Shown here one piece after another: positions 1 through 64,000 of a stretch of 64,000 nucleotides of DNA. Origin of the DNA: Spirochaetia bacterium. Its GTDB lineage: Bacteria; Spirochaetota; Spirochaetia; Treponematales; Treponemataceae. Position numbers and translations under genes: made by a program. Location of the stretch: NCBI GenBank assembly GCA_022768865.1, contig JALELH010000018.1, positions 44,215 through 108,214 on the forward strand, in the 5' to 3' direction. The notes beneath the pieces were generated by a model. It was not told the origin of the DNA and did no database searches. It saw only the letters and a list, made by a program, of their open reading frames with translations. Positions within the stretch are counted from its first letter, which is position 1. The number at the start of each line of letters is the position of its first letter.

Positions 1-1103
1 ATAAATTCCAGACGCTGCCCGAAACGAACTTTCATTATATAGACAAAATTATCTACCATGCCAAGTTCGTCCCTTATGGTTGCATCTTCTTTCTGCTGCT
101 GAATGTTATAGCGGAAAAAATCTGAAGTCTGTTCTATAAAATAACAGGTCTTGTCTGCGCCTTCCATCATGGCAAGCTGTGCACCTGTATTCAGTGTATT
201 AAAAAGAAAGTGTGGATTAATCTGGCTCTGAAAAGCCTTAAGCTGAGCATCTGCATAAAGGGCCTGCATTTCCATTTCTCGTTCACGGAGTTCATTTTCC
301 GTGCGCGCCTTCTGCCATATTGTATCAATGTATTCCCTTATGCTTATAATCATTCTGTCAAAGGCACGGCATATATTTCCAATTTCATCATGACTTTCCT
401 TATTGAACAAAGGCACGTCAAAATCCCGTTCTGCCACACGCAAAGCAACATCTGAAATTTCGCCTAAAGGTTTTGTCATGGAACCGATTAAGGCATAAAG
501 AAGCAAAAGCAGGAATAAGAAAAAACCTACAAAGAAAACAATGTAGAATTTTAAAATCATATTTACATTGCTTCTGTCAGAATTATAGACGGAAGAATTC
601 TTTTCCATGTATAGAATGTTTAGCCTTGAAATTTCCTTTGTTAAAAACTGAAACGCCTGAAGGCTTTTCTGATAGCTTTCATTTACAGGATTATTTGCAC
701 GGTGTGCAGCAACCGCTTTAGAAGTATATTCCAAAAAAGAAAGTGCCAGCTGATGGACTATATATTCCTGATGGCTTATTTCATTTGTAGACGGGAACCC
801 CTGCATTGTCTGGCAGAAATATTCAACACGGTTTGACGCAATGTAATAATTATTTATGCTTTCATAGGTCCTGTAATTAATATATGTTTCAAGGGCATTT
901 TCCGTAAGGACAACATCATTGGAAAAAGAAGTCAGTTCTTCATTGGATTTAAATGAACGGCTTATAACTCCAAGTGCATACTGATCTATGAACATTGTCA
1001 GAAACAGACTTGATCCCATGATCATAAAAACAAAGGTAATGCTTGCCATGATTTTCCAGCGCAGGCTTTTGCTTAAGAAAGAATTATAAAAGTAATTTTT
1101 CAT
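1..1103 (-). CDS. Sensor histidine kinase, LytS/YesM type (HAMP + His_kinase), truncated by window start
   Basis: Manual minus-strand translation from ATG at 1103: MKNYFYNSFLSKSLRWKIMASITFVFMIMGSSLF...FQSQINPHFLFNTLNTGAQLAMMEGADKTCYFIEQTSDFFRYNIQQQKEDATIRDELGMVDNFVYIMKVRFGQRLEF; NPHFLFNTLN is the PF06580 signature. Not in the ORF track because it is open at the window edge. Confidence 0.85.
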   Translation of the reverse strand, partial: MKNYFYNSFLSKSLRWKIMASITFVFMIMGSSLFLTMFIDQYALGVISRSFKSNEELTSFSNDVVLTENALETYINYRTYESINNYYIASNRVEYFCQTMQGFPSTNEISHQEYIVHQLALSFLEYTSKAVAAHRANNPVNESYQKSLQAFQFLTKEISRLNILYMEKNSSVYNSDRSNVNMILKFYIVFFVGFFLFLLLLLYALIGSMTKPLGEISDVALRVAERDFDVPLFNKESHDEIGNICRAFDRMIISIREYIDTIWQKARTENELREREMEMQALYADAQLKAFQSQINPHFLFNTLNTGAQLAMMEGADKTCYFIEQTSDFFRYNIQQQKEDATIRDELGMVDNFVYIMKVRFGQRLEF

Positions 1104-2083
1104 TTTCCTTTCCTTACGCGGATTTCTGCACTGATATAGCTGTTGGCATAACCACGGTTTCTGTATTCAAAAAGTTCCCTCATTGCTGTTCTTCCAATCT
1201 TTTCAGGGTCAAGGGAAACAAGTTTTGTAATAAATCCTTTCTTCAAGTAAATTTCTAAAGTTTCATTTTCTCCAAAGCAAAGGACTTTTGTTTTATGGCT
1301 TGCAGGAACAGAAGATATAATCCTCATTACTTTCAGTGAATCTTCTTCTGTAAGGCAGATTATGGAAATATTTTTTAACTGGGGGTCTTCTATGGCATCA
1401 GTTATTTTTTCTTCGTTTTCTTCCGTTGACTTATCAAGGACTTCATAATTGTGGATTTCCTTTGATTTATAAAAACTTACAATATTGTTTACAAGGTTTC
1501 CGTAATTAGGATTTTTTGATTTTCCACTGATTACAATAAAAGCCTTTTCACTGTTTCTTGCCATGGATTCTGATTCAATGCCAAGCTGCATGCCAAGGCT
1601 TGAATAATTATTCCCGATAAATGAAATCTGCGGAATTTCAGGAACATAATAACCGATGGTAATCATTGGAATTTCTGTTCCGTCTACACGGACCGGCTTC
1701 TGAAGTTTTTTTACCTGCGGGTTTACGTAGGCAATTATTCCATCACAATTTACCAGGGCGGCATAATCCACAAGTGTCTGCAAGTCCATGTTGTCTGCCT
1801 GAAGTTCCGGTGCCCTGAGTTCAACTACGGAATTAAACTGAACGGCAAGACTTTTTGCACCTTCAAAAACCTGATATAGAAAAGCAGAATTATCAGCCTG
1901 ACCAACAACCAGGACATGATTTTTCCTGTCATAGCCTTCAGATTCAAAAATAGGATTCTGTGAATTTAATCTTGGAAAAATCTTAGAAGCAAAGAAAAAT
2001 ATTCCTGCAGCAAAAAATGCAATTGATATAAATAGAAGAATATAGAAAACTTTTTTTCCGTAAGAAATTCTATTGCCGCTCAT
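1100..2083 (-). CDS. Membrane-anchored periplasmic sugar-binding (LacI/RbsB-like) protein, probably co-sensing with the downstream kinase
   Basis: N-terminal TM segment then a periplasmic-binding-protein-like fold (HVLVVGQADNSAFLYQVFEGAKSLA...LVNCDGIIAYV); ATGA overlap with the histidine kinase. Confidence 0.7.
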   Translation of the reverse strand: MSGNRISYGKKVFYILLFISIAFFAAGIFFFASKIFPRLNSQNPIFESEGYDRKNHVLVVGQADNSAFLYQVFEGAKSLAVQFNSVVELRAPELQADNMDLQTLVDYAALVNCDGIIAYVNPQVKKLQKPVRVDGTEIPMITIGYYVPEIPQISFIGNNYSSLGMQLGIESESMARNSEKAFIVISGKSKNPNYGNLVNNIVSFYKSKEIHNYEVLDKSTEENEEKITDAIEDPQLKNISIICLTEEDSLKVMRIISSVPASHKTKVLCFGENETLEIYLKKGFITKLVSLDPEKIGRTAMRELFEYRNRGYANSYISAEIRVRKGK

Positions 2084-2124
2084 AATCTTCCATAATTATA
2101 CCATAGTTGCTATAATTTTCCATT

Positions 2125-2625
2125 ATGAGTGAAAATAAAGATTTATGTCCGTGCGGCAGCGGCAAAAACTATTCAGACTGCTGCGAACCTATTATTAAGG
2201 GAACAAAAAAAGCACCTACTGCAGAAGCCCTTATGAGAGCCCGCTATACTTCATACGTTAAGCATGAAATTGACTTCATCATCAACAGCTGCGAAAAAGG
2301 CGAAAAGATTGCAGAAATTGACCGCAAGGCAACTGAAGATTGGAGCAACAAGAGTACATGGCATGGACTCAAAATTATCCGCACAGAAAAAGGAACAGAA
2401 AACGACGATGAAGGTATTGTTGAATTTGAAGCAACTTACACTTCAGACGGAATGCGCGATGTTCACCACGAAATCGGCGGCTTCAGAAAAGTAAACGGAG
2501 AATGGTTTTACAGCGAAGGCATGATGCGTCCTACAACAGTTGTCCGCGAAGGCAGAAAGATTGGCCGCAACGAACCTTGCCCGTGTGGTTCAGGCAAAAA
2601 ATACAAGCAGTGCTGCGGTAAATAA
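2125..2625 (+). CDS. YchJ-family protein with N- and C-terminal SEC-C zinc motifs
   Basis: [13 protein letters not shown] at the N terminus, [15 protein letters not shown] at the C terminus, central NTF2-like YchJ domain. Confidence 0.85.
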
Positions 2626-2697
2626 ATTTATCCCATTGTTTTGCTAAAAATTTTATAGCGTGGCAATTTATGCCGCGCTTTTTTTTAAGGATTTTTT

Positions 2698-3474
2698 ATG
2701 GCACAGAATATTTACACCGGCTTTCATGGTGTAGAAGAAAAAATACGCCGTTATTCAGTTTCTAAACCTGACGGCATTATTCCCCATGTTTATTATTCAA
2801 AACCGGGACCACGCATTAAAAAAATCATTGGCCTTGCAAAAGAAGGCGGAATAGAAGTTTCCCTTGTAGACGGCAGGCAGCTTGACAATATGTGTGCTTC
2901 CCTTCCGCCGCAGTCACAGGATCACCGCGGCATAGTCCTTATTGTAGACGGCGAAGAAGAAAACGCCAGAAACATAGTTGCCCTTGAAGAATGGGTTACC
3001 GTATGCCCGGAAAATGCAACTGTCGTAATTTTAGACAGCGTAACTGACCCCCACAATGTTGGTGCCATACTTCGTTCCTGCGATCAATTTGGAGCAAGCC
3101 TTTTAATTTTACCGGACCACAGAAGTGCAAGTGACGTAAAGGACAACGAAATTATTGCACGGACAAGTGCCGGTGCTTCAAGCTGGGTAAACGTTGCTAA
3201 AGTTTCAAACCTTGTGCGTTCAGTTCAGCTTTTAAAGGAATGCGGTTTCTGGATATACGGTGCAGATGCAGGCGGATCTTCTTTACAGGAAATTAAGTTT
3301 GACAAAAAAACATGCATCATCATGGGCAGCGAAGGAAGCGGAATTAGCCGTCTTTTAGAAGAACAGTGCGACAAAATTGTTTCCATTCCAACCTGCGGAA
3401 AAATAGACAGCCTTAATGTTTCCGTTGCAGCCGGCGTTCTGCTTTACGAAAAATACAGACAGTCATTAAACTAG
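2698..3474 (+). CDS. TrmH/SpoU-family rRNA 2'-O-methyltransferase (RlmB-like)
   Basis: SpoU motifs: LDSVTDPHNVGAILRSCDQFGA, IIMGSEGSGISRLLEEQCDKIVSIPTCGKIDSLNVSVAAGVLLYE. Confidence 0.9.
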   Translation: MAQNIYTGFHGVEEKIRRYSVSKPDGIIPHVYYSKPGPRIKKIIGLAKEGGIEVSLVDGRQLDNMCASLPPQSQDHRGIVLIVDGEEENARNIVALEEWVTVCPENATVVILDSVTDPHNVGAILRSCDQFGASLLILPDHRSASDVKDNEIIARTSAGASSWVNVAKVSNLVRSVQLLKECGFWIYGADAGGSSLQEIKFDKKTCIIMGSEGSGISRLLEEQCDKIVSIPTCGKIDSLNVSVAAGVLLYEKYRQSLN

Positions 3475-3486
3475 ACTGATAAAAAA

Positions 3487-3530
3487 CAGCCACCTCAGCT
3501 TTACAAATCAATGCTAAACTGCAGTGGCTG
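3487..3530. terminator. Possible bidirectional terminator between convergent genes
   Basis: CAGCCAC ... GTGGCTG inverted repeat flanked by A-rich/T-rich sequence. Confidence 0.45.
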
Positions 3531-3557
3531 CTTTCATTTTATAACTTAACTTTCGCC

Positions 3558-5579
3558 CTATTTCATCAGAAAGTTAACGTCATCGCAGACAAGCCATGCT
3601 CCGTTGGCACCGTCATTGTTGTATTGTGCAGCCATGCGCACTTTCACAACAACGGAAGCAACTGAATCATCAATTTCAACGGAAGGAATTTCAACACGGT
3701 CAAACTTCTTCCACTGGTTTGGAATTGCGGCGTCTGCCTTTAAAACTTCTGTCTTTCCGTTCTTTTTCTTTAATTCTACAATAAGGCAGCTTCCGCTTGG
3801 ATTTTTTATGCCTGTGCCTTCAAAAGAAGCAAAGCATTTATAGCTTCCCTTTCCCAGTCCTTTAAGTTCCTGCCAGAGCGTAAAGTCAAAATTATCTGCT
3901 TCCCAGCCTGTTGCATAGAACTGACCTTCCTTAGCATTCTGATTGTTTCTGTCAACTTTCGGACTTCCTTTTCCTGAGTCGTTTATAAGGTTCCAGCCTT
4001 CAAGACTTCCTTTTTCAAAATTGCCGTTTTCAAGGAAATTGCTTGCAGTAACATTTACAATGCACTTAACTTCGTCACCGGTCTTGATTTTTCCTTTTAC
4101 CTTGTATTCTCCAAAATCAGGCTTGCCTAAAACTACGGCAGCATCTTCCTTGTTCCATTCAACATTTTCGTTGATTATTTCTCCGTTGTTGTATGTAACC
4201 TTTACTTTTTCCGGAAGGTGATTTTCCTTGCCGTATGTAAATTCAATTTTTGGAGTTGCAACGCGCAGCACATTCAGCTTGCCTTTAGAACCAGTCCTTG
4301 CATAATTCCATACATTAATGCTGTCCAGAACCTTGCCGTCAAAATCAAAGAATGCCTGATTGTCCCATGTGCCGCCATTAACTTTTGAAGTAACTTCCTT
4401 ATCATAATTGCGTGCATAATAAGTAGCCCAGCCGCTTCCGTGCTTAGCCCAGCAGTTTTCGTTATATGAAAGGACAAGTGCAGCATCAGCCCTGGAAACA
4501 TCATAATGCTTCGGCGGAATCCATGCAGGTTCCCAGTAGAATACACCGGCCCCGGCACCCTTTACTTTGGCAACGGCTTCTATTACATCGCGCACTGCAT
4601 TTGCCTGGCCTTCAACTGTCAGAGGATAATTGAATTCCTGGTTTGCAGACATTGTTGAAACAACATTGCCAAAGCCGTCTCCTTCCTTGTCTGTAAAAGG
4701 ATATGAAACTTCCATTACCATAACTTTTTTGTTGTAGAAATTTGCAACCTTTCTTAAAACCATGGAAAGCTGCTTTACGTCGCCATGCCAGAAAGGATAA
4801 TACGACGTTCCGAAAATATCATAGTCAACTTTGTTCTTTTCAAGCATTGATGCTTTCTTTTCAAGATAACCTGCAGAAAGGGGATCCGTAAAATGAACTG
4901 CAATCTTAATGTTACTGTCAAAATCCCTTACTGCCCTTGCTCCGGAATTTAAAAGAGAACAGACTTCCTTATCATATATTTCGCCACTCATTCCGTTGTT
5001 GATTTCATTTCCAATCTGAACCATGGTCACCTTAACGCCGGCCTTCTTAAGTCTATTTAAGCTGTCTGTCGTAAATTCACTTAATGCCTTCTGCTTTTCT
5101 GTCAGGCTGAAATCCTTCCATGCTTTTGGAGCTGTCTGCTTGTTAGGGTCTGCCCAGAAGTCTGAATAATGGAAGTCAATTAAAACACCCATCTTTAAAT
5201 CCGTTGCCCTTTTTCCAAGTTTGCAGGCAACTTCTATATCATTGGCACCGCCGCCGTAAGTCCTGCCGTCATCAGTAGGATCATTCCATACACGGATTCT
5301 GACTGCATTGGCACCGCCCGCCTTTAAAAGTGCTATAGGGTCAGAGGGAATTCCATTTGCTCCGTAGAACCTGGCACCGCCTGCCTCTACAGAAACAAGG
5401 GACGAAATGTCAACACCCATAATAAAATCTTCCGGAATATCCTTTACCGGAAGAACAGTTATTTTTTCCCATGATTCACTGGTTGTAACTACCTTCTGTT
5501 TTGCTTCACAGGCAGAAAATAGACTAAAAGATAAGGCTAAACCAAGCCAAAGCTTAGAAACAGATTTAATCGTATTCAT
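3558..5579 (-). CDS. GH53 arabinogalactan endo-beta-1,4-galactanase lipoprotein with C-terminal Ig-like/CBM-like domain
   Basis: Lipobox LFSAC; GH53 motifs (MGVDISSLVSVEAGG, NAVRIRVWNDP, GVLIDFHYSDFWADPNKQTAPKAW, VTMVQIGNEINNGM, GAGVFYWEPAW); C-terminal NFLENGNFEKGSLEGWNL resembles CBM4/9-type modules. Confidence 0.92.
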   Translation of the reverse strand: MNTIKSVSKLWLGLALSFSLFSACEAKQKVVTTSESWEKITVLPVKDIPEDFIMGVDISSLVSVEAGGARFYGANGIPSDPIALLKAGGANAVRIRVWNDPTDDGRTYGGGANDIEVACKLGKRATDLKMGVLIDFHYSDFWADPNKQTAPKAWKDFSLTEKQKALSEFTTDSLNRLKKAGVKVTMVQIGNEINNGMSGEIYDKEVCSLLNSGARAVRDFDSNIKIAVHFTDPLSAGYLEKKASMLEKNKVDYDIFGTSYYPFWHGDVKQLSMVLRKVANFYNKKVMVMEVSYPFTDKEGDGFGNVVSTMSANQEFNYPLTVEGQANAVRDVIEAVAKVKGAGAGVFYWEPAWIPPKHYDVSRADAALVLSYNENCWAKHGSGWATYYARNYDKEVTSKVNGGTWDNQAFFDFDGKVLDSINVWNYARTGSKGKLNVLRVATPKIEFTYGKENHLPEKVKVTYNNGEIINENVEWNKEDAAVVLGKPDFGEYKVKGKIKTGDEVKCIVNVTASNFLENGNFEKGSLEGWNLINDSGKGSPKVDRNNQNAKEGQFYATGWEADNFDFTLWQELKGLGKGSYKCFASFEGTGIKNPSGSCLIVELKKKNGKTEVLKADAAIPNQWKKFDRVEIPSVEIDDSVASVVVKVRMAAQYNNDGANGAWLVCDDVNFLMK

Positions 5580-5591
5580 ACAGACGCTCCC

Positions 5592-5637
5592 GTCAACACG
5601 CGTTGACTACATAATCAGTATACCATAGTTTTCTTTT
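5592..5637 (-). promoter_or_regulatory. Promoter plus LacI-type palindromic operator upstream of the GH53 gene
   Basis: GTCAAC-ACGC-GTTGAC palindrome at 5592-5607, immediately downstream of minus-strand TTGAAA-N16-TATACT. Confidence 0.55.
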
Positions 5638-5858
5638 ATTTCAAGTGATTTTTTACTGACTTAGCATTTTTTAATTATGTTTCAGCAAACAAACAAGGCT
5701 GCTTTATTCCTGTATAAACAATACTGACTTACGATTGCTTTTCTTACATTCCGATACGTATTGCCTTAACCATTTATTACATGATGTCATTGCATTTTTA
5801 ACATATTTTTGGAATACTCTAACAGGCATTGTCCGGAACGAACATGGCCTGTTTGCAA

Positions 5859-7979
5859 ATGAAAATAAAATTGTTTCCCATATTATTGTTTTTCCTCTTG
5901 CTGAACTTTGCAAATGCAGAAAAAATTCCTTTCATTTATAAAACGGCAGACCGGCAGACAACACTTCCTGTGGAATGGAATGAAAAATGGTTTGGTCAGA
6001 GTTCTTCCTATGAATACCACCATGGAATTGCCCGTATTGCCTGCCTTTTTTCTGCCCTTTCTTATAACCAGGATGCTCTGGAAACTAACTATCACAAGTT
6101 AGGCATTGCTTCAAAGGACATTTTCTTTAACTATAATGTTGATTATTCAAGTTTTCTCTGGGGAAATGACCAGTGTGCCTTTAGCATTGCCTCCAAACCC
6201 ATAGACAGTTCAATTGGAAAACAAACATTAGTTATAGTCAATATACGCGGAACACCCCTTAATGCCAATGAATGGCTGTCAAATTTAAACATCCATGATC
6301 CTTCACAGACAAATGAAACAATACACATGGGTTTTGGAAAGGCAGCTTCCATAATTTATACAAAGCTTATTTCCTATCTTTTAAGGAACAGAATAGATCC
6401 GACAGATTCCTTTCTTTTAATTACGGGTCATAGCCGCGGTGGTGCCGTTTCAAACCTTCTTGCAAGGACACTTTATGATGATCAGTTTTTTAAGAGCGAA
6501 AACTGCTATGTCTATACTTTTGCATCCCCTAATGTTACTTCTTCAGAAGAAGCAAAAAGCAGGGACTTTGATTTTATCTGGAACATTGTAAGTGCAGAAG
6601 ACATTGTACCCACCCTGCCCTTTAACCGCAATGAATGGCACTTTAAGAAATATGGCCATACGTTAAGCTTTGCCAATTATACCAATACTGAACATGATTT
6701 TTATGAAAACCATATTCTTCCGCAGGTAAACGAATTATACAAAAGTTTTTTCGGCCGTGATTACTATCCTTTTTATACAGGACCTTTTTTACCTGTCTTT
6801 ATTACACGCCTTGCTTCCCGCTATATAGAAAATGTTGAAAAGTTCTACAATGGATACTCAGGACTTCACAGTAAAGCCGTAGATTTAATGTATAAAATTT
6901 TTCCGTCAATGGAAGACCAGCTTTCTGAAAACAATACAAAACGGAAATCAAAGTTCCTTGAAAAAATAAAGGCTAAAATCAACGAAAAGCATGAAGGCTT
7001 GCTGGATTATCTTGAAAATGCCCTGATAGACATGCATCAAATTGAAACATATCTTTCCTTTATTCTTGTTACGGATCAAGACGACACTTATTCAAATATG
7101 GATTACAACCTTGTTTCAATTGAAGGGGCCGTAGAAATTGCTGTTTTTGATAATGATAAAAATACTTATCTTGAAGTTATAGAAGGCTATGACGGTTTTG
7201 AAAACCAGAAGCGGCCTGTTGCAGCAATTCCAGCAGGAGTTAAAAACCTTATTGTGGGCGTTCCTTCAAATATGGAATTTGAACTTTTCCTTACTGATGA
7301 TACAATCCTCCATTCCCCTGCCAGAATTAAAATAGAACATTATGATTCGGCAGGTGTTTATAAAGGATGCAGTGAAGTTCAGAAAATTTATCTTAACATG
7401 TATTCTGCATGTAAATTTAAAATCGGAAAAGAACTTCTGGATAAGGACAAGGTTCAGCATAAAAGCTTAACCTATAAAGAGAGAAAAGAATTTGTTAATA
7501 TTGCAAACCTTAAGCCTGAATACCACTTCAGGGTTTATCCCGAATTTACCTATGGCCTGAACAACAACATAACAGCCGGCATTCATTATGGCATTCCGAT
7601 TTTATATGGAACTGCACTTTTAAATTATAATCTTTCTAATGCAAATAAGGGTTTTGATTTTATTGCAGGCATTGGAAATAAAATTGCCTTTTACGGAAAG
7701 TATTCCCTTGATGTTGAACTTCTAGAAAAGACCTGTATTTTTTCTTCCAGTGCAGATACAGATAAAAAACTTTCTTTTGTTCCTGAAGTTAAACTTTCCC
7801 TTTCAAAAAATATCATTGCTAAAACTACAAGCTGTGTTTCTTTTGCCTTTGATTTTAATATCAATGATTTTAACAATGATGCCTTTTTCTCTGACATAAG
7901 AAAGCAAAGGTTTGGCAGCTGGAAAATTAATTCAAACCTTAAGGTTTATCCGTCTATTCAATTCGGAATCCGATTTTAA
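5859..7979 (+). CDS. Class 3 lipase with signal peptide and probable C-terminal beta-barrel
   Basis: Start refined to MKIKLFPILLFFLLLNFANA; GHSRGGAVSNLLA nucleophile elbow; C-terminal ~170 aa rich in alternating beta-strands and ending ...SIQFGIRF*. Confidence 0.75.
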   Translation: MKIKLFPILLFFLLLNFANAEKIPFIYKTADRQTTLPVEWNEKWFGQSSSYEYHHGIARIACLFSALSYNQDALETNYHKLGIASKDIFFNYNVDYSSFLWGNDQCAFSIASKPIDSSIGKQTLVIVNIRGTPLNANEWLSNLNIHDPSQTNETIHMGFGKAASIIYTKLISYLLRNRIDPTDSFLLITGHSRGGAVSNLLARTLYDDQFFKSENCYVYTFASPNVTSSEEAKSRDFDFIWNIVSAEDIVPTLPFNRNEWHFKKYGHTLSFANYTNTEHDFYENHILPQVNELYKSFFGRDYYPFYTGPFLPVFITRLASRYIENVEKFYNGYSGLHSKAVDLMYKIFPSMEDQLSENNTKRKSKFLEKIKAKINEKHEGLLDYLENALIDMHQIETYLSFILVTDQDDTYSNMDYNLVSIEGAVEIAVFDNDKNTYLEVIEGYDGFENQKRPVAAIPAGVKNLIVGVPSNMEFELFLTDDTILHSPARIKIEHYDSAGVYKGCSEVQKIYLNMYSACKFKIGKELLDKDKVQHKSLTYKERKEFVNIANLKPEYHFRVYPEFTYGLNNNITAGIHYGIPILYGTALLNYNLSNANKGFDFIAGIGNKIAFYGKYSLDVELLEKTCIFSSSADTDKKLSFVPEVKLSLSKNIIAKTTSCVSFAFDFNINDFNNDAFFSDIRKQRFGSWKINSNLKVYPSIQFGIRF

Positions 7980-7980
7980 C

Positions 7981-8796
7981 TTATTTGTAATAGACTATTT
8001 TATAGGTACCCGTAATTCCAAAGCCTGCTTTTTTATAGGCACTGTAAGCAGCCAGATTTTCCTGCCGCACAAGAAGCGTTGCCTTACATCCGACTTTGCC
8101 TGCAACAAATGCTATCCTGTTTACAAGAAAGGAAGCATAACCTTTGCGCCTGAATTCCTTTTTTGTATAAACGCCTGAAATCTGAATTACCTTATTTGCA
8201 CACAGGCTTATGTTTGCCTTTGAATAAATAAAATCTTCATCACCAAGAGCATAAACTGTTTTATTCTTTACTGCCTTATCAAGTTTCATTCTTTCAGCCG
8301 GCAGATTAAGTTTTTTCCATTCTGGCATAACTTCTTCTTCTGAAAATCCGGTTTGTAAATGCATCAGCTTTTCACAGTCTGACATTTTGCATATAAAAGG
8401 AGATAGGTCTGCGTTTTTTATGTAAACAAGCCCTTGATATTCCATTAAAAACATATTTCGGGTTTCTTTTTTTGTATATTTCCATTTTATAAGCTTTTCT
8501 AATTTGATAACCTGGCTTTCTTCTCCGTGAATGCAAAATATCTTTTTGTCTTTTATAAAATCAGAAAAAACCTTTTTAATTTCTTTAGTCCATTTTGGAA
8601 TACAGCAGATTAAAGAATTACCTTCAGCAAAATAAAAAACACCCAGAATCTTTCCATCTATAAGAACAAAAACATCTTTGTCTTTTAATAGTATTTTTTC
8701 ATAAAGTGCAATACAGAATTTTTCATATGTTTCAACAAATCTTTCAAGGGCAGGAAATATTTCTTTATATTCAAGGGCATTTATAATCTTCAGCAT
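7981..8796 (-). CDS. GNAT family N-acetyltransferase
   Basis: C-terminal GNAT core: ISGVYTKKEFRRKGYASFLVNRIAF...LLVRQENLAAYSAYKKAGFGITGTYKIVYY. Confidence 0.8.
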   Translation of the reverse strand: MLKIINALEYKEIFPALERFVETYEKFCIALYEKILLKDKDVFVLIDGKILGVFYFAEGNSLICCIPKWTKEIKKVFSDFIKDKKIFCIHGEESQVIKLEKLIKWKYTKKETRNMFLMEYQGLVYIKNADLSPFICKMSDCEKLMHLQTGFSEEEVMPEWKKLNLPAERMKLDKAVKNKTVYALGDEDFIYSKANISLCANKVIQISGVYTKKEFRRKGYASFLVNRIAFVAGKVGCKATLLVRQENLAAYSAYKKAGFGITGTYKIVYYK

Positions 8797-8813
8797 TTTT
8801 ATTCCACGGAATA

Positions 8814-9512
8814 TTATCTTTTTCTTTCCTTTACAAGGGAACTGGTAAATCCTTTGCTTTCAAGCTGTTTTATTAAGGCAGGAACCTGGCTGCCTTCAAC
8901 TTTTATAATTGCAACCTTTACATTACTGCCGGACTTTTGAAGGGTAACATTTTTAAACTTTGCACGTGCTACTTTTTTTGCAAACTCCCTTGCATTTTTT
9001 TCATCAGAAAATGCGCCAAGTTGAACATCATAAAGGGTGCCTTTTTTTATTTTTATCTGCTGAACTGACTTTGCAGCTGAAGTTCCTTTAGATTTTGCAA
9101 GGGGAATATTCCGGGCCTTTTTTGCAGATACTGCACTTTGCTTTGTGTTTGCACCCATCTGTACAATCTGAATTTTTACTTTTGCAGTGCCTGTTTTTAT
9201 CATGTCAAGTTTTACGGCAGCAGCCTTTGAAAGATCTGCTTCACGGCCTGCAACAAAAGGTCCCCTGTCGTTTACGCGCACATCAACGCTTTTTCCGTTG
9301 GCATAGTTTGTAATTCTAAGAACCGTATTAAAAGGAAGGGTTTTATGGGCGCAGGTCATGGCATACATATTGAACCTTTCACCATTGGCTGTTTTTCGCC
9401 CGTGAAATTTTTCTGCATAATAAGAAACAACAGCCTTATCTTTATACAGTTCAAGGCTGTGTGCAAAAGACAAAAAAAATACCGACAGCAAAAACAGAAG
9501 AAACTTTCTCAT
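8814..9512 (-). CDS. rlpA: RlpA-family septal ring lytic transglycosylase with SPOR domain
   Basis: Signal peptide; DPBB domain ASYYAEKFHGRKTANGERFNMYAMTCAHKTLPFNT...DVRVNDRGPF; C-terminal SPOR-like repeat. Confidence 0.85.
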   Translation of the reverse strand: MRKFLLFLLSVFFLSFAHSLELYKDKAVVSYYAEKFHGRKTANGERFNMYAMTCAHKTLPFNTVLRITNYANGKSVDVRVNDRGPFVAGREADLSKAAAVKLDMIKTGTAKVKIQIVQMGANTKQSAVSAKKARNIPLAKSKGTSAAKSVQQIKIKKGTLYDVQLGAFSDEKNAREFAKKVARAKFKNVTLQKSGSNVKVAIIKVEGSQVPALIKQLESKGFTSSLVKERKR

Positions 9513-9574
9513 GCTTTTATTGTCGGTAAATTTTTTATATAAACTTAGAAAAACTGCTGACTGTCTTTCGGCTT

Positions 9575-10678
9575 TTACTTTTTCAGAAGTGCTGCAAAAG
9601 GATTGTATGTTTCACCATCGTCGTCATCTTTGTGTGAAGACATATATTCCTTTGCATTATCTTCTTCTTCATTGGAAACAACAGTACTTAAAGAAATGCG
9701 CTTTTCATCAGCATCGATTTTGTCAATGATTACATCAAGAACGTCGCCTGCCTTGAAAACTTTTTTAAGGTTTGTGTTGCGTTCAACATTGAGTTTTGAA
9801 ACGTGAACAAGTCCGTCTATTCCGTCTGCAATATTTACGAAGACACCGAAATCTGCAACACGGCTGATTTTCCCTTCAATCTTATTGCCTACTTTAAATT
9901 TTGCAGTAACAGAATCCCATGGATCTGCTTCAAGTTCCTTTGTAGAAAGAGAAACCCTTTCGTGTTTCCAGTCAGCCTTGATAATTTTTGCAGTTATTTC
10001 CTGACCAACTTCCAGCACATCTGCCACATTGCTTACACGTGTCCTGCTGATTTCAGAAACAGGAAGGAGTGCCTGAAATCCGTTTAAATCAATAAAGGCT
10101 CCGTAAGATTCAATTGACTTAACGGTTCCTTTTACAGTCATTCCTACTGTATATTTTTCTGCAAGGGAAGCAAGTTCAGCGTTTGCCTTTTCTTCAAGAA
10201 GAATCCTGTTTGAAAGGACAATATTTTTTCCATCATTTTTAAATTCCGTAATCTTAAAAGACAGATGCTGGCCTACATATTCTGAACTTTCCTTTCTCTG
10301 ACGGTAACCCATCTGGCTGTACGGACAGAAAGCACGGGTTGTTCCAAGCATGACTTCGTAGCCGCCCTTGATTTCACCTTTTACAGTTCCTTCTACAGGA
10401 ATGCCGTTTTTAAATGCGTTTTCAAATACTGAATTATCGCCCTTTGTATTGCTGCCGGTAATTTTTGCAGTAAAGTGAAGTTCTTCATGCTTTCCGCCAA
10501 CAAAATAAACCTTTATTTTGTCACCTTCTTTTACTGTAATGTTTCCGTCTGCATCTTTAAAGTCTGCAGCATCAACAAAACCTTCACTCTTTAATCCAAG
10601 ATCAATGAATACTGTATCGCCATTAATTGCCACAACTGTAGTTTCTACAAGCTGTCCCGGTTCATATAAATTTTTCAT
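9575..10678 (-). CDS. S1 RNA-binding domain protein (ribosomal protein S1-like)
   Basis: Repeated S1 domains (GMTVKGTVKSIESYGAFIDLNGFQALLPVSEIS; GNKIEGKISRVADFGVFVNIADGIDGLVHVSKL). Confidence 0.88.
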   Translation of the reverse strand: MKNLYEPGQLVETTVVAINGDTVFIDLGLKSEGFVDAADFKDADGNITVKEGDKIKVYFVGGKHEELHFTAKITGSNTKGDNSVFENAFKNGIPVEGTVKGEIKGGYEVMLGTTRAFCPYSQMGYRQRKESSEYVGQHLSFKITEFKNDGKNIVLSNRILLEEKANAELASLAEKYTVGMTVKGTVKSIESYGAFIDLNGFQALLPVSEISRTRVSNVADVLEVGQEITAKIIKADWKHERVSLSTKELEADPWDSVTAKFKVGNKIEGKISRVADFGVFVNIADGIDGLVHVSKLNVERNTNLKKVFKAGDVLDVIIDKIDADEKRISLSTVVSNEEEDNAKEYMSSHKDDDDGETYNPFAALLKK

Positions 10679-10768
10679 TTTTTTTCCTTATGATACGTTT
10701 TAATTTGTGATTTACATTATAGAAAGAATTATTGCAAATGTCATTAGCAATATTCTTTCTATTCTGGC

Positions 10769-11506
10769 TTATTCGCCATAAACTTCTTTTTTGTGCCTCA
10801 GGCCGATTTGACGCAATGCTTCTGCAATGGGTACAGATGGATTTTCTTCACGGAAATTTTTCAAATCCACACTGAATCTTCCCATGGAAAAATGATTTAA
10901 CAGATACACATTATCCCACATTGAACTGTTACCATAACTGGCTCTGAGCTGATTTTTGTATCCTAGAAACACACCGCCTTTTTTAAGTTCACTGTGCCCG
11001 ACAAGCCAAAGCTGAGTATCTGGCCCCATTCCCATATGTAACCTTGCCGTAAGTTCTGCACACTTTAATTGACTCTCTTCTATAAGGTTACAGATTTTCT
11101 GTCCCCCTTCTTCTGCCAGGATTTTAAGCTGTTTTGTTTTTGCCGTATGGACCGGAGTTTTATTCATAATGATTGTCTTTTTTCTAAAGTCCATATTAAG
11201 TTCAGGATGCTTTTTAAAAAAGTTTTCTGCCATTATGCCGCTTTTACCGACGAAATATCTGTTGTTTTTTGACAGCTGTTCATCTTTGCCTGGATTATCA
11301 CCAATTATAATAAGGTTTATTTCGTCTTCTTTTGTTACTTCATCATATGCTTTATTAAATACGATACTTGTTTCTACGCTGTAATCAGTTCCTGCAAGTT
11401 TTTTCTGTAATGGGAACAGTTCAGGTGACAGTTTATTCCAGTCTAAACACAACTTTCTGTATTCTTCACGAAACTGCACCCATTCATTCCATTGATGGTC
11501 TGTCAT
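10769..11506 (-). CDS. Uracil-DNA glycosylase-like family protein
   Basis: INLIIIGDNPGKDEQLSKNNRYFVGKSGIMAENFF and C-terminal LLNHFSMGRF suggest the UDG superfamily fold. Confidence 0.5.
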   Translation of the reverse strand: MTDHQWNEWVQFREEYRKLCLDWNKLSPELFPLQKKLAGTDYSVETSIVFNKAYDEVTKEDEINLIIIGDNPGKDEQLSKNNRYFVGKSGIMAENFFKKHPELNMDFRKKTIIMNKTPVHTAKTKQLKILAEEGGQKICNLIEESQLKCAELTARLHMGMGPDTQLWLVGHSELKKGGVFLGYKNQLRASYGNSSMWDNVYLLNHFSMGRFSVDLKNFREENPSVPIAEALRQIGLRHKKEVYGE

Positions 11507-11557
11507 TTAACTTCCTTAATAAAAAGGGCACAGATTTAATCTGCACCCATAAATAAA

Positions 11558-12223
11558 TTAGCAGGCACCCCATTCCTTATAATATTCGTCAATATCTTTC
11601 ATCAATTCTGGAGTCAAAACTGTACCCTTTAATGCTTCTGTAACCTCTTTCATTGTTACTATGGCACGTGCCGGGAATCCATATTTTTCTGTAATTGTTT
11701 CAAGGGCACTCTTATTGCTGTCTGCTGATGCTCTTTCCATTCTGTTAAGTGACACCATTTCGCCAACAACTGTCACCTTTGCCTGTCCTGTTACAATAGG
11801 ATATGTTTCTTCAATAGATTTTCCAGAAGTAGTAACATCTTCAATAATTACAACCCTGTCTCCATCTTTTATTTCAGAACCAAGAATTGCTCCTTTATCT
11901 GCACCATGGTTCTTTACTTCCTTGCGGTTAGAACAATAGCGGATTTCTTTTCCATAAAGTTTCTGATAGGCAATAACCGTTGTTACGGCAAGTGGAATTC
12001 CCTTATATGCAGGTCCAAAAAGAACATCAAAATCATCACCAAAATTTGCATGAATTGCCTGTGCATAAAATTCACCTAATTTTGCAAGCTGACTTCCAGT
12101 AACATAAGCTCCTGCATTCATAAAAAACGGCGATTTCCTTCCGCTCTTAAGAGTAAAAGAACCAAACTTTAAAACCTTGCACTGAACCATAAAATCAATA
12201 AAATCTTTCTTATACTGTTCCAT
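11558..12223 (-). CDS. pyrE: Orotate phosphoribosyltransferase
   Basis: PRTase motif RVVIIEDVTTSGKSIEE; KFGSFTLKSGRKSPFFMNAG; FGPAYKGIPLA. Confidence 0.95.
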   Translation of the reverse strand: MEQYKKDFIDFMVQCKVLKFGSFTLKSGRKSPFFMNAGAYVTGSQLAKLGEFYAQAIHANFGDDFDVLFGPAYKGIPLAVTTVIAYQKLYGKEIRYCSNRKEVKNHGADKGAILGSEIKDGDRVVIIEDVTTSGKSIEETYPIVTGQAKVTVVGEMVSLNRMERASADSNKSALETITEKYGFPARAIVTMKEVTEALKGTVLTPELMKDIDEYYKEWGAC

Positions 12224-12271
12224 GGCTCACAGTTTACTAAATGGCTGTGAAAAATTCAATTTAGCAAATTT

Positions 12272-12465
12272 AGGTCGAATATCGAATTTCAGAATACTTT
12301 TCAATACAACTTTTTTAGTATTAATAGACGCCGTAGGCAGGTTCAGGCCTGAAAAAAAATCTGCACAAACGTAGTGCGGAAGCCTTTTTTTCAGGCCTGG
12401 TTCTGCCGAGAGGCGTCTTAGTTTCTAAAGAAAAGTAATTTTCTTATTATTCGACATTCGGTCTT
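12272..12465. repeat. Nested inverted-repeat element (MITE-like)
   Basis: Outer imperfect IR GGTCGAATATCGAAT.../...ATTCGACATTCGGTC; inner IR GACGCCGTAGGCAGGTTCAGGCCTGAAAAAAA / TTTTTTTCAGGCCTGGTTCTGCCGAGAGGCGTC (12327-12417). Related inner module at 61956-62110. Confidence 0.75.
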
Positions 12466-13201
12466 ATAATGCACCCGTAATTTTGTTCACCTGAACTTCA
12501 AATTCAGTTTCCAGGTTTTTCTTAAGTGAACTATGCAATGCCTTCTGTTCAATTTTAAAAAATGCTGAACGGCTTATATTCTTTGCACCGTATCTTGCAA
12601 TATTATCTGTATATACCTGACTGTCTACAAGCAAGCCACCACATTCAATAAAAGCTTTCATAAAGAGTATAAAAGCACTTTTTGAACTGTCAGTAGCTTT
12701 TGTAAACATGCTTTCTCCGCAAAAAACACTTCCAATAAGAACTCCATATAATCCGCCCACAAGTTCTCCTTCATGCCAGGTTTCAAAACTGTGTGCATAC
12801 CCTGCTTCATGAAATTTTGTGTATGCTTCAATCATCATGTTGCCTATCCATGTGCCATTTTGACCTTTGCGGTTTTGGTTTGCACATTCAATCATAACCT
12901 GAGTAAAAGCTTTATCCATTGTATATGTATAAGGAGTATGCCGTAAAAACTTTGATGCACTTCTAGGAATATGAAAGTCCTGCGTCTTAAGAACGAAGCG
13001 CGGATCCGGTGAATGCCATACTACAGGTTCTCCTTCATCTTCTGAAAACCAGGGAAAAACGCCCTGCATATATGCTGAATATAAAAGCTGCAAGTCAATA
13101 TCCAGTGTAATTCCGCAAATAGAATCTCCGTATTCTTTATATATAGTTCCAGGCTGTGCAAAGATATAAATCAAATCAGGATTTATTAAGCAATCACGCA
13201 T
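12464..13201 (-). CDS. aat: Leucyl/phenylalanyl-tRNA-protein transferase
   Basis: YMQGVFPWFSEDEGEPVVWHSPDPRFVL; GTWIGNMMIEAYTKFHEAGYAHSFETWHEGELVGGLYGVLIGSVFCGESMF. Confidence 0.96.
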   Translation of the reverse strand: MRDCLINPDLIYIFAQPGTIYKEYGDSICGITLDIDLQLLYSAYMQGVFPWFSEDEGEPVVWHSPDPRFVLKTQDFHIPRSASKFLRHTPYTYTMDKAFTQVMIECANQNRKGQNGTWIGNMMIEAYTKFHEAGYAHSFETWHEGELVGGLYGVLIGSVFCGESMFTKATDSSKSAFILFMKAFIECGGLLVDSQVYTDNIARYGAKNISRSAFFKIEQKALHSSLKKNLETEFEVQVNKITGAL

Positions 13202-15453
13202 TTAATTTCCCCATTTTCTACGGAAACTTTTACTTTGCCACCCTTGGTCAAACTGCCAAACAACAGCTCATCTATTAAGGCTGATGCTATTTTTTCCTCT
13301 GCATATCGCTGAATATTCCTTGCTCCAAATTCTTCACTCAAGGCTTTTCCTGCAATAAAATCATAAACTTCTGATTCCGTAATCAGCTCAACTTTCTTTG
13401 TTTCAAGGCGTTTTGCAATGGCATCGACTGCTTTACGTGCAATCCTTATGGCATTTTCTTTTCCAAGCTGATTAAAGTAAACAATTTTATCCAGTCGATT
13501 TCTGAATTCCGGTGTAAACGTTTTGTCAACGGCATCTTTTAGGGCAAAACTATCATTTATAAGTTTATTTTCTGAACTTCCAAAGCCCGGAACATTTTTG
13601 CCCATATCACCTGCACCACAATTGCTGGTAAAAATAATAAGGCAGTTCCTGAAATCAGCCTTTCTACCCTGACTGTCCGTCAAAGTTCCATAATCCAGAA
13701 CCTGAAGCAAGGTATTGTAAATATCTTTATGAGCCTTCTCAATTTCATCAAAAAGAATTACAGCATGACTTTCCTTTCTGACGGCTTCCGTTAAAACACC
13801 ACCATTTTCATAGCCTATATAACCTGGCGCAGAGCCAATAAGACGGCTGATGGAATAAGATTCCTGATATTCACTCATATCAAATCGCAAAAGCTTTATT
13901 CCAAGTTTTTCCGATAAAACTTTTGCAAGTTCTGTTTTTCCAACACCAGTTGGGCCGACAAACAAAAAACTTGCTTCAGGTTTTTCAAGGTTACGGAACC
14001 CTGCCCTTGCCTTTTTTACTGCGGCACAAACCGAATCAACGGCTTCATCCTGACCAAAAATTTCTGCCTTAATCTTTTCGTTAAAGGCCTTTAGATTTTC
14101 TTTTTCTTTACCACTTAAATTTTCCAGCGGAACTTTAGCCATTCTTGAAACTACATGACGAATTTCATTTACTGTAACTTTTGTTTTTTTATGAAGCCTT
14201 GCATAAACACCGCTTTCATCAATTACATCTATGGCTTTATCCGGCAGTCTTCTTTCTGTAAAGAAACGCACTGATAAATCTACAGCAAGAGCAAGACAAT
14301 CCGGTGAATATTTTACATTATGAAATTCTTCATATTTTGGAAGAATACCTTTTAAAATTTTTATACATTCATCACGAGTTGGCTCAAGAATATCAATTTT
14401 CTGAAACCTTCTTGCCAAAGCCCGGTCTTTTTCAAAAATCTTTGCATACTCTTCAAAAGTCGTTGAGCCAATGCAGCGCAAATTTCCCTTGCCAAGTGCC
14501 GGTTTTAAAATATTTGCCACATCAAGACCACCGCTGGAATTATTGCCCGTGCCTGCACCTATCATGGTATGAATTTCATCTATAAATAAAATTGCCTTAG
14601 GCTTTATTTGCAAAGCTTCTACAAGTTTTTTAATTCTACTTTCAAAATCTCCGCGGTATTTTGTTCCTGCCACAAGTGAACTTATTTCAACAGAATAAAT
14701 TTCTACATCTCGTAAGTATTCAGGAACATTCCCATCTGCAATACGCTGAGCAATACCTTCCGTAATTGTTGTTTTTCCAACACCTGCATCGCCAACATGC
14801 AAAGGATTATTTTTTGTCCTGCGGCATAAGATTTCTATTGTGCGCTCAATTTCATCTTCCCTGCCAACAAGTTTATCAAGTTTTCCTTCCCTTGCTTTTG
14901 CCGTAAGATTTACTGCAAATTTTTCCAGAATTTCATATATACTTTTTTCAGCCTGAATTGCTGCGTCTTCTACAATCTGATCAATATCATTCCCGGGAGA
15001 ATCAAAAAACACAGGATTAGTTTTATGAATCTCACGTGCAGCAATAAGAATTTCCATATCAATTTCATTGTTTTTCAGAATATGATAAATATTGAGCCGG
15101 CTGTCAGAAACAAGAGCAAACAGATAATGAAAAACGGTAATTTCATCTGTGTTTTCTTTCAATGCAAAAGATTCTGCCTTTATAAGAACTTCATCATACA
15201 AAACAGAATGAGGAGCTTCATCTTTTTCCTTGTATTTTACTACATTTGCAGGACAATATTCTTCAAGAAATTCAAGAAGTTCATCTTCTACATTTATTAA
15301 ATTAATATCCGGATGAAGTCCTAGAACCCTGCCAACATAGGAATCCAGTATGCAACAAAAAACAAGTTCCGGCGTTGCAAATTCAATGCCCTTTTTCAGA
15401 ACAAGTTCATCGGCATGTTGTAAAACGCTTCTCAGTTCTTCAGAGTATTCCAT
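13186..15453 (-). CDS. clpA: ATP-dependent Clp protease ATP-binding subunit ClpA
   Basis: Two AAA+ modules (GDAGVGKTTITEG; FLFVGPTGVGKTELAK), Clp N domain, start overlaps clpS stop. Confidence 0.95.
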   Translation of the reverse strand: MEYSEELRSVLQHADELVLKKGIEFATPELVFCCILDSYVGRVLGLHPDINLINVEDELLEFLEEYCPANVVKYKEKDEAPHSVLYDEVLIKAESFALKENTDEITVFHYLFALVSDSRLNIYHILKNNEIDMEILIAAREIHKTNPVFFDSPGNDIDQIVEDAAIQAEKSIYEILEKFAVNLTAKAREGKLDKLVGREDEIERTIEILCRRTKNNPLHVGDAGVGKTTITEGIAQRIADGNVPEYLRDVEIYSVEISSLVAGTKYRGDFESRIKKLVEALQIKPKAILFIDEIHTMIGAGTGNNSSGGLDVANILKPALGKGNLRCIGSTTFEEYAKIFEKDRALARRFQKIDILEPTRDECIKILKGILPKYEEFHNVKYSPDCLALAVDLSVRFFTERRLPDKAIDVIDESGVYARLHKKTKVTVNEIRHVVSRMAKVPLENLSGKEKENLKAFNEKIKAEIFGQDEAVDSVCAAVKKARAGFRNLEKPEASFLFVGPTGVGKTELAKVLSEKLGIKLLRFDMSEYQESYSISRLIGSAPGYIGYENGGVLTEAVRKESHAVILFDEIEKAHKDIYNTLLQVLDYGTLTDSQGRKADFRNCLIIFTSNCGAGDMGKNVPGFGSSENKLINDSFALKDAVDKTFTPEFRNRLDKIVYFNQLGKENAIRIARKAVDAIAKRLETKKVELITESEVYDFIAGKALSEEFGARNIQRYAEEKIASALIDELLFGSLTKGGKVKVSVENGEIKCVIA

Positions 15454-15764
15454 TAGTCTTCTTCCACTTTAACTTGCAAAGGAAATCCATTTGCCCTGGC
15501 TTTTTGTATTACGGAACGGGCTTTTGTTGCAGCAATGTCATATGGATAAACACCTGCAACACCCCTGCCCGATTCATGAATTTCAAGCATTAAGGAATTT
15601 GCTTCTTCTAGTGTTTTATTAAAAAACGTCATCAGTACTTCCACTACAAATTCCATTGTTGTATAGTCATCATTATAAAAAACAACTTTGTATTGTGGAG
15701 GAATATCAAATTCAACTGCTACATCTGAATCTGTTTCACCTGAATACTGAATATTATTAGCCAT
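15453..15764 (-). CDS. clpS: ClpS adaptor protein
   Basis: PPQYKVVFYNDDYTTMEFVVEVLMTFF...EIHESGRGVAGVYPYDIAATKA; start refined to MANNIQYS at 15764, after the psd stop. Confidence 0.93.
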   Translation of the reverse strand: MANNIQYSGETDSDVAVEFDIPPQYKVVFYNDDYTTMEFVVEVLMTFFNKTLEEANSLMLEIHESGRGVAGVYPYDIAATKARSVIQKARANGFPLQVKVEED

Positions 15765-15768
15765 AAAA

Positions 15769-16590
15769 TTAAGCCTTATTTGCAATCCACTGACCAATTT
15801 TAACGCGGACTTCACCCTTTCTAAGGTTCTGTTCAAGTTCCGGCAAAAGCTTTATTTTTCCTTTTTCAAAAAGAAGTGCAATTGTTGAACCATGTAAATC
15901 AAAATAACCTTTTTCTTCACCCTTTTTAACTGCACAGTTTTCGTGATGATTTATAATTCCGCCTACGCTGAATGCGCCAATTTCAACTGATGCCACATCC
16001 CCAAAATTTTCTGTATGAAGAATATTCCAGTTGCGCCTGTTTAGGGTAAAAACTTTATATTTTTCCAAAGCCAAAGGCTGAACACAATAAAGCTTTCCTT
16101 TTATAAAATGATTTTCTTCAACTGTTGCATTATCACAATAAATGTAGCGGTGATAGTCAGTTGCACAAAGACGAAAAACCAGACATTTTCCGCCAATGAA
16201 TTTTTTACCAGTTTCTTCATTCTGAAAGAAGTCGTTTAAACTGTAATCTGCTCCTTTAATGCTAAAAGTACTGTCATTTTTAATATCATAAGATGTTAAA
16301 AGACTATCACACGGGCTTATAAAATGATCAGGTTCACTGTCAAAAATTACAATGGCTTTTTTACGTGTAAAAAAATCATTAAACGAATGAAACTTTTTAC
16401 CTGCCCATTCGCTTAAATTGATACCATTTCTTTTAACAAATGGCCTGATTACTGGAATGGACAAAGGAGAACGCAGAAACAAACCAAGCAGAGCCGGAAC
16501 TTTTAATGCAAGAATCAGTTCAAGAAGAACCCTGCCAGGCTTTGTTCCATAAAGAAATATAACTGACTTGTCATTTGGGTTTTTATTCAT
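15769..16590 (-). CDS. psd: Phosphatidylserine decarboxylase
   Basis: KKFHSFNDFFTRK, DYHRYIYCD, cleavage motif FDLHGSTIALLFEKG. Confidence 0.93.
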   Translation of the reverse strand: MNKNPNDKSVIFLYGTKPGRVLLELILALKVPALLGLFLRSPLSIPVIRPFVKRNGINLSEWAGKKFHSFNDFFTRKKAIVIFDSEPDHFISPCDSLLTSYDIKNDSTFSIKGADYSLNDFFQNEETGKKFIGGKCLVFRLCATDYHRYIYCDNATVEENHFIKGKLYCVQPLALEKYKVFTLNRRNWNILHTENFGDVASVEIGAFSVGGIINHHENCAVKKGEEKGYFDLHGSTIALLFEKGKIKLLPELEQNLRKGEVRVKIGQWIANKA

Positions 16591-16596
16591 AAAATT

Positions 16597-17232
16597 CTAG
16601 TAATAAAAAAGAGCTGCGATTTCTGCAATACCAACACAAATAAGAACTATTTTTCCAAGAAGATTTGGCTTAATAAGTTTAAACGGACTGATAAAAGCAA
16701 TACCGCAAACAATAAGGATTGCAGCACCAACATATTCACTGAACGGCTTTTTTACAACGCTGCAAATATCATAAATAGCAGGCATAATAAGCGCAATGGA
16801 AGTTACCGGCAGACCTTTGTAAATATGACGTTCTTCTGTTGTTCCTTTCTGACGTTCTGCTTCATCAACATTAAAAAATGCAAGACGAATAAGGGCACAA
16901 AGAAGATAACATGCACAGATTGCAGTTACAATGTTATGAGCCGGTACATATTTACTTTCACAGCCAAGCTTGTAAACAATCATTGCAGGAAGGACACCGT
17001 AACAGATAAGATCGCTCATGGAATCAATCTGAATTCCAAAATTCTTTTCAAAACTGGTCCGGTTCTTTTTTGTGGAAGCAACTTTACCGTCAAACATATC
17101 AAGAATTCCGGATACCATAAGACAAAGAATAGCTTCCTTATAATTACCATCTAGAACATAACTGATGCCGACAAAAGAAACAATCATTGCAACATAAGTC
17201 ATAACAACCGTGTAATTGTATACACCTAACAT
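16597..17232 (-). CDS. pssA: CDP-diacylglycerol-serine O-phosphatidyltransferase
   Basis: CDP-alcohol phosphatidyltransferase motif SGILDMFDGKVASTKKNRTSFEKNFGIQIDSMSD; adjacent to psd. Confidence 0.92.
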   Translation of the reverse strand: MLGVYNYTVVMTYVAMIVSFVGISYVLDGNYKEAILCLMVSGILDMFDGKVASTKKNRTSFEKNFGIQIDSMSDLICYGVLPAMIVYKLGCESKYVPAHNIVTAICACYLLCALIRLAFFNVDEAERQKGTTEERHIYKGLPVTSIALIMPAIYDICSVVKKPFSEYVGAAILIVCGIAFISPFKLIKPNLLGKIVLICVGIAEIAALFYY

Positions 17233-17248
17233 ATTTATCCCCTATATT

Positions 17249-17857
17249 TTATACGCTTTTTCCAAGATAACCAAAAACCAAACTGTATGCCAGAATGGTC
17301 CATGGTTTTGAAGTTAAAAGTATAATAATAAACTTTTTGTATGACAAATGGGTCAACCCCGAAAAGTAACACAAAAAGTCATCAGGCGAAAAAGGAAAGG
17401 TAATTGCTATCCAGAGAAATACTGAATAGTTTTTTCTGTTCCTGTTTAGCCACTTTATACATTTATTATAATGCTTTTCTCCCATAAGCGAACTTACAAA
17501 AGAAACTCCAAATTTACGTGACAAGGTAAAGGCAAGAATGGATCCTGCACAAATACCTATGTAACTGCAAAAAAAGCCTTCAACTGTACCAAACAAAGTA
17601 GCACCTACAATGCACCCCAAAGCACCCGGAATTACAGTGTAAACTACTTTTACTGCCTGGAAGAAAGCCAGAACCAAAGGCCCGTATATTCCAAAGGAGT
17701 CAATATATTCCCGAAGACTATCCTCGGATTTAAATCTTCCCTTTGAATATTCATAGACAAAAAAAAACGTCATGGCAATAAAGCTAAGAAAAAAAACAAT
17801 CGTAAGAACTTTCTTTACGTTTTTGCCTGAAAAATTTTTGTCCTCTTTTACTTCCAT
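17249..17857 (-). CDS. TVP38/TMEM64 (DedA-like/VTT) membrane protein
   Basis: FGIYGPLVLAFFQAVKVVYTVIPGALGCIVGATLFGTVEGF; multiple TM segments. Confidence 0.8.
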   Translation of the reverse strand: MEVKEDKNFSGKNVKKVLTIVFFLSFIAMTFFFVYEYSKGRFKSEDSLREYIDSFGIYGPLVLAFFQAVKVVYTVIPGALGCIVGATLFGTVEGFFCSYIGICAGSILAFTLSRKFGVSFVSSLMGEKHYNKCIKWLNRNRKNYSVFLWIAITFPFSPDDFLCYFSGLTHLSYKKFIIILLTSKPWTILAYSLVFGYLGKSV

Positions 17858-17917
17858 AACTGTACGAGTCTAACAGATTTTGAAAAAAATATATAGATGG
17901 AAGTAAAATATAACAAT

Positions 17918-18583
17918 TTATTGCTTTTCCCCTTTCAAAAATGGTTCTGCAACTTTTACCTGAAAAAAGTCAACTAAAGGACCCATAAAAAAGGCCGTAA
18001 CAATTGTTGCAATTCCAACAACAGACTGAATGCCGTCAATTTTTTTCGTTGCAAGAAGATAAAATCCTACGCCAGAAGCAACACAAACCACATCTGTAAT
18101 AATCCTTATGTATTTAAATTTCCAGACATGCCATGTATTAGAAATAATCAAGGCAACAGCATCATAGGTTGAAACGCCTAAATCTGCCGTAATGTAAAAA
18201 GACGATGCAAAACAAAGTATTCCGAATCCTATAACAAGAAAAGCGATGCGAAGGGTAAGGGCAGGGGCCGGAAACAAATTCTGCAGCAGCTCAAAAGAAA
18301 ACTGAACCACATAACCAAGCAGAAATAAATTTATGAACGTGGCAAGACCTATATAATGCCTGTCAAAAATCAGACTGAATAAAAGCAAAACTGCATTGGC
18401 AATCATATAAAGGGTTCCAAAATTAATTGGAATCAGGGCATCAAGGCCTGCCATTAAAGACTGAAATGGATCAATTCCAAAAACTGAGTTCTTAAAAAAA
18501 CCGACAGCAATGCCGCTTACAAGAACTCCAATCGTACTCATAAGACAGCGTTTTACAAAATGGTCACGCTTAAAAACATTCAT
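17918..18583 (-). CDS. YczE/YyaS/YitT-like integral membrane protein
   Basis: Pattern of TM helices with GIAVGFFKNSVFGIDPFQSLMAGL and ITADLGVSTYDAVALII. Confidence 0.7.
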   Translation of the reverse strand: MNVFKRDHFVKRCLMSTIGVLVSGIAVGFFKNSVFGIDPFQSLMAGLDALIPINFGTLYMIANAVLLLFSLIFDRHYIGLATFINLFLLGYVVQFSFELLQNLFPAPALTLRIAFLVIGFGILCFASSFYITADLGVSTYDAVALIISNTWHVWKFKYIRIITDVVCVASGVGFYLLATKKIDGIQSVVGIATIVTAFFMGPLVDFFQVKVAEPFLKGEKQ

Positions 18584-18604
18584 TTATTTTCCTCCATAAT
18601 AAAA

Positions 18605-19411
18605 TTAAAACTGCAAATAAAACCAGCGGTAAATTGCATCAAGACGTTCATTCATAAGTTTTTTTATTACTCTTCTTATGCTGAACATCTTTAAAATATT
18701 TTCATAATTGGCATCTGCTGAAATATAAAAAAGGAAGTCATCACCACAATCCGTAACATGAATATTGATTTTAAGATTTTCCTTTCTGCAGGCTTTTATT
18801 CCAAACAGCCCCAGATTACTTAAATTTTTTATTGAAAGATAAAGTTCATTCTGGTTCATTTTATAATTAAGGACAAAAACTAAATTACCCAAAAGCCTGT
18901 CCTGCTGGTAGCAGTAAATTTTTTTACCATCGCAATTTTTTGTAACTTCATCAGGAATGACTTTATCTTTCTGGGGCTTTTCCAAAGTGCAGACTTTTTT
19001 ATATAGAACAATTCCATCAGGATCTGATTCTGAAAACCTGTAGCACATTCCGCTCATGTTGGACAAAGCAGTAAAAATTTCAGAAATATTTTCTATTGAA
19101 ATTTCACTTACACTTTTCTGGCCGTCCTTTGCACCGGCAAGAAGTTCTTTTTTTGAAATTAAATATAAAAACTCGGCAGTGTAGGGACTGTCTTTTTTTT
19201 CTATCCTAGAATTTATAATTTCTTCCCTATAATGACTTAAAGGTACAAGAGAAAGTGAATTGTCTTCTTCTTCGTGTATAACCCTAACATTTTTTGTCTT
19301 CACAAGTTCTTCAACAAATTCAGCGGGAACTACTTCATCTATTGTAGAAGCAAAAAACCAAGTATGAATAAAAATACTTAAAATAATTAAAATGCTTATT
19401 TTTTTTTCCAC
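18605..19411 (-). CDS. Secreted protein, possibly DUF6675-like; paralogue of 47537-48298
   Basis: Signal peptide; C-terminal ...IHVTDCGDDFLFYISADAN...RRVIKKLMNERLDAIYRWF matches the IDCGDEYLVYMAMKAD...LLSRLDAIYGCF pattern of ORF 47537..48298. Confidence 0.55.
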   Translation of the reverse strand: MEKKISILIILSIFIHTWFFASTIDEVVPAEFVEELVKTKNVRVIHEEEDNSLSLVPLSHYREEIINSRIEKKDSPYTAEFLYLISKKELLAGAKDGQKSVSEISIENISEIFTALSNMSGMCYRFSESDPDGIVLYKKVCTLEKPQKDKVIPDEVTKNCDGKKIYCYQQDRLLGNLVFVLNYKMNQNELYLSIKNLSNLGLFGIKACRKENLKINIHVTDCGDDFLFYISADANYENILKMFSIRRVIKKLMNERLDAIYRWFYLQF

Positions 19412-19453
19412 GAATAAATCTTACCACACAATTATAAATTTTAAAACTTTTTA

Positions 19454-19502
19454 TTGACAAATGACATTTTCTATAATACAATCAATATTGTAATGATTAC
19501 AA
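19454..19502 (+). promoter_or_regulatory. rbr promoter with Fur/PerR-type box
   Basis: TTGACA (19454)-N17-TACAAT (19477) followed by perfect palindrome TTGTAAT-G-ATTACAA (19488-19502). Confidence 0.8.
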
Positions 19503-19547
19503 ATTACTAATCTAACAAGACAACAACATTTTTGGAGGAATTTTAAT

Positions 19548-20084
19548 ATGAAGAAATGGAGATGTAAAGTTTGCGGTTATGTTCACACTGGAGATAATGC
19601 ACCTGAAGTATGTCCACAGTGTAAGGCAAAGAATCCATGGGTAGAAGTTAAGGAAGATGCAGGATTTGCATGCGAACACGAAGTTGGAGTTGCACAGGGT
19701 CTTGATGCAGAAGTTGTTCAGGGACTCCGCGATAACTTTAACGGTGAATGTTCAGAAGTCGGAATGTATCTTGCAATGAGCCGCCAGGCAGAACGTGAAG
19801 GCTACCCTGAAATTGCAGAAGCTTACAAGCGCTATGCTTTTGAAGAAGCAGAACATGCAGCAAAATTTGCAGAACTTCTTGGCGAAGTTTTAACAAAGAG
19901 CACAAAAGAAAACCTTAAGATGAGGGCAGATGCAGAAGCAGGTGCCTGTGAAGGAAAACTTGCCCTTGCAAAACGTGCAAAAGAACTTGGCTACGATGCT
20001 GTTCATGATACAGTTCACGAAATGGCTAAAGACGAAGCACGCCACGGTGCAGGCTTCAAGGGTCTTCTCAAAAGATATTTCTAA
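19548..20084 (+). CDS. Reverse-type rubrerythrin (N-terminal rubredoxin + ferritin-like domain)
   Basis: [22 protein letters not shown] at the N terminus, then [40 protein letters not shown] ... [17 protein letters not shown]. Confidence 0.95.
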
Positions 20085-20104
20085 TTTTATTTAGTAAAAC
20101 TGAT

Positions 20105-20146
20105 ACCAGAATCTGGATTAGTTTAATTCGGATTCTGGTTTTTTAT
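20105..20146 (+). terminator. Rho-independent terminator of rubrerythrin gene
   Basis: ACCAGAATCTG-loop-CGGATTCTGGT followed by TTTTTTATTTTAT. Confidence 0.8.
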
Positions 20147-20175
20147 TTTATAAAACTTATTTAAGAGAAAGAAAA

Positions 20176-20598
20176 TTGATTACACAGCTTACAAAACAGG
20201 AAATTGCAGAAAAACTCACGTCAAAAAATATCCGGCCTTCGTTGCAGAGGATTGCTGTCTACGATTTTCTATTGAAAAATCCTGTTCATCCTACAGTTGA
20301 TACAATTTACGAATCTCTTTCCCAGACAATTCCAACTCTTTCCAAAACTACAGTTTACAACACCTTAAAACAATTTGCAGAAGCAGATCTTGTAACAACC
20401 ATTACCATTGAAGATGGTGAACTCAGGTTTGATGCAGATACAAGTGACCACATGCACTTTAAGTGCAGTTCCTGCGGCAATGTTTTTGATATTTTTGAAA
20501 AACTTAACATCGGATCAAATGTAATTCCCAAAGGATTCCAGCTTTTAAAAACCCAGACATACCTTTGGGGAATCTGCAAGGACTGTGCAAACCGCTAA
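20176..20598 (+). CDS. perR: Fur/PerR family transcriptional regulator
   Basis: RPSLQRIAVYDFLLKNPVHPTVDTIYESL...LSKTTVYNTLKQF...DHMHFKCSSCGNVFDI...CKDC; start codon TTG; adjacent to rubrerythrin. Confidence 0.88.
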   Translation: MITQLTKQEIAEKLTSKNIRPSLQRIAVYDFLLKNPVHPTVDTIYESLSQTIPTLSKTTVYNTLKQFAEADLVTTITIEDGELRFDADTSDHMHFKCSSCGNVFDIFEKLNIGSNVIPKGFQLLKTQTYLWGICKDCANR

Positions 20599-20622
20599 CG
20601 ACAAAAGGGATTTTAACTTTCT

Positions 20623-21279
20623 TTACTGGAATAAAATCAATCCTTCGGGAACAAGTGAACGGTAACGTATACGGCATTCTACAATGGAAACAAGAACTAC
20701 AACTAAAGAAAACCAGAAAAAGAAACTGTCCATTTTAAATCCTGCAAAATAGTTGTAAATTCCATGCAATAAAATTGCAAGAATAAATGACAAAACTTTT
20801 GTGCTTCCATTTTTTATGCTGTAAACAAAAAGTCCTGAAAGCCCTGCACAAGCTGCATGAATTATAACTGCCGTAAGCATTCTTATTTCAAGATGTTCAA
20901 TTCCGGAAATTAAATAAACCATGGACTCAAAACATCCCAAGGCAAGCCCGCTTAAAATGGCACAGGAAAAAAACGAAGAAAGATTGTGCTTTTTTGAAAT
21001 AAAGAAAAGGAAAAGCATTTTTATGGTTTCTTCTACAATTCCATTGATTAAAAGACTTTTAACCAGAACCTGAAACAGCGAATGAACAGAAACCAAATGA
21101 TAGTATTCAATTGCAAACTGAATTGCAGCAATTGGAATTACCGCAAACAATCCAAGAAGAATTGAAAAAACTCCGCTAAGAAATTTAAATTCCTTAACAA
21201 GAATCAGCATGCAGGTAAAAACTGCAAGCAGGGGAAGAATGCAAATAATGACTGACGGAATAACTGGTCCTGAAAACAT
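20623..21279 (-). CDS. PrsW-family intramembrane metalloprotease-like protein
   Basis: Multi-TM; GIVEETIKMLFLF, VIIHAACAGLSGLFVY, LLHGIYNYF motifs. Confidence 0.65.
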   Translation of the reverse strand: MFSGPVIPSVIICILPLLAVFTCMLILVKEFKFLSGVFSILLGLFAVIPIAAIQFAIEYYHLVSVHSLFQVLVKSLLINGIVEETIKMLFLFFISKKHNLSSFFSCAILSGLALGCFESMVYLISGIEHLEIRMLTAVIIHAACAGLSGLFVYSIKNGSTKVLSFILAILLHGIYNYFAGFKMDSFFFWFSLVVVLVSIVECRIRYRSLVPEGLILFQ

Positions 21280-21282
21280 AAC

Positions 21283-21876
21283 TTAAATCCTGAACTGTTC
21301 AACTGTAAAATCAACGATACTTCTCATTTGATCAAGGCTGACCTGATTTAAAACTCCAAGCCGGAAAATGCCCGATTCAAGAAGTGCATAAAATAAATCA
21401 TTCATCTCTTTTACTGAAACATTTTTTATTTCGCCTTTTTTCTGCCCGCGTATAATAATCGTGCTCATAAGGTGAATGATCCTGATTACACGTTTCCTGA
21501 TGCGCTCGTTAATGTCAACACCGCCTTTTTCAAGCTGCATTAAATACATTTTCAGAACCTTAAAAAATTTACTGTTCTTTTCCTCAATATCAAAAATCTT
21601 AAAAAAAATCTTTTTAAGGCAATCAATTGAATGAAGATTTGGTTCCTTAATAATTTCCATAAGCTGACGCTCTACATCATTTGTAAGCTGCTTAATGCTG
21701 AAAGAAAAAATTTCACGCTTGTTTTTAAAATAAATGTAAAGGGTAGTGCGGGTAATTCCGCAGCGGTCTGCAATTTTCTGGAAAGTTACATCTTCATATC
21801 CTTCTTCTATAAAAAGCTCAAAAGATTTTTCAAGTATTTCCTTTTTTCTTTTTTCGTGTTCAACAACAATAGCCAT
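21283..21876 (-). CDS. TetR/AcrR family regulator
   Basis: FIEEGYEDVTFQKIADRCGITRTTLYIYFKNKREIF. Confidence 0.93.
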   Translation of the reverse strand: MAIVVEHEKRKKEILEKSFELFIEEGYEDVTFQKIADRCGITRTTLYIYFKNKREIFSFSIKQLTNDVERQLMEIIKEPNLHSIDCLKKIFFKIFDIEEKNSKFFKVLKMYLMQLEKGGVDINERIRKRVIRIIHLMSTIIIRGQKKGEIKNVSVKEMNDLFYALLESGIFRLGVLNQVSLDQMRSIVDFTVEQFRI

Positions 21877-21902
21877 TTTTTTGCCTTAATTTTTTCCGTG
21901 AA

Positions 21903-23102
21903 TCAGCGGTAAACATACAAAGTCGTATCAAGATTACCTGCTTTAAGTGACTTGACTGCAGTTGCTTTTTTACAGATACATTCCTGAAAATTTTTCTGAC
22001 TTGTAATCACACCCATCTGCCAGTTTTCAAAATCCACGAAAAGAGATTTCATTTCGCCGTAAAGCTCTTCTGCATCATCTTTATCCATAAGGCGTTCACC
22101 ATAAGGCGGATTGCAAAGAAGAAGTCCGGTTTCGTATGGAGCATGAATGTCCTTAAAATCGCTTTGAACAAAATCAGGACGTTCAATCCTTAAATCACTG
22201 CCAATAAGCTGCAGTGCACGCCCGGCCATTACGCAGGCATGTTCCGCATTTAACCTGGACCGCTCAACAGCAGCATTATCAATATCGCTGCCTGTAATAC
22301 GGCATTCTACATCAGTGCGGATTTTTGACGCCTCTTCTTTTTTTATTTCCATTGCCTGCCTTGAATCATAAATTACAAGATTTTCGTAAGCAAAACGTCT
22401 GCCTAAACCAGGTGCAATGTTGTGTGCATAAAGTGCGGCTTCTATTGCAATAGTTCCGCTTCCGCAGAAAGGATCGTGCAGGGGAGTCTTTCTGCGCCAC
22501 ATCATTTCCTGTAAAAGAACTGCAGCCGTAGTTTCACGAAGCGGTGCAATTCCTCCGTCTGTCCTGTAACCGCGCTTATGCAGGGCTTCTCCGCTTGTAT
22601 CAAGAAGAATCGATGCAACATTTTTATCAAGATAAACACGCACATCGCAGCTTTCACCGGTTTCCGGCATGGAAGCCATGTGCCATACATCGCAAAGTTT
22701 CGTGTAAATGGATTTTAAAATCATGGACTGAATGCTGTGTTCGCTGTTCAGCTTGCTTAAATGCACGCGCACTTTATCTACAACAACACGGACAGTTTTT
22801 TTAAGGTAATCCTGCCAGTTGATTTTATAGCAGCCTTCAAAAAGTTCATCAAAATTATAAGCCTTGTATTCTGCCAGCTGAATGTAAATGCGGTCACTTG
22901 TCCTGAGGCAATAATTTGCACGATACATTGCATCAAGATCACCGCTAAAAGTTACGCGCCCTGGAGCATGCCTGTCTATAAGAGAATAACCCAGATGTTT
23001 AATTTCATTGCCAAGTATTTTTTCTGCACCAACAGCACAGAGTGCAACATAAGTCATTTTAGCCGCCTGTAAAAATATAAATCTATTATGACATTTTAGC
23101 AT
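21903..23102 (-). CDS. THUMP-domain class I SAM-dependent RNA methyltransferase (RlmL/YpsC-like)
   Basis: DPFCGSGTIAIEAALYAHNIAPG, LLCNPPYGERL; the true start is probably MTYVALCAVGAEKIL at about 23057. Confidence 0.92.
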   Translation of the reverse strand: MLKCHNRFIFLQAAKMTYVALCAVGAEKILGNEIKHLGYSLIDRHAPGRVTFSGDLDAMYRANYCLRTSDRIYIQLAEYKAYNFDELFEGCYKINWQDYLKKTVRVVVDKVRVHLSKLNSEHSIQSMILKSIYTKLCDVWHMASMPETGESCDVRVYLDKNVASILLDTSGEALHKRGYRTDGGIAPLRETTAAVLLQEMMWRRKTPLHDPFCGSGTIAIEAALYAHNIAPGLGRRFAYENLVIYDSRQAMEIKKEEASKIRTDVECRITGSDIDNAAVERSRLNAEHACVMAGRALQLIGSDLRIERPDFVQSDFKDIHAPYETGLLLCNPPYGERLMDKDDAEELYGEMKSLFVDFENWQMGVITSQKNFQECICKKATAVKSLKAGNLDTTLYVYR

Positions 23103-23203
23103 TTTTTGTAAAGTCTGTCTTTGCCCTATAAAATATTTCTTTTACTTTTTTTGCTTTTATGAGTGCCGTTCATTTTTTCACTGGAATTACAAAACAGCCT
23201 TTA

Positions 23204-23226
23204 CAAGAACTTCGAAGAAGTTCTTG
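23204..23226. repeat. Short perfect hairpin CAAGAACTTC-GAA-GAAGTTCTTG
   Basis: 10-bp perfect stem; related hairpins at 62015-62038 and 63471-63495; half-copy at 42859-42868. Confidence 0.75.
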
Positions 23227-23315
23227 GGGGAAAAACGCCGAAAGCTGGCGTAAGTAAATACAATTTTAGAAACTTTTATCCGCTAAAACTTTCGCCATTT
23301 CGGCGGCTTTTCCCC
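23226..23315. repeat. Inverted-repeat element with nested hairpin
   Basis: GGGGGAAAAACGCCGAAA (23226-23243) versus TTTCGGCGGCTTTTCCCC (23298-23315), with inner GCTGGCG/CGCCA and TTTTAG/CTAAAA pairs. Confidence 0.65.
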
Positions 23316-23318
23316 TTT

Positions 23319-23454
23319 GTGAACCTAGTTCACATTTTGTCTTTGTGAACACAGTTCACATGTACATGTGAGTGTCGTTCACATGCGCGTGTGAGTGCTG
23401 TTCACATGCGTTAAAGAACATGGTTCACATGTATTGGTGACTGGCACTCTTTTT
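23319..23454. repeat. Phased palindrome array, copy A (six GTGAAC-N3-GTTCAC-like sites)
   Basis: Sites start at 23319, 23345, 23368, 23391, 23414 and a degenerate one at 23437 (steps 26, 23, 23, 23, 23); the last ~55 bp are identical to copy B. Confidence 0.85.
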
Positions 23455-23566
23455 AGGTAAACTGCAATAGCAAATTCTACATTTTTGGCTGTTTTATAAG
23501 GTATGTGCGGGAATAATTCCGTTAATTTTTAATGACATAATCAATTTTTGAGGGTAAAATAAAGGA

Positions 23567-24331
23567 ATGAAGCAAAACAATGACTATACTGTAATTTACA
23601 GTGATGACGACGTTGTCGTCTTTAATAAAAGAAGCGGACTCCTGATTGCAGCTGACAGATACGATGCAGAAGCACCACGCCTTGATGTGGCTGCAGAAAA
23701 AGAATTTGGACGTCTTTTTGCAGTTCACCGTATAGACAAGGATACCAGCGGACTTGTAATTTATGCAAGAAATCCGGAAGCCCATAAAGCCCTTTCCAAA
23801 CAGTTTGAAAAACGAACGGTAGCTAAAACCTATCACTGCCTTGTAAAAGGTCACCCAACCTGGGATAATCTGAACATTGACTTACCTTTACAGCCAGACG
23901 GAGATGACCGCCACCGAACAGTCGTTAATAAAAGATTTGGAAAGCCGTCTAAGACTTATTTTGAAAATCTTGGCAATTGCGGACCATTTTCATGGATTAT
24001 CGCAAAGCCGCATACAGGAAGGACACATCAGATCAGGGCACATCTTCAGTCAACTGGTTTTCCTATTGTTTGTGACCCCTTATACAGCGGAAACCAGCAT
24101 CCTGTTTTACTAAGTGATTTTAAACGCAAATACAACGGTGATTTACTTGACGAACGTCCTTTGTTAAACAGACTTGCCCTTCATGCTTATTCCCTTGAAA
24201 TAAATCACCCAAAAACAAACGAACGACTATTATTCAAGGCTCCTTATCCACGGGACTTAGAAGCAGTTCGTAAACAGCTGTCCAAACTATTTAAAATAGA
24301 CCCTTTAGGACAAAAGACGGATGAATGCTAG
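23567..24331 (+). CDS. RluA-family RNA pseudouridine synthase
   Basis: AVHRIDKDTSGLVIYARN, HTGRTHQIRAHLQSTGFPIVCDPLY. Confidence 0.94.
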   Translation: MKQNNDYTVIYSDDDVVVFNKRSGLLIAADRYDAEAPRLDVAAEKEFGRLFAVHRIDKDTSGLVIYARNPEAHKALSKQFEKRTVAKTYHCLVKGHPTWDNLNIDLPLQPDGDDRHRTVVNKRFGKPSKTYFENLGNCGPFSWIIAKPHTGRTHQIRAHLQSTGFPIVCDPLYSGNQHPVLLSDFKRKYNGDLLDERPLLNRLALHAYSLEINHPKTNERLLFKAPYPRDLEAVRKQLSKLFKIDPLGQKTDEC

Positions 24332-24391
24332 ATTTACATAAATACACCTTTATCATTGCACTGATAAAATAATACTTTAAGGAGGACTAAC

Positions 24392-25042
24392 ATGAAGAAA
24401 TTTATCACAATCGGCAGGGAATACGGTGCCGGTGGAAACAAAATCGGAGAACTTGTGGCAAAGGAACTTGGCATTGCTTTTTATGACAGCGAAATTATCG
24501 ATCTTGCCGCAAAGGATTCAGGACTTTCACCTGAGTTTATAAAAAACACAGAACAGAATCTTTCAAGCGGATGGCTTTATACGCTTTTGCTTGGCTCCGG
24601 TTACAATACTCCGGGAACAGGAGCCAGCCGCCTTGGGCTTGGTCCTCAGACACTGAATGTTTCCCTTGCAGATCAGGTTTTTTATGCCCAAAGGGACACA
24701 ATAATCAACCTTGCAAAAAAAGGTCCATGCGTTCTTGTCGGCAGATGTTCAGATTATGTCCTGCGCCACTGTGAAGAAATACCACGTTCTGAAGTCCTTA
24801 ACATTTTTATCTATGCTCCGCTTGCAGATAAAGTTAAGCGCGCAATAGAAGAAAATGGCTTAAATCCGGAAACTGCGGAACGTGATGTAAAACTGATTGA
24901 TAAGCGCCGTGCTAATCATTACAACACCTTTACGGAACGGACATGGGGAAACAGAAGCCATTATGATCTTGTTGTAAACAGTTCCCTTCTTGGAATTGAA
25001 AAAACAGCAAAAATGATTGCTGAAATTGCAAGGCAGGCTTAA
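24392..25042 (+). CDS. Cytidylate kinase-like family protein
   Basis: ITIGREYGAGGNKIGELVAKELGIAFYDSEIIDLAA...CVLVGRCSDYVL...RRANHYNTFTERTWGN. Confidence 0.88.
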   Translation: MKKFITIGREYGAGGNKIGELVAKELGIAFYDSEIIDLAAKDSGLSPEFIKNTEQNLSSGWLYTLLLGSGYNTPGTGASRLGLGPQTLNVSLADQVFYAQRDTIINLAKKGPCVLVGRCSDYVLRHCEEIPRSEVLNIFIYAPLADKVKRAIEENGLNPETAERDVKLIDKRRANHYNTFTERTWGNRSHYDLVVNSSLLGIEKTAKMIAEIARQA

Positions 25043-25047
25043 ACAAT

Positions 25048-26319
25048 TCAGTTACAGGATTTTTTAATTCTAACAGTCTGAATACGGCGCTGGCTCTGAT
25101 CTTCAACGATGTAGAGCACGCCGTTTTTTTTGTAAGTTTTACCAACTGAAGGAAGTTCATCAAACTGCTCTAAAAGCCATCCACCCAGGGTATCAAAAAC
25201 TTCACTTGAAATATCTATGTTCAGCACATCCTTAATGTCATCAAGTTTTATATCTCCGGGCACGATAAATTCATCTGTTCCGACAACAGAAATTCTTTCT
25301 TCCGGCTTTGCCTTTATTGTTCCATGTTCATCTGTAATCCTTCCAAACACACCGCTTAAAATATCATCGAGAGTTACGATTCCCGCCATGCCGCCATATT
25401 CGTTTACGGCAACTGCAAAATTTATTTTTTCTTTCTTGAACTTTTTCAATAAGTCCAGGGCACTCATAGTTTCCGGAACAAAAGTTACGGAAGACATGCA
25501 AATCTTTACAAAATCTCTGCTTGCCGTTATGGAAGGGGAGGCAAACAAAACAGACTTGAAATACAGGACACCAACTATATTTTCTTCATCTTTTTCATAA
25601 ACCGGAATTTTTGAATAGCCTGTTGTCTGGAATAAAGCAATAACTTCATCAAGGGAACTTTCCGTGCTTATGTATTTTACAAGTGAACGGTGACGCATAA
25701 TTGAATGAACATTTAAATCTGAAAACTCAAAAAGACGTTCAAGCATTTTCCGTTCATTCTGTTCAATCGTTCCTTCAGTTTCTCCAACTTCAATTAAAGT
25801 TTTTAATTCTTCTTCCGTTACAAGAACTTTTTTAGATTTAAATATTTTCTTTTCTGTAAAATCAATGAATTTTGTAAAAAGACAGAAAATTTTAGAAACA
25901 GGGTAGAGTATAATCTTTACTATAAAAACCGGAACTGCCGTATTTTTTACGGCATCTTCCGTATTTATTGCAGCATAGGTTTTAGGAATTATTTCTACAA
26001 AAACAATTACAAAAAATAATGTTATGGCTGTAGCTACACTTACATATTCTGCACCGAAAACTTTTACCGCAAATGCCGTTGCAACGGCACTGTTCAATGT
26101 ATTTACAAAATTTGTACCGATTAAAACCGTAGATATAAGATCATCTAAATTTGTCCTTAGTTTTGAAATTAATTCTACATGTTTAATTTTTTCCTTTTCC
26201 ATCTGGCGAAGTTTTATTCTATCCAGACTTGTATAGGCTGTTTCAGTCATGGAAAAAAAAGCACCTGCTGCTAAAAGAAAAATCATAAACAAAAGCGTGC
26301 TTATTATGTAGGCAATCAC
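25048..26319 (-). CDS. CNNM/CorC-HlyC family transporter (DUF21 + CBS pair + CorC)
   Basis: DUF21 TM domain, CBS pair (VKYISTESSLDEVIALFQTTGYSKIPVYE), C-terminal LGGWLLEQFDELPSVGKTYKKNGVLYIVE. Confidence 0.9.
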   Translation of the reverse strand: MIAYIISTLLFMIFLLAAGAFFSMTETAYTSLDRIKLRQMEKEKIKHVELISKLRTNLDDLISTVLIGTNFVNTLNSAVATAFAVKVFGAEYVSVATAITLFFVIVFVEIIPKTYAAINTEDAVKNTAVPVFIVKIILYPVSKIFCLFTKFIDFTEKKIFKSKKVLVTEEELKTLIEVGETEGTIEQNERKMLERLFEFSDLNVHSIMRHRSLVKYISTESSLDEVIALFQTTGYSKIPVYEKDEENIVGVLYFKSVLFASPSITASRDFVKICMSSVTFVPETMSALDLLKKFKKEKINFAVAVNEYGGMAGIVTLDDILSGVFGRITDEHGTIKAKPEERISVVGTDEFIVPGDIKLDDIKDVLNIDISSEVFDTLGGWLLEQFDELPSVGKTYKKNGVLYIVEDQSQRRIQTVRIKKSCN

Positions 26320-27590
26320 TGGATACCTCCAATCATTTTTACTTTAGCAACACGGTTTTCATCCATTTCCGTAACTATGAATTTATATCCTCCAAAAGTA
26401 ATGCTCTGGCCAACCCGGGGAATTGCTTCAAGCTTTTCTGAAATAAAACCGCCTAATGTTTCGCAATTTTCAGATTCCATTTTTATTCCCAGCTGTTCAT
26501 TTAAATCTATAAGCCTGCTTAATCCGTCTAAATCTTCATTCCGGGTATTTCTGATTTTAACCTGAACTTTATTATGACCATAAACTTTGTATTCATCTGC
26601 AACAGGTCCAAAAATTTCGCGGACAATGTCTCCAACCGTAAGAATGCCGTCAGTTCCTGAATATTCATCAATTACAATTGCCATGCTTTGATGATTTTCA
26701 CTGAGCATCTGCTGAATGCCGGACATTTTTTTTGTTCCTAAAATAAAAAGGGGAGGGCGCATTACACGGCTTACGGTAAAAAGTTCCGGATGTGTTTTAT
26801 AAACTAAAATATCCTTAACATAAATTACACCGACTATATCATCTATGTCTTTTTTATAAACAGGGAATTTTGAAACTCTTAATCTTTCTGAAAGTTCAAT
26901 CACATGGCGGTAAGTTTCATTTATGGAAACAGCTTTTATTTTTGTCCGTGGAATCATAATGTCTTTTGCTTCAAGATCTGTAAATTTAAAAACCTTAGAC
27001 ATCATGTTTTTTTCGTTTTTTTCTAAAAGCCCCTGCTCATGACCTACATCAAGAAAAGTTTTTATTTCTTCTTCAGTAAATGTTACCTTACTTTCTTCTG
27101 CATAGACTTTTAAGGATTTTAAAATCAATTTTGAAATCTTCGTAAAAATAAAAACAAGGGGAGCCAGAATCACTTCCAGAAAACTTACAAAACCGCTGAA
27201 TAAAAATGCAATGGATTCCGGGTGATGAGTTGCAACAGTCTTTGGAGAAATTTCACCAAAAATCAAAAGGATGATTGTAACGGCTAATGTTGCAAATCCA
27301 ACACCTTTGTTTCCCCATATTTCTATTGCCACAAAAGAAAAAATAGCAGACAGGGCAATGTTTACAATGTTGTTTGCAACCAGAAGCGTATTAATAAGTT
27401 TGTTCTTATCCTGCAAAAGACGCCATACCCGGACAGCTTTTTTATTTTTCTGCTTTCTTAAAAAACGAACCCTGAGTTTGTTTACAGAAAGAAATGCACT
27501 TTCTGATGCAGAAAAAATCATTGAAAGCAAAACAAGAACACAGGAGATTGAAATTAAAATTCCTAAGGTAAAAGAATCAGTACCGTCCAT
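26316..27590 (-). CDS. CNNM/CorC-HlyC family transporter (tandem paralogue)
   Basis: Same architecture as 25048-26319; DIMIPRTKIKAVSINETYRHVIELSERLRVSKFPVYK. Confidence 0.9.
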   Translation of the reverse strand: MDGTDSFTLGILISISCVLVLLSMIFSASESAFLSVNKLRVRFLRKQKNKKAVRVWRLLQDKNKLINTLLVANNIVNIALSAIFSFVAIEIWGNKGVGFATLAVTIILLIFGEISPKTVATHHPESIAFLFSGFVSFLEVILAPLVFIFTKISKLILKSLKVYAEESKVTFTEEEIKTFLDVGHEQGLLEKNEKNMMSKVFKFTDLEAKDIMIPRTKIKAVSINETYRHVIELSERLRVSKFPVYKKDIDDIVGVIYVKDILVYKTHPELFTVSRVMRPPLFILGTKKMSGIQQMLSENHQSMAIVIDEYSGTDGILTVGDIVREIFGPVADEYKVYGHNKVQVKIRNTRNEDLDGLSRLIDLNEQLGIKMESENCETLGGFISEKLEAIPRVGQSITFGGYKFIVTEMDENRVAKVKMIGGIQ

Positions 27591-28582
27591 TATTCTCCAT
27601 TTGCCTGATTATCCTGAGCTTTTTCAAGTTCAGAAAATCTTTTCATCTGCTGAAGATTCTGAATGATTTTAAAAGCATTGGTTCCAGACGGATTTGCATT
27701 GTATGCTTTTTCAAGATATTCAATTACTAAAGCTGAATCAAATTTTTCTCCGTTAATTAAGGAATAGGCTGCCATATAATAAGCTTCCTGTATCTGATCT
27801 GCAGAAAGATTTCCTTTTTCTATAACATCAAGGAAAGGCTTTGCCGGATTTTCTTTTTTTTCTGTTGCTTCGTAAGAATAATAATAGGCAGCAGCAAGTT
27901 CATAAAAACCTAAACGTTCAGTCTGGTTTTCAGGATCTAAATCAGGAAACTGATAAATAAGCTGCTTGTACAAATCGCTGAACCGTGGATTTGATTTTTT
28001 TATAAGTTCATCAATGGCTTTTGCTTTTTCTACACCATTTGAATTGCGCACATTTAAAACCAGAGATTTTATTTCATCCGCTTTTACACGGCTTTCTTCC
28101 AGCTTTGCAATGTATTCTTCAACAGAACAAGTTGTATCTTTGTCAGAATCAAAAATTACATTTTCCAGAACATAACCTTCTGCAGAACAAATATAAATTG
28201 CAGGCCAGAATTTTACGCTGTAACTGCGTCCAAGAGTTTCCTTGAATTTATATTCGGCTGCAATTTTTTCTGCAAGTTTTTTTTCTTCTTCTGTTGAATC
28301 ATCAGCAGCTTTTGACTTTGCAAATTCACCCTGAGAAAAATCGATATTCAGAAAAACAAAATCTTTTGAATACCTTGAAAGAAATTCTTTTTTATTAAGA
28401 ATGTTTTCTTTGAAGGGAATGCTATGATCAGTCCAGTCATCACCAGTAAACACAAGAAAAATATCCTTGTTCTTTTTCTGAGCTGTCTTTAGTGCTGAAT
28501 CATAATCTGTAGTCCATTTAGCACCACAGGAAACAAAAAGAGTTGAAATTATTGCTGAAATTAAAATTTTATAAAGTTTCAT
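27590..28582 (-). CDS. Thioredoxin-fold lipoprotein (Thioredoxin_7-like), apparently lacking CXXC
   Basis: Lipobox LFVSC; AQKKNKDIFLVFTGDDWTDHSIPFKENILNKKEF...FVFLNIDFSQ; C-terminal helical repeats. Confidence 0.7.
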   Translation of the reverse strand: MKLYKILISAIISTLFVSCGAKWTTDYDSALKTAQKKNKDIFLVFTGDDWTDHSIPFKENILNKKEFLSRYSKDFVFLNIDFSQGEFAKSKAADDSTEEEKKLAEKIAAEYKFKETLGRSYSVKFWPAIYICSAEGYVLENVIFDSDKDTTCSVEEYIAKLEESRVKADEIKSLVLNVRNSNGVEKAKAIDELIKKSNPRFSDLYKQLIYQFPDLDPENQTERLGFYELAAAYYYSYEATEKKENPAKPFLDVIEKGNLSADQIQEAYYMAAYSLINGEKFDSALVIEYLEKAYNANPSGTNAFKIIQNLQQMKRFSELEKAQDNQANGE

Positions 28583-28669
28583 ATTTTTGTAAAGCTTTCT
28601 CCGGGAACTTAATCCTTTTGCATATAAGCAGCAATTGAAAAAAATTCCCAGAGAAAATAAATAATATTT

Positions 28670-31600
28670 TTATTTAAAGTATCTTACACCGGCACGGAAA
28701 ATGTTCTGATTCTTTTCACTTTCCACACCTACGTTCATAAAGAGGTCTGCACTTGAACCATCGGCATTAATTCCTATTGAACGTTCATTGTGACCCATCT
28801 TGCCAAGAACATGACCATCAGGAGATGTAATTCCTTCAATAGCAAACAAACTGCCGTTAGGATTATCCGGTTCACTTACAGAAGGAACGCCATTTACATC
28901 TACATACTGAGTAAATACCTGTCCATTCTTAAAGAGTTTTTCTGCAGTCGATGCATCACAGACAAAACGTCCTTCACCATGGCTGATTGCAACCATATGT
29001 GTTTTTGCATCAAGAACAGATTTGTCTAATGCCCATGGACTCATGGCTGAAACAACTCTTGTGCGGACAATTCGGCTGATATGACGGCCAATTGTATTGT
29101 AAGTAAGGGTAGACATATCACCTGTCATGTCACGGAATTCTCCATACATGGCAAGACCTGTTTTTACAAGTGCCTGGAAACCGTTACAGATACCAAGAAC
29201 AAGACCATCGCGGTTTTTAAGCAAAGCCATTACCTGATCTTCAATCTTTTTGTTGCGCAATACATTTACAATAAACTTAGCAGAGCCATCCGGTTCATCA
29301 CCTGCAGAGAATCCACCTGAAAGAGCAAGAATCTGTGCATTTTTAAGTTCTGTTTCAAGATTGCCAAGGGTTTCTTCAAGCTGTCCTGGAAGCTTATTTC
29401 TGATTGGAACAAGTCTTGTTTTTGCTCCAGCCAGATTAAATGCACGCTGCATATCAAGTTCACAGTTTGTACCAGGGAATACAGGAAGAATTACAAGCGG
29501 TTTTGCCTTACCTTTTTCTGCGATGTTGAATGTCTTGCGGGCATTAATAAGACTTTCATGTTCCTTAAGTGCCCATTCAGGCAATGCAGGCTGTTCAGCT
29601 TTAGAAGAAACGGCAGGATAAACTTTAGCAAGTTTTGCTTCCCATGCACTCTCAATTTCAGAAAGTTCAACTTCAGCATCGTCAAAGGTAATCTTTTCTT
29701 CTGCAATTGTCACACCAATCTTGCAGACAGTTCCTTCTGCAAAGTCTTTATTTTCTTCAAGATTTTCTGATGTTTCAACAATAATTGAACCATACTGAGG
29801 AGTAAACAAGTCTTCAATAGAAGCCGGCCTTTCAATTCCGACGCCTGTAGCAGATACAGGAATAGTTTCAAGGGCACAACCAATTCTGTTTCCAAGTGCC
29901 ATTTTGCTTACAGCTTCTGCAATACCGCCTGCAGCAACAGGATACATTGCTTCAATCTTATCTGCTGCATTCAGTTTATAGATTGCTTTGGCATTCTTTT
30001 TGAAAACTTCAAAATCAGGTGCCATCTGCTTATCATAAGGAACAGAAATAATGTAAACACCGTTTCCGGCTTTTTTAAATGAACCTGATGTTACGTTCTT
30101 TACATTTTCTGTATCAACAGCAAATGAAACCAATGTGTGCGGAACATTTATATCTTCAAAAGTTCCTGACATGGAATCTTTGCCACCAATTGACGGAGTT
30201 CCCATTGCCTTTTGTGCATCAATTGATCCAAGCAGGGCAGCAGCAGGATAGCCCCATGTTTTATTGCTTACAGCACGGCCAAAAAATTCCTGGAATGTTA
30301 AACGGCAGCTTTCTGGTTTACCACCCATACATGCAATTTTTGCAAGGGAAGAAAGAACTGCAGTCTGTGCACCGTGCCATGGAGACCAGTTTGAAACACG
30401 AGGATCAAAGCCATAAGACATAAGGCTTACTGTTGAAGTTTCCCTAGGAGAAAGAACCGGGAATTTTGCAGCCATACCGGCTTCCGGTGTTCCCTGATAT
30501 TTTCCGCCATAAGGGAAAAGTACGGAACCTGATCCGATTGAACCATCAAAGCGTTCTGAAAGGCCTCTCTGTGAACAGCAGGCAAGATCGTTCATGTTGG
30601 CAAGCCATGCTTCTTCAAGTTTATCGCTGTCAATAGATTCACTTGCACTGTCGTACTCCTTTAATACTTCTGCAACAGAATCAAGAGGCTTTACAAGCGG
30701 AGATTCTGATTGATGTGCAGGACTTTCAATTTCAGCAACCGCATGATGTTCAGCACCGGCAGCATCAAGGAATGAACGGTCAAGTTCTACAATGGTCTTT
30801 CCACGCCATTTCATTACAAGTTTATTTGTATCTGTAACTTCTGCAACTACAACTGCATTTAAGTTTTCATCATTTGTTGCCTTTATGAATTTTTCAACGT
30901 CACTCTTGCGGACAACACAAGCCATGCGTTCCTGACTTTCTGAAATTGCAAGTTCAGTTCCGTTAAGGCCGTCATATTTCTTTGGAACTTTATCAAGATT
31001 TATTTCAAGACCTGGGGCAAGTTCACCAATGGCAACAGAAACACCACCTGCACCAAAGTCATTGCAGCGGCGAATCATTTTACATACTTCTTTGTTGCGG
31101 AAAAGTTTCTGTATTTTGCGTTCTTCAACAGCATTACCTTTCTGAACTTCAGCAGCGGCAGTCGTAACAGATTTTGTAGTATGAACTTTTGAAGAACCTG
31201 TTGCACCACCAATACCATCGCGGCCAGTTCCACCGCCAAGAAGAATTACAACATCACCAACATCCGGTTCTTCACGTAAAACCTGATCAGCAGGAGAAGC
31301 TGAAATTACTGCACCAAGTTCCATGCGTTTTGCAACGTATCCAGGATGATAAATTTCCTGAACCTGTCCCGTTGTAAGGCCTATCTGATTTCCATAAGAA
31401 GAAAAACCCTGTGCAGCTTCACGGCAAATCTTTATCTGCGGAAGTTTTCCCTTTAATGTATCTGCTAAAGGAACTGTAGGATCTGCAGCACCTGTTATAC
31501 GCATTGACTGATAAACCCATGAACGGCCAGAAAGCGGATCACGAATTGCACCACCAAGACAGGTTGCTGCACCACCAAATGGTTCAATTTCTGTAGGATG

Positions 31601-32641
31601 ATTATGTGTTTCGTTTTTAAACTGAAGGAGCCAGCGTTCTGTTGCTTCAGGAGAATTTTCATCAATTGGATTTCCGTCAGCATCTGTTGTGTAGTGAAGA
31701 TCAACAAAAACAGAGCAGGCATTGATTTCTGCACTTACTTCAATGTCGTCAAGCTTATTGTTTTTACGCAGATACTTTGCAGCAATACATGCCATATCCA
31801 TAAGGGTAACAGGCTTGTCTTTGCGTCCAACATAAAGATCAGTGCGCATTGCTGTATAGTTTTCGTATGACTTTTTAAAAAGACTTGCATAAGGACCATC
31901 ATCAATCTTTACTTCATCAAGATTTGTAAGGAATGTCGTATGACGGCAATGGTCAGACCAGTATGTATCAAGAACACGGATTTCTGTAATTGTAGGATCA
32001 CGGTTAATGCTTTTAAAATAATCCTGAAGGAATTTAATGTCCAGCAAATCCATGGCAAGACCAAGTTCCTTGCGGTATGAATCAAGTTTTGCTTCGTCCA
32101 TTGCATTGAATCCTTCAACTGTAGGAATGTCTGCCGGAACTACTGCATCAAGCTTAAGGGTTTTTGGCTTAGAAGAATCTGTAAGACGGCTGTCTACAGG
32201 ATTGATTAAATAATTCTGGATTTTTAAAAGTTCATCTTTTGAAATGTTTCCTTCAAGAAAAACAACTTTAGCACACCGGACACGAGGAGCTTCTGTTCCC
32301 ACGGTTGTTTCTGCCTTCATTCCTTCACGTAAAAGAGAAAGGCACTGTTCTGCACTGTCGGCTCTCTGATCATACTGACCAGGCAAATATTCCCATATAA
32401 TTACCTGATTGCCGGCAGGAACTTCAAGTTCATCAAATGTAACAAAGTCACTTTGCGGTTCTGAAAAAATTCGTGTAGCAGCAACTTTAGCAACTGCATC
32501 TGCAACGTTTTCTACATCGTAACGGTTAAAATAACGAACACCGCTAACACCTTCAATACCCAAAAATCCGTTGATTTCGGACTTGATGCGGACTGCTTCA
32601 TTTTCAAAGCCAGCCTTTCTTTCTACATAGATACGAAACAT
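28670..32641 (-). CDS. purL: Phosphoribosylformylglycinamidine synthase, single-chain with C-terminal glutaminase
   Basis: TYWSDHCRHTTF, LQFKNETHNHPTEIEPFGGAATCLGGAIRDPLSGR, C-terminal GATase LALSGGFSAGDEPDGSA...VLGICNGFQALVKTG. Confidence 0.97.
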   Translation of the reverse strand: MFRIYVERKAGFENEAVRIKSEINGFLGIEGVSGVRYFNRYDVENVADAVAKVAATRIFSEPQSDFVTFDELEVPAGNQVIIWEYLPGQYDQRADSAEQCLSLLREGMKAETTVGTEAPRVRCAKVVFLEGNISKDELLKIQNYLINPVDSRLTDSSKPKTLKLDAVVPADIPTVEGFNAMDEAKLDSYRKELGLAMDLLDIKFLQDYFKSINRDPTITEIRVLDTYWSDHCRHTTFLTNLDEVKIDDGPYASLFKKSYENYTAMRTDLYVGRKDKPVTLMDMACIAAKYLRKNNKLDDIEVSAEINACSVFVDLHYTTDADGNPIDENSPEATERWLLQFKNETHNHPTEIEPFGGAATCLGGAIRDPLSGRSWVYQSMRITGAADPTVPLADTLKGKLPQIKICREAAQGFSSYGNQIGLTTGQVQEIYHPGYVAKRMELGAVISASPADQVLREEPDVGDVVILLGGGTGRDGIGGATGSSKVHTTKSVTTAAAEVQKGNAVEERKIQKLFRNKEVCKMIRRCNDFGAGGVSVAIGELAPGLEINLDKVPKKYDGLNGTELAISESQERMACVVRKSDVEKFIKATNDENLNAVVVAEVTDTNKLVMKWRGKTIVELDRSFLDAAGAEHHAVAEIESPAHQSESPLVKPLDSVAEVLKEYDSASESIDSDKLEEAWLANMNDLACCSQRGLSERFDGSIGSGSVLFPYGGKYQGTPEAGMAAKFPVLSPRETSTVSLMSYGFDPRVSNWSPWHGAQTAVLSSLAKIACMGGKPESCRLTFQEFFGRAVSNKTWGYPAAALLGSIDAQKAMGTPSIGGKDSMSGTFEDINVPHTLVSFAVDTENVKNVTSGSFKKAGNGVYIISVPYDKQMAPDFEVFKKNAKAIYKLNAADKIEAMYPVAAGGIAEAVSKMALGNRIGCALETIPVSATGVGIERPASIEDLFTPQYGSIIVETSENLEENKDFAEGTVCKIGVTIAEEKITFDDAEVELSEIESAWEAKLAKVYPAVSSKAEQPALPEWALKEHESLINARKTFNIAEKGKAKPLVILPVFPGTNCELDMQRAFNLAGAKTRLVPIRNKLPGQLEETLGNLETELKNAQILALSGGFSAGDEPDGSAKFIVNVLRNKKIEDQVMALLKNRDGLVLGICNGFQALVKTGLAMYGEFRDMTGDMSTLTYNTIGRHISRIVRTRVVSAMSPWALDKSVLDAKTHMVAISHGEGRFVCDASTAEKLFKNGQVFTQYVDVNGVPSVSEPDNPNGSLFAIEGITSPDGHVLGKMGHNERSIGINADGSSADLFMNVGVESEKNQNIFRAGVRYFK

Positions 32642-32676
32642 TCATAGAGTATAAAAGAAATTAAAATTATTGTAAA

Positions 32677-33696
32677 TCAACGCAGAATTCTTCCGCTTGC
32701 ATCTCCGGAAGCAAGTCGTTCAACTTCTTCTGCACTTACCATGTTAAAGTCACCTTCAATAGAATGCTTTAAACATGATGCTGCGCTTGCAAATTCAACT
32801 GTCTGTGCTGAAGATTTTTCTTTCAGAATTGAATAAATCAAGCCTGCGCAAAAACTGTCACCACCGCCTAAACGATCAACAATGTTCATTTCATGCTCAC
32901 GACTAAAATAAAATTCTTTTCCGTCGTAGTAAAGGGCAGTCCACAAATTTATATTTGCATTTATAGAAGTGCGCAAAGTAATTGCAACTTTTTTAAAGCC
33001 GTATTTATCCGCAAGTTTTCTAGCAACAATTTTATAGCCAGCCTTATTTAATTTTCCATTTTCAACATCGGTATCGTCTGCTTCAATTCCAAAAACATCC
33101 CTTGCATCTTCTTCATTTGCAATGCAGACATCAGCAAAAGGAGCTATTTTTTCCATGGTTTCTTTTGCCTGCATCTTTGACCAGAGCTTGCTTCTATAAT
33201 TCAAATCAATGCTTACAGGAATATTTTTTTCCCTTGCTTTTTTGCAGGCTTCAATGCAAATTGCAGGTAAAGCACCGCCCAGAGCAGGCGTTATTCCCGT
33301 CAAATGAAACCAGTCAGCATTTTCAAAAATCCTGTCCCAGTCAAAATCTTCCGGTTTACTTTCTGCAATGGAAGAACCGGCCCTGTCATAAATGCACTTT
33401 GAAGGACGCTGACTTGCACCACGCTCATTAAAATAAATTCCAACCCTATTGCCACCCCGGCTGACAAAAGAAGTATCAACTCCAAAACGACGCAGGGCAT
33501 TAACTGCACACTGCCCGATTTCGTGGCATGGAAGTTTAGTTACATAAACAGATTCCAGGCCAAAGTTAGCAAGGGAAACAGCAACATTTGCTTCTGCACC
33601 ACCAAAAGTTGTTGTCATTTTATCGGACTGAACAAACCGGTAATAGCCTTCCGGTTCAATACGAAGCATGATTTCGCCAAAGGTAACGACTTTCAT
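32677..33696 (-). CDS. kdgK: PfkB-family sugar kinase, probably 2-dehydro-3-deoxygluconokinase
   Basis: MKVVTFGEIMLRIEPEGYYRFVQSDKMTTTFGGAEANVAVSLANFG and GGGDSFCAGLIYSIL. Confidence 0.85.
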   Translation of the reverse strand: MKVVTFGEIMLRIEPEGYYRFVQSDKMTTTFGGAEANVAVSLANFGLESVYVTKLPCHEIGQCAVNALRRFGVDTSFVSRGGNRVGIYFNERGASQRPSKCIYDRAGSSIAESKPEDFDWDRIFENADWFHLTGITPALGGALPAICIEACKKAREKNIPVSIDLNYRSKLWSKMQAKETMEKIAPFADVCIANEEDARDVFGIEADDTDVENGKLNKAGYKIVARKLADKYGFKKVAITLRTSINANINLWTALYYDGKEFYFSREHEMNIVDRLGGGDSFCAGLIYSILKEKSSAQTVEFASAASCLKHSIEGDFNMVSAEEVERLASGDASGRILR

Positions 33697-34704
33697 TTAA
33701 ATTCCTGCCAAAGGTGTATTCTGGCAAATCAGGAAACGACTTGCATAAAATCTATAATAATCTTCATCCGTAAGGGTATAAGACATTACATTTCTGCGTG
33801 CCGTATCAGCAACGGTAAGCTTGCCGCCTTTTTCTATAATTTTCGTTCCATATTCGCGGATTCCGTTTTTTGCGTTGCCGCGCGGGAAAATCTTAAGGTT
33901 CATGTCATCATCAAAAACCATTTCCGGAGAATACCAGTCTTCAATAATACAATTGATTAAAGCAACATTATCCCAGTCTTTTAAACTGTTAGAACTGCCT
34001 TTGCCATCGGTCCTGATAACATAGGCCGTCGATTTATTTTTTCTATCACCTGTAAATTTACAGTTTTTAAAAACAAATCCGCTTTTCCCTGCAACGGACT
34101 GGCTGTTTACAACACAGGAATCTTTTTCACCAAAAGTATCTTCTAAAAGGTAAAGTTCGCATTCTTCAAAGTAAGCAAGTTCACTTTCACCGTAAATAAA
34201 ATCCTTATCACCGGAAATTACACATTCAGAAAAAAAAGTGATTCCCTTTACATAAAGCGTATTTTGCCTGCCGGTAATCCTCATGCCGCTGCAGGTTAAA
34301 GTTCCCGCCGTATTTGACCAGACAAGGGCTTCTGCACTATCAGCAAAAGAATCTCCTTCTTCTATTGTTTTTACATGAGCATTTTCAATAGTAAAGTTTT
34401 TTAATATAACTTTTGTAGAATTAGATCCAAAAACAAAAACACCGCGGTTAATAAGACCTTTATTGTAAGATTCACAGTTATCTGCCTTAATTACACAATC
34501 TTCTGCTTTTGTTCCGGGAAAACTTTCTATAACAAGTGGATTTGATAAATTATACCGGACAGATTCCCTGTAAATACCAGGCTCAAGAATTATGTGAATG
34601 GCAGAATCTTTAGAAATACTGCCAGAAGAGGACATTTCCTTAATTTTCTTGAGTGCAGCTGTTAAGGCAGCAGGATTTTTTGAACTTACATTTATTTCTA
34701 TCAT
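33697..34704 (-). CDS. Pectinesterase-like right-handed beta-helix protein without obvious signal peptide
   Basis: IHIILEPGIYRESVRYN, VIESFPGTKAEDCVI, ISGDKDFIYGESELAYFEECEL; start abuts the KDG kinase stop side. Confidence 0.8.
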   Translation of the reverse strand: MIEINVSSKNPAALTAALKKIKEMSSSGSISKDSAIHIILEPGIYRESVRYNLSNPLVIESFPGTKAEDCVIKADNCESYNKGLINRGVFVFGSNSTKVILKNFTIENAHVKTIEEGDSFADSAEALVWSNTAGTLTCSGMRITGRQNTLYVKGITFFSECVISGDKDFIYGESELAYFEECELYLLEDTFGEKDSCVVNSQSVAGKSGFVFKNCKFTGDRKNKSTAYVIRTDGKGSSNSLKDWDNVALINCIIEDWYSPEMVFDDDMNLKIFPRGNAKNGIREYGTKIIEKGGKLTVADTARRNVMSYTLTDEDYYRFYASRFLICQNTPLAGI

Positions 34705-34817
34705 ACTAAAATTATAGTATGGAAATTATACAAAAGCAATTATTAAGCCATAATTTAATTATTAAACTTAAAGTAACATAATTAACTAACGATTGTTTTA
34801 TAGCAACTAACAGATAT

Positions 34818-35279
34818 TTACTCAATAATTACTTCTTCAGCATCAATAAGCCTGTCCATATACCATTTAACCTTATTCCATTCTTCCTTAACATTTTTTG
34901 TTTTTTTGCCAAGGCGGGCCAAATATTTAATTGCAGTTCCAAGGTTAAATGCAGCACCCCCTGTAATTCCGCTTGTAAAAACTTCAATTAAATCAATGGC
35001 TTCAATACCGCTCTTGTTAAGGTATCGCTTAGGGTGATTGGTAACAGCTTTGTCAGCTTCATCTTCAGATTCAAATTTTTCCGACGGATTACAAGCTTCT
35101 GCCTTTATAGTCCTATAAATATCTGTATCCCTTGACGTGCTTAAAATTGCATAACTCTTTTTAACAAAAATCTCATGTGCCATAGAATTCAAAACCTTAG
35201 CAGCAAGGGAAGATGGCATTTCTTCGCTGTACTTTTTTACAAGTTCAACCGCTTGTTTTACTGTCATGTTTTTGCTCAT
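34818..35279 (-). CDS. Small protein with C-terminal DUF3310-like domain
   Basis: NKSGIEAIDLIEVFTSGITGGAAFNLGTAIKYLARLGKKTKNVKEEWNKVKWYMDRLI resembles the phage-associated DUF3310 pattern. Confidence 0.55.
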   Translation of the reverse strand: MSKNMTVKQAVELVKKYSEEMPSSLAAKVLNSMAHEIFVKKSYAILSTSRDTDIYRTIKAEACNPSEKFESEDEADKAVTNHPKRYLNKSGIEAIDLIEVFTSGITGGAAFNLGTAIKYLARLGKKTKNVKEEWNKVKWYMDRLIDAEEVIIE

Positions 35280-35375
35280 ATAAACCTCTTTTATTTATAA
35301 CAATATAGTAGAGAAACAAATTTTATTAAAGGATTTTCTGTGGTATAATTGTTTCTAATTTCCGGAGGAACACTT

Positions 35376-36155
35376 ATGCAGAAATTAGAAAAACAGTTTC
35401 ATATTCATTGTACAGAAGGCGATGTTGGCCGCTATGTAATTTTGCCTGGTGATCCAGGACGAGTTGAATCCATTGCCAGACTTTTTGATGACGCACATTT
35501 CGTGTCTTCCAACCGTGAATTTACAGTGTGGACCGGAACTCTTGACGGCGAAAAAGTTTCTGTATGTTCAACAGGAATCGGCGGACCATCTGCATCAATT
35601 GCCATGGAAGAACTTCACAACATTGGAGCAGATACTTTTATCCGCGTAGGCACCTGCGGCGGAATTGACATAAATGTAAGAAGCGGAGACGTTGTAGTGG
35701 CAACGGGAGCAATCCGTTATGAACACACAAGTCAGGAATACGCACCAATTGAATACCCTGCCGTTCCAGATTTTGATGTTACAACGGCTCTGGTTAAGGC
35801 ATGCAAAAATTTAGGCAAAAGATGGTGCACTGGAGTAGTGCAGAATAAAGATTCCTTTTATGGTCAGCACAGCCCGGAAAAATCTCCTGTTTATTATGAA
35901 CTTTTGCAAAAATGGGAAACATGGAAACGGCTTGGAGTTAAGGCCAGCGAAATGGAAAGTGCCGCTTTATTTGTCGTTGCATCTGCCTTAGGCTGCCGTT
36001 GCGGAAGCTGTTTTCACGTAATCTGGAATCAGGAAAGGGAAAAACTTGGGCTTGATCAGGAAATGAGTGAAGATACTTCTTCTGCCGTTAAAGTCGGTGT
36101 AGAAGCCCTGAAGCTTATCATTAAACAGGACAAAACTACAAAATCATCTGAATAA
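35376..36155 (+). CDS. udp: Uridine phosphorylase / nucleoside phosphorylase
   Basis: [60 protein letters not shown]; start refined to [11 protein letters not shown]. Confidence 0.94.
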
Positions 36156-36161
36156 ATTTTC

Positions 36162-36857
36162 ATGCACTACGAAAAAATTGTTTCAGGTGTTTTTATTTCC
36201 CGTCCAAACAGATTCATTGCCCGCGTCATTATTAATGGCAAGGAAAAAATTGTCCACGTAAAGAATACAGGAAGATGCAGGGAACTTCTTATTCCCGGTG
36301 TAAAAGTTTATCTAGAAGATTTTGACGGCCGCATGGGTAGCAGGAAATTAAGGTATTCACTTATCGCTGTAGAAAAGATTTGCCCGGATAATAATGGAAA
36401 GACTTTACTTATAAACATGGACAGTCAGGCACCAAATAAAGTTGTGGGGGAATGGCTTTCAACGCAGAATTACACTTTTATAAAACCAGAGTATGTTTTT
36501 GGAAGCAGCCGCATAGATTTTTACATGGAACGCAATGATGAAAAATTTCTGCTTGAAGTAAAAGGCTGCACTTTAGAATCTGACGGTCATTGTTTTTTTC
36601 CTGATGCACCTACAGAACGGGGAATAAAACACATAGAAGAACTTATTTCTGCAAAAGAAAAAGGCATTAATTCCGCAATTTTATTTTTAGTTCAAATGGA
36701 AGAAGCAAAAGACTTTGCACCCAACGACGAAACTCACAGGGCATTTGGAGATGCACTGCGTTTAGCAAAAAAGAAAGGCGTCCGGATTCTATGCTATAAT
36801 TGCACAGTTAGTCCAGATACCCTTATTTTTAAAGACAAGGTAAAAATCAAACTGTAA
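36162..36857 (+). CDS. sfsA: DNA/RNA nuclease SfsA
   Basis: VHVKNTGRCRELLIPG, NYTFIKPEYVFGSSRIDFYMERNDEKFLLEVKGCTLE...FPDAPTERGIKHIEEL. Confidence 0.95.
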   Translation: MHYEKIVSGVFISRPNRFIARVIINGKEKIVHVKNTGRCRELLIPGVKVYLEDFDGRMGSRKLRYSLIAVEKICPDNNGKTLLINMDSQAPNKVVGEWLSTQNYTFIKPEYVFGSSRIDFYMERNDEKFLLEVKGCTLESDGHCFFPDAPTERGIKHIEELISAKEKGINSAILFLVQMEEAKDFAPNDETHRAFGDALRLAKKKGVRILCYNCTVSPDTLIFKDKVKIKL

Positions 36858-36873
36858 GACTGACTCAAATAAA

Positions 36874-36905
36874 AAAATCCGTCTCAGATAACCAAGACGG
36901 ATTTT
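36874..36905. terminator. Bidirectional terminator between convergent sfsA and gltD/nfnB-like gene
   Basis: AAAATCCGTCT-CAGATAACCA-AGACGGATTTT. Confidence 0.85.
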
Positions 36906-36925
36906 ATTAAAATTATTAAGCACCT

Positions 36926-38431
36926 TTATTTTGAAAGATATTCATTAATGCTTGCTGCGGCTTTTCTTCCTTCACCCATGGCAAGGATAACCGTTGCTGC
37001 ACCAAGAACGATGTCTCCGCCAGCCCAGACTTTCGTCATGCTTGTCGACTGATTTTCATCAACAGTAATGTGACCGCGTTCATCAACTTTAATTTCCGGT
37101 GTTGTTGCAGGAATCAGCGGGTTAGAATTATTTCCAAGGGCAACGATTACGGCATCACAAGGAATTTCATGTTCTGAACCCTTGATTTCAACAGGGCGGC
37201 GGCGGCCTTTTTCATCCGGTTCGCCAAGTTCATAGCTAAGGCATTTAACAGCACGAACTTTTCCGTAATTTTCTTTATCTTCCGGATCATTATAGCCAAG
37301 AATTTCAACAGGATTTTCAAGGAATTTAAATTCAACTCCTTCTTCTTCTGCATGATCAACTTCTTCACGGCGGGCAGGCATTTCCACTCTTGAACGGCGG
37401 TAAACTACGTAGACTTTTTCAGCACCAAGACGCAAAGCCATACGTGCGCCATCCATGGCAACATTACCGCCGCCACAGACTACAACTGTTTTTGCATGAT
37501 AATAAGGTGTATCAGACTTTTCTTCATCGTAGGCTTTCATAAGGTTGGCACGTGTAAGGTATTCATTTGCAGAGAAAACACCGATGTAATTTTCACCTGG
37601 AATGCCAAAGAACTTAGGAAGGCCTGCGCCAGTTCCTATAAAGGCTGCATCAAATCCCTTGTCTGTAAGAATCTGCTGAACTGAAGTTGTGCGTCCGACA
37701 AGAGTGTTGTATTCAAACTTAACACCCATTTTTTCAAGGTTTTCAACTTCTTTCTGAACAATAGTTTTTGGAAGACGGAATTCCGGAATACCATAAACCA
37801 TAACACCGCCTGCTTTGTGGAAAGCTTCAAAGACAGTAACTTCATGACCTGCACGACGGCAATCAGCAGCCACAGTTAAGCCGGCAGGACCAGAACCAAC
37901 AACGGCAACTTTCTTTCCTGTTGATTTTGCAACAACCGGAACACTTGTTAGGTTATTGTTTCTTTCATAATCAGCCACAAAACGTTCAAGGCGGCCAATA
38001 GAAACAGCTTTTTCTGCATTTTTGTAAACCTTACCAACGGTACACTGACCCTGGCACTGTTTTTCCTGAGGGCATACACGGCCACAAATTGCAGGAAGAA
38101 GATTTGTTTCCTTTATAATGTCTACTGCACCTTTAAAATCGCCTTTTGCAACCTGGGCAATAAACTTTGGAATCTGAACATTTACAGGACATCCGTTTAC
38201 GCAGGGAGCATTTTTACACTGAAGGCATCTGTTTGCTTCAACTACAGCCTGAGCTTCCGTATAGCCAAGTGCAACTTCTGTCATCTGGCGTGCACGAACT
38301 AAAGGTTCACCGGACGGCATTTCCATCTGAGGAATTTTCATGCGGTCAGGATTCTTTAATTCCTTTCCTTCAATTTTTGCCTTTTCTTCAAGGGCAATTT
38401 TATTAAGTTCATCTATTGTTTTATGACTCAT
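36926..38431 (-). CDS. nfnB: NADPH-dependent glutamate synthase small subunit-like protein, candidate NfnB
   Basis: EANRCLQCKNAPCVNGCPVNVQIPKFI, GSGPAGLTVAADCRRAGHEVTVFEAFHKAGGVMVYGIPEFRLPK; start refined to MSHKTIDELN; paired with the FNR-like gene. Confidence 0.85.
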   Translation of the reverse strand: MSHKTIDELNKIALEEKAKIEGKELKNPDRMKIPQMEMPSGEPLVRARQMTEVALGYTEAQAVVEANRCLQCKNAPCVNGCPVNVQIPKFIAQVAKGDFKGAVDIIKETNLLPAICGRVCPQEKQCQGQCTVGKVYKNAEKAVSIGRLERFVADYERNNNLTSVPVVAKSTGKKVAVVGSGPAGLTVAADCRRAGHEVTVFEAFHKAGGVMVYGIPEFRLPKTIVQKEVENLEKMGVKFEYNTLVGRTTSVQQILTDKGFDAAFIGTGAGLPKFFGIPGENYIGVFSANEYLTRANLMKAYDEEKSDTPYYHAKTVVVCGGGNVAMDGARMALRLGAEKVYVVYRRSRVEMPARREEVDHAEEEGVEFKFLENPVEILGYNDPEDKENYGKVRAVKCLSYELGEPDEKGRRRPVEIKGSEHEIPCDAVIVALGNNSNPLIPATTPEIKVDERGHITVDENQSTSMTKVWAGGDIVLGAATVILAMGEGRKAAASINEYLSK

Positions 38432-38448
38432 TTTTTTCTCCAGAGGGA

Positions 38449-39288
38449 TTAGTGATTTAGGCCGATGTTGCACTTATGCTTTGACTTTTCTTCTTCGGTT
38501 TTAAAGCTCTTCATGCGCATCATCATGTTATCCCAGTCAACTTCATGTGCATCAAAATCCGGACCATCTACGCAGACGAATTTTGTTTTTCCGCCAACGC
38601 TTACACGGCATCCGCCGCACATACCTGTTCCGTCAATCATAATTGTGTTTAATGAAACAGTTGTCTTTACATTGTATTTTTTTGTAGTCAATGCACAGAA
38701 CTTCATCATTATCGGAGGTCCGATGGCAATAACTTCTGCAGGGGGAACATCACTCTGACAAAGGCGTTCAAGAGGAACAGTCGTAACGCATTTTTCTCCT
38801 GCTGAACCATCATCCGTACAGATAATGACTTCATCACAGATAGCTTTCATTTCATCAACAAAAATAAGAAGATCCTTTGTTCTAGCACCTTCAATAAGGA
38901 TAACTTTATTACCGGCTGCCTTAAGGGCCTGAACAATAGGGTAGAGTGGAGCTGTTCCAAAACCGCCGCCGACACAAACTACAGGGCGATCATATTTTTC
39001 AATTACGGAAGGAGTTCCTAAAGGACCAAGTACACCACCAAGATAATCGCCAGCCTTAAGCTTTGAAAGCTTCATTGTAGAAGCACCGATTGGCTGGAAA
39101 GCAATTGCAACCCATCCTTCTTCTGCATTTGCATCTGCAATTGTAAGAGGAATGCGTTCTGTCAAATCCTGATCAACCATTACGATTAAAAACTGTCCGG
39201 CCTTGCGGTTTTTTGCAATGTCCGGAGCTTCAAATTTCATGTAGTAAACAGCCTCTGAAAGGTGTTTCATTTCGATTATTTTGTTCAT
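38449..39288 (-). CDS. nfnA: Sulfide/dihydroorotate dehydrogenase-like FAD/NAD-binding protein, candidate NfnA
   Basis: GQFLIVMVDQDLTERIPLTIAD, VCVGGGFGTAPLYPIVQALK, MIDGTGMCGGCRVSVGGKTKFVCVDGPDFDAHEVDWDNMMMRMKSF. Confidence 0.85.
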   Translation of the reverse strand: MNKIIEMKHLSEAVYYMKFEAPDIAKNRKAGQFLIVMVDQDLTERIPLTIADANAEEGWVAIAFQPIGASTMKLSKLKAGDYLGGVLGPLGTPSVIEKYDRPVVCVGGGFGTAPLYPIVQALKAAGNKVILIEGARTKDLLIFVDEMKAICDEVIICTDDGSAGEKCVTTVPLERLCQSDVPPAEVIAIGPPIMMKFCALTTKKYNVKTTVSLNTIMIDGTGMCGGCRVSVGGKTKFVCVDGPDFDAHEVDWDNMMMRMKSFKTEEEKSKHKCNIGLNH

Positions 39289-39427
39289 ATGACCCCACAT
39301 TCAAAAAGTGTGTATGTAAATTGTTCCTATTTTACTATTTAGAAATAGTTTTTTCAATAATTTTAATGACAGAACTTTATTTATTGTCATTTATTTTTTT
39401 TACAGGGCATATTTGATAAAAAAAATG

Positions 39428-39528
39428 TAAAGCTGCTGAAAGAAAAAGAAAGCGGTAACCGAGGCGTTCTGAAGGCTGACAGGCCTTCAATTGTACCGAA
39501 TTACCGTGCTTTTTCTGTAAGCAGCTTA
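39428..39528. repeat. Nested inverted-repeat element
   Basis: AAGCTGCT..AGAAAAAG..CGGTAA versus TTACCG..CTTTTTCT..AAGCAGCTT; inner TGAAGGC/GCCTTCA hairpin; left-arm sequence AGAAAGCGGTAACCGAGGC recurs near 61868. Confidence 0.7.
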
Positions 39529-39552
39529 TAATTATATTATTCACCATTTAAC

Positions 39553-41313
39553 CTAATAATTGTATTTTACTTTTTCTGCAGGAAGTAAATTGCCAACAAT
39601 TCCTTCAAGTTTTTCGCAGTCTATTGGCTTTGTAATGTAATCAACAAATCCTGCTTTTTCATAAATTTCCCTTGCGCCGTTAAAGGCATTGGCAGTAAGC
39701 ATTACGCATGGAGTTTCTTTATTTAAGCTTTTTTCATCATTTTTAACATGTTTAAAAGTTTCCATACCGTCCATACAGGGCATCATGTGGTCAATCAGAA
39801 TAAGATCAAATTTTTCTTTCTGGCTGATTTTAATACATTCATCACCGCTCTGGGTAAGGCAAACTTTCATCTCTGTCTGCTTTAAAAGATTTTCTATTAC
39901 ACAAAGATTTAAATCTATATCATCAACGACAAGTATCTTTGCTTCCGGTGCCTTAAACAAAACTTCATACTTTTTTTCTTTGTGATGAATAAGTTTCTTA
40001 TAATCAACTTTTCCAACTCTATCAGAATCAATTATTTTCTGTTTTATTACAAGTATAAATTCCGAACCCTGCCCGTAAACACTTCGAACATCTATGTCAC
40101 CGCCCATTAAAAGTGCAAGCTGCTTTGAAATTCTAAGCCCTATACCGCTGCCTTCAATGTTTCTGTTCCGTTCAATGTCAAAACGCTCAAAACGGCCGAA
40201 CATTTTTTTCAGGTCTTCTTCTTTTATTCCAGGACCCGTATCCTTAACAGAAAAATTCATTTCCATGCTGCCGTCTGATTTTTTCCCGTAAACCCTATAA
40301 GTTATTTTTCCTTCCCTTGTGTATTTAGCGGCATTAGTTAAAAAATTTAAAATTATTTCACGGATTCTTGAAGCGTCACCCCACAAACATGACGGAAGGT
40401 TTTCATCAACATCAACTTCAAATTCCAGATTCTTTTTTTCTATACGTTCATTTATCATGAGGACTGTTTCACGGACAATGTCTTCAATCCTGTATTTATT
40501 ATCAATAATTTCAATTTTGCCTGCTTCAATTTTTGAAAGATCCAGAATATCGTTGATTAAGGAAAGCAAAGTATGTCCGCTGCTGTTTATATTTTCTGCA
40601 TAGCCGCAAATAGCGTCTTCCTTGCTTTCACGCAAAATCATTTCATTCATTCCAAGAATTGAATTTATCGGAGTGCGGATTTCATGACTCATATTTAAAA
40701 GAAAATCGCTTTTTGCACTGTTGGCTTTTAATGCATCTTCCTTTGACTTTTTTAATTCCATGTTCTGATTCTGCAAATACGCAATAAGCTTAAAAGAAGT
40801 CAGTGCTAAAATAGTCACATAAATAAGGCCCATTACTAAATCGGGGAAAAAATTACGTATTTCAGTAGGATCAATGTACCTGAAAATAAAGGACATTATT
40901 AAGCCGGCAAAACTAAAAACAGAAACCAGGACATTAAGTTTTTTATCCATTACCTGAATTGTCAAAAGTATCGGAACTGTAAAAATCCACTGGACAGGAA
41001 CAAAATAATAATGATGACATGCTATGACAGAACAGATTCCAAGCAGGGAAAAGGCACTGACATAGCACTGCTTTATAACATGTCCTTCAAAGAACCTTAT
41101 AAGAATTTTTCCTGCAATTATAATTACGCCATTTATGACATTTGGAAGTATTATCCATCTGAAAACCCATGTTGCTTTTTTAAATGCAGATGGAAACACA
41201 ACAGGAGACATGCCGACTTCAAGAATAAAACATAAAAATGCAAGAACATAACCTGTAAATAAAAGAGACTTCATGGGTTTTAAATAATAGTTTTTTTCCA
41301 GTTCCATTTTCAA
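39553..41313 (-). CDS. Membrane hybrid sensor histidine kinase/response regulator
   Basis: SDFLLNMSHEIRTPINSILGMNEM, HATPase GSGIGLRISKQLALLMGG, REC domain KILVVDDIDLNL...LILIDHMMPCMDG. Confidence 0.93.
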   Translation of the reverse strand: MKMELEKNYYLKPMKSLLFTGYVLAFLCFILEVGMSPVVFPSAFKKATWVFRWIILPNVINGVIIIAGKILIRFFEGHVIKQCYVSAFSLLGICSVIACHHYYFVPVQWIFTVPILLTIQVMDKKLNVLVSVFSFAGLIMSFIFRYIDPTEIRNFFPDLVMGLIYVTILALTSFKLIAYLQNQNMELKKSKEDALKANSAKSDFLLNMSHEIRTPINSILGMNEMILRESKEDAICGYAENINSSGHTLLSLINDILDLSKIEAGKIEIIDNKYRIEDIVRETVLMINERIEKKNLEFEVDVDENLPSCLWGDASRIREIILNFLTNAAKYTREGKITYRVYGKKSDGSMEMNFSVKDTGPGIKEEDLKKMFGRFERFDIERNRNIEGSGIGLRISKQLALLMGGDIDVRSVYGQGSEFILVIKQKIIDSDRVGKVDYKKLIHHKEKKYEVLFKAPEAKILVVDDIDLNLCVIENLLKQTEMKVCLTQSGDECIKISQKEKFDLILIDHMMPCMDGMETFKHVKNDEKSLNKETPCVMLTANAFNGAREIYEKAGFVDYITKPIDCEKLEGIVGNLLPAEKVKYNY

Positions 41314-41325
41314 ACTCTCACTTTA

Positions 41326-42792
41326 TTATTTTGAACTATTCTGGGCTCCGGCACTTACATATTTATTAAGCTGAATTTCTGCCTGCTTAATGTTTTTCCT
41401 GATGCTTGGGCCACCAATACAGCCGCCTTCACAAGCCATAACTTCAATTAAATTGGGCGTATCAGGTTTGGAAGGAATTTTTCCGCTGTTTATAAGGCCA
41501 TAGGCATTAAGCATTTTCATTCCGCTTTTTGAAAGTCCGTTAATCTTTGCAGGGCGCAGGATTGTTTTATCCGTAAGGCGCAGGGCAACTGCATCCAGAA
41601 CTCCGCCAGACTTTGCAAAATTTCTTCCGCTGGCAGTAGGAATAATGCTTTCCCCTGAACATTCCATTTTTGAAACATCGATTTCTTTTGCAATAAAAAA
41701 TGCTTCCAGATCTGCCGTGCTTAAAACGTAGTCTACCATGTCGTCATCATAACCTTCGCGGCGTTTGGCAAGGCAGGGTCCGATAAAAACAGTAATGCAG
41801 TCAGGGTCTGCTTTTTTGGCAATTTCTGCTGTATAGTGCATGGGGCTTCTTGTTTCAGAAATACATTCTGCAAGGGCAGGCACGTGCTTTTTTACGGCAC
41901 GGACATAAGCAGGACAGCATGATGTGGTCATCATTTTGTCTCCGCGCTTCATTCTCTCTTCAAATTCCCTTGCTTCATTTGTGGCACAGATATCCGCCCC
42001 GATGGCAACTTCCCAGACCCTGTTAAAGCCTGCTTTAAGGAAAGCACTTTCAAGCTGGCCTGGAACAGAATCAAACTGAGATGCTATGGCAGGAGCATAA
42101 AGGGCAACGACTTTTTTACCGTTCATAATGTGCTTTATTACGTCAACAAGCTGGCTCTTGCTCATCATGGCACCAAAAGGACATTCGCGCATGCAGTTGC
42201 CGCAGAAAATGCACTTATGGTAATCAATTGTTTCATGGCCGCTTTCATCCTTGCTGATTGCACCAACAGGGCATGCTTCTTCACAAGGAACAGGTATTTT
42301 TATAATGGCGTGGTAAGGGCAGTTTTCAAGGCACTTTCCGCAATTTATGCAAAGTTTTTCGTCAATGGTTGCATGGCGTTCAACGGTAATCGCCTGCCTT
42401 GGACAGTTCATTTTGCATGGGCGTGCATCACAACCCTGACATGCATTTGTAACCATGTAATGGGCTTTAACACAGGCATTGCAGGCTTCATGCAAGACAG
42501 TAAGCATAGGCCATGTGGGTTTTTCACGTTCAAGGGCTTCTTTTGCAAAGGAACCTAAAGTGCGCTCTTCATCAATATTTTCAACGGAAATTCCCATGCG
42601 GGCAATGGTGCGCATGCGGATAATTTCCCTGTCATGGAAAATACAGCAGCGCAGCGGAGGCTTGTTGCGCGGAACCATTTCCCTTGGAATGAAATGGACT
42701 CCTTCTTCCAGCTTTCCTTCCAGCTGAAGTCTGGCAATGCGGACAAGAATTTCCCTTTTTACGTTGGCTGTATTGTTATTGATATTCAACAT
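41326..42792 (-). CDS. Monomeric [FeFe] hydrogenase, group B-like
   Basis: Ferredoxin-type CxxCxxCxxxC clusters; H-cluster motifs TSCCPAY, FIGPCLAKR, EVMACEGGCIGGP. Confidence 0.9.
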   Translation of the reverse strand: MLNINNNTANVKREILVRIARLQLEGKLEEGVHFIPREMVPRNKPPLRCCIFHDREIIRMRTIARMGISVENIDEERTLGSFAKEALEREKPTWPMLTVLHEACNACVKAHYMVTNACQGCDARPCKMNCPRQAITVERHATIDEKLCINCGKCLENCPYHAIIKIPVPCEEACPVGAISKDESGHETIDYHKCIFCGNCMRECPFGAMMSKSQLVDVIKHIMNGKKVVALYAPAIASQFDSVPGQLESAFLKAGFNRVWEVAIGADICATNEAREFEERMKRGDKMMTTSCCPAYVRAVKKHVPALAECISETRSPMHYTAEIAKKADPDCITVFIGPCLAKRREGYDDDMVDYVLSTADLEAFFIAKEIDVSKMECSGESIIPTASGRNFAKSGGVLDAVALRLTDKTILRPAKINGLSKSGMKMLNAYGLINSGKIPSKPDTPNLIEVMACEGGCIGGPSIRKNIKQAEIQLNKYVSAGAQNSSK

Positions 42793-42885
42793 ATTTTTCC
42801 ATTATAGCGTTGTCAGTCTTTTTTTTCCATCTGTTTATTTACCGCCGGAACGCTTTTACAAGAACTTCATGGCAAAAAAACCTTG

Positions 42886-42999
42886 GTGAACATGCTTCAC
42901 TTTTTTATTTTGGTGAACATGGTTCACATGTACATGTGAGTGCTGTTCACATGCGTTAAAGAACATGGTTCACATGTATTGGTGACTGGCACTCTTTTT
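42886..42999. repeat. Phased palindrome array, copy B (five GTGAAC-N3-GTTCAC-like sites)
   Basis: Sites start at 42886, 42913, 42936, 42959 and a degenerate one at 42982 (steps 27, 23, 23, 23); same orientation and near-identical 3' part as copy A. Confidence 0.85.
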
Positions 43000-43070
43000 G
43001 TTAAATTTCATCTGAAATACATAACCCAGTCTGCTTGTTTTACATAAAAAAAATGAATTATAATTTCATC

Positions 43071-43838
43071 ATGCTGACTGAAGAAACATCTGCTTTGCTA
43101 AAGACACTTGCAGATAAATATGAAACAAAAGAATTTCTTTTAAAAGATCCGTCTCAATTCATGCACAGATATTCTGACCCCATTGAACAGGAAATTGCCG
43201 CCTTTTTAGCTGCTAACATGGCCTTTGGCAGACGGGAACAAATTTTAAAACACACAGAATCTGTCCTCTCTGCATCAGGTGACAGTTTAGTTAAATGGAT
43301 ACAGAATAAAAGGTACAGAAAATTCTTTACACAGGGGGACAGTTCTTTTTACAGAATGTTTACCCACAACGACTTTCTGCTTTTTTTTGACACAATCTGT
43401 ATCTTTATTAAAGAGTCTGGCTCCATTGGAAATCATATAAAAAAACTATACGGTAACAGTTCCGACTATCTGTCACCTTTAATCTGTAACCTTTTTCCTC
43501 TAAACTGTCACCTTATACCCCATTCAAAGGGAACAGCGGCAAAAAGAATAAACATGTTTTTACGATGGATGACGCGTTCTGCTTCTCCCGTAGACTTAGG
43601 TTTATGGCAGTCCTGGTATAGCAAAGAAAAGCTTTTAATTCCCCTGGACACCCATGTAATGCAGGAAGCAGCCATTTTAAATTTATTTACGCTTTCAAAA
43701 AACGGCAATGTACCTGCGGCAAGTTTTAAAACAGACGTTGAACTGACCGGACTTATGAATAAGGTTTTCCCCGGTGACCCCTGCCGTGCAGATTATGCAC
43801 TATTTGGTTTTGGTGTGGATAAAACTGACAATAAATGA
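43071..43838 (+). CDS. TIGR02757 (DUF2400) family protein
   Basis: DPIEQEIAAFLAANMAFGRREQILKH, KRINMFLRWMTRSASPVDLGLWQSW..LLIPLDTHVMQ; start refined to MLTEETSALL. Confidence 0.85.
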   Translation: MLTEETSALLKTLADKYETKEFLLKDPSQFMHRYSDPIEQEIAAFLAANMAFGRREQILKHTESVLSASGDSLVKWIQNKRYRKFFTQGDSSFYRMFTHNDFLLFFDTICIFIKESGSIGNHIKKLYGNSSDYLSPLICNLFPLNCHLIPHSKGTAAKRINMFLRWMTRSASPVDLGLWQSWYSKEKLLIPLDTHVMQEAAILNLFTLSKNGNVPAASFKTDVELTGLMNKVFPGDPCRADYALFGFGVDKTDNK

Positions 43839-43850
43839 TATTCTTTTTTT

Positions 43851-44147
43851 ATGATTGAATTAACAAGCAAACAGAGAAAATCCTTAGAAAAGCAGGCACA
43901 CGATTTGTCTCCTGTCGTAATTATCGGACAGCAGGGTGTTACGGAAAACCTTGTAAAAATGGTGTCAGATTCTTTAAATGCCCATGAACTTATCAAAGTA
44001 AAGTTCAATGAATACAAGGAAGACAAAAGTGAATACTCACAGGACATAGCATTCCACACTGATTCAAATCTTGTCCGAGTAATCGGAAACATTGCTATTT
44101 TCTATAGACAGAATGAGGATCCTGAAAAAAGAAAGATTAAACTTTAG
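43851..44147 (+). CDS. YhbY family RNA-binding protein (CRS1_YhbY)
   Basis: LTSKQRKSLEKQAHDLSPVVIIGQQGVTENLVKMVSDSLNAHELIKVKF. Confidence 0.93.
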   Translation: MIELTSKQRKSLEKQAHDLSPVVIIGQQGVTENLVKMVSDSLNAHELIKVKFNEYKEDKSEYSQDIAFHTDSNLVRVIGNIAIFYRQNEDPEKRKIKL

Positions 44148-44191
44148 AAAACTGCGGAAACTTAATTCGTGCAGAAAAACTGGAGGTTTAC

Positions 44192-44602
44192 ATGGAACTT
44201 GAAGAATCAAAAATTAAAGAACTTATCAGCAAGTCAATTAAAATGCTTGACTTTTCCTATGTTCCATATTCCCATTTTCATGTAGGGGCAGCACTTCTTG
44301 CCAGAAACGGACAGATTTATACCGGCTGCAACATAGAAAATGCTGCCTACGGGCCAACTAACTGTGCAGAACGAACGGCTGTATTTAAAGCCGTAAGCGA
44401 AGGAACTAAAGATTTTACTGCCATTGCCGTAGTTGGCGGCCCTGACGGCAAGATTAAGGATTTTTGCCCCCCTTGTGGCGTCTGCCGTCAGGTCCTTGCT
44501 GAATTCTGCACAAAAGACTTTTTAGTAATTCTTGCAAAATCTGCGGAAGAGTTTAAGGTTTTTACCTTAGGAGATCTTCTTCCGGAAAGTTTTTCACTTT
44601 AA
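44192..44602 (+). CDS. cdd: Cytidine deaminase
   Basis: YVPYSHFHVGAALLARNGQIYTGCNIENAAYGPTNCAERTAVFKAVSEG...CPPCGVCRQVLAEF. Confidence 0.96.
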   Translation: MELEESKIKELISKSIKMLDFSYVPYSHFHVGAALLARNGQIYTGCNIENAAYGPTNCAERTAVFKAVSEGTKDFTAIAVVGGPDGKIKDFCPPCGVCRQVLAEFCTKDFLVILAKSAEEFKVFTLGDLLPESFSL

Positions 44603-44712
44603 TTTTAGAAAACTGCAACCATTAAATTTTATTTATTTGCTTTTTTCTTTATCCCATTTTATAATAGTTAAACCTGATTTTATGGGTGCAGATTATACTT
44701 CGGGAGTAAATT

Positions 44713-46089
44713 TTGAATAACTTTGAAATTGAACTTGATAAATCCAGCAAGGTTAAACTCTATCACCAGCTTTACCGGTTTTTTGAATCTAAAATTAAAA
44801 GCGGCGAACTGCCTTTAGGAACAAAACTTCCATCAATAAGAAAGCTTTCGGATGATTACAGCATAAGCCGCAACACAGTTACAAAAGCCTACGGAGAGCT
44901 GGAAAAAGACGGTTACATTTATTCCCTTTCAAAAAGCGGTTATTTCATAAAAAATCCGGAAGAACAGTATCCTGTTCCCGCGGTTACATCAGAAGAGCAG
45001 GATACGGAAATTCCAACCGTTGATTCTCTTTTACGGAACAGCAGCCCGTCTTTGTCAATAGAATCTGATAAATCAAGTTTAGTACTTACAAACACGGATG
45101 CCCTTAATGACATTCCTCAAAGTGAAACAATGATTCTGAAAAATTCACTTTCTAACGATGAAATTTCTTCAGTCAATGAAGATTCCGGTTCTATAACAAA
45201 GGGCAAACAAAAAGAAAATTCTCTTTTAATGAATTCAGGTGACATAGTCAATTCTGAAAGCAGCAAGGGGCGTATTCTTTCACCGCTTGCTGCCTTTATA
45301 GACAGCTGCATTACGGCCCTTGCAGAACATCACAACAGATTAAGCATTGACAGCAAAGCCGACATACAGGGCGAATCTCCTTTAAGGGTTTCCATTGCTG
45401 CCTTTATCTACAAATTCCACAACATAGACATTAACCCTGCACAAATTGTTTTGGGTTCTAATCTTTCCTATACGCTTTTTAATCTTCTTCAGCTAAAGGA
45501 ATTCTTACATCCTGCAAAGTCCATGCACGGATTGCTTCAGCTTGCAGAAAACTCCATCTCACAGGAGACAATAACCCCTGTCGTTGCCATTTCAGATGAT
45601 ATTGAAGAAAATATCGTTTCCGCAATTACAGCGGCAGGATTCAAAACTGAAATTATCAATCAAAGCTCTATACAAAAGGAAATTGAAACCCTTAACAGAA
45701 TCAAGGCTACAATTATAATTTCTACTACATCAAGCATCAGACGCAAAAATCTAAGCACAGAAGAAATGCAGCTAGTGTATTCCTGGCTCAACGAAAAAGA
45801 ATACAGATACTTTATTGAAATAGATAACATTCCAGAACCTCATAACTACGAAAAAACGCAGAATTACACCATAAAAGACCGCTGGATTTACATGAACAGT
45901 TTTGCTTACCTTATTTCTAAGTCCATAAACAGTTCCTTTATGTTTTTACCTAAACAGATTATAGAAAGTTACAAAGAAAAGTATAAGAATTTTGGTAGTC
46001 CTCTTTCAATGATAGATCAGTGCGGTCTCATTGACTTTTTAATTAAAGGAAAACTTTATAATTACCTTACAAACCTGGAAGATTTATAA
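44713..46089 (+). CDS. GntR-family regulator with degenerate MocR-like aminotransferase domain
   Basis: wHTH VKLYHQLYRFFESKIKSGELPLGTKLPSIRKLSDDYSISRNTVTKAYGELEKDGYIYSLSKSGYFI; C-terminal half weakly matches fold-type I aminotransferase (DIQGESPLRVSIAAFI...IVLGSNLSYTLFNLL). TTG start. Confidence 0.75.
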   Translation: MNNFEIELDKSSKVKLYHQLYRFFESKIKSGELPLGTKLPSIRKLSDDYSISRNTVTKAYGELEKDGYIYSLSKSGYFIKNPEEQYPVPAVTSEEQDTEIPTVDSLLRNSSPSLSIESDKSSLVLTNTDALNDIPQSETMILKNSLSNDEISSVNEDSGSITKGKQKENSLLMNSGDIVNSESSKGRILSPLAAFIDSCITALAEHHNRLSIDSKADIQGESPLRVSIAAFIYKFHNIDINPAQIVLGSNLSYTLFNLLQLKEFLHPAKSMHGLLQLAENSISQETITPVVAISDDIEENIVSAITAAGFKTEIINQSSIQKEIETLNRIKATIIISTTSSIRRKNLSTEEMQLVYSWLNEKEYRYFIEIDNIPEPHNYEKTQNYTIKDRWIYMNSFAYLISKSINSSFMFLPKQIIESYKEKYKNFGSPLSMIDQCGLIDFLIKGKLYNYLTNLEDL

Positions 46090-46122
46090 AACAGTAAATT
46101 TACCATACATGAATTTACTGAA

Positions 46123-46246
46123 TTTTCCACAAATTGTGGATAAGCTGTGGAAAAAGTGGATTTTAAAGTGAATTTATCCACAGAATTTTGTGGATAAATA
46201 GGTCAAAAAGTGGATAACTTAGTGAATTTATTGTGAATTTTCCACA
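46123..46246. promoter_or_regulatory. Secondary DnaA-box cluster
   Basis: Perfect TTATCCACA/TGTGGATAA at 46135-46143, 46174-46182 and 46189-46197, plus near matches at 46123, 46146, 46155, 46209 and 46238. Confidence 0.75.
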
Positions 46247-46275
46247 TTTTCTAGTTTTTTCTTGAATTTAACTAT

Positions 46276-46305
46276 ACAAAAAAGCTGCGGTGGATTTCCG
46301 CAGCC
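46276..46305 (-). terminator. Terminator for the minus-strand operon ending at 46443
   Basis: Minus strand GCTGCGG-AAATCCA-CCGCAGC-TTTTTTG. Confidence 0.75.
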
Positions 46306-46346
46306 TTCAGTTAAGCAATAATGTTATTTTTAGTCTTTTTACTACT

Positions 46347-46433
46347 AGTGTCATTCCAGACCTGATCCGGAATCTCTATCTACACACAGTGCAGCCCCTG
46401 AATCAAGCATGCTTGCCAGCTTCAGGGTGACAG
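46347..46433. repeat. Palindromic interspersed repeat (TGTCATTCC...GATCCGGAATCTC...CTGAA...TTCAGGGTGACA type)
   Basis: TGTCATTCCAGACCTGATCCGGAATCTC ... CCTGAATCAAGCATGCTTGCCAGCTTCAGGGTGACA; matches the widespread intergenic palindromic-repeat pattern from memory. Confidence 0.7.
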
Positions 46434-46442
46434 TTCCGCTTT

Positions 46443-47537
46443 TTACTTAATCTTTACAAGCTCAATGTCAAATGCAATGTATGCACCGCCCGGAATTACG
46501 CCAGGATAGCCTGCATCACCGTAAGCAAGGTCACTAGGAACAACAATTGTCCTTACTTCGCCCAGTTTCATGTCCTGAACCATAATGTCAAAACCAGGAA
46601 TCATCTGTCCGCCGGCTGTCATAAAGTCTAAAGGCTCGTGTCCGCCTTTAAGAAGCTTGGCAGAACCGTCAAATACAGTTCCGTCTACAAGATATCCTTT
46701 ATACTCTGTTGTAACCATTTTACGGCCGCCGCATTTTTCTCCTGAACCTTCTTTTTTTGTTTTATAATAAATTCCGTTTGAATCAACTGCAAAACCAGGA
46801 AATGCTTTTTCAACTTCTGCAATTTTTGCAGCATTTGCCTTTTTCTTTGCTTCAAGGGCAGCTTTTTTTGCAACTTCAACCATTTTGTTAAAGTCGTTCT
46901 GTGTAGCAGTAAATTTAGAAGCTTCTTCACCCTGACGGAAAATCTTAATTGAATTCATTTTATCGCCCTGAGCAATGGCATTTACTACAGCCTGGCTTTC
47001 TTCATCAACTACAATACCAAAAATAGTATGCTTTCCGTTAAGCCATGGGGTAGGGACGTGAGTAATGAAAAACTGAGAACCATTTGTATTTGGGCCGGCA
47101 TTTGCCATGGCAAGGTAACCAGGCTTGTCAAACTGATACTTGTCGCACCATTCATCGCCAAACTTGTATCCCGGGCCGCCTGCACCTGTTCCCTGAGGAT
47201 CTCCACCCTGAATCATAAAATCTGCTATAACACGGTGAAATTTAAGTCCATCATAAAAAGGATTTCCTTTTGCAGCATCTAAAGTGCCTTCTGCCAGACC
47301 TACGAAATTTGTAACTGTCATAGGTGTGTCTTTGTAAAGAAGTTCAATGGCAATTTCTCCTTTGTCTGTGTTAATTACAGCAAAAACACCTTCTTTTCCT
47401 TCAATTGATTTTAAGCCGCTCATGTTTCTAACAGCCTCCTTTTTTGTTGTAGTTTTCTTTTCTGCTTTTTTTGTCTTGCATCCTCCAAAAGAAAGGAATA
47501 CAAGTCCAGTAAACAAAATTGCAATTAATTTTTTCAT
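46443..47537 (-). CDS. Cyclophilin-FKBP fusion peptidyl-prolyl isomerase lipoprotein
   Basis: Lipobox FGGC; cyclophilin domain (FHRVIADFMIQGGDPQGTGAGGPGYKF, NTNGSQFFITHVPTPWLNGKHTIFG); FKBP domain (VTTEYKGYLVDGTVFDGSA...IPGFDIMVQDMKLGEVRTIVVPSDLAYGDAGYPGVIPGGAYIAFDIELV). Confidence 0.93.
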   Translation of the reverse strand: MKKLIAILFTGLVFLSFGGCKTKKAEKKTTTKKEAVRNMSGLKSIEGKEGVFAVINTDKGEIAIELLYKDTPMTVTNFVGLAEGTLDAAKGNPFYDGLKFHRVIADFMIQGGDPQGTGAGGPGYKFGDEWCDKYQFDKPGYLAMANAGPNTNGSQFFITHVPTPWLNGKHTIFGIVVDEESQAVVNAIAQGDKMNSIKIFRQGEEASKFTATQNDFNKMVEVAKKAALEAKKKANAAKIAEVEKAFPGFAVDSNGIYYKTKKEGSGEKCGGRKMVTTEYKGYLVDGTVFDGSAKLLKGGHEPLDFMTAGGQMIPGFDIMVQDMKLGEVRTIVVPSDLAYGDAGYPGVIPGGAYIAFDIELVKIK

Positions 47538-48298
47538 TATTTAAATTCTCCCACCTGTTTCATAAAGCAGCCGTAAATTGCATCAAGCCTTGATAAAAGG
47601 GATTTTTTAATTTTCTCCTCTAAAAAGCCAAGGCTAAAAAAATCTGCTTTCATGGCCATGTAAACAAGGTATTCATCACCGCAGTCTATAAAAACGACGC
47701 CTATTACAAGATTTTCTTTTGCAACTGCCCGGACAGGTCCATAGCTTACAGAAGAAACATTGGTAAAACTTGCCGCTACTTCATTTTCTGTCTGTGTATA
47801 GGAAATGCGGTAATTTGTTTTCCCAAGTGAATGATCATCCAAAAGACAATACTGAACCTGACCGTCTGCATTGCCTTCCGTAAAATCATCGACTTTTGTC
47901 CTGTCTGATTCACTTTTTATACAGTAAGCATTTTCATAAAGAACTTCGGTTCTTTTTCTTCTGTTGGAATAGTATTCTGTTCCCTGCAGCCTGCTTACAG
48001 ACCTTAAAATAACAGACACATCTTCTATGGAAGTTCCGTTTTTAGGAAGAAGATACAGATTTTCACCCGTTAAGGCAGTCAAATCAAGATTTTCCCATTC
48101 ACCAAAAACTTTTCTGGAAACTTCCGTATCAGAAACAAGTTCAAGATGTTTTGATTCATCATTAAACCTGTTGACCTGAATTTTTCCGTCTTTCTTAAGC
48201 TTTTCATAATTTTCTTTACCCGCAATTTCTTCTGCAGAAAAAGAAAAGGCAAATGTACCGGCTAAAAAAAGAGCTATTTTTATAAACAGTTTAGTCAT
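47537..48298 (-). CDS. Secreted protein, possibly DUF6675-like; paralogue of 18605-19411
   Basis: Signal peptide; C-terminal VFIDCGDEYLVYMAMKADFFSLGFLEEKIKKSLLSRLDAIYGCF. Confidence 0.55.
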   Translation of the reverse strand: MTKLFIKIALFLAGTFAFSFSAEEIAGKENYEKLKKDGKIQVNRFNDESKHLELVSDTEVSRKVFGEWENLDLTALTGENLYLLPKNGTSIEDVSVILRSVSRLQGTEYYSNRRKRTEVLYENAYCIKSESDRTKVDDFTEGNADGQVQYCLLDDHSLGKTNYRISYTQTENEVAASFTNVSSVSYGPVRAVAKENLVIGVVFIDCGDEYLVYMAMKADFFSLGFLEEKIKKSLLSRLDAIYGCFMKQVGEFK

Positions 48299-48319
48299 AA
48301 GCTCCTCTTGGGCTTTTTA

Positions 48320-49024
48320 TTAACGTACTCCTTTATAGATTACGCGTACCTGTTTATATAAACCTTCACCTTCTGATTTAGTTTCAACATCTGCAATGTC
48401 ATTTAATGTTGTATGAATAAGACGGCGTTCAAAAGGATTCATTGGTTCAAGAAGTATTGAAGATTTCTTCTGCCTTACTTTGTCAGCAGTAACGTAAGCA
48501 AGACGAACCAAAGATTCTTCACGGCGGATTCTGTAATTTTCTGTATCAAGAATAATTCGAACATCTTCCCTTCCAAGATGACCTGCATAAATGTTTACAA
48601 TAAGCTGAAGTGCATCAAGGTTTTTACCCTTGCGTCCAATAAGAATTGAAGAAGAAACTGATGTAAGTTTAATTCCGATCTTTTTTTCTTCACGGAACAT
48701 GACTTCTACAGCAACTTCATAGCCCATCTTTTCTATTACAGATTTTGTAAAATCAATAAGTTTCTGTTCAAATTCATTCTGTGGAAGAGGATTTGAAACA
48801 GGTGCCCTTGTTACAGATTCAGAAATTTTTCCGTCAAATTCCGGTGAAACTGAATTCTGAGAATCAACTGTGTGAACACGAATCTTTACATAACCTGTTT
48901 TAAAAAGGCTTTTTTTCTGTGATTCAAGAATTTCAACATCAAACTGGTCTTTTTCAAGTCCAAGTTCTGAAGCTGCCTTTTCAATAGCTTCTTTTTCTGT
49001 TTTTCCTTCATACTCGTATGTCAT
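48320..49024 (-). CDS. jag: Jag/SpoIIIJ-associated RNA-binding protein (Jag-N, KH, R3H)
   Basis: YEGKTEKEAIEKAASELGLEKDQFDVEILE; LIGRKGKNLDALQLIVN; R3H region ERRLIHTTLNDI. Confidence 0.93.
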   Translation of the reverse strand: MTYEYEGKTEKEAIEKAASELGLEKDQFDVEILESQKKSLFKTGYVKIRVHTVDSQNSVSPEFDGKISESVTRAPVSNPLPQNEFEQKLIDFTKSVIEKMGYEVAVEVMFREEKKIGIKLTSVSSSILIGRKGKNLDALQLIVNIYAGHLGREDVRIILDTENYRIRREESLVRLAYVTADKVRQKKSSILLEPMNPFERRLIHTTLNDIADVETKSEGEGLYKQVRVIYKGVR

Positions 49025-49071
49025 ATCTGTCTCCTAAAAATTTTTTGCTAATTTAAAGACACTCTTTTAAT

Positions 49072-50883
49072 TTAACGTGTCTTTTTCTTTCCGCCCTTAA
49101 ACTTAAGTTCATTGGCATTTACGGTTTTTTTTGCAGCCATTTCATTTCTTTTTTTCTTCATTACGCTGTTAATTACAAGCTGCTGGCCAATCTGAAGAAT
49201 ATTGCTTGTTGTCCAGTAAAGAAGAAGTCCGCTCGGAACATTATAGAAAAGGAAGAAGAACATAATAGGCATACCATACATCATCATTTTCATCTGTCCC
49301 TGAGTTGAAGCTGCACCCGGATTACCAAACTGAGTTATTTTTCCGTTCAGGAGCTGGGAAATTGTATAAATAAACGGCAAAAGTCTTAAGTTGTTCATTG
49401 TAAATCCTGAAACAACAGGAATAACCTTGTTCCATGTCCAGATTGAATCTCCTGTAGAAAGATCATCAATCCATCCCTTTACAAAACTTGCACCGCGGAA
49501 TTCAAAATAATTATTGAAAACATTATACATTGCAAAAAGGATAAACATCTGAACAATCATAGGAAGACATCCTGCCATAGGATTGTATCCGATTTCCTTG
49601 TAAAGTTTCTGCATTTCACCGCTTAACTTAACCTGATCGTTCTTATATTTTTCCTGAATTTCCTTCATTCTCGGTTGAAGTTCCTGCATTTTTAAAGAAC
49701 CTACTGCCTGTTTTTTATTTATCGGGAAAAGAATTATTTTAAGAATCAGTGTAAGAATGATTATTGAAACGCCCCAGTTGCCTACAGGAATATGAATTTT
49801 ATCAAGAGACCACTTAAGAACTCTTTCTATCGGAGAAAAAAGACCACTTGACTGTAAAGCCATGTTGAATTTTGTATTTGTAAGTCCCCATGCATTTTTT
49901 GTCTGGTCATTATACTTTATGAGTTCAGATTCCTGGCGCGGACCAACATAAATGTAGTATGTATCATTTACATTTTTTTCTGTAATTGCCTTTCTTGAAA
50001 GCATTATCTGTGTTGAATTTCCTTTATTTGAAATGGCTTTTACAGAAGAATTCATTGTAAGGGGAGCAACCGGCTTAATAAGCATTGTAAAATATTTACC
50101 GCCTGTTCCGGCCCACTCAAGACCATTCATTTCATAAACTTTGTCAGTAATGTTCTTTCTGATTTTTTTGTTATTTTTCAAAGCAAGAAACTGGCGCACT
50201 TCATAACGGTTCTTTTTATCGTATTTAGGACCAATCTGAGGAGATGTCCTGATTGTATAGGCTGAACCGCCTAAATCAAGTTTATTTTCGTCTTCTTTTG
50301 AAAGAACTGAAATTTCAAGCTTAAATGCATAATCATCATCTGCAAATGAATATTTTTTTCCGAAAGTAAATTTATGCGGAATACCATCAGAATCCTTTAC
50401 TTCATAATCACGGTAAAAAAGAATTGTTTTTGAATCTTTTACTGAAACATTAAAAACGTCATCAAGAACAACTCCGTCAAAACCGCCGAAAGTTGTAGCA
50501 AATGCCTTGTTGAATCCGGCAACGTCCATAGCCATTTCAACTCCGTCACCAGTTTCCTTATCCTGATGCTGAAGAAGTTTATAGCTTAAAACATCTCCGC
50601 CTTTGTTTGTAAAAACAACCTTTGCTTTATTAGTTGTGATTTCATATTCCTGAACTGCAACATTTTCTGTTGTTTCAGACATTTCTTCTGCAAAAGATGC
50701 AGAAATCTTTTCGTTTTCTTCCTTGACTTTTTCTTTTTCAAGCTGATTCTGAGCCTGCATTTCAGCAGCCTGAGCTTCTGCCTGTGCCTGTTTTTTAGGC
50801 ATTATGTATTTACTCTGAATAAAGAATGAACCTATAAGAACAAGGCTCGATAAAGCAACGGCAATAATACTGTTTTTGTCCAT
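49072..50883 (-). CDS. yidC: Membrane protein insertase YidC
   Basis: N-terminal periplasmic domain; WGVSIIILTLILKIILFPINKKQAVGSLKMQELQPRMKEIQEKYKNDQVKLSGEMQKLYKEIGYNPMAGCLPMIVQM. Confidence 0.97.
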   Translation of the reverse strand: MDKNSIIAVALSSLVLIGSFFIQSKYIMPKKQAQAEAQAAEMQAQNQLEKEKVKEENEKISASFAEEMSETTENVAVQEYEITTNKAKVVFTNKGGDVLSYKLLQHQDKETGDGVEMAMDVAGFNKAFATTFGGFDGVVLDDVFNVSVKDSKTILFYRDYEVKDSDGIPHKFTFGKKYSFADDDYAFKLEISVLSKEDENKLDLGGSAYTIRTSPQIGPKYDKKNRYEVRQFLALKNNKKIRKNITDKVYEMNGLEWAGTGGKYFTMLIKPVAPLTMNSSVKAISNKGNSTQIMLSRKAITEKNVNDTYYIYVGPRQESELIKYNDQTKNAWGLTNTKFNMALQSSGLFSPIERVLKWSLDKIHIPVGNWGVSIIILTLILKIILFPINKKQAVGSLKMQELQPRMKEIQEKYKNDQVKLSGEMQKLYKEIGYNPMAGCLPMIVQMFILFAMYNVFNNYFEFRGASFVKGWIDDLSTGDSIWTWNKVIPVVSGFTMNNLRLLPFIYTISQLLNGKITQFGNPGAASTQGQMKMMMYGMPIMFFFLFYNVPSGLLLYWTTSNILQIGQQLVINSVMKKKRNEMAAKKTVNANELKFKGGKKKTR

Positions 50884-50903
50884 ATTAAATCCTTTTTATG
50901 CCG

Positions 50904-51152
50904 TCATGGAACAGGATCATATCCTCCTTCAAAAAAAGGATTACACCTTAATATTCTCCTGACAGCAAGATAAAATCCCTTAAAGGGACCATATTTCTTA
51001 ATTGCTTCAATAGCATACTGAGAACAACTGGGCGTATAACGACAGCAGTCTGGAAAAAGAGGAGAAATACAAACTTGATAAAACCGTATAAAAAAATACA
51101 TGAATTTTTCTAGAAAATTCACGAATTCTTTAATAAACCAGCTTTTGTGCAT
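50904..51152 (-). CDS. yidD: Membrane protein insertion efficiency factor YidD
   Basis: [58 protein letters not shown]. Confidence 0.95.
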
Positions 51153-51484
51153 AATGTCTTAAATTGTTCACACCGCGATAGGAACGAGTCATTTCCTGGG
51201 TATACTAAAAACAGCATATCATAACCAGTGTTCAGGTGTGCTTTAAAAAAACGATATGTTTCGCGGCTATAGCGTTTAGACCTATTTCTTTCTACGGCAT
51301 TTCCATAGCCACGGGGAAGGGGAAAACCTATGCGGTTGATATTTTTATCATTCTTCATAAAAAAGAGCTTTGCTCCCTTTACGCTGAATTTCTTCCCCGT
51401 TTTAAAAAGTTTCTGGATGTCGGCAGGTTTCTTTATATGTTCTTCACGTTTAAAAAAACCCGTTTTTAACAAGTCCGTATCCAT
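51119..51484 (-). CDS. rnpA: Ribonuclease P protein component
   Basis: [31 protein letters not shown]; conventional start [19 protein letters not shown] at 51484; the ORF extends upstream to 51610 in a different frame over rpmH. Confidence 0.9.
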
Positions 51485-51500
51485 CCTATTTAACTTAAAA

Positions 51501-51656
51501 TCAGTAAGGCTTCTTTTCGTCTGAAACAGAAAGCTTATGGCGTCCCTTAGCTCTTCTTCTGGCAAGAACCATTCTTCCGCCTTTTGTTGCCATTCTTGCG
51601 CGGAAACCAAACTTTCTATTGCGCTTTACTTTACTTGGCTGGTATGTACGTAACAT
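51501..51656 (-). CDS. rpmH: 50S ribosomal protein L34
   Basis: Manual translation: [51 protein letters not shown]; missing from the ORF track because it is 51 aa. Confidence 0.97.
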
Positions 51657-51736
51657 ATAACGACTCCTATATTATATTAAAATAATTTCAATTTTAGTAA
51701 GCGATATTAGCATTATTTTTAACAATTGGTCAATTG

Positions 51737-52276
51737 TTATTCTGCAAAGTCTTTTTCTATGTTTTCAAATATGTTTTTCAGTTCCTGCGGTAATTCTTTG
51801 TTTGTTCTCTTAGAAAGAAATTCAGATTCAGCAGGCTTTATGCATTCATCTTCTTTTTTGATTTGAATTTCCGCCATCCTTATACCGTCTGCTTCTTTTT
51901 TTTCTATGGATTCTTCTGCAAAACCCCTTGCGCCGGAAAGTTTAAATGCAATATTTTTAATCTTATATTTATTTCCGTTCATCTGAAAACCTTTAAGAAT
52001 AAAATTTTTATAGAACTGCAAAAGGTTTATATACCCCGGATGATCCGCTTCAACCAAAAGAACTCCATTTTTTAAATCGACAATTTTTGAATGATCAGAA
52101 ATATTATTTCCAAGATTATCATTTCTTTTTTCATCAATATTCGGAGAAGACTTTATTTTTGAAACAATTTTTTTCCATTCACTTGAAATGGAAGCAGCCC
52201 TGGAAGAATCTTCAACATTCAGATTTGAAAAAAGAATTTCCATAAGCTTGCCTGCGGAAATTATATTATCATTCAT
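51737..52276 (-). CDS. DUF721 (DciA-like) protein
   Basis: LMEILFSNLNVEDSSRAASISSEWKKIV...HSKIVDLKNGVLLVEADHPGYINLLQFYKNFIL; between rpmH and recF with ATGA overlap to recF. Confidence 0.85.
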   Translation of the reverse strand: MNDNIISAGKLMEILFSNLNVEDSSRAASISSEWKKIVSKIKSSPNIDEKRNDNLGNNISDHSKIVDLKNGVLLVEADHPGYINLLQFYKNFILKGFQMNGNKYKIKNIAFKLSGARGFAEESIEKKEADGIRMAEIQIKKEDECIKPAESEFLSKRTNKELPQELKNIFENIEKDFAE

Positions 52277-53367
52277 TTAAGCTTATCCCATTTTCCGTCT
52301 TTAATTTCATATACAAAGGTGTTTTCCCTTCTGTAATTTTCATAAGGCTCACCAGGAAGAAAAGTGCAGAAAAGCTGATCATAATCAGGAAGCAGTGCCG
52401 TTACTTTCTGTCTTTTTTTTGGATCAAGTTCAAGAAGAACATCATCCATAAGTAAAACAGGTTTATTTCCCGTAATCTGATTATAAAAAACAGCCTGGGC
52501 AGTTCTTAAAACAAGAGAAATCAGCCTTCGTTGCCCTGTAGATGCTTTAGGAATAAATGCACTTCCGTTTCTTTCAAAGACAATCCTGTCCCTGTGGGGT
52601 CCGCTCAATGTAGTTCCACGTACAACTTCCATTTTCCTGTTTTTTTCAAGATATTCTTTAATTATATAGTCAGCTTCTAATCCTTCAGCATTTTCTTTCC
52701 ATGACGGAAAATACCTTACATGAACTCCATCAATTCCAGTTACTTCTTCATAAATCCTGTCAAAAATCTGATTGAATTTAAAAATTGCAGATTTTCTTTT
52801 TTTCTGAATTTCAATTCCATTTTGAACAAGCTGAATATCGTAAGATTCAACAAGGCTTAGATTTTTTTGTGAAAGGCATAAATTTCTGCTTTTTAAAACC
52901 TTTCTGTACCGCCTTATTACATCGATATACATTACATCATACATGCTTAAAGACTGATCAATAAAAAACCTTCTTCTTTCCGGTGCACCAACAGCAAAAT
53001 CCATATCATCATGACTGTAAAGAACACATGGAATTGTGTTAATAAGTTCTTTTCTGTCATGAATTATTTTTCCGTCTTTTTCAATGAACTTTTTCTTGTC
53101 TTTTATTTTAAGAAGGGTAGTGTGGGTAGTTTTATTTTCTTCAGTAAACATGGAATGAATTCTCATTTCACATTCATTGTTTTTAATTATTTCACTTTCC
53201 TGATTTGTCCTGAAGGATGACCCATAGGCACAATAATAAAGTGCTTCAAGAAAATTGCTTTTTCCCTGTCCGTTTTCACCTACAAAAAAAACCTCCCTTG
53301 AAAACAAGTCAATGGTTTCATTGGAGAGGTTTCTGAAATTATAGGGAGTTAAGGATTTAAAAGGCAA
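52273..53367 (-). CDS. recF: DNA replication/repair protein RecF
   Basis: FVGENGQGKSNFLEALYYCAYGSSFRT; STGQRRLISLVLRTAQA; PVLLMDDVLLELDPKKRQKV. Confidence 0.96.
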   Translation of the reverse strand: MPFKSLTPYNFRNLSNETIDLFSREVFFVGENGQGKSNFLEALYYCAYGSSFRTNQESEIIKNNECEMRIHSMFTEENKTTHTTLLKIKDKKKFIEKDGKIIHDRKELINTIPCVLYSHDDMDFAVGAPERRRFFIDQSLSMYDVMYIDVIRRYRKVLKSRNLCLSQKNLSLVESYDIQLVQNGIEIQKKRKSAIFKFNQIFDRIYEEVTGIDGVHVRYFPSWKENAEGLEADYIIKEYLEKNRKMEVVRGTTLSGPHRDRIVFERNGSAFIPKASTGQRRLISLVLRTAQAVFYNQITGNKPVLLMDDVLLELDPKKRQKVTALLPDYDQLFCTFLPGEPYENYRRENTFVYEIKDGKWDKLK

Positions 53368-53383
53368 TCTCTTTAATAAAATC

Positions 53384-54502
53384 CTATTCTTTCTGCATTG
53401 GCATGATTATGTGGAAATAATCAGAAGCTGGTTCAGGCCTCATGGTAACAGCCTTCATTTCTTCCGTAAATTCAAACACAATCCTGTCTGTATCAATACC
53501 GCGTAAAGGTTCATCAACATAGCGGAAATTCATTGCAATGGAATATTCCTGACCTGCATACATACAAGGAATTTCTGCATCTGCACTACCAAAATCAGCC
53601 TGTGCCGAAGAAATTTTCAAAACTCCGTCTGAAATGTTAAAGTAAATGCGGCCCGCCTTTTTATCAACCATCTGGGAAACACTTTTAAGTGCATTTACAA
53701 GGTCAGCTTTTTCAACCTGGAAACTATGTTCCTGATGTTCGGGAATTACAGGCTGATAATTAGGAAAGTTTCCGTCTAGAAGAACAGAGCCGAATTTATA
53801 ATTTCCAAACTTAAAGAAAATCATTCTATCAACAACAGCAATAAATATATTTCCTTCTTCAGGAGCATGCTTTAATACAATGTTAAGAATTTTCGGATGA
53901 ACAATGGCAGAAGGAAAGTCACTGATTCCTGCAAGGACTTTTTTAGAAGCAAAGCTCAGTCTTCTTCCGTCTGTAGAAACCAGGTTAAGATTATCACCTT
54001 TCTTTTCAAAATATACACCGTTCATAAAATAGCGTGTTTCATCTTCACTTACGGCAAAATAAGTCTGGGCAATCATTTCCTTAATTTCCTTTGAAGAAAC
54101 TTCAAAATAAGGAACATTATCTGCACTGAAGAAGTCAGGAAATTTTTCCTGAGACATAGACTTCATTTCAAATTTATTTTTTTTATCAAGGGTGCTGATC
54201 TTTACCTTTACAGACTGTTCTTCATTGTTTTCCTGATTAAATTCAATTTCTCCGGAAGGAAGTGCATTAAGAATACCAAGAAATTTATCACAATAGATTG
54301 TTGTAGAACCTTCTTCTATAACCTGAACAGGAATCTGTGTTTCGTAATTAATTTTTACATCAGTAGCCTTTATGATAAGCCTGTTATCCTGTGCACTGAT
54401 TAAAATATTAGACAAAATTGAAGTAGCATTCTTTGTAGAAATAATTTCCTGTGCAATTGAAACTTCTTTAAGCATCAAATCCCTGTCAAAGGTAAATTTC
54501 AT
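53384..54502 (-). CDS. dnaN: DNA polymerase III beta sliding clamp
   Basis: MKFTFDRDLMLKEVSIAQEIISTKNATSILSNILI...YFMNGVYFEKKGDNLNLVSTDGRRLSFASK...IMPMQKE. Confidence 0.97.
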   Translation of the reverse strand: MKFTFDRDLMLKEVSIAQEIISTKNATSILSNILISAQDNRLIIKATDVKINYETQIPVQVIEEGSTTIYCDKFLGILNALPSGEIEFNQENNEEQSVKVKISTLDKKNKFEMKSMSQEKFPDFFSADNVPYFEVSSKEIKEMIAQTYFAVSEDETRYFMNGVYFEKKGDNLNLVSTDGRRLSFASKKVLAGISDFPSAIVHPKILNIVLKHAPEEGNIFIAVVDRMIFFKFGNYKFGSVLLDGNFPNYQPVIPEHQEHSFQVEKADLVNALKSVSQMVDKKAGRIYFNISDGVLKISSAQADFGSADAEIPCMYAGQEYSIAMNFRYVDEPLRGIDTDRIVFEFTEEMKAVTMRPEPASDYFHIIMPMQKE

Positions 54503-54582
54503 AATATTCTCCTACAGCAAAAAGTGCATAAATAAATATGCATTAGTTTGCATAAATATACATTTTTAGAATTCACAGTGCT

Positions 54583-54790
54583 ACAAATTTATAAATTTAT
54601 AAATTTTAGTAATAGTAATAATAGGAAACGTGAATTCATTAGTAATTTTCCTATTTTATTATATTATTTAAATTTACAGTGTGGATAAATATGATAGTTA
54701 AATTCACAAGTTTTACACTTATCCACATTGTATATGTTTATCCACAACTTTTCTACATCATGATATCATAAATGGTAATAGTTTTCCACA
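54583..54790. promoter_or_regulatory. oriC candidate (AT-rich DUE, DnaA-trios, DnaA boxes)
   Basis: AAATTTATAAATTTATAAATTTT; TAGTAATAGTAATAATAG (54607-54624); DnaA boxes 54680-54688, 54719-54727, 54738-54746 and variant TTTTCCACA 54782-54790. Confidence 0.88.
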
Positions 54791-54799
54791 TTTAATTTT

Positions 54800-56266
54800 T
54801 TATAGTTTCTTATATTCTTTTATTTTATTTTTAATAATCTGAAGAGTATCGTTCATACTTTCATCAGTCTGAAGCAGGCCTTCTATTTTTTTATTGCTGT
54901 TCATTATTGTGGTGTGGTCTCTTCCGCCAAGTTCACCTGCAATTTCTGTAAATGTTCTGTCTGTCATTTTTCTTGCAAGGTAAACGGCAATATGGCGAGG
55001 CATGGCAAATTTTGGGTTTCTGGCAGTTCCTTTTATGTCGGCAATCGTAATGTTATAGTAGTTGCATACTACCTTTATGATGGTATCAATTGTTATAGTT
55101 TCATCTGTTGTAGTTTTTATGTTGTCTACAAGAAGTTTTTTTGCCATTTCAAGGCTTAAAGTCTTTTTGGTAAGTTCAGCATATCCTATTATTTTGTTAA
55201 GGCAGCCTTCAAGTTCACGTACATTGGATTTTACAGATTTAGCAATAAAATCAAGAATTTCTTCCGATAATGATATACCTGTTTCCTGTGCTTTTTTCTG
55301 CAGAATGGCTTTTCTTGTTTCGTAATTAGGTGCCTGAAGATCTACTGAATTTCCCTGTGCAAAGCGTGAAACAAGTCTTTCTTCTACACCCTTTAATTCT
55401 GAAAGAGGTTTATCACAGGTAAAGACCATCTGTGAATTTTTCTGGGAAAGTGCTTCAAAAGTATGGAAAAGTTCGTTCTGAAGTCCTTCTTTGCCAGTTA
55501 AAAACTGAATGTCGTCAATTAAAAGGACATCCAAATTCCTGTACTTTTTTGCAAACTTGTCCATGGTTTTTTCGCGGATAGATTTTGTAAACTCATTGGT
55601 AAAGCTTTCCAGATTCATATAGCAAATCTGCGGATTTTCTTTTTCTTCCGTAGGATTATTATAAATGTAATTTCCGATGGACTGCATTAAGTGGGTTTTT
55701 CCAAGGCCTGTTCCACCGTAAATTAGCAGAGGATTAAACTTTTTTCCTGGTTCCTTTGCTACTGCAAGGGATGCACTGTAAGCATAATCATTATTGTCAC
55801 CTACAACAAAGCGTTCAAAAGTGTAATCTTCTCTTAACTGAAAATGCTTCTTTTTTTGTTTTGGTAATGATGGCTTTGTAATACCGTTATTTTCTTCTTT
55901 TATGGTAACAGATTCTTCTACAAAGGTGTCAGTTTTGTTATCATTTTTGGTGACAGATACAGATGCAGATACTGTAACAGGTTCTTCTTTTTTTATTTCA
56001 TTTTCGTAAACAGGCTTTATGGTAACTTCTCTTGCACATAGAATTTTTATTCTGTCTTTTATGTTCTGGATATAGCCTTTAGAATTCATATAGTTAAACA
56101 TAAATTCTGACGGAAATGAAACAGTAAGTTCAGAATTTGAATCTTCTATATATTTTATTGTTCCATACCAGAGATCAAATTCACTGGCATTGTTGTTTGA
56201 AATATATTCCTGATGAATGTTGTTGAGGACTTCGTCCCAAAAAACTTTAAAATTCTGACTACTCAT
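54800..56266 (-). CDS. dnaA: Chromosomal replication initiator DnaA
   Basis: NPLLIYGGTGLGKTHLMQSIGNYI; LLIDDIQFLTGKEGLQNELFHTFEAL; GGRDHTTIMNSNKKI. Confidence 0.98.
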   Translation of the reverse strand: MSSQNFKVFWDEVLNNIHQEYISNNNASEFDLWYGTIKYIEDSNSELTVSFPSEFMFNYMNSKGYIQNIKDRIKILCAREVTIKPVYENEIKKEEPVTVSASVSVTKNDNKTDTFVEESVTIKEENNGITKPSLPKQKKKHFQLREDYTFERFVVGDNNDYAYSASLAVAKEPGKKFNPLLIYGGTGLGKTHLMQSIGNYIYNNPTEEKENPQICYMNLESFTNEFTKSIREKTMDKFAKKYRNLDVLLIDDIQFLTGKEGLQNELFHTFEALSQKNSQMVFTCDKPLSELKGVEERLVSRFAQGNSVDLQAPNYETRKAILQKKAQETGISLSEEILDFIAKSVKSNVRELEGCLNKIIGYAELTKKTLSLEMAKKLLVDNIKTTTDETITIDTIIKVVCNYYNITIADIKGTARNPKFAMPRHIAVYLARKMTDRTFTEIAGELGGRDHTTIMNSNKKIEGLLQTDESMNDTLQIIKNKIKEYKKL

Positions 56267-56423
56267 AAACTCAGATTATATCTGAATTTTTTTATGAATT
56301 CAATTTTGAATTTTTGTTTGATTTTTTTCTATATATAAGTATCTGATTTATTGAAATTTTTATGCCTTTTTATTATAGTTTAATCTCTTAAATTACTGAT
56401 TTTTACAAATAAAGAGGAAATAA

Positions 56424-58403
56424 ATGGCTGAAAATAAAGAATACGGTGCCGAAAGCATTCAGGTTTTGCACGGACTTGAAGCAGTCCGTAAGCGTCCTGG
56501 CATGTACATTGGTTCTACAGGTCCAAATGGAATTCATCACCTTGTTTATGAAGTTGTAGATAACAGTATTGATGAAGCCATGGCTGGCTATTGTGACAAC
56601 ATTATTGTTGCCCTAGAAAAAGACGATATTTGCCGTGTAGAAGACAACGGACGCGGTATTCCTGTTGCAATAAATTCTAAAGAAAAGAAAAGTGCCCTTG
56701 AACTTGTTTTAAGTCAGTTGCATGCAGGCGGAAAGTTTGATAAATCAACTTATAAAGTTTCAGGCGGTCTGCATGGTGTTGGCGTTTCCTGCGTAAATGC
56801 TCTTTCTGTATGGCTTACTGCAGATGTTTACCGTGATGGCGGACACTTTTTTCAGAAGTATGAAACTGGCATTCCAAAAACAAAGGTTGAGCGTATAGAA
56901 GATTCTGACAAGCATGGAACTGTAATCCGGTGGAAGGCAGACGGTTCAATCTTTAAAGAAACTACAACATACGATTTTGATGTTTTGATTTCAAGACTTA
57001 GGGAACTTGCTTTCCTTAACCCTGGAATAAAAATTACTTTCCGCGACGAACGTCTTGAAAATCCAAAGGAAGTTGTTCTTAAATTTGAAGGCGGAATCAA
57101 CGAGTATACAAAATACCTTAACAACGGTAAGAAAGTTATTCCTGATGAACCTATTTACATTACCGGTGAACAAAGTGACGTTATTGCTGAAGTTTCCATG
57201 CAGTATAATGACAGCTACGAAGAAAGCATTTATTCTTATGTAAACGACATTAATACTCACGAAGGCGGAACTCATCTTGAAGGCTTTAAAAATGCCCTTA
57301 CATTTGTTTTGAATAAAGCCCTTGATGGAAACGATAAGCTTTTTAAGAAACTAAATCCAAAAGTTGACAGAAACAAAAAGCCAAGTGATTCTGACAAGAA
57401 AAAAGAAATAAAGATAGAACGCCTGACTGGTGACGATGTGCGCACAGGTATTGCCGCCGTTGTTTCTGTAAAAGTTCCGGAACCTCAGTTTGAAGGTCAG
57501 ACAAAGCAGAAGCTCGGAAACACAGAAGTCCGTTCCATTGTTTATTCCCTTGTTTCAGAAAAGTTGACCTTGTGGTTTGAGCAGAATCCTCAGCTTTGCA
57601 CCATGATTCTTGAAAAGGCAGTAAACGAAGCCATAGGCCGCATAAAGGCACGCAAGGCCGTTGAAACAAACCGTAAAAGCGGAATGGATTCTTTTGGGCT
57701 TCCTGGAAAACTTGCAGACTGTTCATCAAAAAATCCTGAAGACTGTGAAGTTTACATTGTCGAAGGAGATTCTGCCGGCGGTTCAGCAAAGCAGGGCAGA
57801 AACCCAAAAACACAGGCCATTCTTCCTTTGTGGGGTAAAATGCTCAACGTAGAAAAAGTTGACCCTTCAAAAGTAATGAACAACGAAAAGCTTCAGCCTG
57901 TAATAGCTTCACTTGGCACCGGAATTGGAAAAAACTTCAACATAGAAAAGCTCCGCTATCATAAAATCATAATCATGGCAGATGCTGATGTTGACGGTGC
58001 CCACATTTCAACACTGCTTATGACTTTCTTCTTCCGTTTTATGCCGGAACTTATAGAAAAAGGCTACGTTTACATTGCCATGCCACCACTTTACCGCGTT
58101 GAATACAAAAAGCAGAAATTCAAGAGGTTTGTATTTAGTGATGAAGAACGTGATAAGGCTCTTGCAGATCTTGGAGAAAACCGCGACAAGGCAGAAGTCC
58201 AGCGTTATAAAGGTCTTGGTGAAATGGAATGGCAGGAACTTAAGGAAACAACCATGTCTCCTGAAAACCGCAAAATGAAGCAGGTTAAAATAACAGATGC
58301 AAAGCTTGCAGACCAGGTATTCTCTGTCCTTATGGGTGACGATGTAGATCCCCGCCGTAAGTTCATTGAAGAAAATGCAGAGTATGCCACACTGGACGTT
58401 TAA
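56424..58403 (+). CDS. gyrB: DNA gyrase subunit B
   Basis: VRKRPGMYIGSTGPNGIHHLVYEVVDNSIDEAMAG; EGDSAGGSAKQGRNPKTQAILPLWGKMLNVEK. Confidence 0.98.
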   Translation: MAENKEYGAESIQVLHGLEAVRKRPGMYIGSTGPNGIHHLVYEVVDNSIDEAMAGYCDNIIVALEKDDICRVEDNGRGIPVAINSKEKKSALELVLSQLHAGGKFDKSTYKVSGGLHGVGVSCVNALSVWLTADVYRDGGHFFQKYETGIPKTKVERIEDSDKHGTVIRWKADGSIFKETTTYDFDVLISRLRELAFLNPGIKITFRDERLENPKEVVLKFEGGINEYTKYLNNGKKVIPDEPIYITGEQSDVIAEVSMQYNDSYEESIYSYVNDINTHEGGTHLEGFKNALTFVLNKALDGNDKLFKKLNPKVDRNKKPSDSDKKKEIKIERLTGDDVRTGIAAVVSVKVPEPQFEGQTKQKLGNTEVRSIVYSLVSEKLTLWFEQNPQLCTMILEKAVNEAIGRIKARKAVETNRKSGMDSFGLPGKLADCSSKNPEDCEVYIVEGDSAGGSAKQGRNPKTQAILPLWGKMLNVEKVDPSKVMNNEKLQPVIASLGTGIGKNFNIEKLRYHKIIIMADADVDGAHISTLLMTFFFRFMPELIEKGYVYIAMPPLYRVEYKKQKFKRFVFSDEERDKALADLGENRDKAEVQRYKGLGEMEWQELKETTMSPENRKMKQVKITDAKLADQVFSVLMGDDVDPRRKFIEENAEYATLDV

Positions 58404-58426
58404 TTTTTACTTTACAGGATTAGAAA

Positions 58427-60910
58427 ATGATTGAAAAAATAAAATACGAAGAAAGACAGACTCCGGAAGGAGGCTATGTTTTAACGGCACCTATTGAACA
58501 CGAAATGCAGCGTTCATTTATTGACTATTCCATGTCTGTTATTGTTGAACGTGCACTTCCTGATGTAAGGGACGGCTTAAAGCCTGTTCACCGCCGTATT
58601 CTTTATGCCATGGCAGAAGAAGGATTGACTTCCGGTGGAAAAACAAAAAAATGTGCAACCGTAGTCGGTGATGTTCTTGGACGCTATCACCCTCATGGCG
58701 ATGCTTCAGTTTATGATGCCATGGTTCGTCTTGGACAGGCTTTTTCTTTAAGGTACATGCCTGTTACAAAGCAGGGCAACTTCGGAGGAATTGACGGATC
58801 TCCTGCAGCTGCTTACCGTTATACAGAAGCAAAAATGTCCAAAATTGCCGAAGTAATGGTAGACGACATAAAAAAGGACACTGTTGACTTTAGTCCAAAC
58901 TTTGATGATACAAGACAGGAACCTAAAGTTCTTCCTGCAGCCTTTCCGTTCCTTTTGTGTAACGGTTCTACAGGTATTGCCGTTGGTATGGCAACAAACA
59001 TGCCGCCGCACAACCTTAGGGAAGTTGGAGCTGCCATCTGTGCCTACATAGACAACGAAAACTGTTCAATTGATGATTTGATGCAGTACATAAAAGGTCC
59101 TGATTTCCCGACCGGTGGAATCATCTTTGGCAGAAAAGGAATTGCTGATGCCTATAGAACAGGGCGCGGAAAAATACTTTTGCGTGCACGCTTTACAATA
59201 GAAGTTGATACAAAGGGCAAGGAAAAAATTGTATTTACGGAAATTCCTTACCAGACACGCACAACGGATTTAGTTACAAAAATAGGTGAACTTGCCCGCG
59301 ACGGCGTAATAGAAGGCATAGAACGTGTAAATGACGGAAGCCATGGAGACGAAGTCCGCATAGAAATAGACATCAAAAAAACAGCCATTGCAAAGGTTGT
59401 AATAAACCAGATTTTTGCCAAAACGGCACTCCAGTCAAGCTACGGAATCATAAACCTGGCTTTGGTTCCATCCGGAAACGGACTTGCACCGCAGGTTTTA
59501 AACCTTAAGCAGCTGATAAAATACTTTGTAGACCACCGGGACCAGGTAATTACACGCCGAACAAAGTTTGACCTTGGCGTTGCAAAAAAGAAAGAACACA
59601 TTCTTGAAGCTAAAATTACAGCTGTTGACTGCGTAGACGAAGTAATTCAGATAATCCGTTCTAGCAAAGACGAACCTGAAGCCAAAAAGAGGCTTGAAAA
59701 ACGTTTTGGTTTTGATGAAGAACAAAGCCAGGCAATAGTAGACCTGCGCCTTGGCGTGCTTACATCATTGCGCATAGACGAACTTAAGGTAGAACTTGAA
59801 CAGGTTCGTGCAGAAATTGCACATCTTGAAGATTTGCTTGCATACCATGAAAAGATTTTAAACCTTATTAAAGAAGAAACAAATGCCATCGTTGAAAAGT
59901 TCGGCGACGACAGAAAAACAGACATTGTTGCAGGTGAAGTAGAAACAATAAATGTAGAAGACATGATCAAGGAAGAGGATATGGTTGTCCTTATTTCCAA
60001 GGTAGGCTACATAAAGCGTGTTCCTGTTTCACAGTATAAGAGCCAGGGCAGGGGAGGCAAGGGAACAATCTCTGCCAAGCTTGTAGAAGAAGACTACATA
60101 AACCAGATGTTCGTAGCGTCTACCCACGACTACCTTATGTTCATTACAACGGCAGGAAAAGCCTACTGGGTAAAGGTTCATGAAATACCAGAAGCAGGCA
60201 AGACAAGCCGCGGAAGCCACATAAAGAGCCTTCTTAAAGTAAGTGCCAACGAAGACATTACTACAACCGTAGCATTAAAGGACTTTAAGGATGATGAATT
60301 CCTGTTTATGGCAACGGCAAACGGCGTAGTAAAAAAGACGCCTACAAGTGAATTTAAAAATGCAAAGGACCGCGGAACAACGGCAGTCCGCCTTGATGAC
60401 GGAGATACTCTTGTAAGCTCAATTTTGACTTCCGGCAATGACGAAATTCTTCTTGTAAGCCGTCGCGGACAGGCTTTGCGCATAGAAGAAAATGATGTGC
60501 GCCCAATGGGCAAAACAAGCCGCGGCGTTGCAGGACTAAAGCTTGGATCAAGCGATGAACTTGCATCTGCCATCAGAATAGAAAAAGAAGAAGATGCCCG
60601 CATCCTGGTAATTACAGAAAAAGGAATCGGCAAGCGTGTAGATCCTGCTGAATTTAATTCCCATGGCAGGGGAACAGGCGGCCAGAAAATCTTTGGCAAC
60701 GTAGACGACAAGGGGGAAATAATCGGTGCCCTCTGCGTCCGCGAAAGCGACAGCATAATGTGCATTACAAGCCAGGGAACTTCTGTCCGTGTAGAAGCAA
60801 AGGACATTACAATCCAGGGCAGGGGTGCAAGCGGAATCAAGGTTGTTTCCATAACAGATCCGGACTACCTTGTAGGAGTAGACCGCATAGCAAGCGACGA
60901 AGAAAAGTAA
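58427..60910 (+). CDS. gyrA: DNA gyrase subunit A
   Basis: RALPDVRDGLKPVHRRILYAM...ATVVGDVLGRYHPHGDASVYDAMVRLGQAFSLRY; GyrA beta-pinwheel; SQGRGGKGT GyrA-box-like. Confidence 0.98.
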   Translation: MIEKIKYEERQTPEGGYVLTAPIEHEMQRSFIDYSMSVIVERALPDVRDGLKPVHRRILYAMAEEGLTSGGKTKKCATVVGDVLGRYHPHGDASVYDAMVRLGQAFSLRYMPVTKQGNFGGIDGSPAAAYRYTEAKMSKIAEVMVDDIKKDTVDFSPNFDDTRQEPKVLPAAFPFLLCNGSTGIAVGMATNMPPHNLREVGAAICAYIDNENCSIDDLMQYIKGPDFPTGGIIFGRKGIADAYRTGRGKILLRARFTIEVDTKGKEKIVFTEIPYQTRTTDLVTKIGELARDGVIEGIERVNDGSHGDEVRIEIDIKKTAIAKVVINQIFAKTALQSSYGIINLALVPSGNGLAPQVLNLKQLIKYFVDHRDQVITRRTKFDLGVAKKKEHILEAKITAVDCVDEVIQIIRSSKDEPEAKKRLEKRFGFDEEQSQAIVDLRLGVLTSLRIDELKVELEQVRAEIAHLEDLLAYHEKILNLIKEETNAIVEKFGDDRKTDIVAGEVETINVEDMIKEEDMVVLISKVGYIKRVPVSQYKSQGRGGKGTISAKLVEEDYINQMFVASTHDYLMFITTAGKAYWVKVHEIPEAGKTSRGSHIKSLLKVSANEDITTTVALKDFKDDEFLFMATANGVVKKTPTSEFKNAKDRGTTAVRLDDGDTLVSSILTSGNDEILLVSRRGQALRIEENDVRPMGKTSRGVAGLKLGSSDELASAIRIEKEEDARILVITEKGIGKRVDPAEFNSHGRGTGGQKIFGNVDDKGEIIGALCVRESDSIMCITSQGTSVRVEAKDITIQGRGASGIKVVSITDPDYLVGVDRIASDEEK

Positions 60911-60930
60911 AAACGTCATTCAATTAATGT

Positions 60931-60967
60931 AAAAAAACCGTCTGTAGAAATGCAGGCGGTTTTTTTG
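60931..60967 (+). terminator. Rho-independent terminator downstream of gyrA
   Basis: AACCGTCTGT-AGAAAT-GCAGGCGGTTTTTTTG. Confidence 0.85.
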
Positions 60968-60980
60968 TATTCTTGCTGTC

Positions 60981-61856
60981 ATGTGGATTCTTCTTGTTTT
61001 TATTTACGGAATCATAAAGGGCTTAAGGGAAATCTGTAAGAAAAAGGCACTGGAAAAAAATTCAGTAATGGAAGTTCTTTTTGTCTATACTTTGATTTCC
61101 CTTGTAATCTGCACGCCGCAAATTCCCAACGCCATGGGGTTAAATGTCAGGCAGTATTTTTATGTAGCATTAAAAGCCTTTGTAATTTTTGTTGCGTGGA
61201 TAGCAGGCTTTAAGGCAATAAAAAAACTTCCCGTAAGCCTTTACGGCATCCTTGATTTATCCCGGGTACTTTTTGCAACCCTGCTGGGCGTTTTCTTTCT
61301 GGGGGAATCTATTACGTTTTTTAAGGCCATCGGCCTTGCTTTTGTAAGTGCAGGCCTGCTTTTGCTTAAGTTCAATCCTTTCAGAAAAAAAGCCTTGCCT
61401 GTCGGTGAAGTAAATAGTGCAGACAAAAACAGTCAAAAAATATTTTTTGTTTTTCTTGCTTTTATTTCCTGCATCCTTAATGCCGTGTCGGGTCTTTTAG
61501 ATAAAATCCTTATGAAGGAAATGAATTCCAGCCAGCTTCAGTTCTGGTATACGCTTTTTATGGTTATCTATTACGGCATTTATGTCCTTGTGCGCAGGAT
61601 AAAAATAAGCAGTGGCGTGTGGAAAAACATCTGGGTGTGGCTTCTGGCCGCAGGCCTTATTGCCATGGACAAGGCACTTTTCATTGCCAACGGCTACCCT
61701 GAAAGCCAGATAACCATCATGACCCTTATAAAGCAGAGCAGCGTAATAATTGCAATAATTGCAGGAAAATTTGTCTTTAAGGAAAAAGACATCCTGCATA
61801 AAATACTGTGTTCCGCAGTCATCATAACAGGAATAATCTTCGGCATAATGGGGTAG
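60981..61856 (+). CDS. EamA/DMT-family transporter
   Basis: Multi-TM protein with two halves ending FFLGESITFFKAIGLAFVSAGLLLL and FVFKEKDILHKILCSAVIITGIIFGI. Confidence 0.85.
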   Translation: MWILLVFIYGIIKGLREICKKKALEKNSVMEVLFVYTLISLVICTPQIPNAMGLNVRQYFYVALKAFVIFVAWIAGFKAIKKLPVSLYGILDLSRVLFATLLGVFFLGESITFFKAIGLAFVSAGLLLLKFNPFRKKALPVGEVNSADKNSQKIFFVFLAFISCILNAVSGLLDKILMKEMNSSQLQFWYTLFMVIYYGIYVLVRRIKISSGVWKNIWVWLLAAGLIAMDKALFIANGYPESQITIMTLIKQSSVIIAIIAGKFVFKEKDILHKILCSAVIITGIIFGIMG

Positions 61857-61955
61857 GGAGTGGAAAAGAAAGCGGTAACCGAGGCACTCTGAAGAATGAA
61901 GTTTTTTAAGCAGTTCCTTGACAGTGCAAGTTGCAATAAAATAATTATTTTGAAA

Positions 61956-62110
61956 AAACGCCGTAGGCAGGTTCAGGCATGAAAAAAAAATCTGCAGGAG
62001 CGAAGCAATCTTTACAAGAATTGCGAATGCAATTCTTGAGTCGAAAGTTACAGCATGTCCTGGCTTCTAAAAAATCATTTACTTTCGACCTGGTTCTGCC
62101 GTAAGGCGTT
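61956..62110. repeat. Nested inverted-repeat element, related to 12327-12417
   Basis: AAACGCCGTAGGCAGGTTCAGGCATGAAAAAAAAATCTGCA ... CTGGTTCTGCCGTAAGGCGTT; inner perfect hairpins CAAGAATTGC/GCAATTCTTG (62015-62038) and GTCGAAAGT/ACTTTCGAC (62040-62089). Confidence 0.8.
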
Positions 62111-62115
62111 TATGT

Positions 62116-62709
62116 TTATTTCAGTGATTGTTTTATTGCAACAAAAATGTTTCCCAGGATTTTATCTGCCGTCGTAATGTTTGCTGCTGCATCTTTAAGT
62201 TCAAGCATAATTTCTTTTTCCGTTCCGTCTGGAATAAGTTCACCGGAATACAAAACTGCAGGCTGTCCGTCTACACCGGAATTTTCCTTTGTATAAAAAT
62301 CGTTGTAGTCAAAGCTCTGGTTTACCTGGCACTTGAAAACGTAAGTGCGGTTTTTTTCAAGTTCAAGTTCCTTTTCAATTACGATGCCTTTTTTTGGAGT
62401 TGCACTTGTAGTTGCATCAAGGTCTTCCTTTGCAATTTTTTCTGCAGGGTTCTGTCCTTTTGCCTTATACCAGTCAGGCAGGGATTCAGGACGGCCTTCC
62501 TTTGGCTTGCCGATCCATTTGTTTGCGGCGGCCTTTTTTGTAACGTAGAGTGTTTCAACAAAAGTTCCGTCTGCATCTTCAACCCACAGTGCCATCTGGG
62601 GTGCGCGCTTTTTATAGACTTCCCCCGGGTTTACGGCAATGCTGATTTTTTCTGCAAAAGAAAATGTAGAAACCGTTAAGGCAATCAATGACAAAATAAT
62701 TTTTTTCAT
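62116..62709 (-). CDS. Secreted DUF2271-like protein
   Basis: Signal peptide; RAPQMALWVEDADGTFVETLYVTKKAAANKWIGKPKEGRPESLPDWYKAKGQ. Confidence 0.6.
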   Translation of the reverse strand: MKKIILSLIALTVSTFSFAEKISIAVNPGEVYKKRAPQMALWVEDADGTFVETLYVTKKAAANKWIGKPKEGRPESLPDWYKAKGQNPAEKIAKEDLDATTSATPKKGIVIEKELELEKNRTYVFKCQVNQSFDYNDFYTKENSGVDGQPAVLYSGELIPDGTEKEIMLELKDAAANITTADKILGNIFVAIKQSLK

Positions 62710-62725
62710 TTTATTCTCCTTTTAA

Positions 62726-63322
62726 TTATTTATCTTTTTCTTCTATGAGCGAAGAAATTATTACTTCAATAAACCTGTCCGTAAAAAGTATGCCTTCGTT
62801 CCAGAAAACAGGGTCTGCACGCTTTGTAATTATGGATTCTATGCATCCCCACATTCCGGAAATTATGATTCCCGTATCCAGGGCAACGTCTTTTCCCTTG
62901 TAAAGTTTTTTGTCCTCACATTCTGCAAGCAGGTTTTCTCCAAGGCGGTTGCAGATGTAAAAGTTCATTATGTCTTCGTCGCTGATGGTTTCCTTTAGCT
63001 TTGAAAAAACAAGCAGGGCAACTTCCGGCTTTTCAAAGCACCAGTCCCTGTAAACCTTTAAGGCAGTCCGTATTTTTTCTGCGGGCGGCTCAACGGTCTT
63101 TAGTGCTGCGGACATTTTTTCTGAAAGTTCCCGCAAAAAGAAAAGGGAGATTTTCATGAACAGCTGGTTCTTGTCCTTGTAGTAATTGTAAATTGTCGTA
63201 GCGCTTACATTGCATTTTTTTGCAACGTCGCGCATTCCGATTTCTGCAGGTTCTTTTTCCATCAGAAGTTCAATGGTGGCATCCAGAATCTGATTTTCAA
63301 GTTCTTTATTAGGTAACCTCAT
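62726..63322 (-). CDS. TetR/AcrR family regulator
   Basis: LLMEKEPAEIGMRDVAKKCNVSATTIYNYYKDKNQLFMKISLFF. Confidence 0.93.
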   Translation of the reverse strand: MRLPNKELENQILDATIELLMEKEPAEIGMRDVAKKCNVSATTIYNYYKDKNQLFMKISLFFLRELSEKMSAALKTVEPPAEKIRTALKVYRDWCFEKPEVALLVFSKLKETISDEDIMNFYICNRLGENLLAECEDKKLYKGKDVALDTGIIISGMWGCIESIITKRADPVFWNEGILFTDRFIEVIISSLIEEKDK

Positions 63323-63364
63323 AACGATGTTAAATTAACATTGTTAAGTTATAATGTCAATGGC

Positions 63365-63495
63365 AAAAAGCACTTGTTTTCTTAGATGCCGGTACCTCCT
63401 TAACTTTTTGCGCAAGAATGCACAAAAGCAATTGTTCCACTAGATGCCTGTACCTGTAATAACTTTTGTGACACGAACTTCTCTGAAGTTCGTGT
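63365..63495. repeat. Two-unit degenerate tandem repeat (~58 bp) ending in a perfect hairpin
   Basis: AAAAGCA.TTGTT....TAGATGCC.GTACCT...TAACTTTT in two units (TAGATGCC at 63383 and 63441); ACACGAACTTC-TCT-GAAGTTCGTGT at 63471-63495. Confidence 0.65.
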
Positions 63496-63741
63496 AAAGG
63501 CAGTATTTGTAATAAACAGCAATTCTTGTATGGGCGCTTTAGGGGATAGTTTACTATTTTTGAAAAAAACGCTGAAGAAAACAAATACAAAGCTGCATAC
63601 AGAAATAACCGCGTTTTTTCTGTATGATGTTAAAAGAAATTTTTTTATTATTTTGCAGAACATAATTTAAAAAGGTTATAATAGGGCGAATGTCGAACTT
63701 TAGAATAAAATGAAAGGGTATTTAATTTCACTCCTGTCCAA

Positions 63742-64000
63742 TTAACTCGCCAAATAGTCAAAAAGCCACAATTCGTTTTTGTCTGGCAAAGTTTTTGGCG
63801 GGGATTTTTCGTAAATCCTTGAGAACCATTTTTTCAAATCCCTGTGCTTGAAAAGGACTACGGAAATCTCAGAGCAGAAACTGGAGAACGTCCGGTCTGA
63901 GTCTCTGTTCTCAGCTTTCAGAATCAGGAACAAAAGATGAACGATTAGGGCAATCCAGATTTGAGTCTTCACTGCATTTTCGCTCTGTCCGTAAAAACGT
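63742..64000 (-). mobile_element. IS4-type transposase C-terminal part, truncated by window end
   Basis: Minus-strand reading from the window edge: RFYGQSENAVKTQIWIALIVHLLFLILKAENRDSDRTFSSFCSEISVVLFKHRDLKKWFSRIYEKSPPKTLPDKNELWLFDYLAS*, typical of DDE IS4 transposase C-termini. Confidence 0.85.

Follow-up and report, generated by a model that had tools for sequence, protein, structure and literature searches.

ParB/parS, Noc/NBS and MatP/matS each pair one DNA-binding dimer with palindromic sites dispersed on the chromosome, and HU proteins are usually regarded as weakly specific architectural proteins. Burroughs et al. are said to have predicted in 2017 (Cell Cycle) that HU-Ig/HU-HIG expansions in Bacteroidetes act against mobile elements. 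BrickBuilt of Porphyromonas gingivalis is described in PMC4596501 as an intergenic 23-nt tandem unit without spacers, present in 19 copies with varying unit number and leader/tail flanks; in the same text its authors regard it as a MITE, non-autonomous, with IS5-like TIRs and promoter activity. The shortest copy, BrickBuilt_14 (84 nt), adjoins PGN_0872, which is listed there as a PF00216 DNA-binding protein (PMC4596501). The partner proteins that we propose below belong with the HU-Ig and HU-HIG proteins (PF14848, PF14734, PF18291), a group that includes BVU_2165 (4fmr) and T. denticola TDE_2259; a passing mention of the latter (PMC12724145) is the only one of a PF14848+PF14734 protein in the literature that we searched. 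Our literature search, which covered mainly openly accessible papers, found no report of a DNA site for these proteins and none of a pairing of HU-Ig genes with arrays, and priority cannot be claimed.

The window analysed here is a stretch of 64,000 nucleotides from a Treponema-like genome (assembly of 2.75 Mb in 125 contigs, 89.9% complete), and it contains two phased palindrome arrays, copies A and B (Table 1). When the site starts of copy A were re-read (23319, 23345, 23368, 23391, 23414 and 23437), they gave the spacing of 26, 23, 23, 23 and 23 bp claimed by the initial annotation, with the site at 23437 degenerate. Its other structural claims also held: alignment of the two copies shows a single clean 23-bp gap, so that copy A is copy B plus one unit, and both domain matches and strands agree with a position of copy A between divergent rlmL-like and rluA-like genes. 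Read another way, the repeat alternates GTGA-N7-TCAC palindromes with TCAC-N8-GTGA ones, the N8 (ATGTACAT, TAACGTTA) being itself palindromic.

Table 1. Features of the two arrays and their surroundings in the window
Feature	Position	Strand	Domains
Gene to the left of copy A, divergent: RlmL-like RNA methyltransferase	21903..23102	-	PF01170/PF22020/THUMP
Hairpin modules flanking copy A: CAAGAACTTCGAAGAAGTTCTTG, then GGGGAAAA..CGCCGAAAG..CTTTCGCC..TTTTCCCC	23202..23318	.	
Copy A: GTGA-N7-TCAC, six imperfect 15-bp palindromes spaced by 23 bp (26 bp between the first two)	23319..23451	.	
Gene to the right of copy A, divergent: RluA-type pseudouridine synthase	23567..24331	+	PF00849
Truncated remnant, at copy B, of the flanking module of copy A	42851..42885	.	
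Copy B: array of copy A minus one 23-bp unit, between divergent Fe-hydrogenase-like and DUF2400 genes	42886..42996	.	

The arrays stand out clearly from the composition of the window. Allowing up to two mismatches, GTGAACNNNGTTCAC has 11 matches in the window as opposed to 1.7 ± 1.3 in shuffled versions, and 0 of 100 shuffles reached 11. GTGA-N7-TCAC occurs at seven sites, with three pairs exactly 23 bp apart, as compared with 0.5 sites and 0 pairs at 23 bp in 100 dinucleotide shuffles. Within the range of 15–34, the strongest lag in the window is 23 (0.68 at position 23343), with every other lag at ≤0.57. A CRISPR array was rejected as an identity for the locus, as the palindromes are tandem with 7–8-bp intervals, where unique spacers would not fit. 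One element of the initial annotation did not survive, namely the alignment of all sites on one DNA face: at 10.5 bp per turn, 23 bp corresponds to 2.19 helical turns, each unit advances by about +69 degrees and five steps make almost a full turn, and in relaxed B-DNA the window sites therefore do not share a face.

In its own genome the window motif forms ~11 dispersed arrays (C16, C33 (two), C41, C47, C73, C88, C92, C98 (two) and C111). Since divergent genes flank both copy A and copy B, these could be taken for an ordinary operator cluster that serves the flanking genes and is bound by an unrelated repressor. The ~11 arrays, however, are distributed over five divergent, five tandem and one convergent intergenic regions without a clear promoter preference, and such a cluster would leave the linkage to HU-Ig genes described below unexplained; we give this explanation hardly any credence. 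Beyond this genome the motif is missing from nearly all congeners. When the specific window pattern was searched for in 60 genomes, the own genome was the sole match, and the generic phase pattern matched six of 200 genomes of the genus, with exact arrays in only two of those six.

In many copies of the window motif, one side bears two additional hairpin modules. The modules of copy A recur, in either orientation, beside arrays on C88, C41, C47, C16 and C92, and the same modules also accompany an array of another motif on C16. Similar modules (GGCAAAAAGC.., ACGAACTTCTCTGAAGTTCGTG) are found without a palindrome array at 63370–63500 of the window.

To look beyond the genus we used a generic pattern, TCAC-N8-GTGA-N7 with a period of 23, in which nothing beyond TCAC/GTGA and their 23-bp phase is fixed (20 bases) and which holds no protein information. 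In GTDB genomes it was found at 65 loci, against ~0.2 expected from base counts. These loci belong mainly to Bacteroidota and Treponema, and some single matches in other phyla may be due to chance or be unrelated. The N8 is species-specific, with TCGTACGA in Tenacibaculum and AGCATGCT, CGCATAAG and TAACGTTA at other loci. Clustering of the ORFs around the 65 loci and the own arrays yielded one outstanding recurrent family, present at 18 loci: a two-domain protein with HU-DNA_bdg (PF14848) and Ig-like DUF4469 (PF14734), here called HU-Ig. A profile built from this family detected it at 16 of the 65 loci, and 15 of these have the array on the 3′ side of the gene, −8 to 239 bp away.

We define the HU-Ig type by an N-terminal HU/IHF-like domain (PF14848 or PF18291) and a C-terminal Ig-like DUF4469 domain (PF14734). 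Profile searches with the family matched IHF/HU (E ~4e-6) and, over nearly the whole length, 4fmr (2.7e-60). The AlphaFold2 model of the protein encoded on C47 has two domains and is confident at the residue level (pLDDT 90.6), their mutual placement being less sure (pTM 0.65), and its best fold match is again 4fmr, the structure of BVU_2165, a putative DNA-binding protein from B. vulgatus. The own genome contains 20 DUF4469 genes. Parabacteroides gordonii (G224) has 21, together with ~60 PF00216 matches, a very large expansion of the HU family. Two other affiliations were considered and rejected: three HU-Ig proteins had no PADLOC match to a known defence system, and a single-sequence query with the C47 protein returned no relative in IMG/VR that would point to a viral origin.

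The linkage was also seen in the reverse direction, with HU-Ig genes fetched by protein family regardless of the surrounding DNA. A clear phased array with a period of 22, 23 or 24 bp accompanies 43 of the resulting 79 loci, a count not fully independent of the preceding one, since some loci are in both data sets and some are orthologues; the other 36, including 10 of the 20 in the own genome, have no clear array at the threshold used. We define the class by a 22–24-bp phased array within ~250 bp of a HU-Ig gene. Among HU-Ig loci with an autocorrelation of at least 0.60, 35 peak at lag 23, and the other lags mostly reflect low-complexity tracts. Outside the own genome the array is 3′ of the gene in 33 of 33 cases, with a start between −31 and +115 bp relative to the stop codon, and almost every HU-Ig locus inspected in P. 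gordonii or Marinifilum breve has its peak at lag 22–24, just past the gene. In the own genome all ten linked arrays are 5′ of the gene (8–818 bp); eight of them lie ≤160 bp from one of the 20 gene starts, where 0.1 would be expected (P ~2e-13). An unbiased 400-kb sample of P. gordonii contains ten arrays, five of them at HU-Ig/HU-HIG genes (Poisson P ~2e-9), and five of the six such genes in the sample have an array. Array linkage extends to HU-HIG proteins (PF18291) as well. Canonical HU genes were rejected as partners, as strong PF00216 loci are mostly without arrays and weak, HU-HIG-like loci often have them.

A census of ~0.83 Mb of the own genome found ~24 places at lag 22–24, as against six at any other lag between 14 and 40, most of the six being coding or simple sequence; extrapolated from this sample, there may be ~80 arrays genome-wide. 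In a congeneric genome, a 19-unit 23-bp array (TAATTTAGAGCACCTCTAAAGCA) lies directly 3′ of a HU-Ig gene (L195:1811-2265), and in it the unit variants GAGCAC and GAGCGC are interspersed. Perfect 4-bp and 8-bp repeats were also observed near HU-Ig genes of two further genomes, G069 and G096 (L177:2741-2860 and L178:2300-2420), and are possible phase-variation tracts.

Dyad symmetry exceeds the array's own 99% null in 30 of the 43 gene-linked arrays. Palindromic units transcribed next to a gene would form hairpins, and the arrays sit immediately beyond the stop codon or immediately ahead of the start. This would suit a role in the HU-Ig mRNA, whose 3′ or 5′ UTR would then contain tandem hairpins that act in termination, stability or autogenous control. 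RNA hairpins should, however, favour G-T over A-C mispairs, and on the gene-sense strand the two are about equal (268 versus 285; 179 versus 215 in the 3′ arrays). There is therefore no RNA-hairpin (G.U) signature, and the pattern is that of double-stranded protein sites. Moreover, gene-free copies occur in any orientation, including in divergent intergenic regions, and the window has no Rfam match. A function as RNA thus appears very improbable.

The palindromes of most HU-Ig paralogues differ from one another. Gene-linked units of the own genome include GGGAGCTATTCCCACTGTATTGT, GGGTGTAATGATTACACTTACGA, GCATATGC, CGGTATA, GTTACTTAA..GTAAC, TTCCTCATATTGTGAGGAA and TCCACTGTAAGTGGA, and motifs are equally diverse between paralogues in other genomes. 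Related paralogues can have half-sites in common, as do L170 and L173 (GAGGAA) and, with a 24-bp period, L226, L232 and L234 of P. gordonii. The GTGA half-site is found with several separate protein clades (nine changes on the tree), and across genera the motif is therefore no guide to the identity of the protein. Some units recur away from HU-Ig genes: for the C89, C76 and C18 motifs, gene-linked and gene-free arrays match within the own genome, and the same holds in Tenacibaculum, TD116, Im510, Rs511 and Kf353. Copies A and B are arrays of the gene-free type, no HU-Ig gene being present in the window around them. For some motif families, such as AGTCTCCC, the sampled part of the own genome contains no gene-linked copy. 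Three AGTCTCCC/GGGAGA-like arrays were noted in the own genome (L280:13818 on C111, L294:2813 on C72 and L301:17688 on C16), with no HU-Ig gene within 2.5 kb of them in the sample.

The gene-free copies bear on another reading, in which the arrays would be non-autonomous elements of a MITE-like or REP/BIME-like kind, mosaics of hairpin modules and a minisatellite spread by transposition, whose linkage to HU-Ig genes would be secondary, for example if HU-type proteins were needed for them to move. Copies of the window motif are indeed intergenic, have recurring hairpin modules on their flanks and vary in unit number, as between copies A and B. With their 23-nt tandem repeat, several intergenic copies and flanking modules in place of leader and tail, they have these features in common with a BrickBuilt-type MITE, and BrickBuilt, a 23-nt minisatellite with IS5-like inverted ends (PMC4596501), looks like a known relative. 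Unlike the arrays studied here, it is described in the accessible text of that paper without a dyad, a partner protein or a second motif family; when its consensus AGAYCATARTATCCTCTCRTRTG, taken from PMC4596501, is joined in tandem, it contains the perfect palindrome TCTCATATGAGA across the unit junction. The extragenic palindromes in mosaic clusters also recall REP/BIME elements with RAYT, from which the window-motif arrays differ in their strict tandem period and in the linkage to HU-Ig genes. Membership in that class was rejected, as the assembly (89.9% complete) has no PF01797 (Y1) match, whereas 5 of 14 control genomes do; instead of the hundreds of REP-like copies that would have spoken against the initial annotation, there are ~11 arrays and no detected Y1/RAYT transposase. 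A single spreading element would also be hard to reconcile with a fixed place by the gene (either 5′ or no more than 115 bp away on the 3′ side) and a different motif for each paralogue, or with the C69 motif, which is limited to its own gene and to the related C87 gene, where it differs by two mismatches. We consider primary spread as mobile elements unlikely, while movement of the gene-free copies by some transposase is compatible with the explanation that we favour.

On this explanation, which we regard as probable from the sequence data, each array would serve as the platform on which a dedicated HU-Ig protein binds, its units being candidate sites. Each HU-Ig paralogue would have its own 22–24-bp palindromic unit, present in ~3–19 repeats right next to its gene; in some families the unit would recur in gene-free arrays elsewhere. 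One dimer would bind each unit, and cooperative assembly of neighbouring dimers along the array would produce a local nucleoprotein structure, which could feed back on the protein's own gene and bend or mark other loci, with possible effects on expression or nucleoid structure. The multi-operator or nucleoprotein nucleation site envisaged at the outset is thus consistent with the DNA-level dyads, the strict 22–24-bp unit and the linkage to HU-like genes, and has to give up its one-face alignment.

We take the HU-Ig protein encoded on C47, or its 83% identical counterpart on C49 (L156), as the candidate partner of copies A and B. At 743 bp upstream of the C47 gene lies a composite element that has the GTGA units and flanking modules of the window arrays; the region upstream of the C49 gene ends at the contig end. 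This link, the weakest in our explanation, is one of adjacency, and chance could produce it at this distance with a probability that we put very roughly at 10–40% (our own estimate, from ~11 arrays and 20 genes). Other gene-linked arrays of the own genome are usually nearer their gene. In PWM comparisons, the match of copies A and B to ten gene-linked motifs of the own genome was not above the null; the C47 array is too irregular for the PWM model, and its match to copies A and B comes from reading the units. We lean towards the C47/C49 protein as the partner, and hold the general pairing of arrays with HU-Ig genes with higher confidence.

Collectively, our results suggest an arrangement that may be analogous to ParB/parS, Noc/NBS and MatP/matS in its dispersed palindromic sites and proposed dimer binding, and that differs from them in the HU fold, the tandem 22–24-bp phasing and the many paralogues per genome, each with its own motif. 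More tentatively, Bacteroidota and Spirochaetota might possess a system, so far undescribed and quick to diversify, with as many as dozens of HU-fold paralogues in a genome that bind private arrays, some with an additional gene-free network, as parallel, sequence-specific chromatin-like marks. If so, these marks would perhaps serve nucleoid organisation or the distinction of self from invading DNA. The linked arrays provide a predicted target for many HU-Ig/HU-HIG paralogues, through which the specificity, the autoregulation and the role across the genome of these proteins can be put to direct tests. The arrays also offer a way to explain 23-nt minisatellites such as BrickBuilt.
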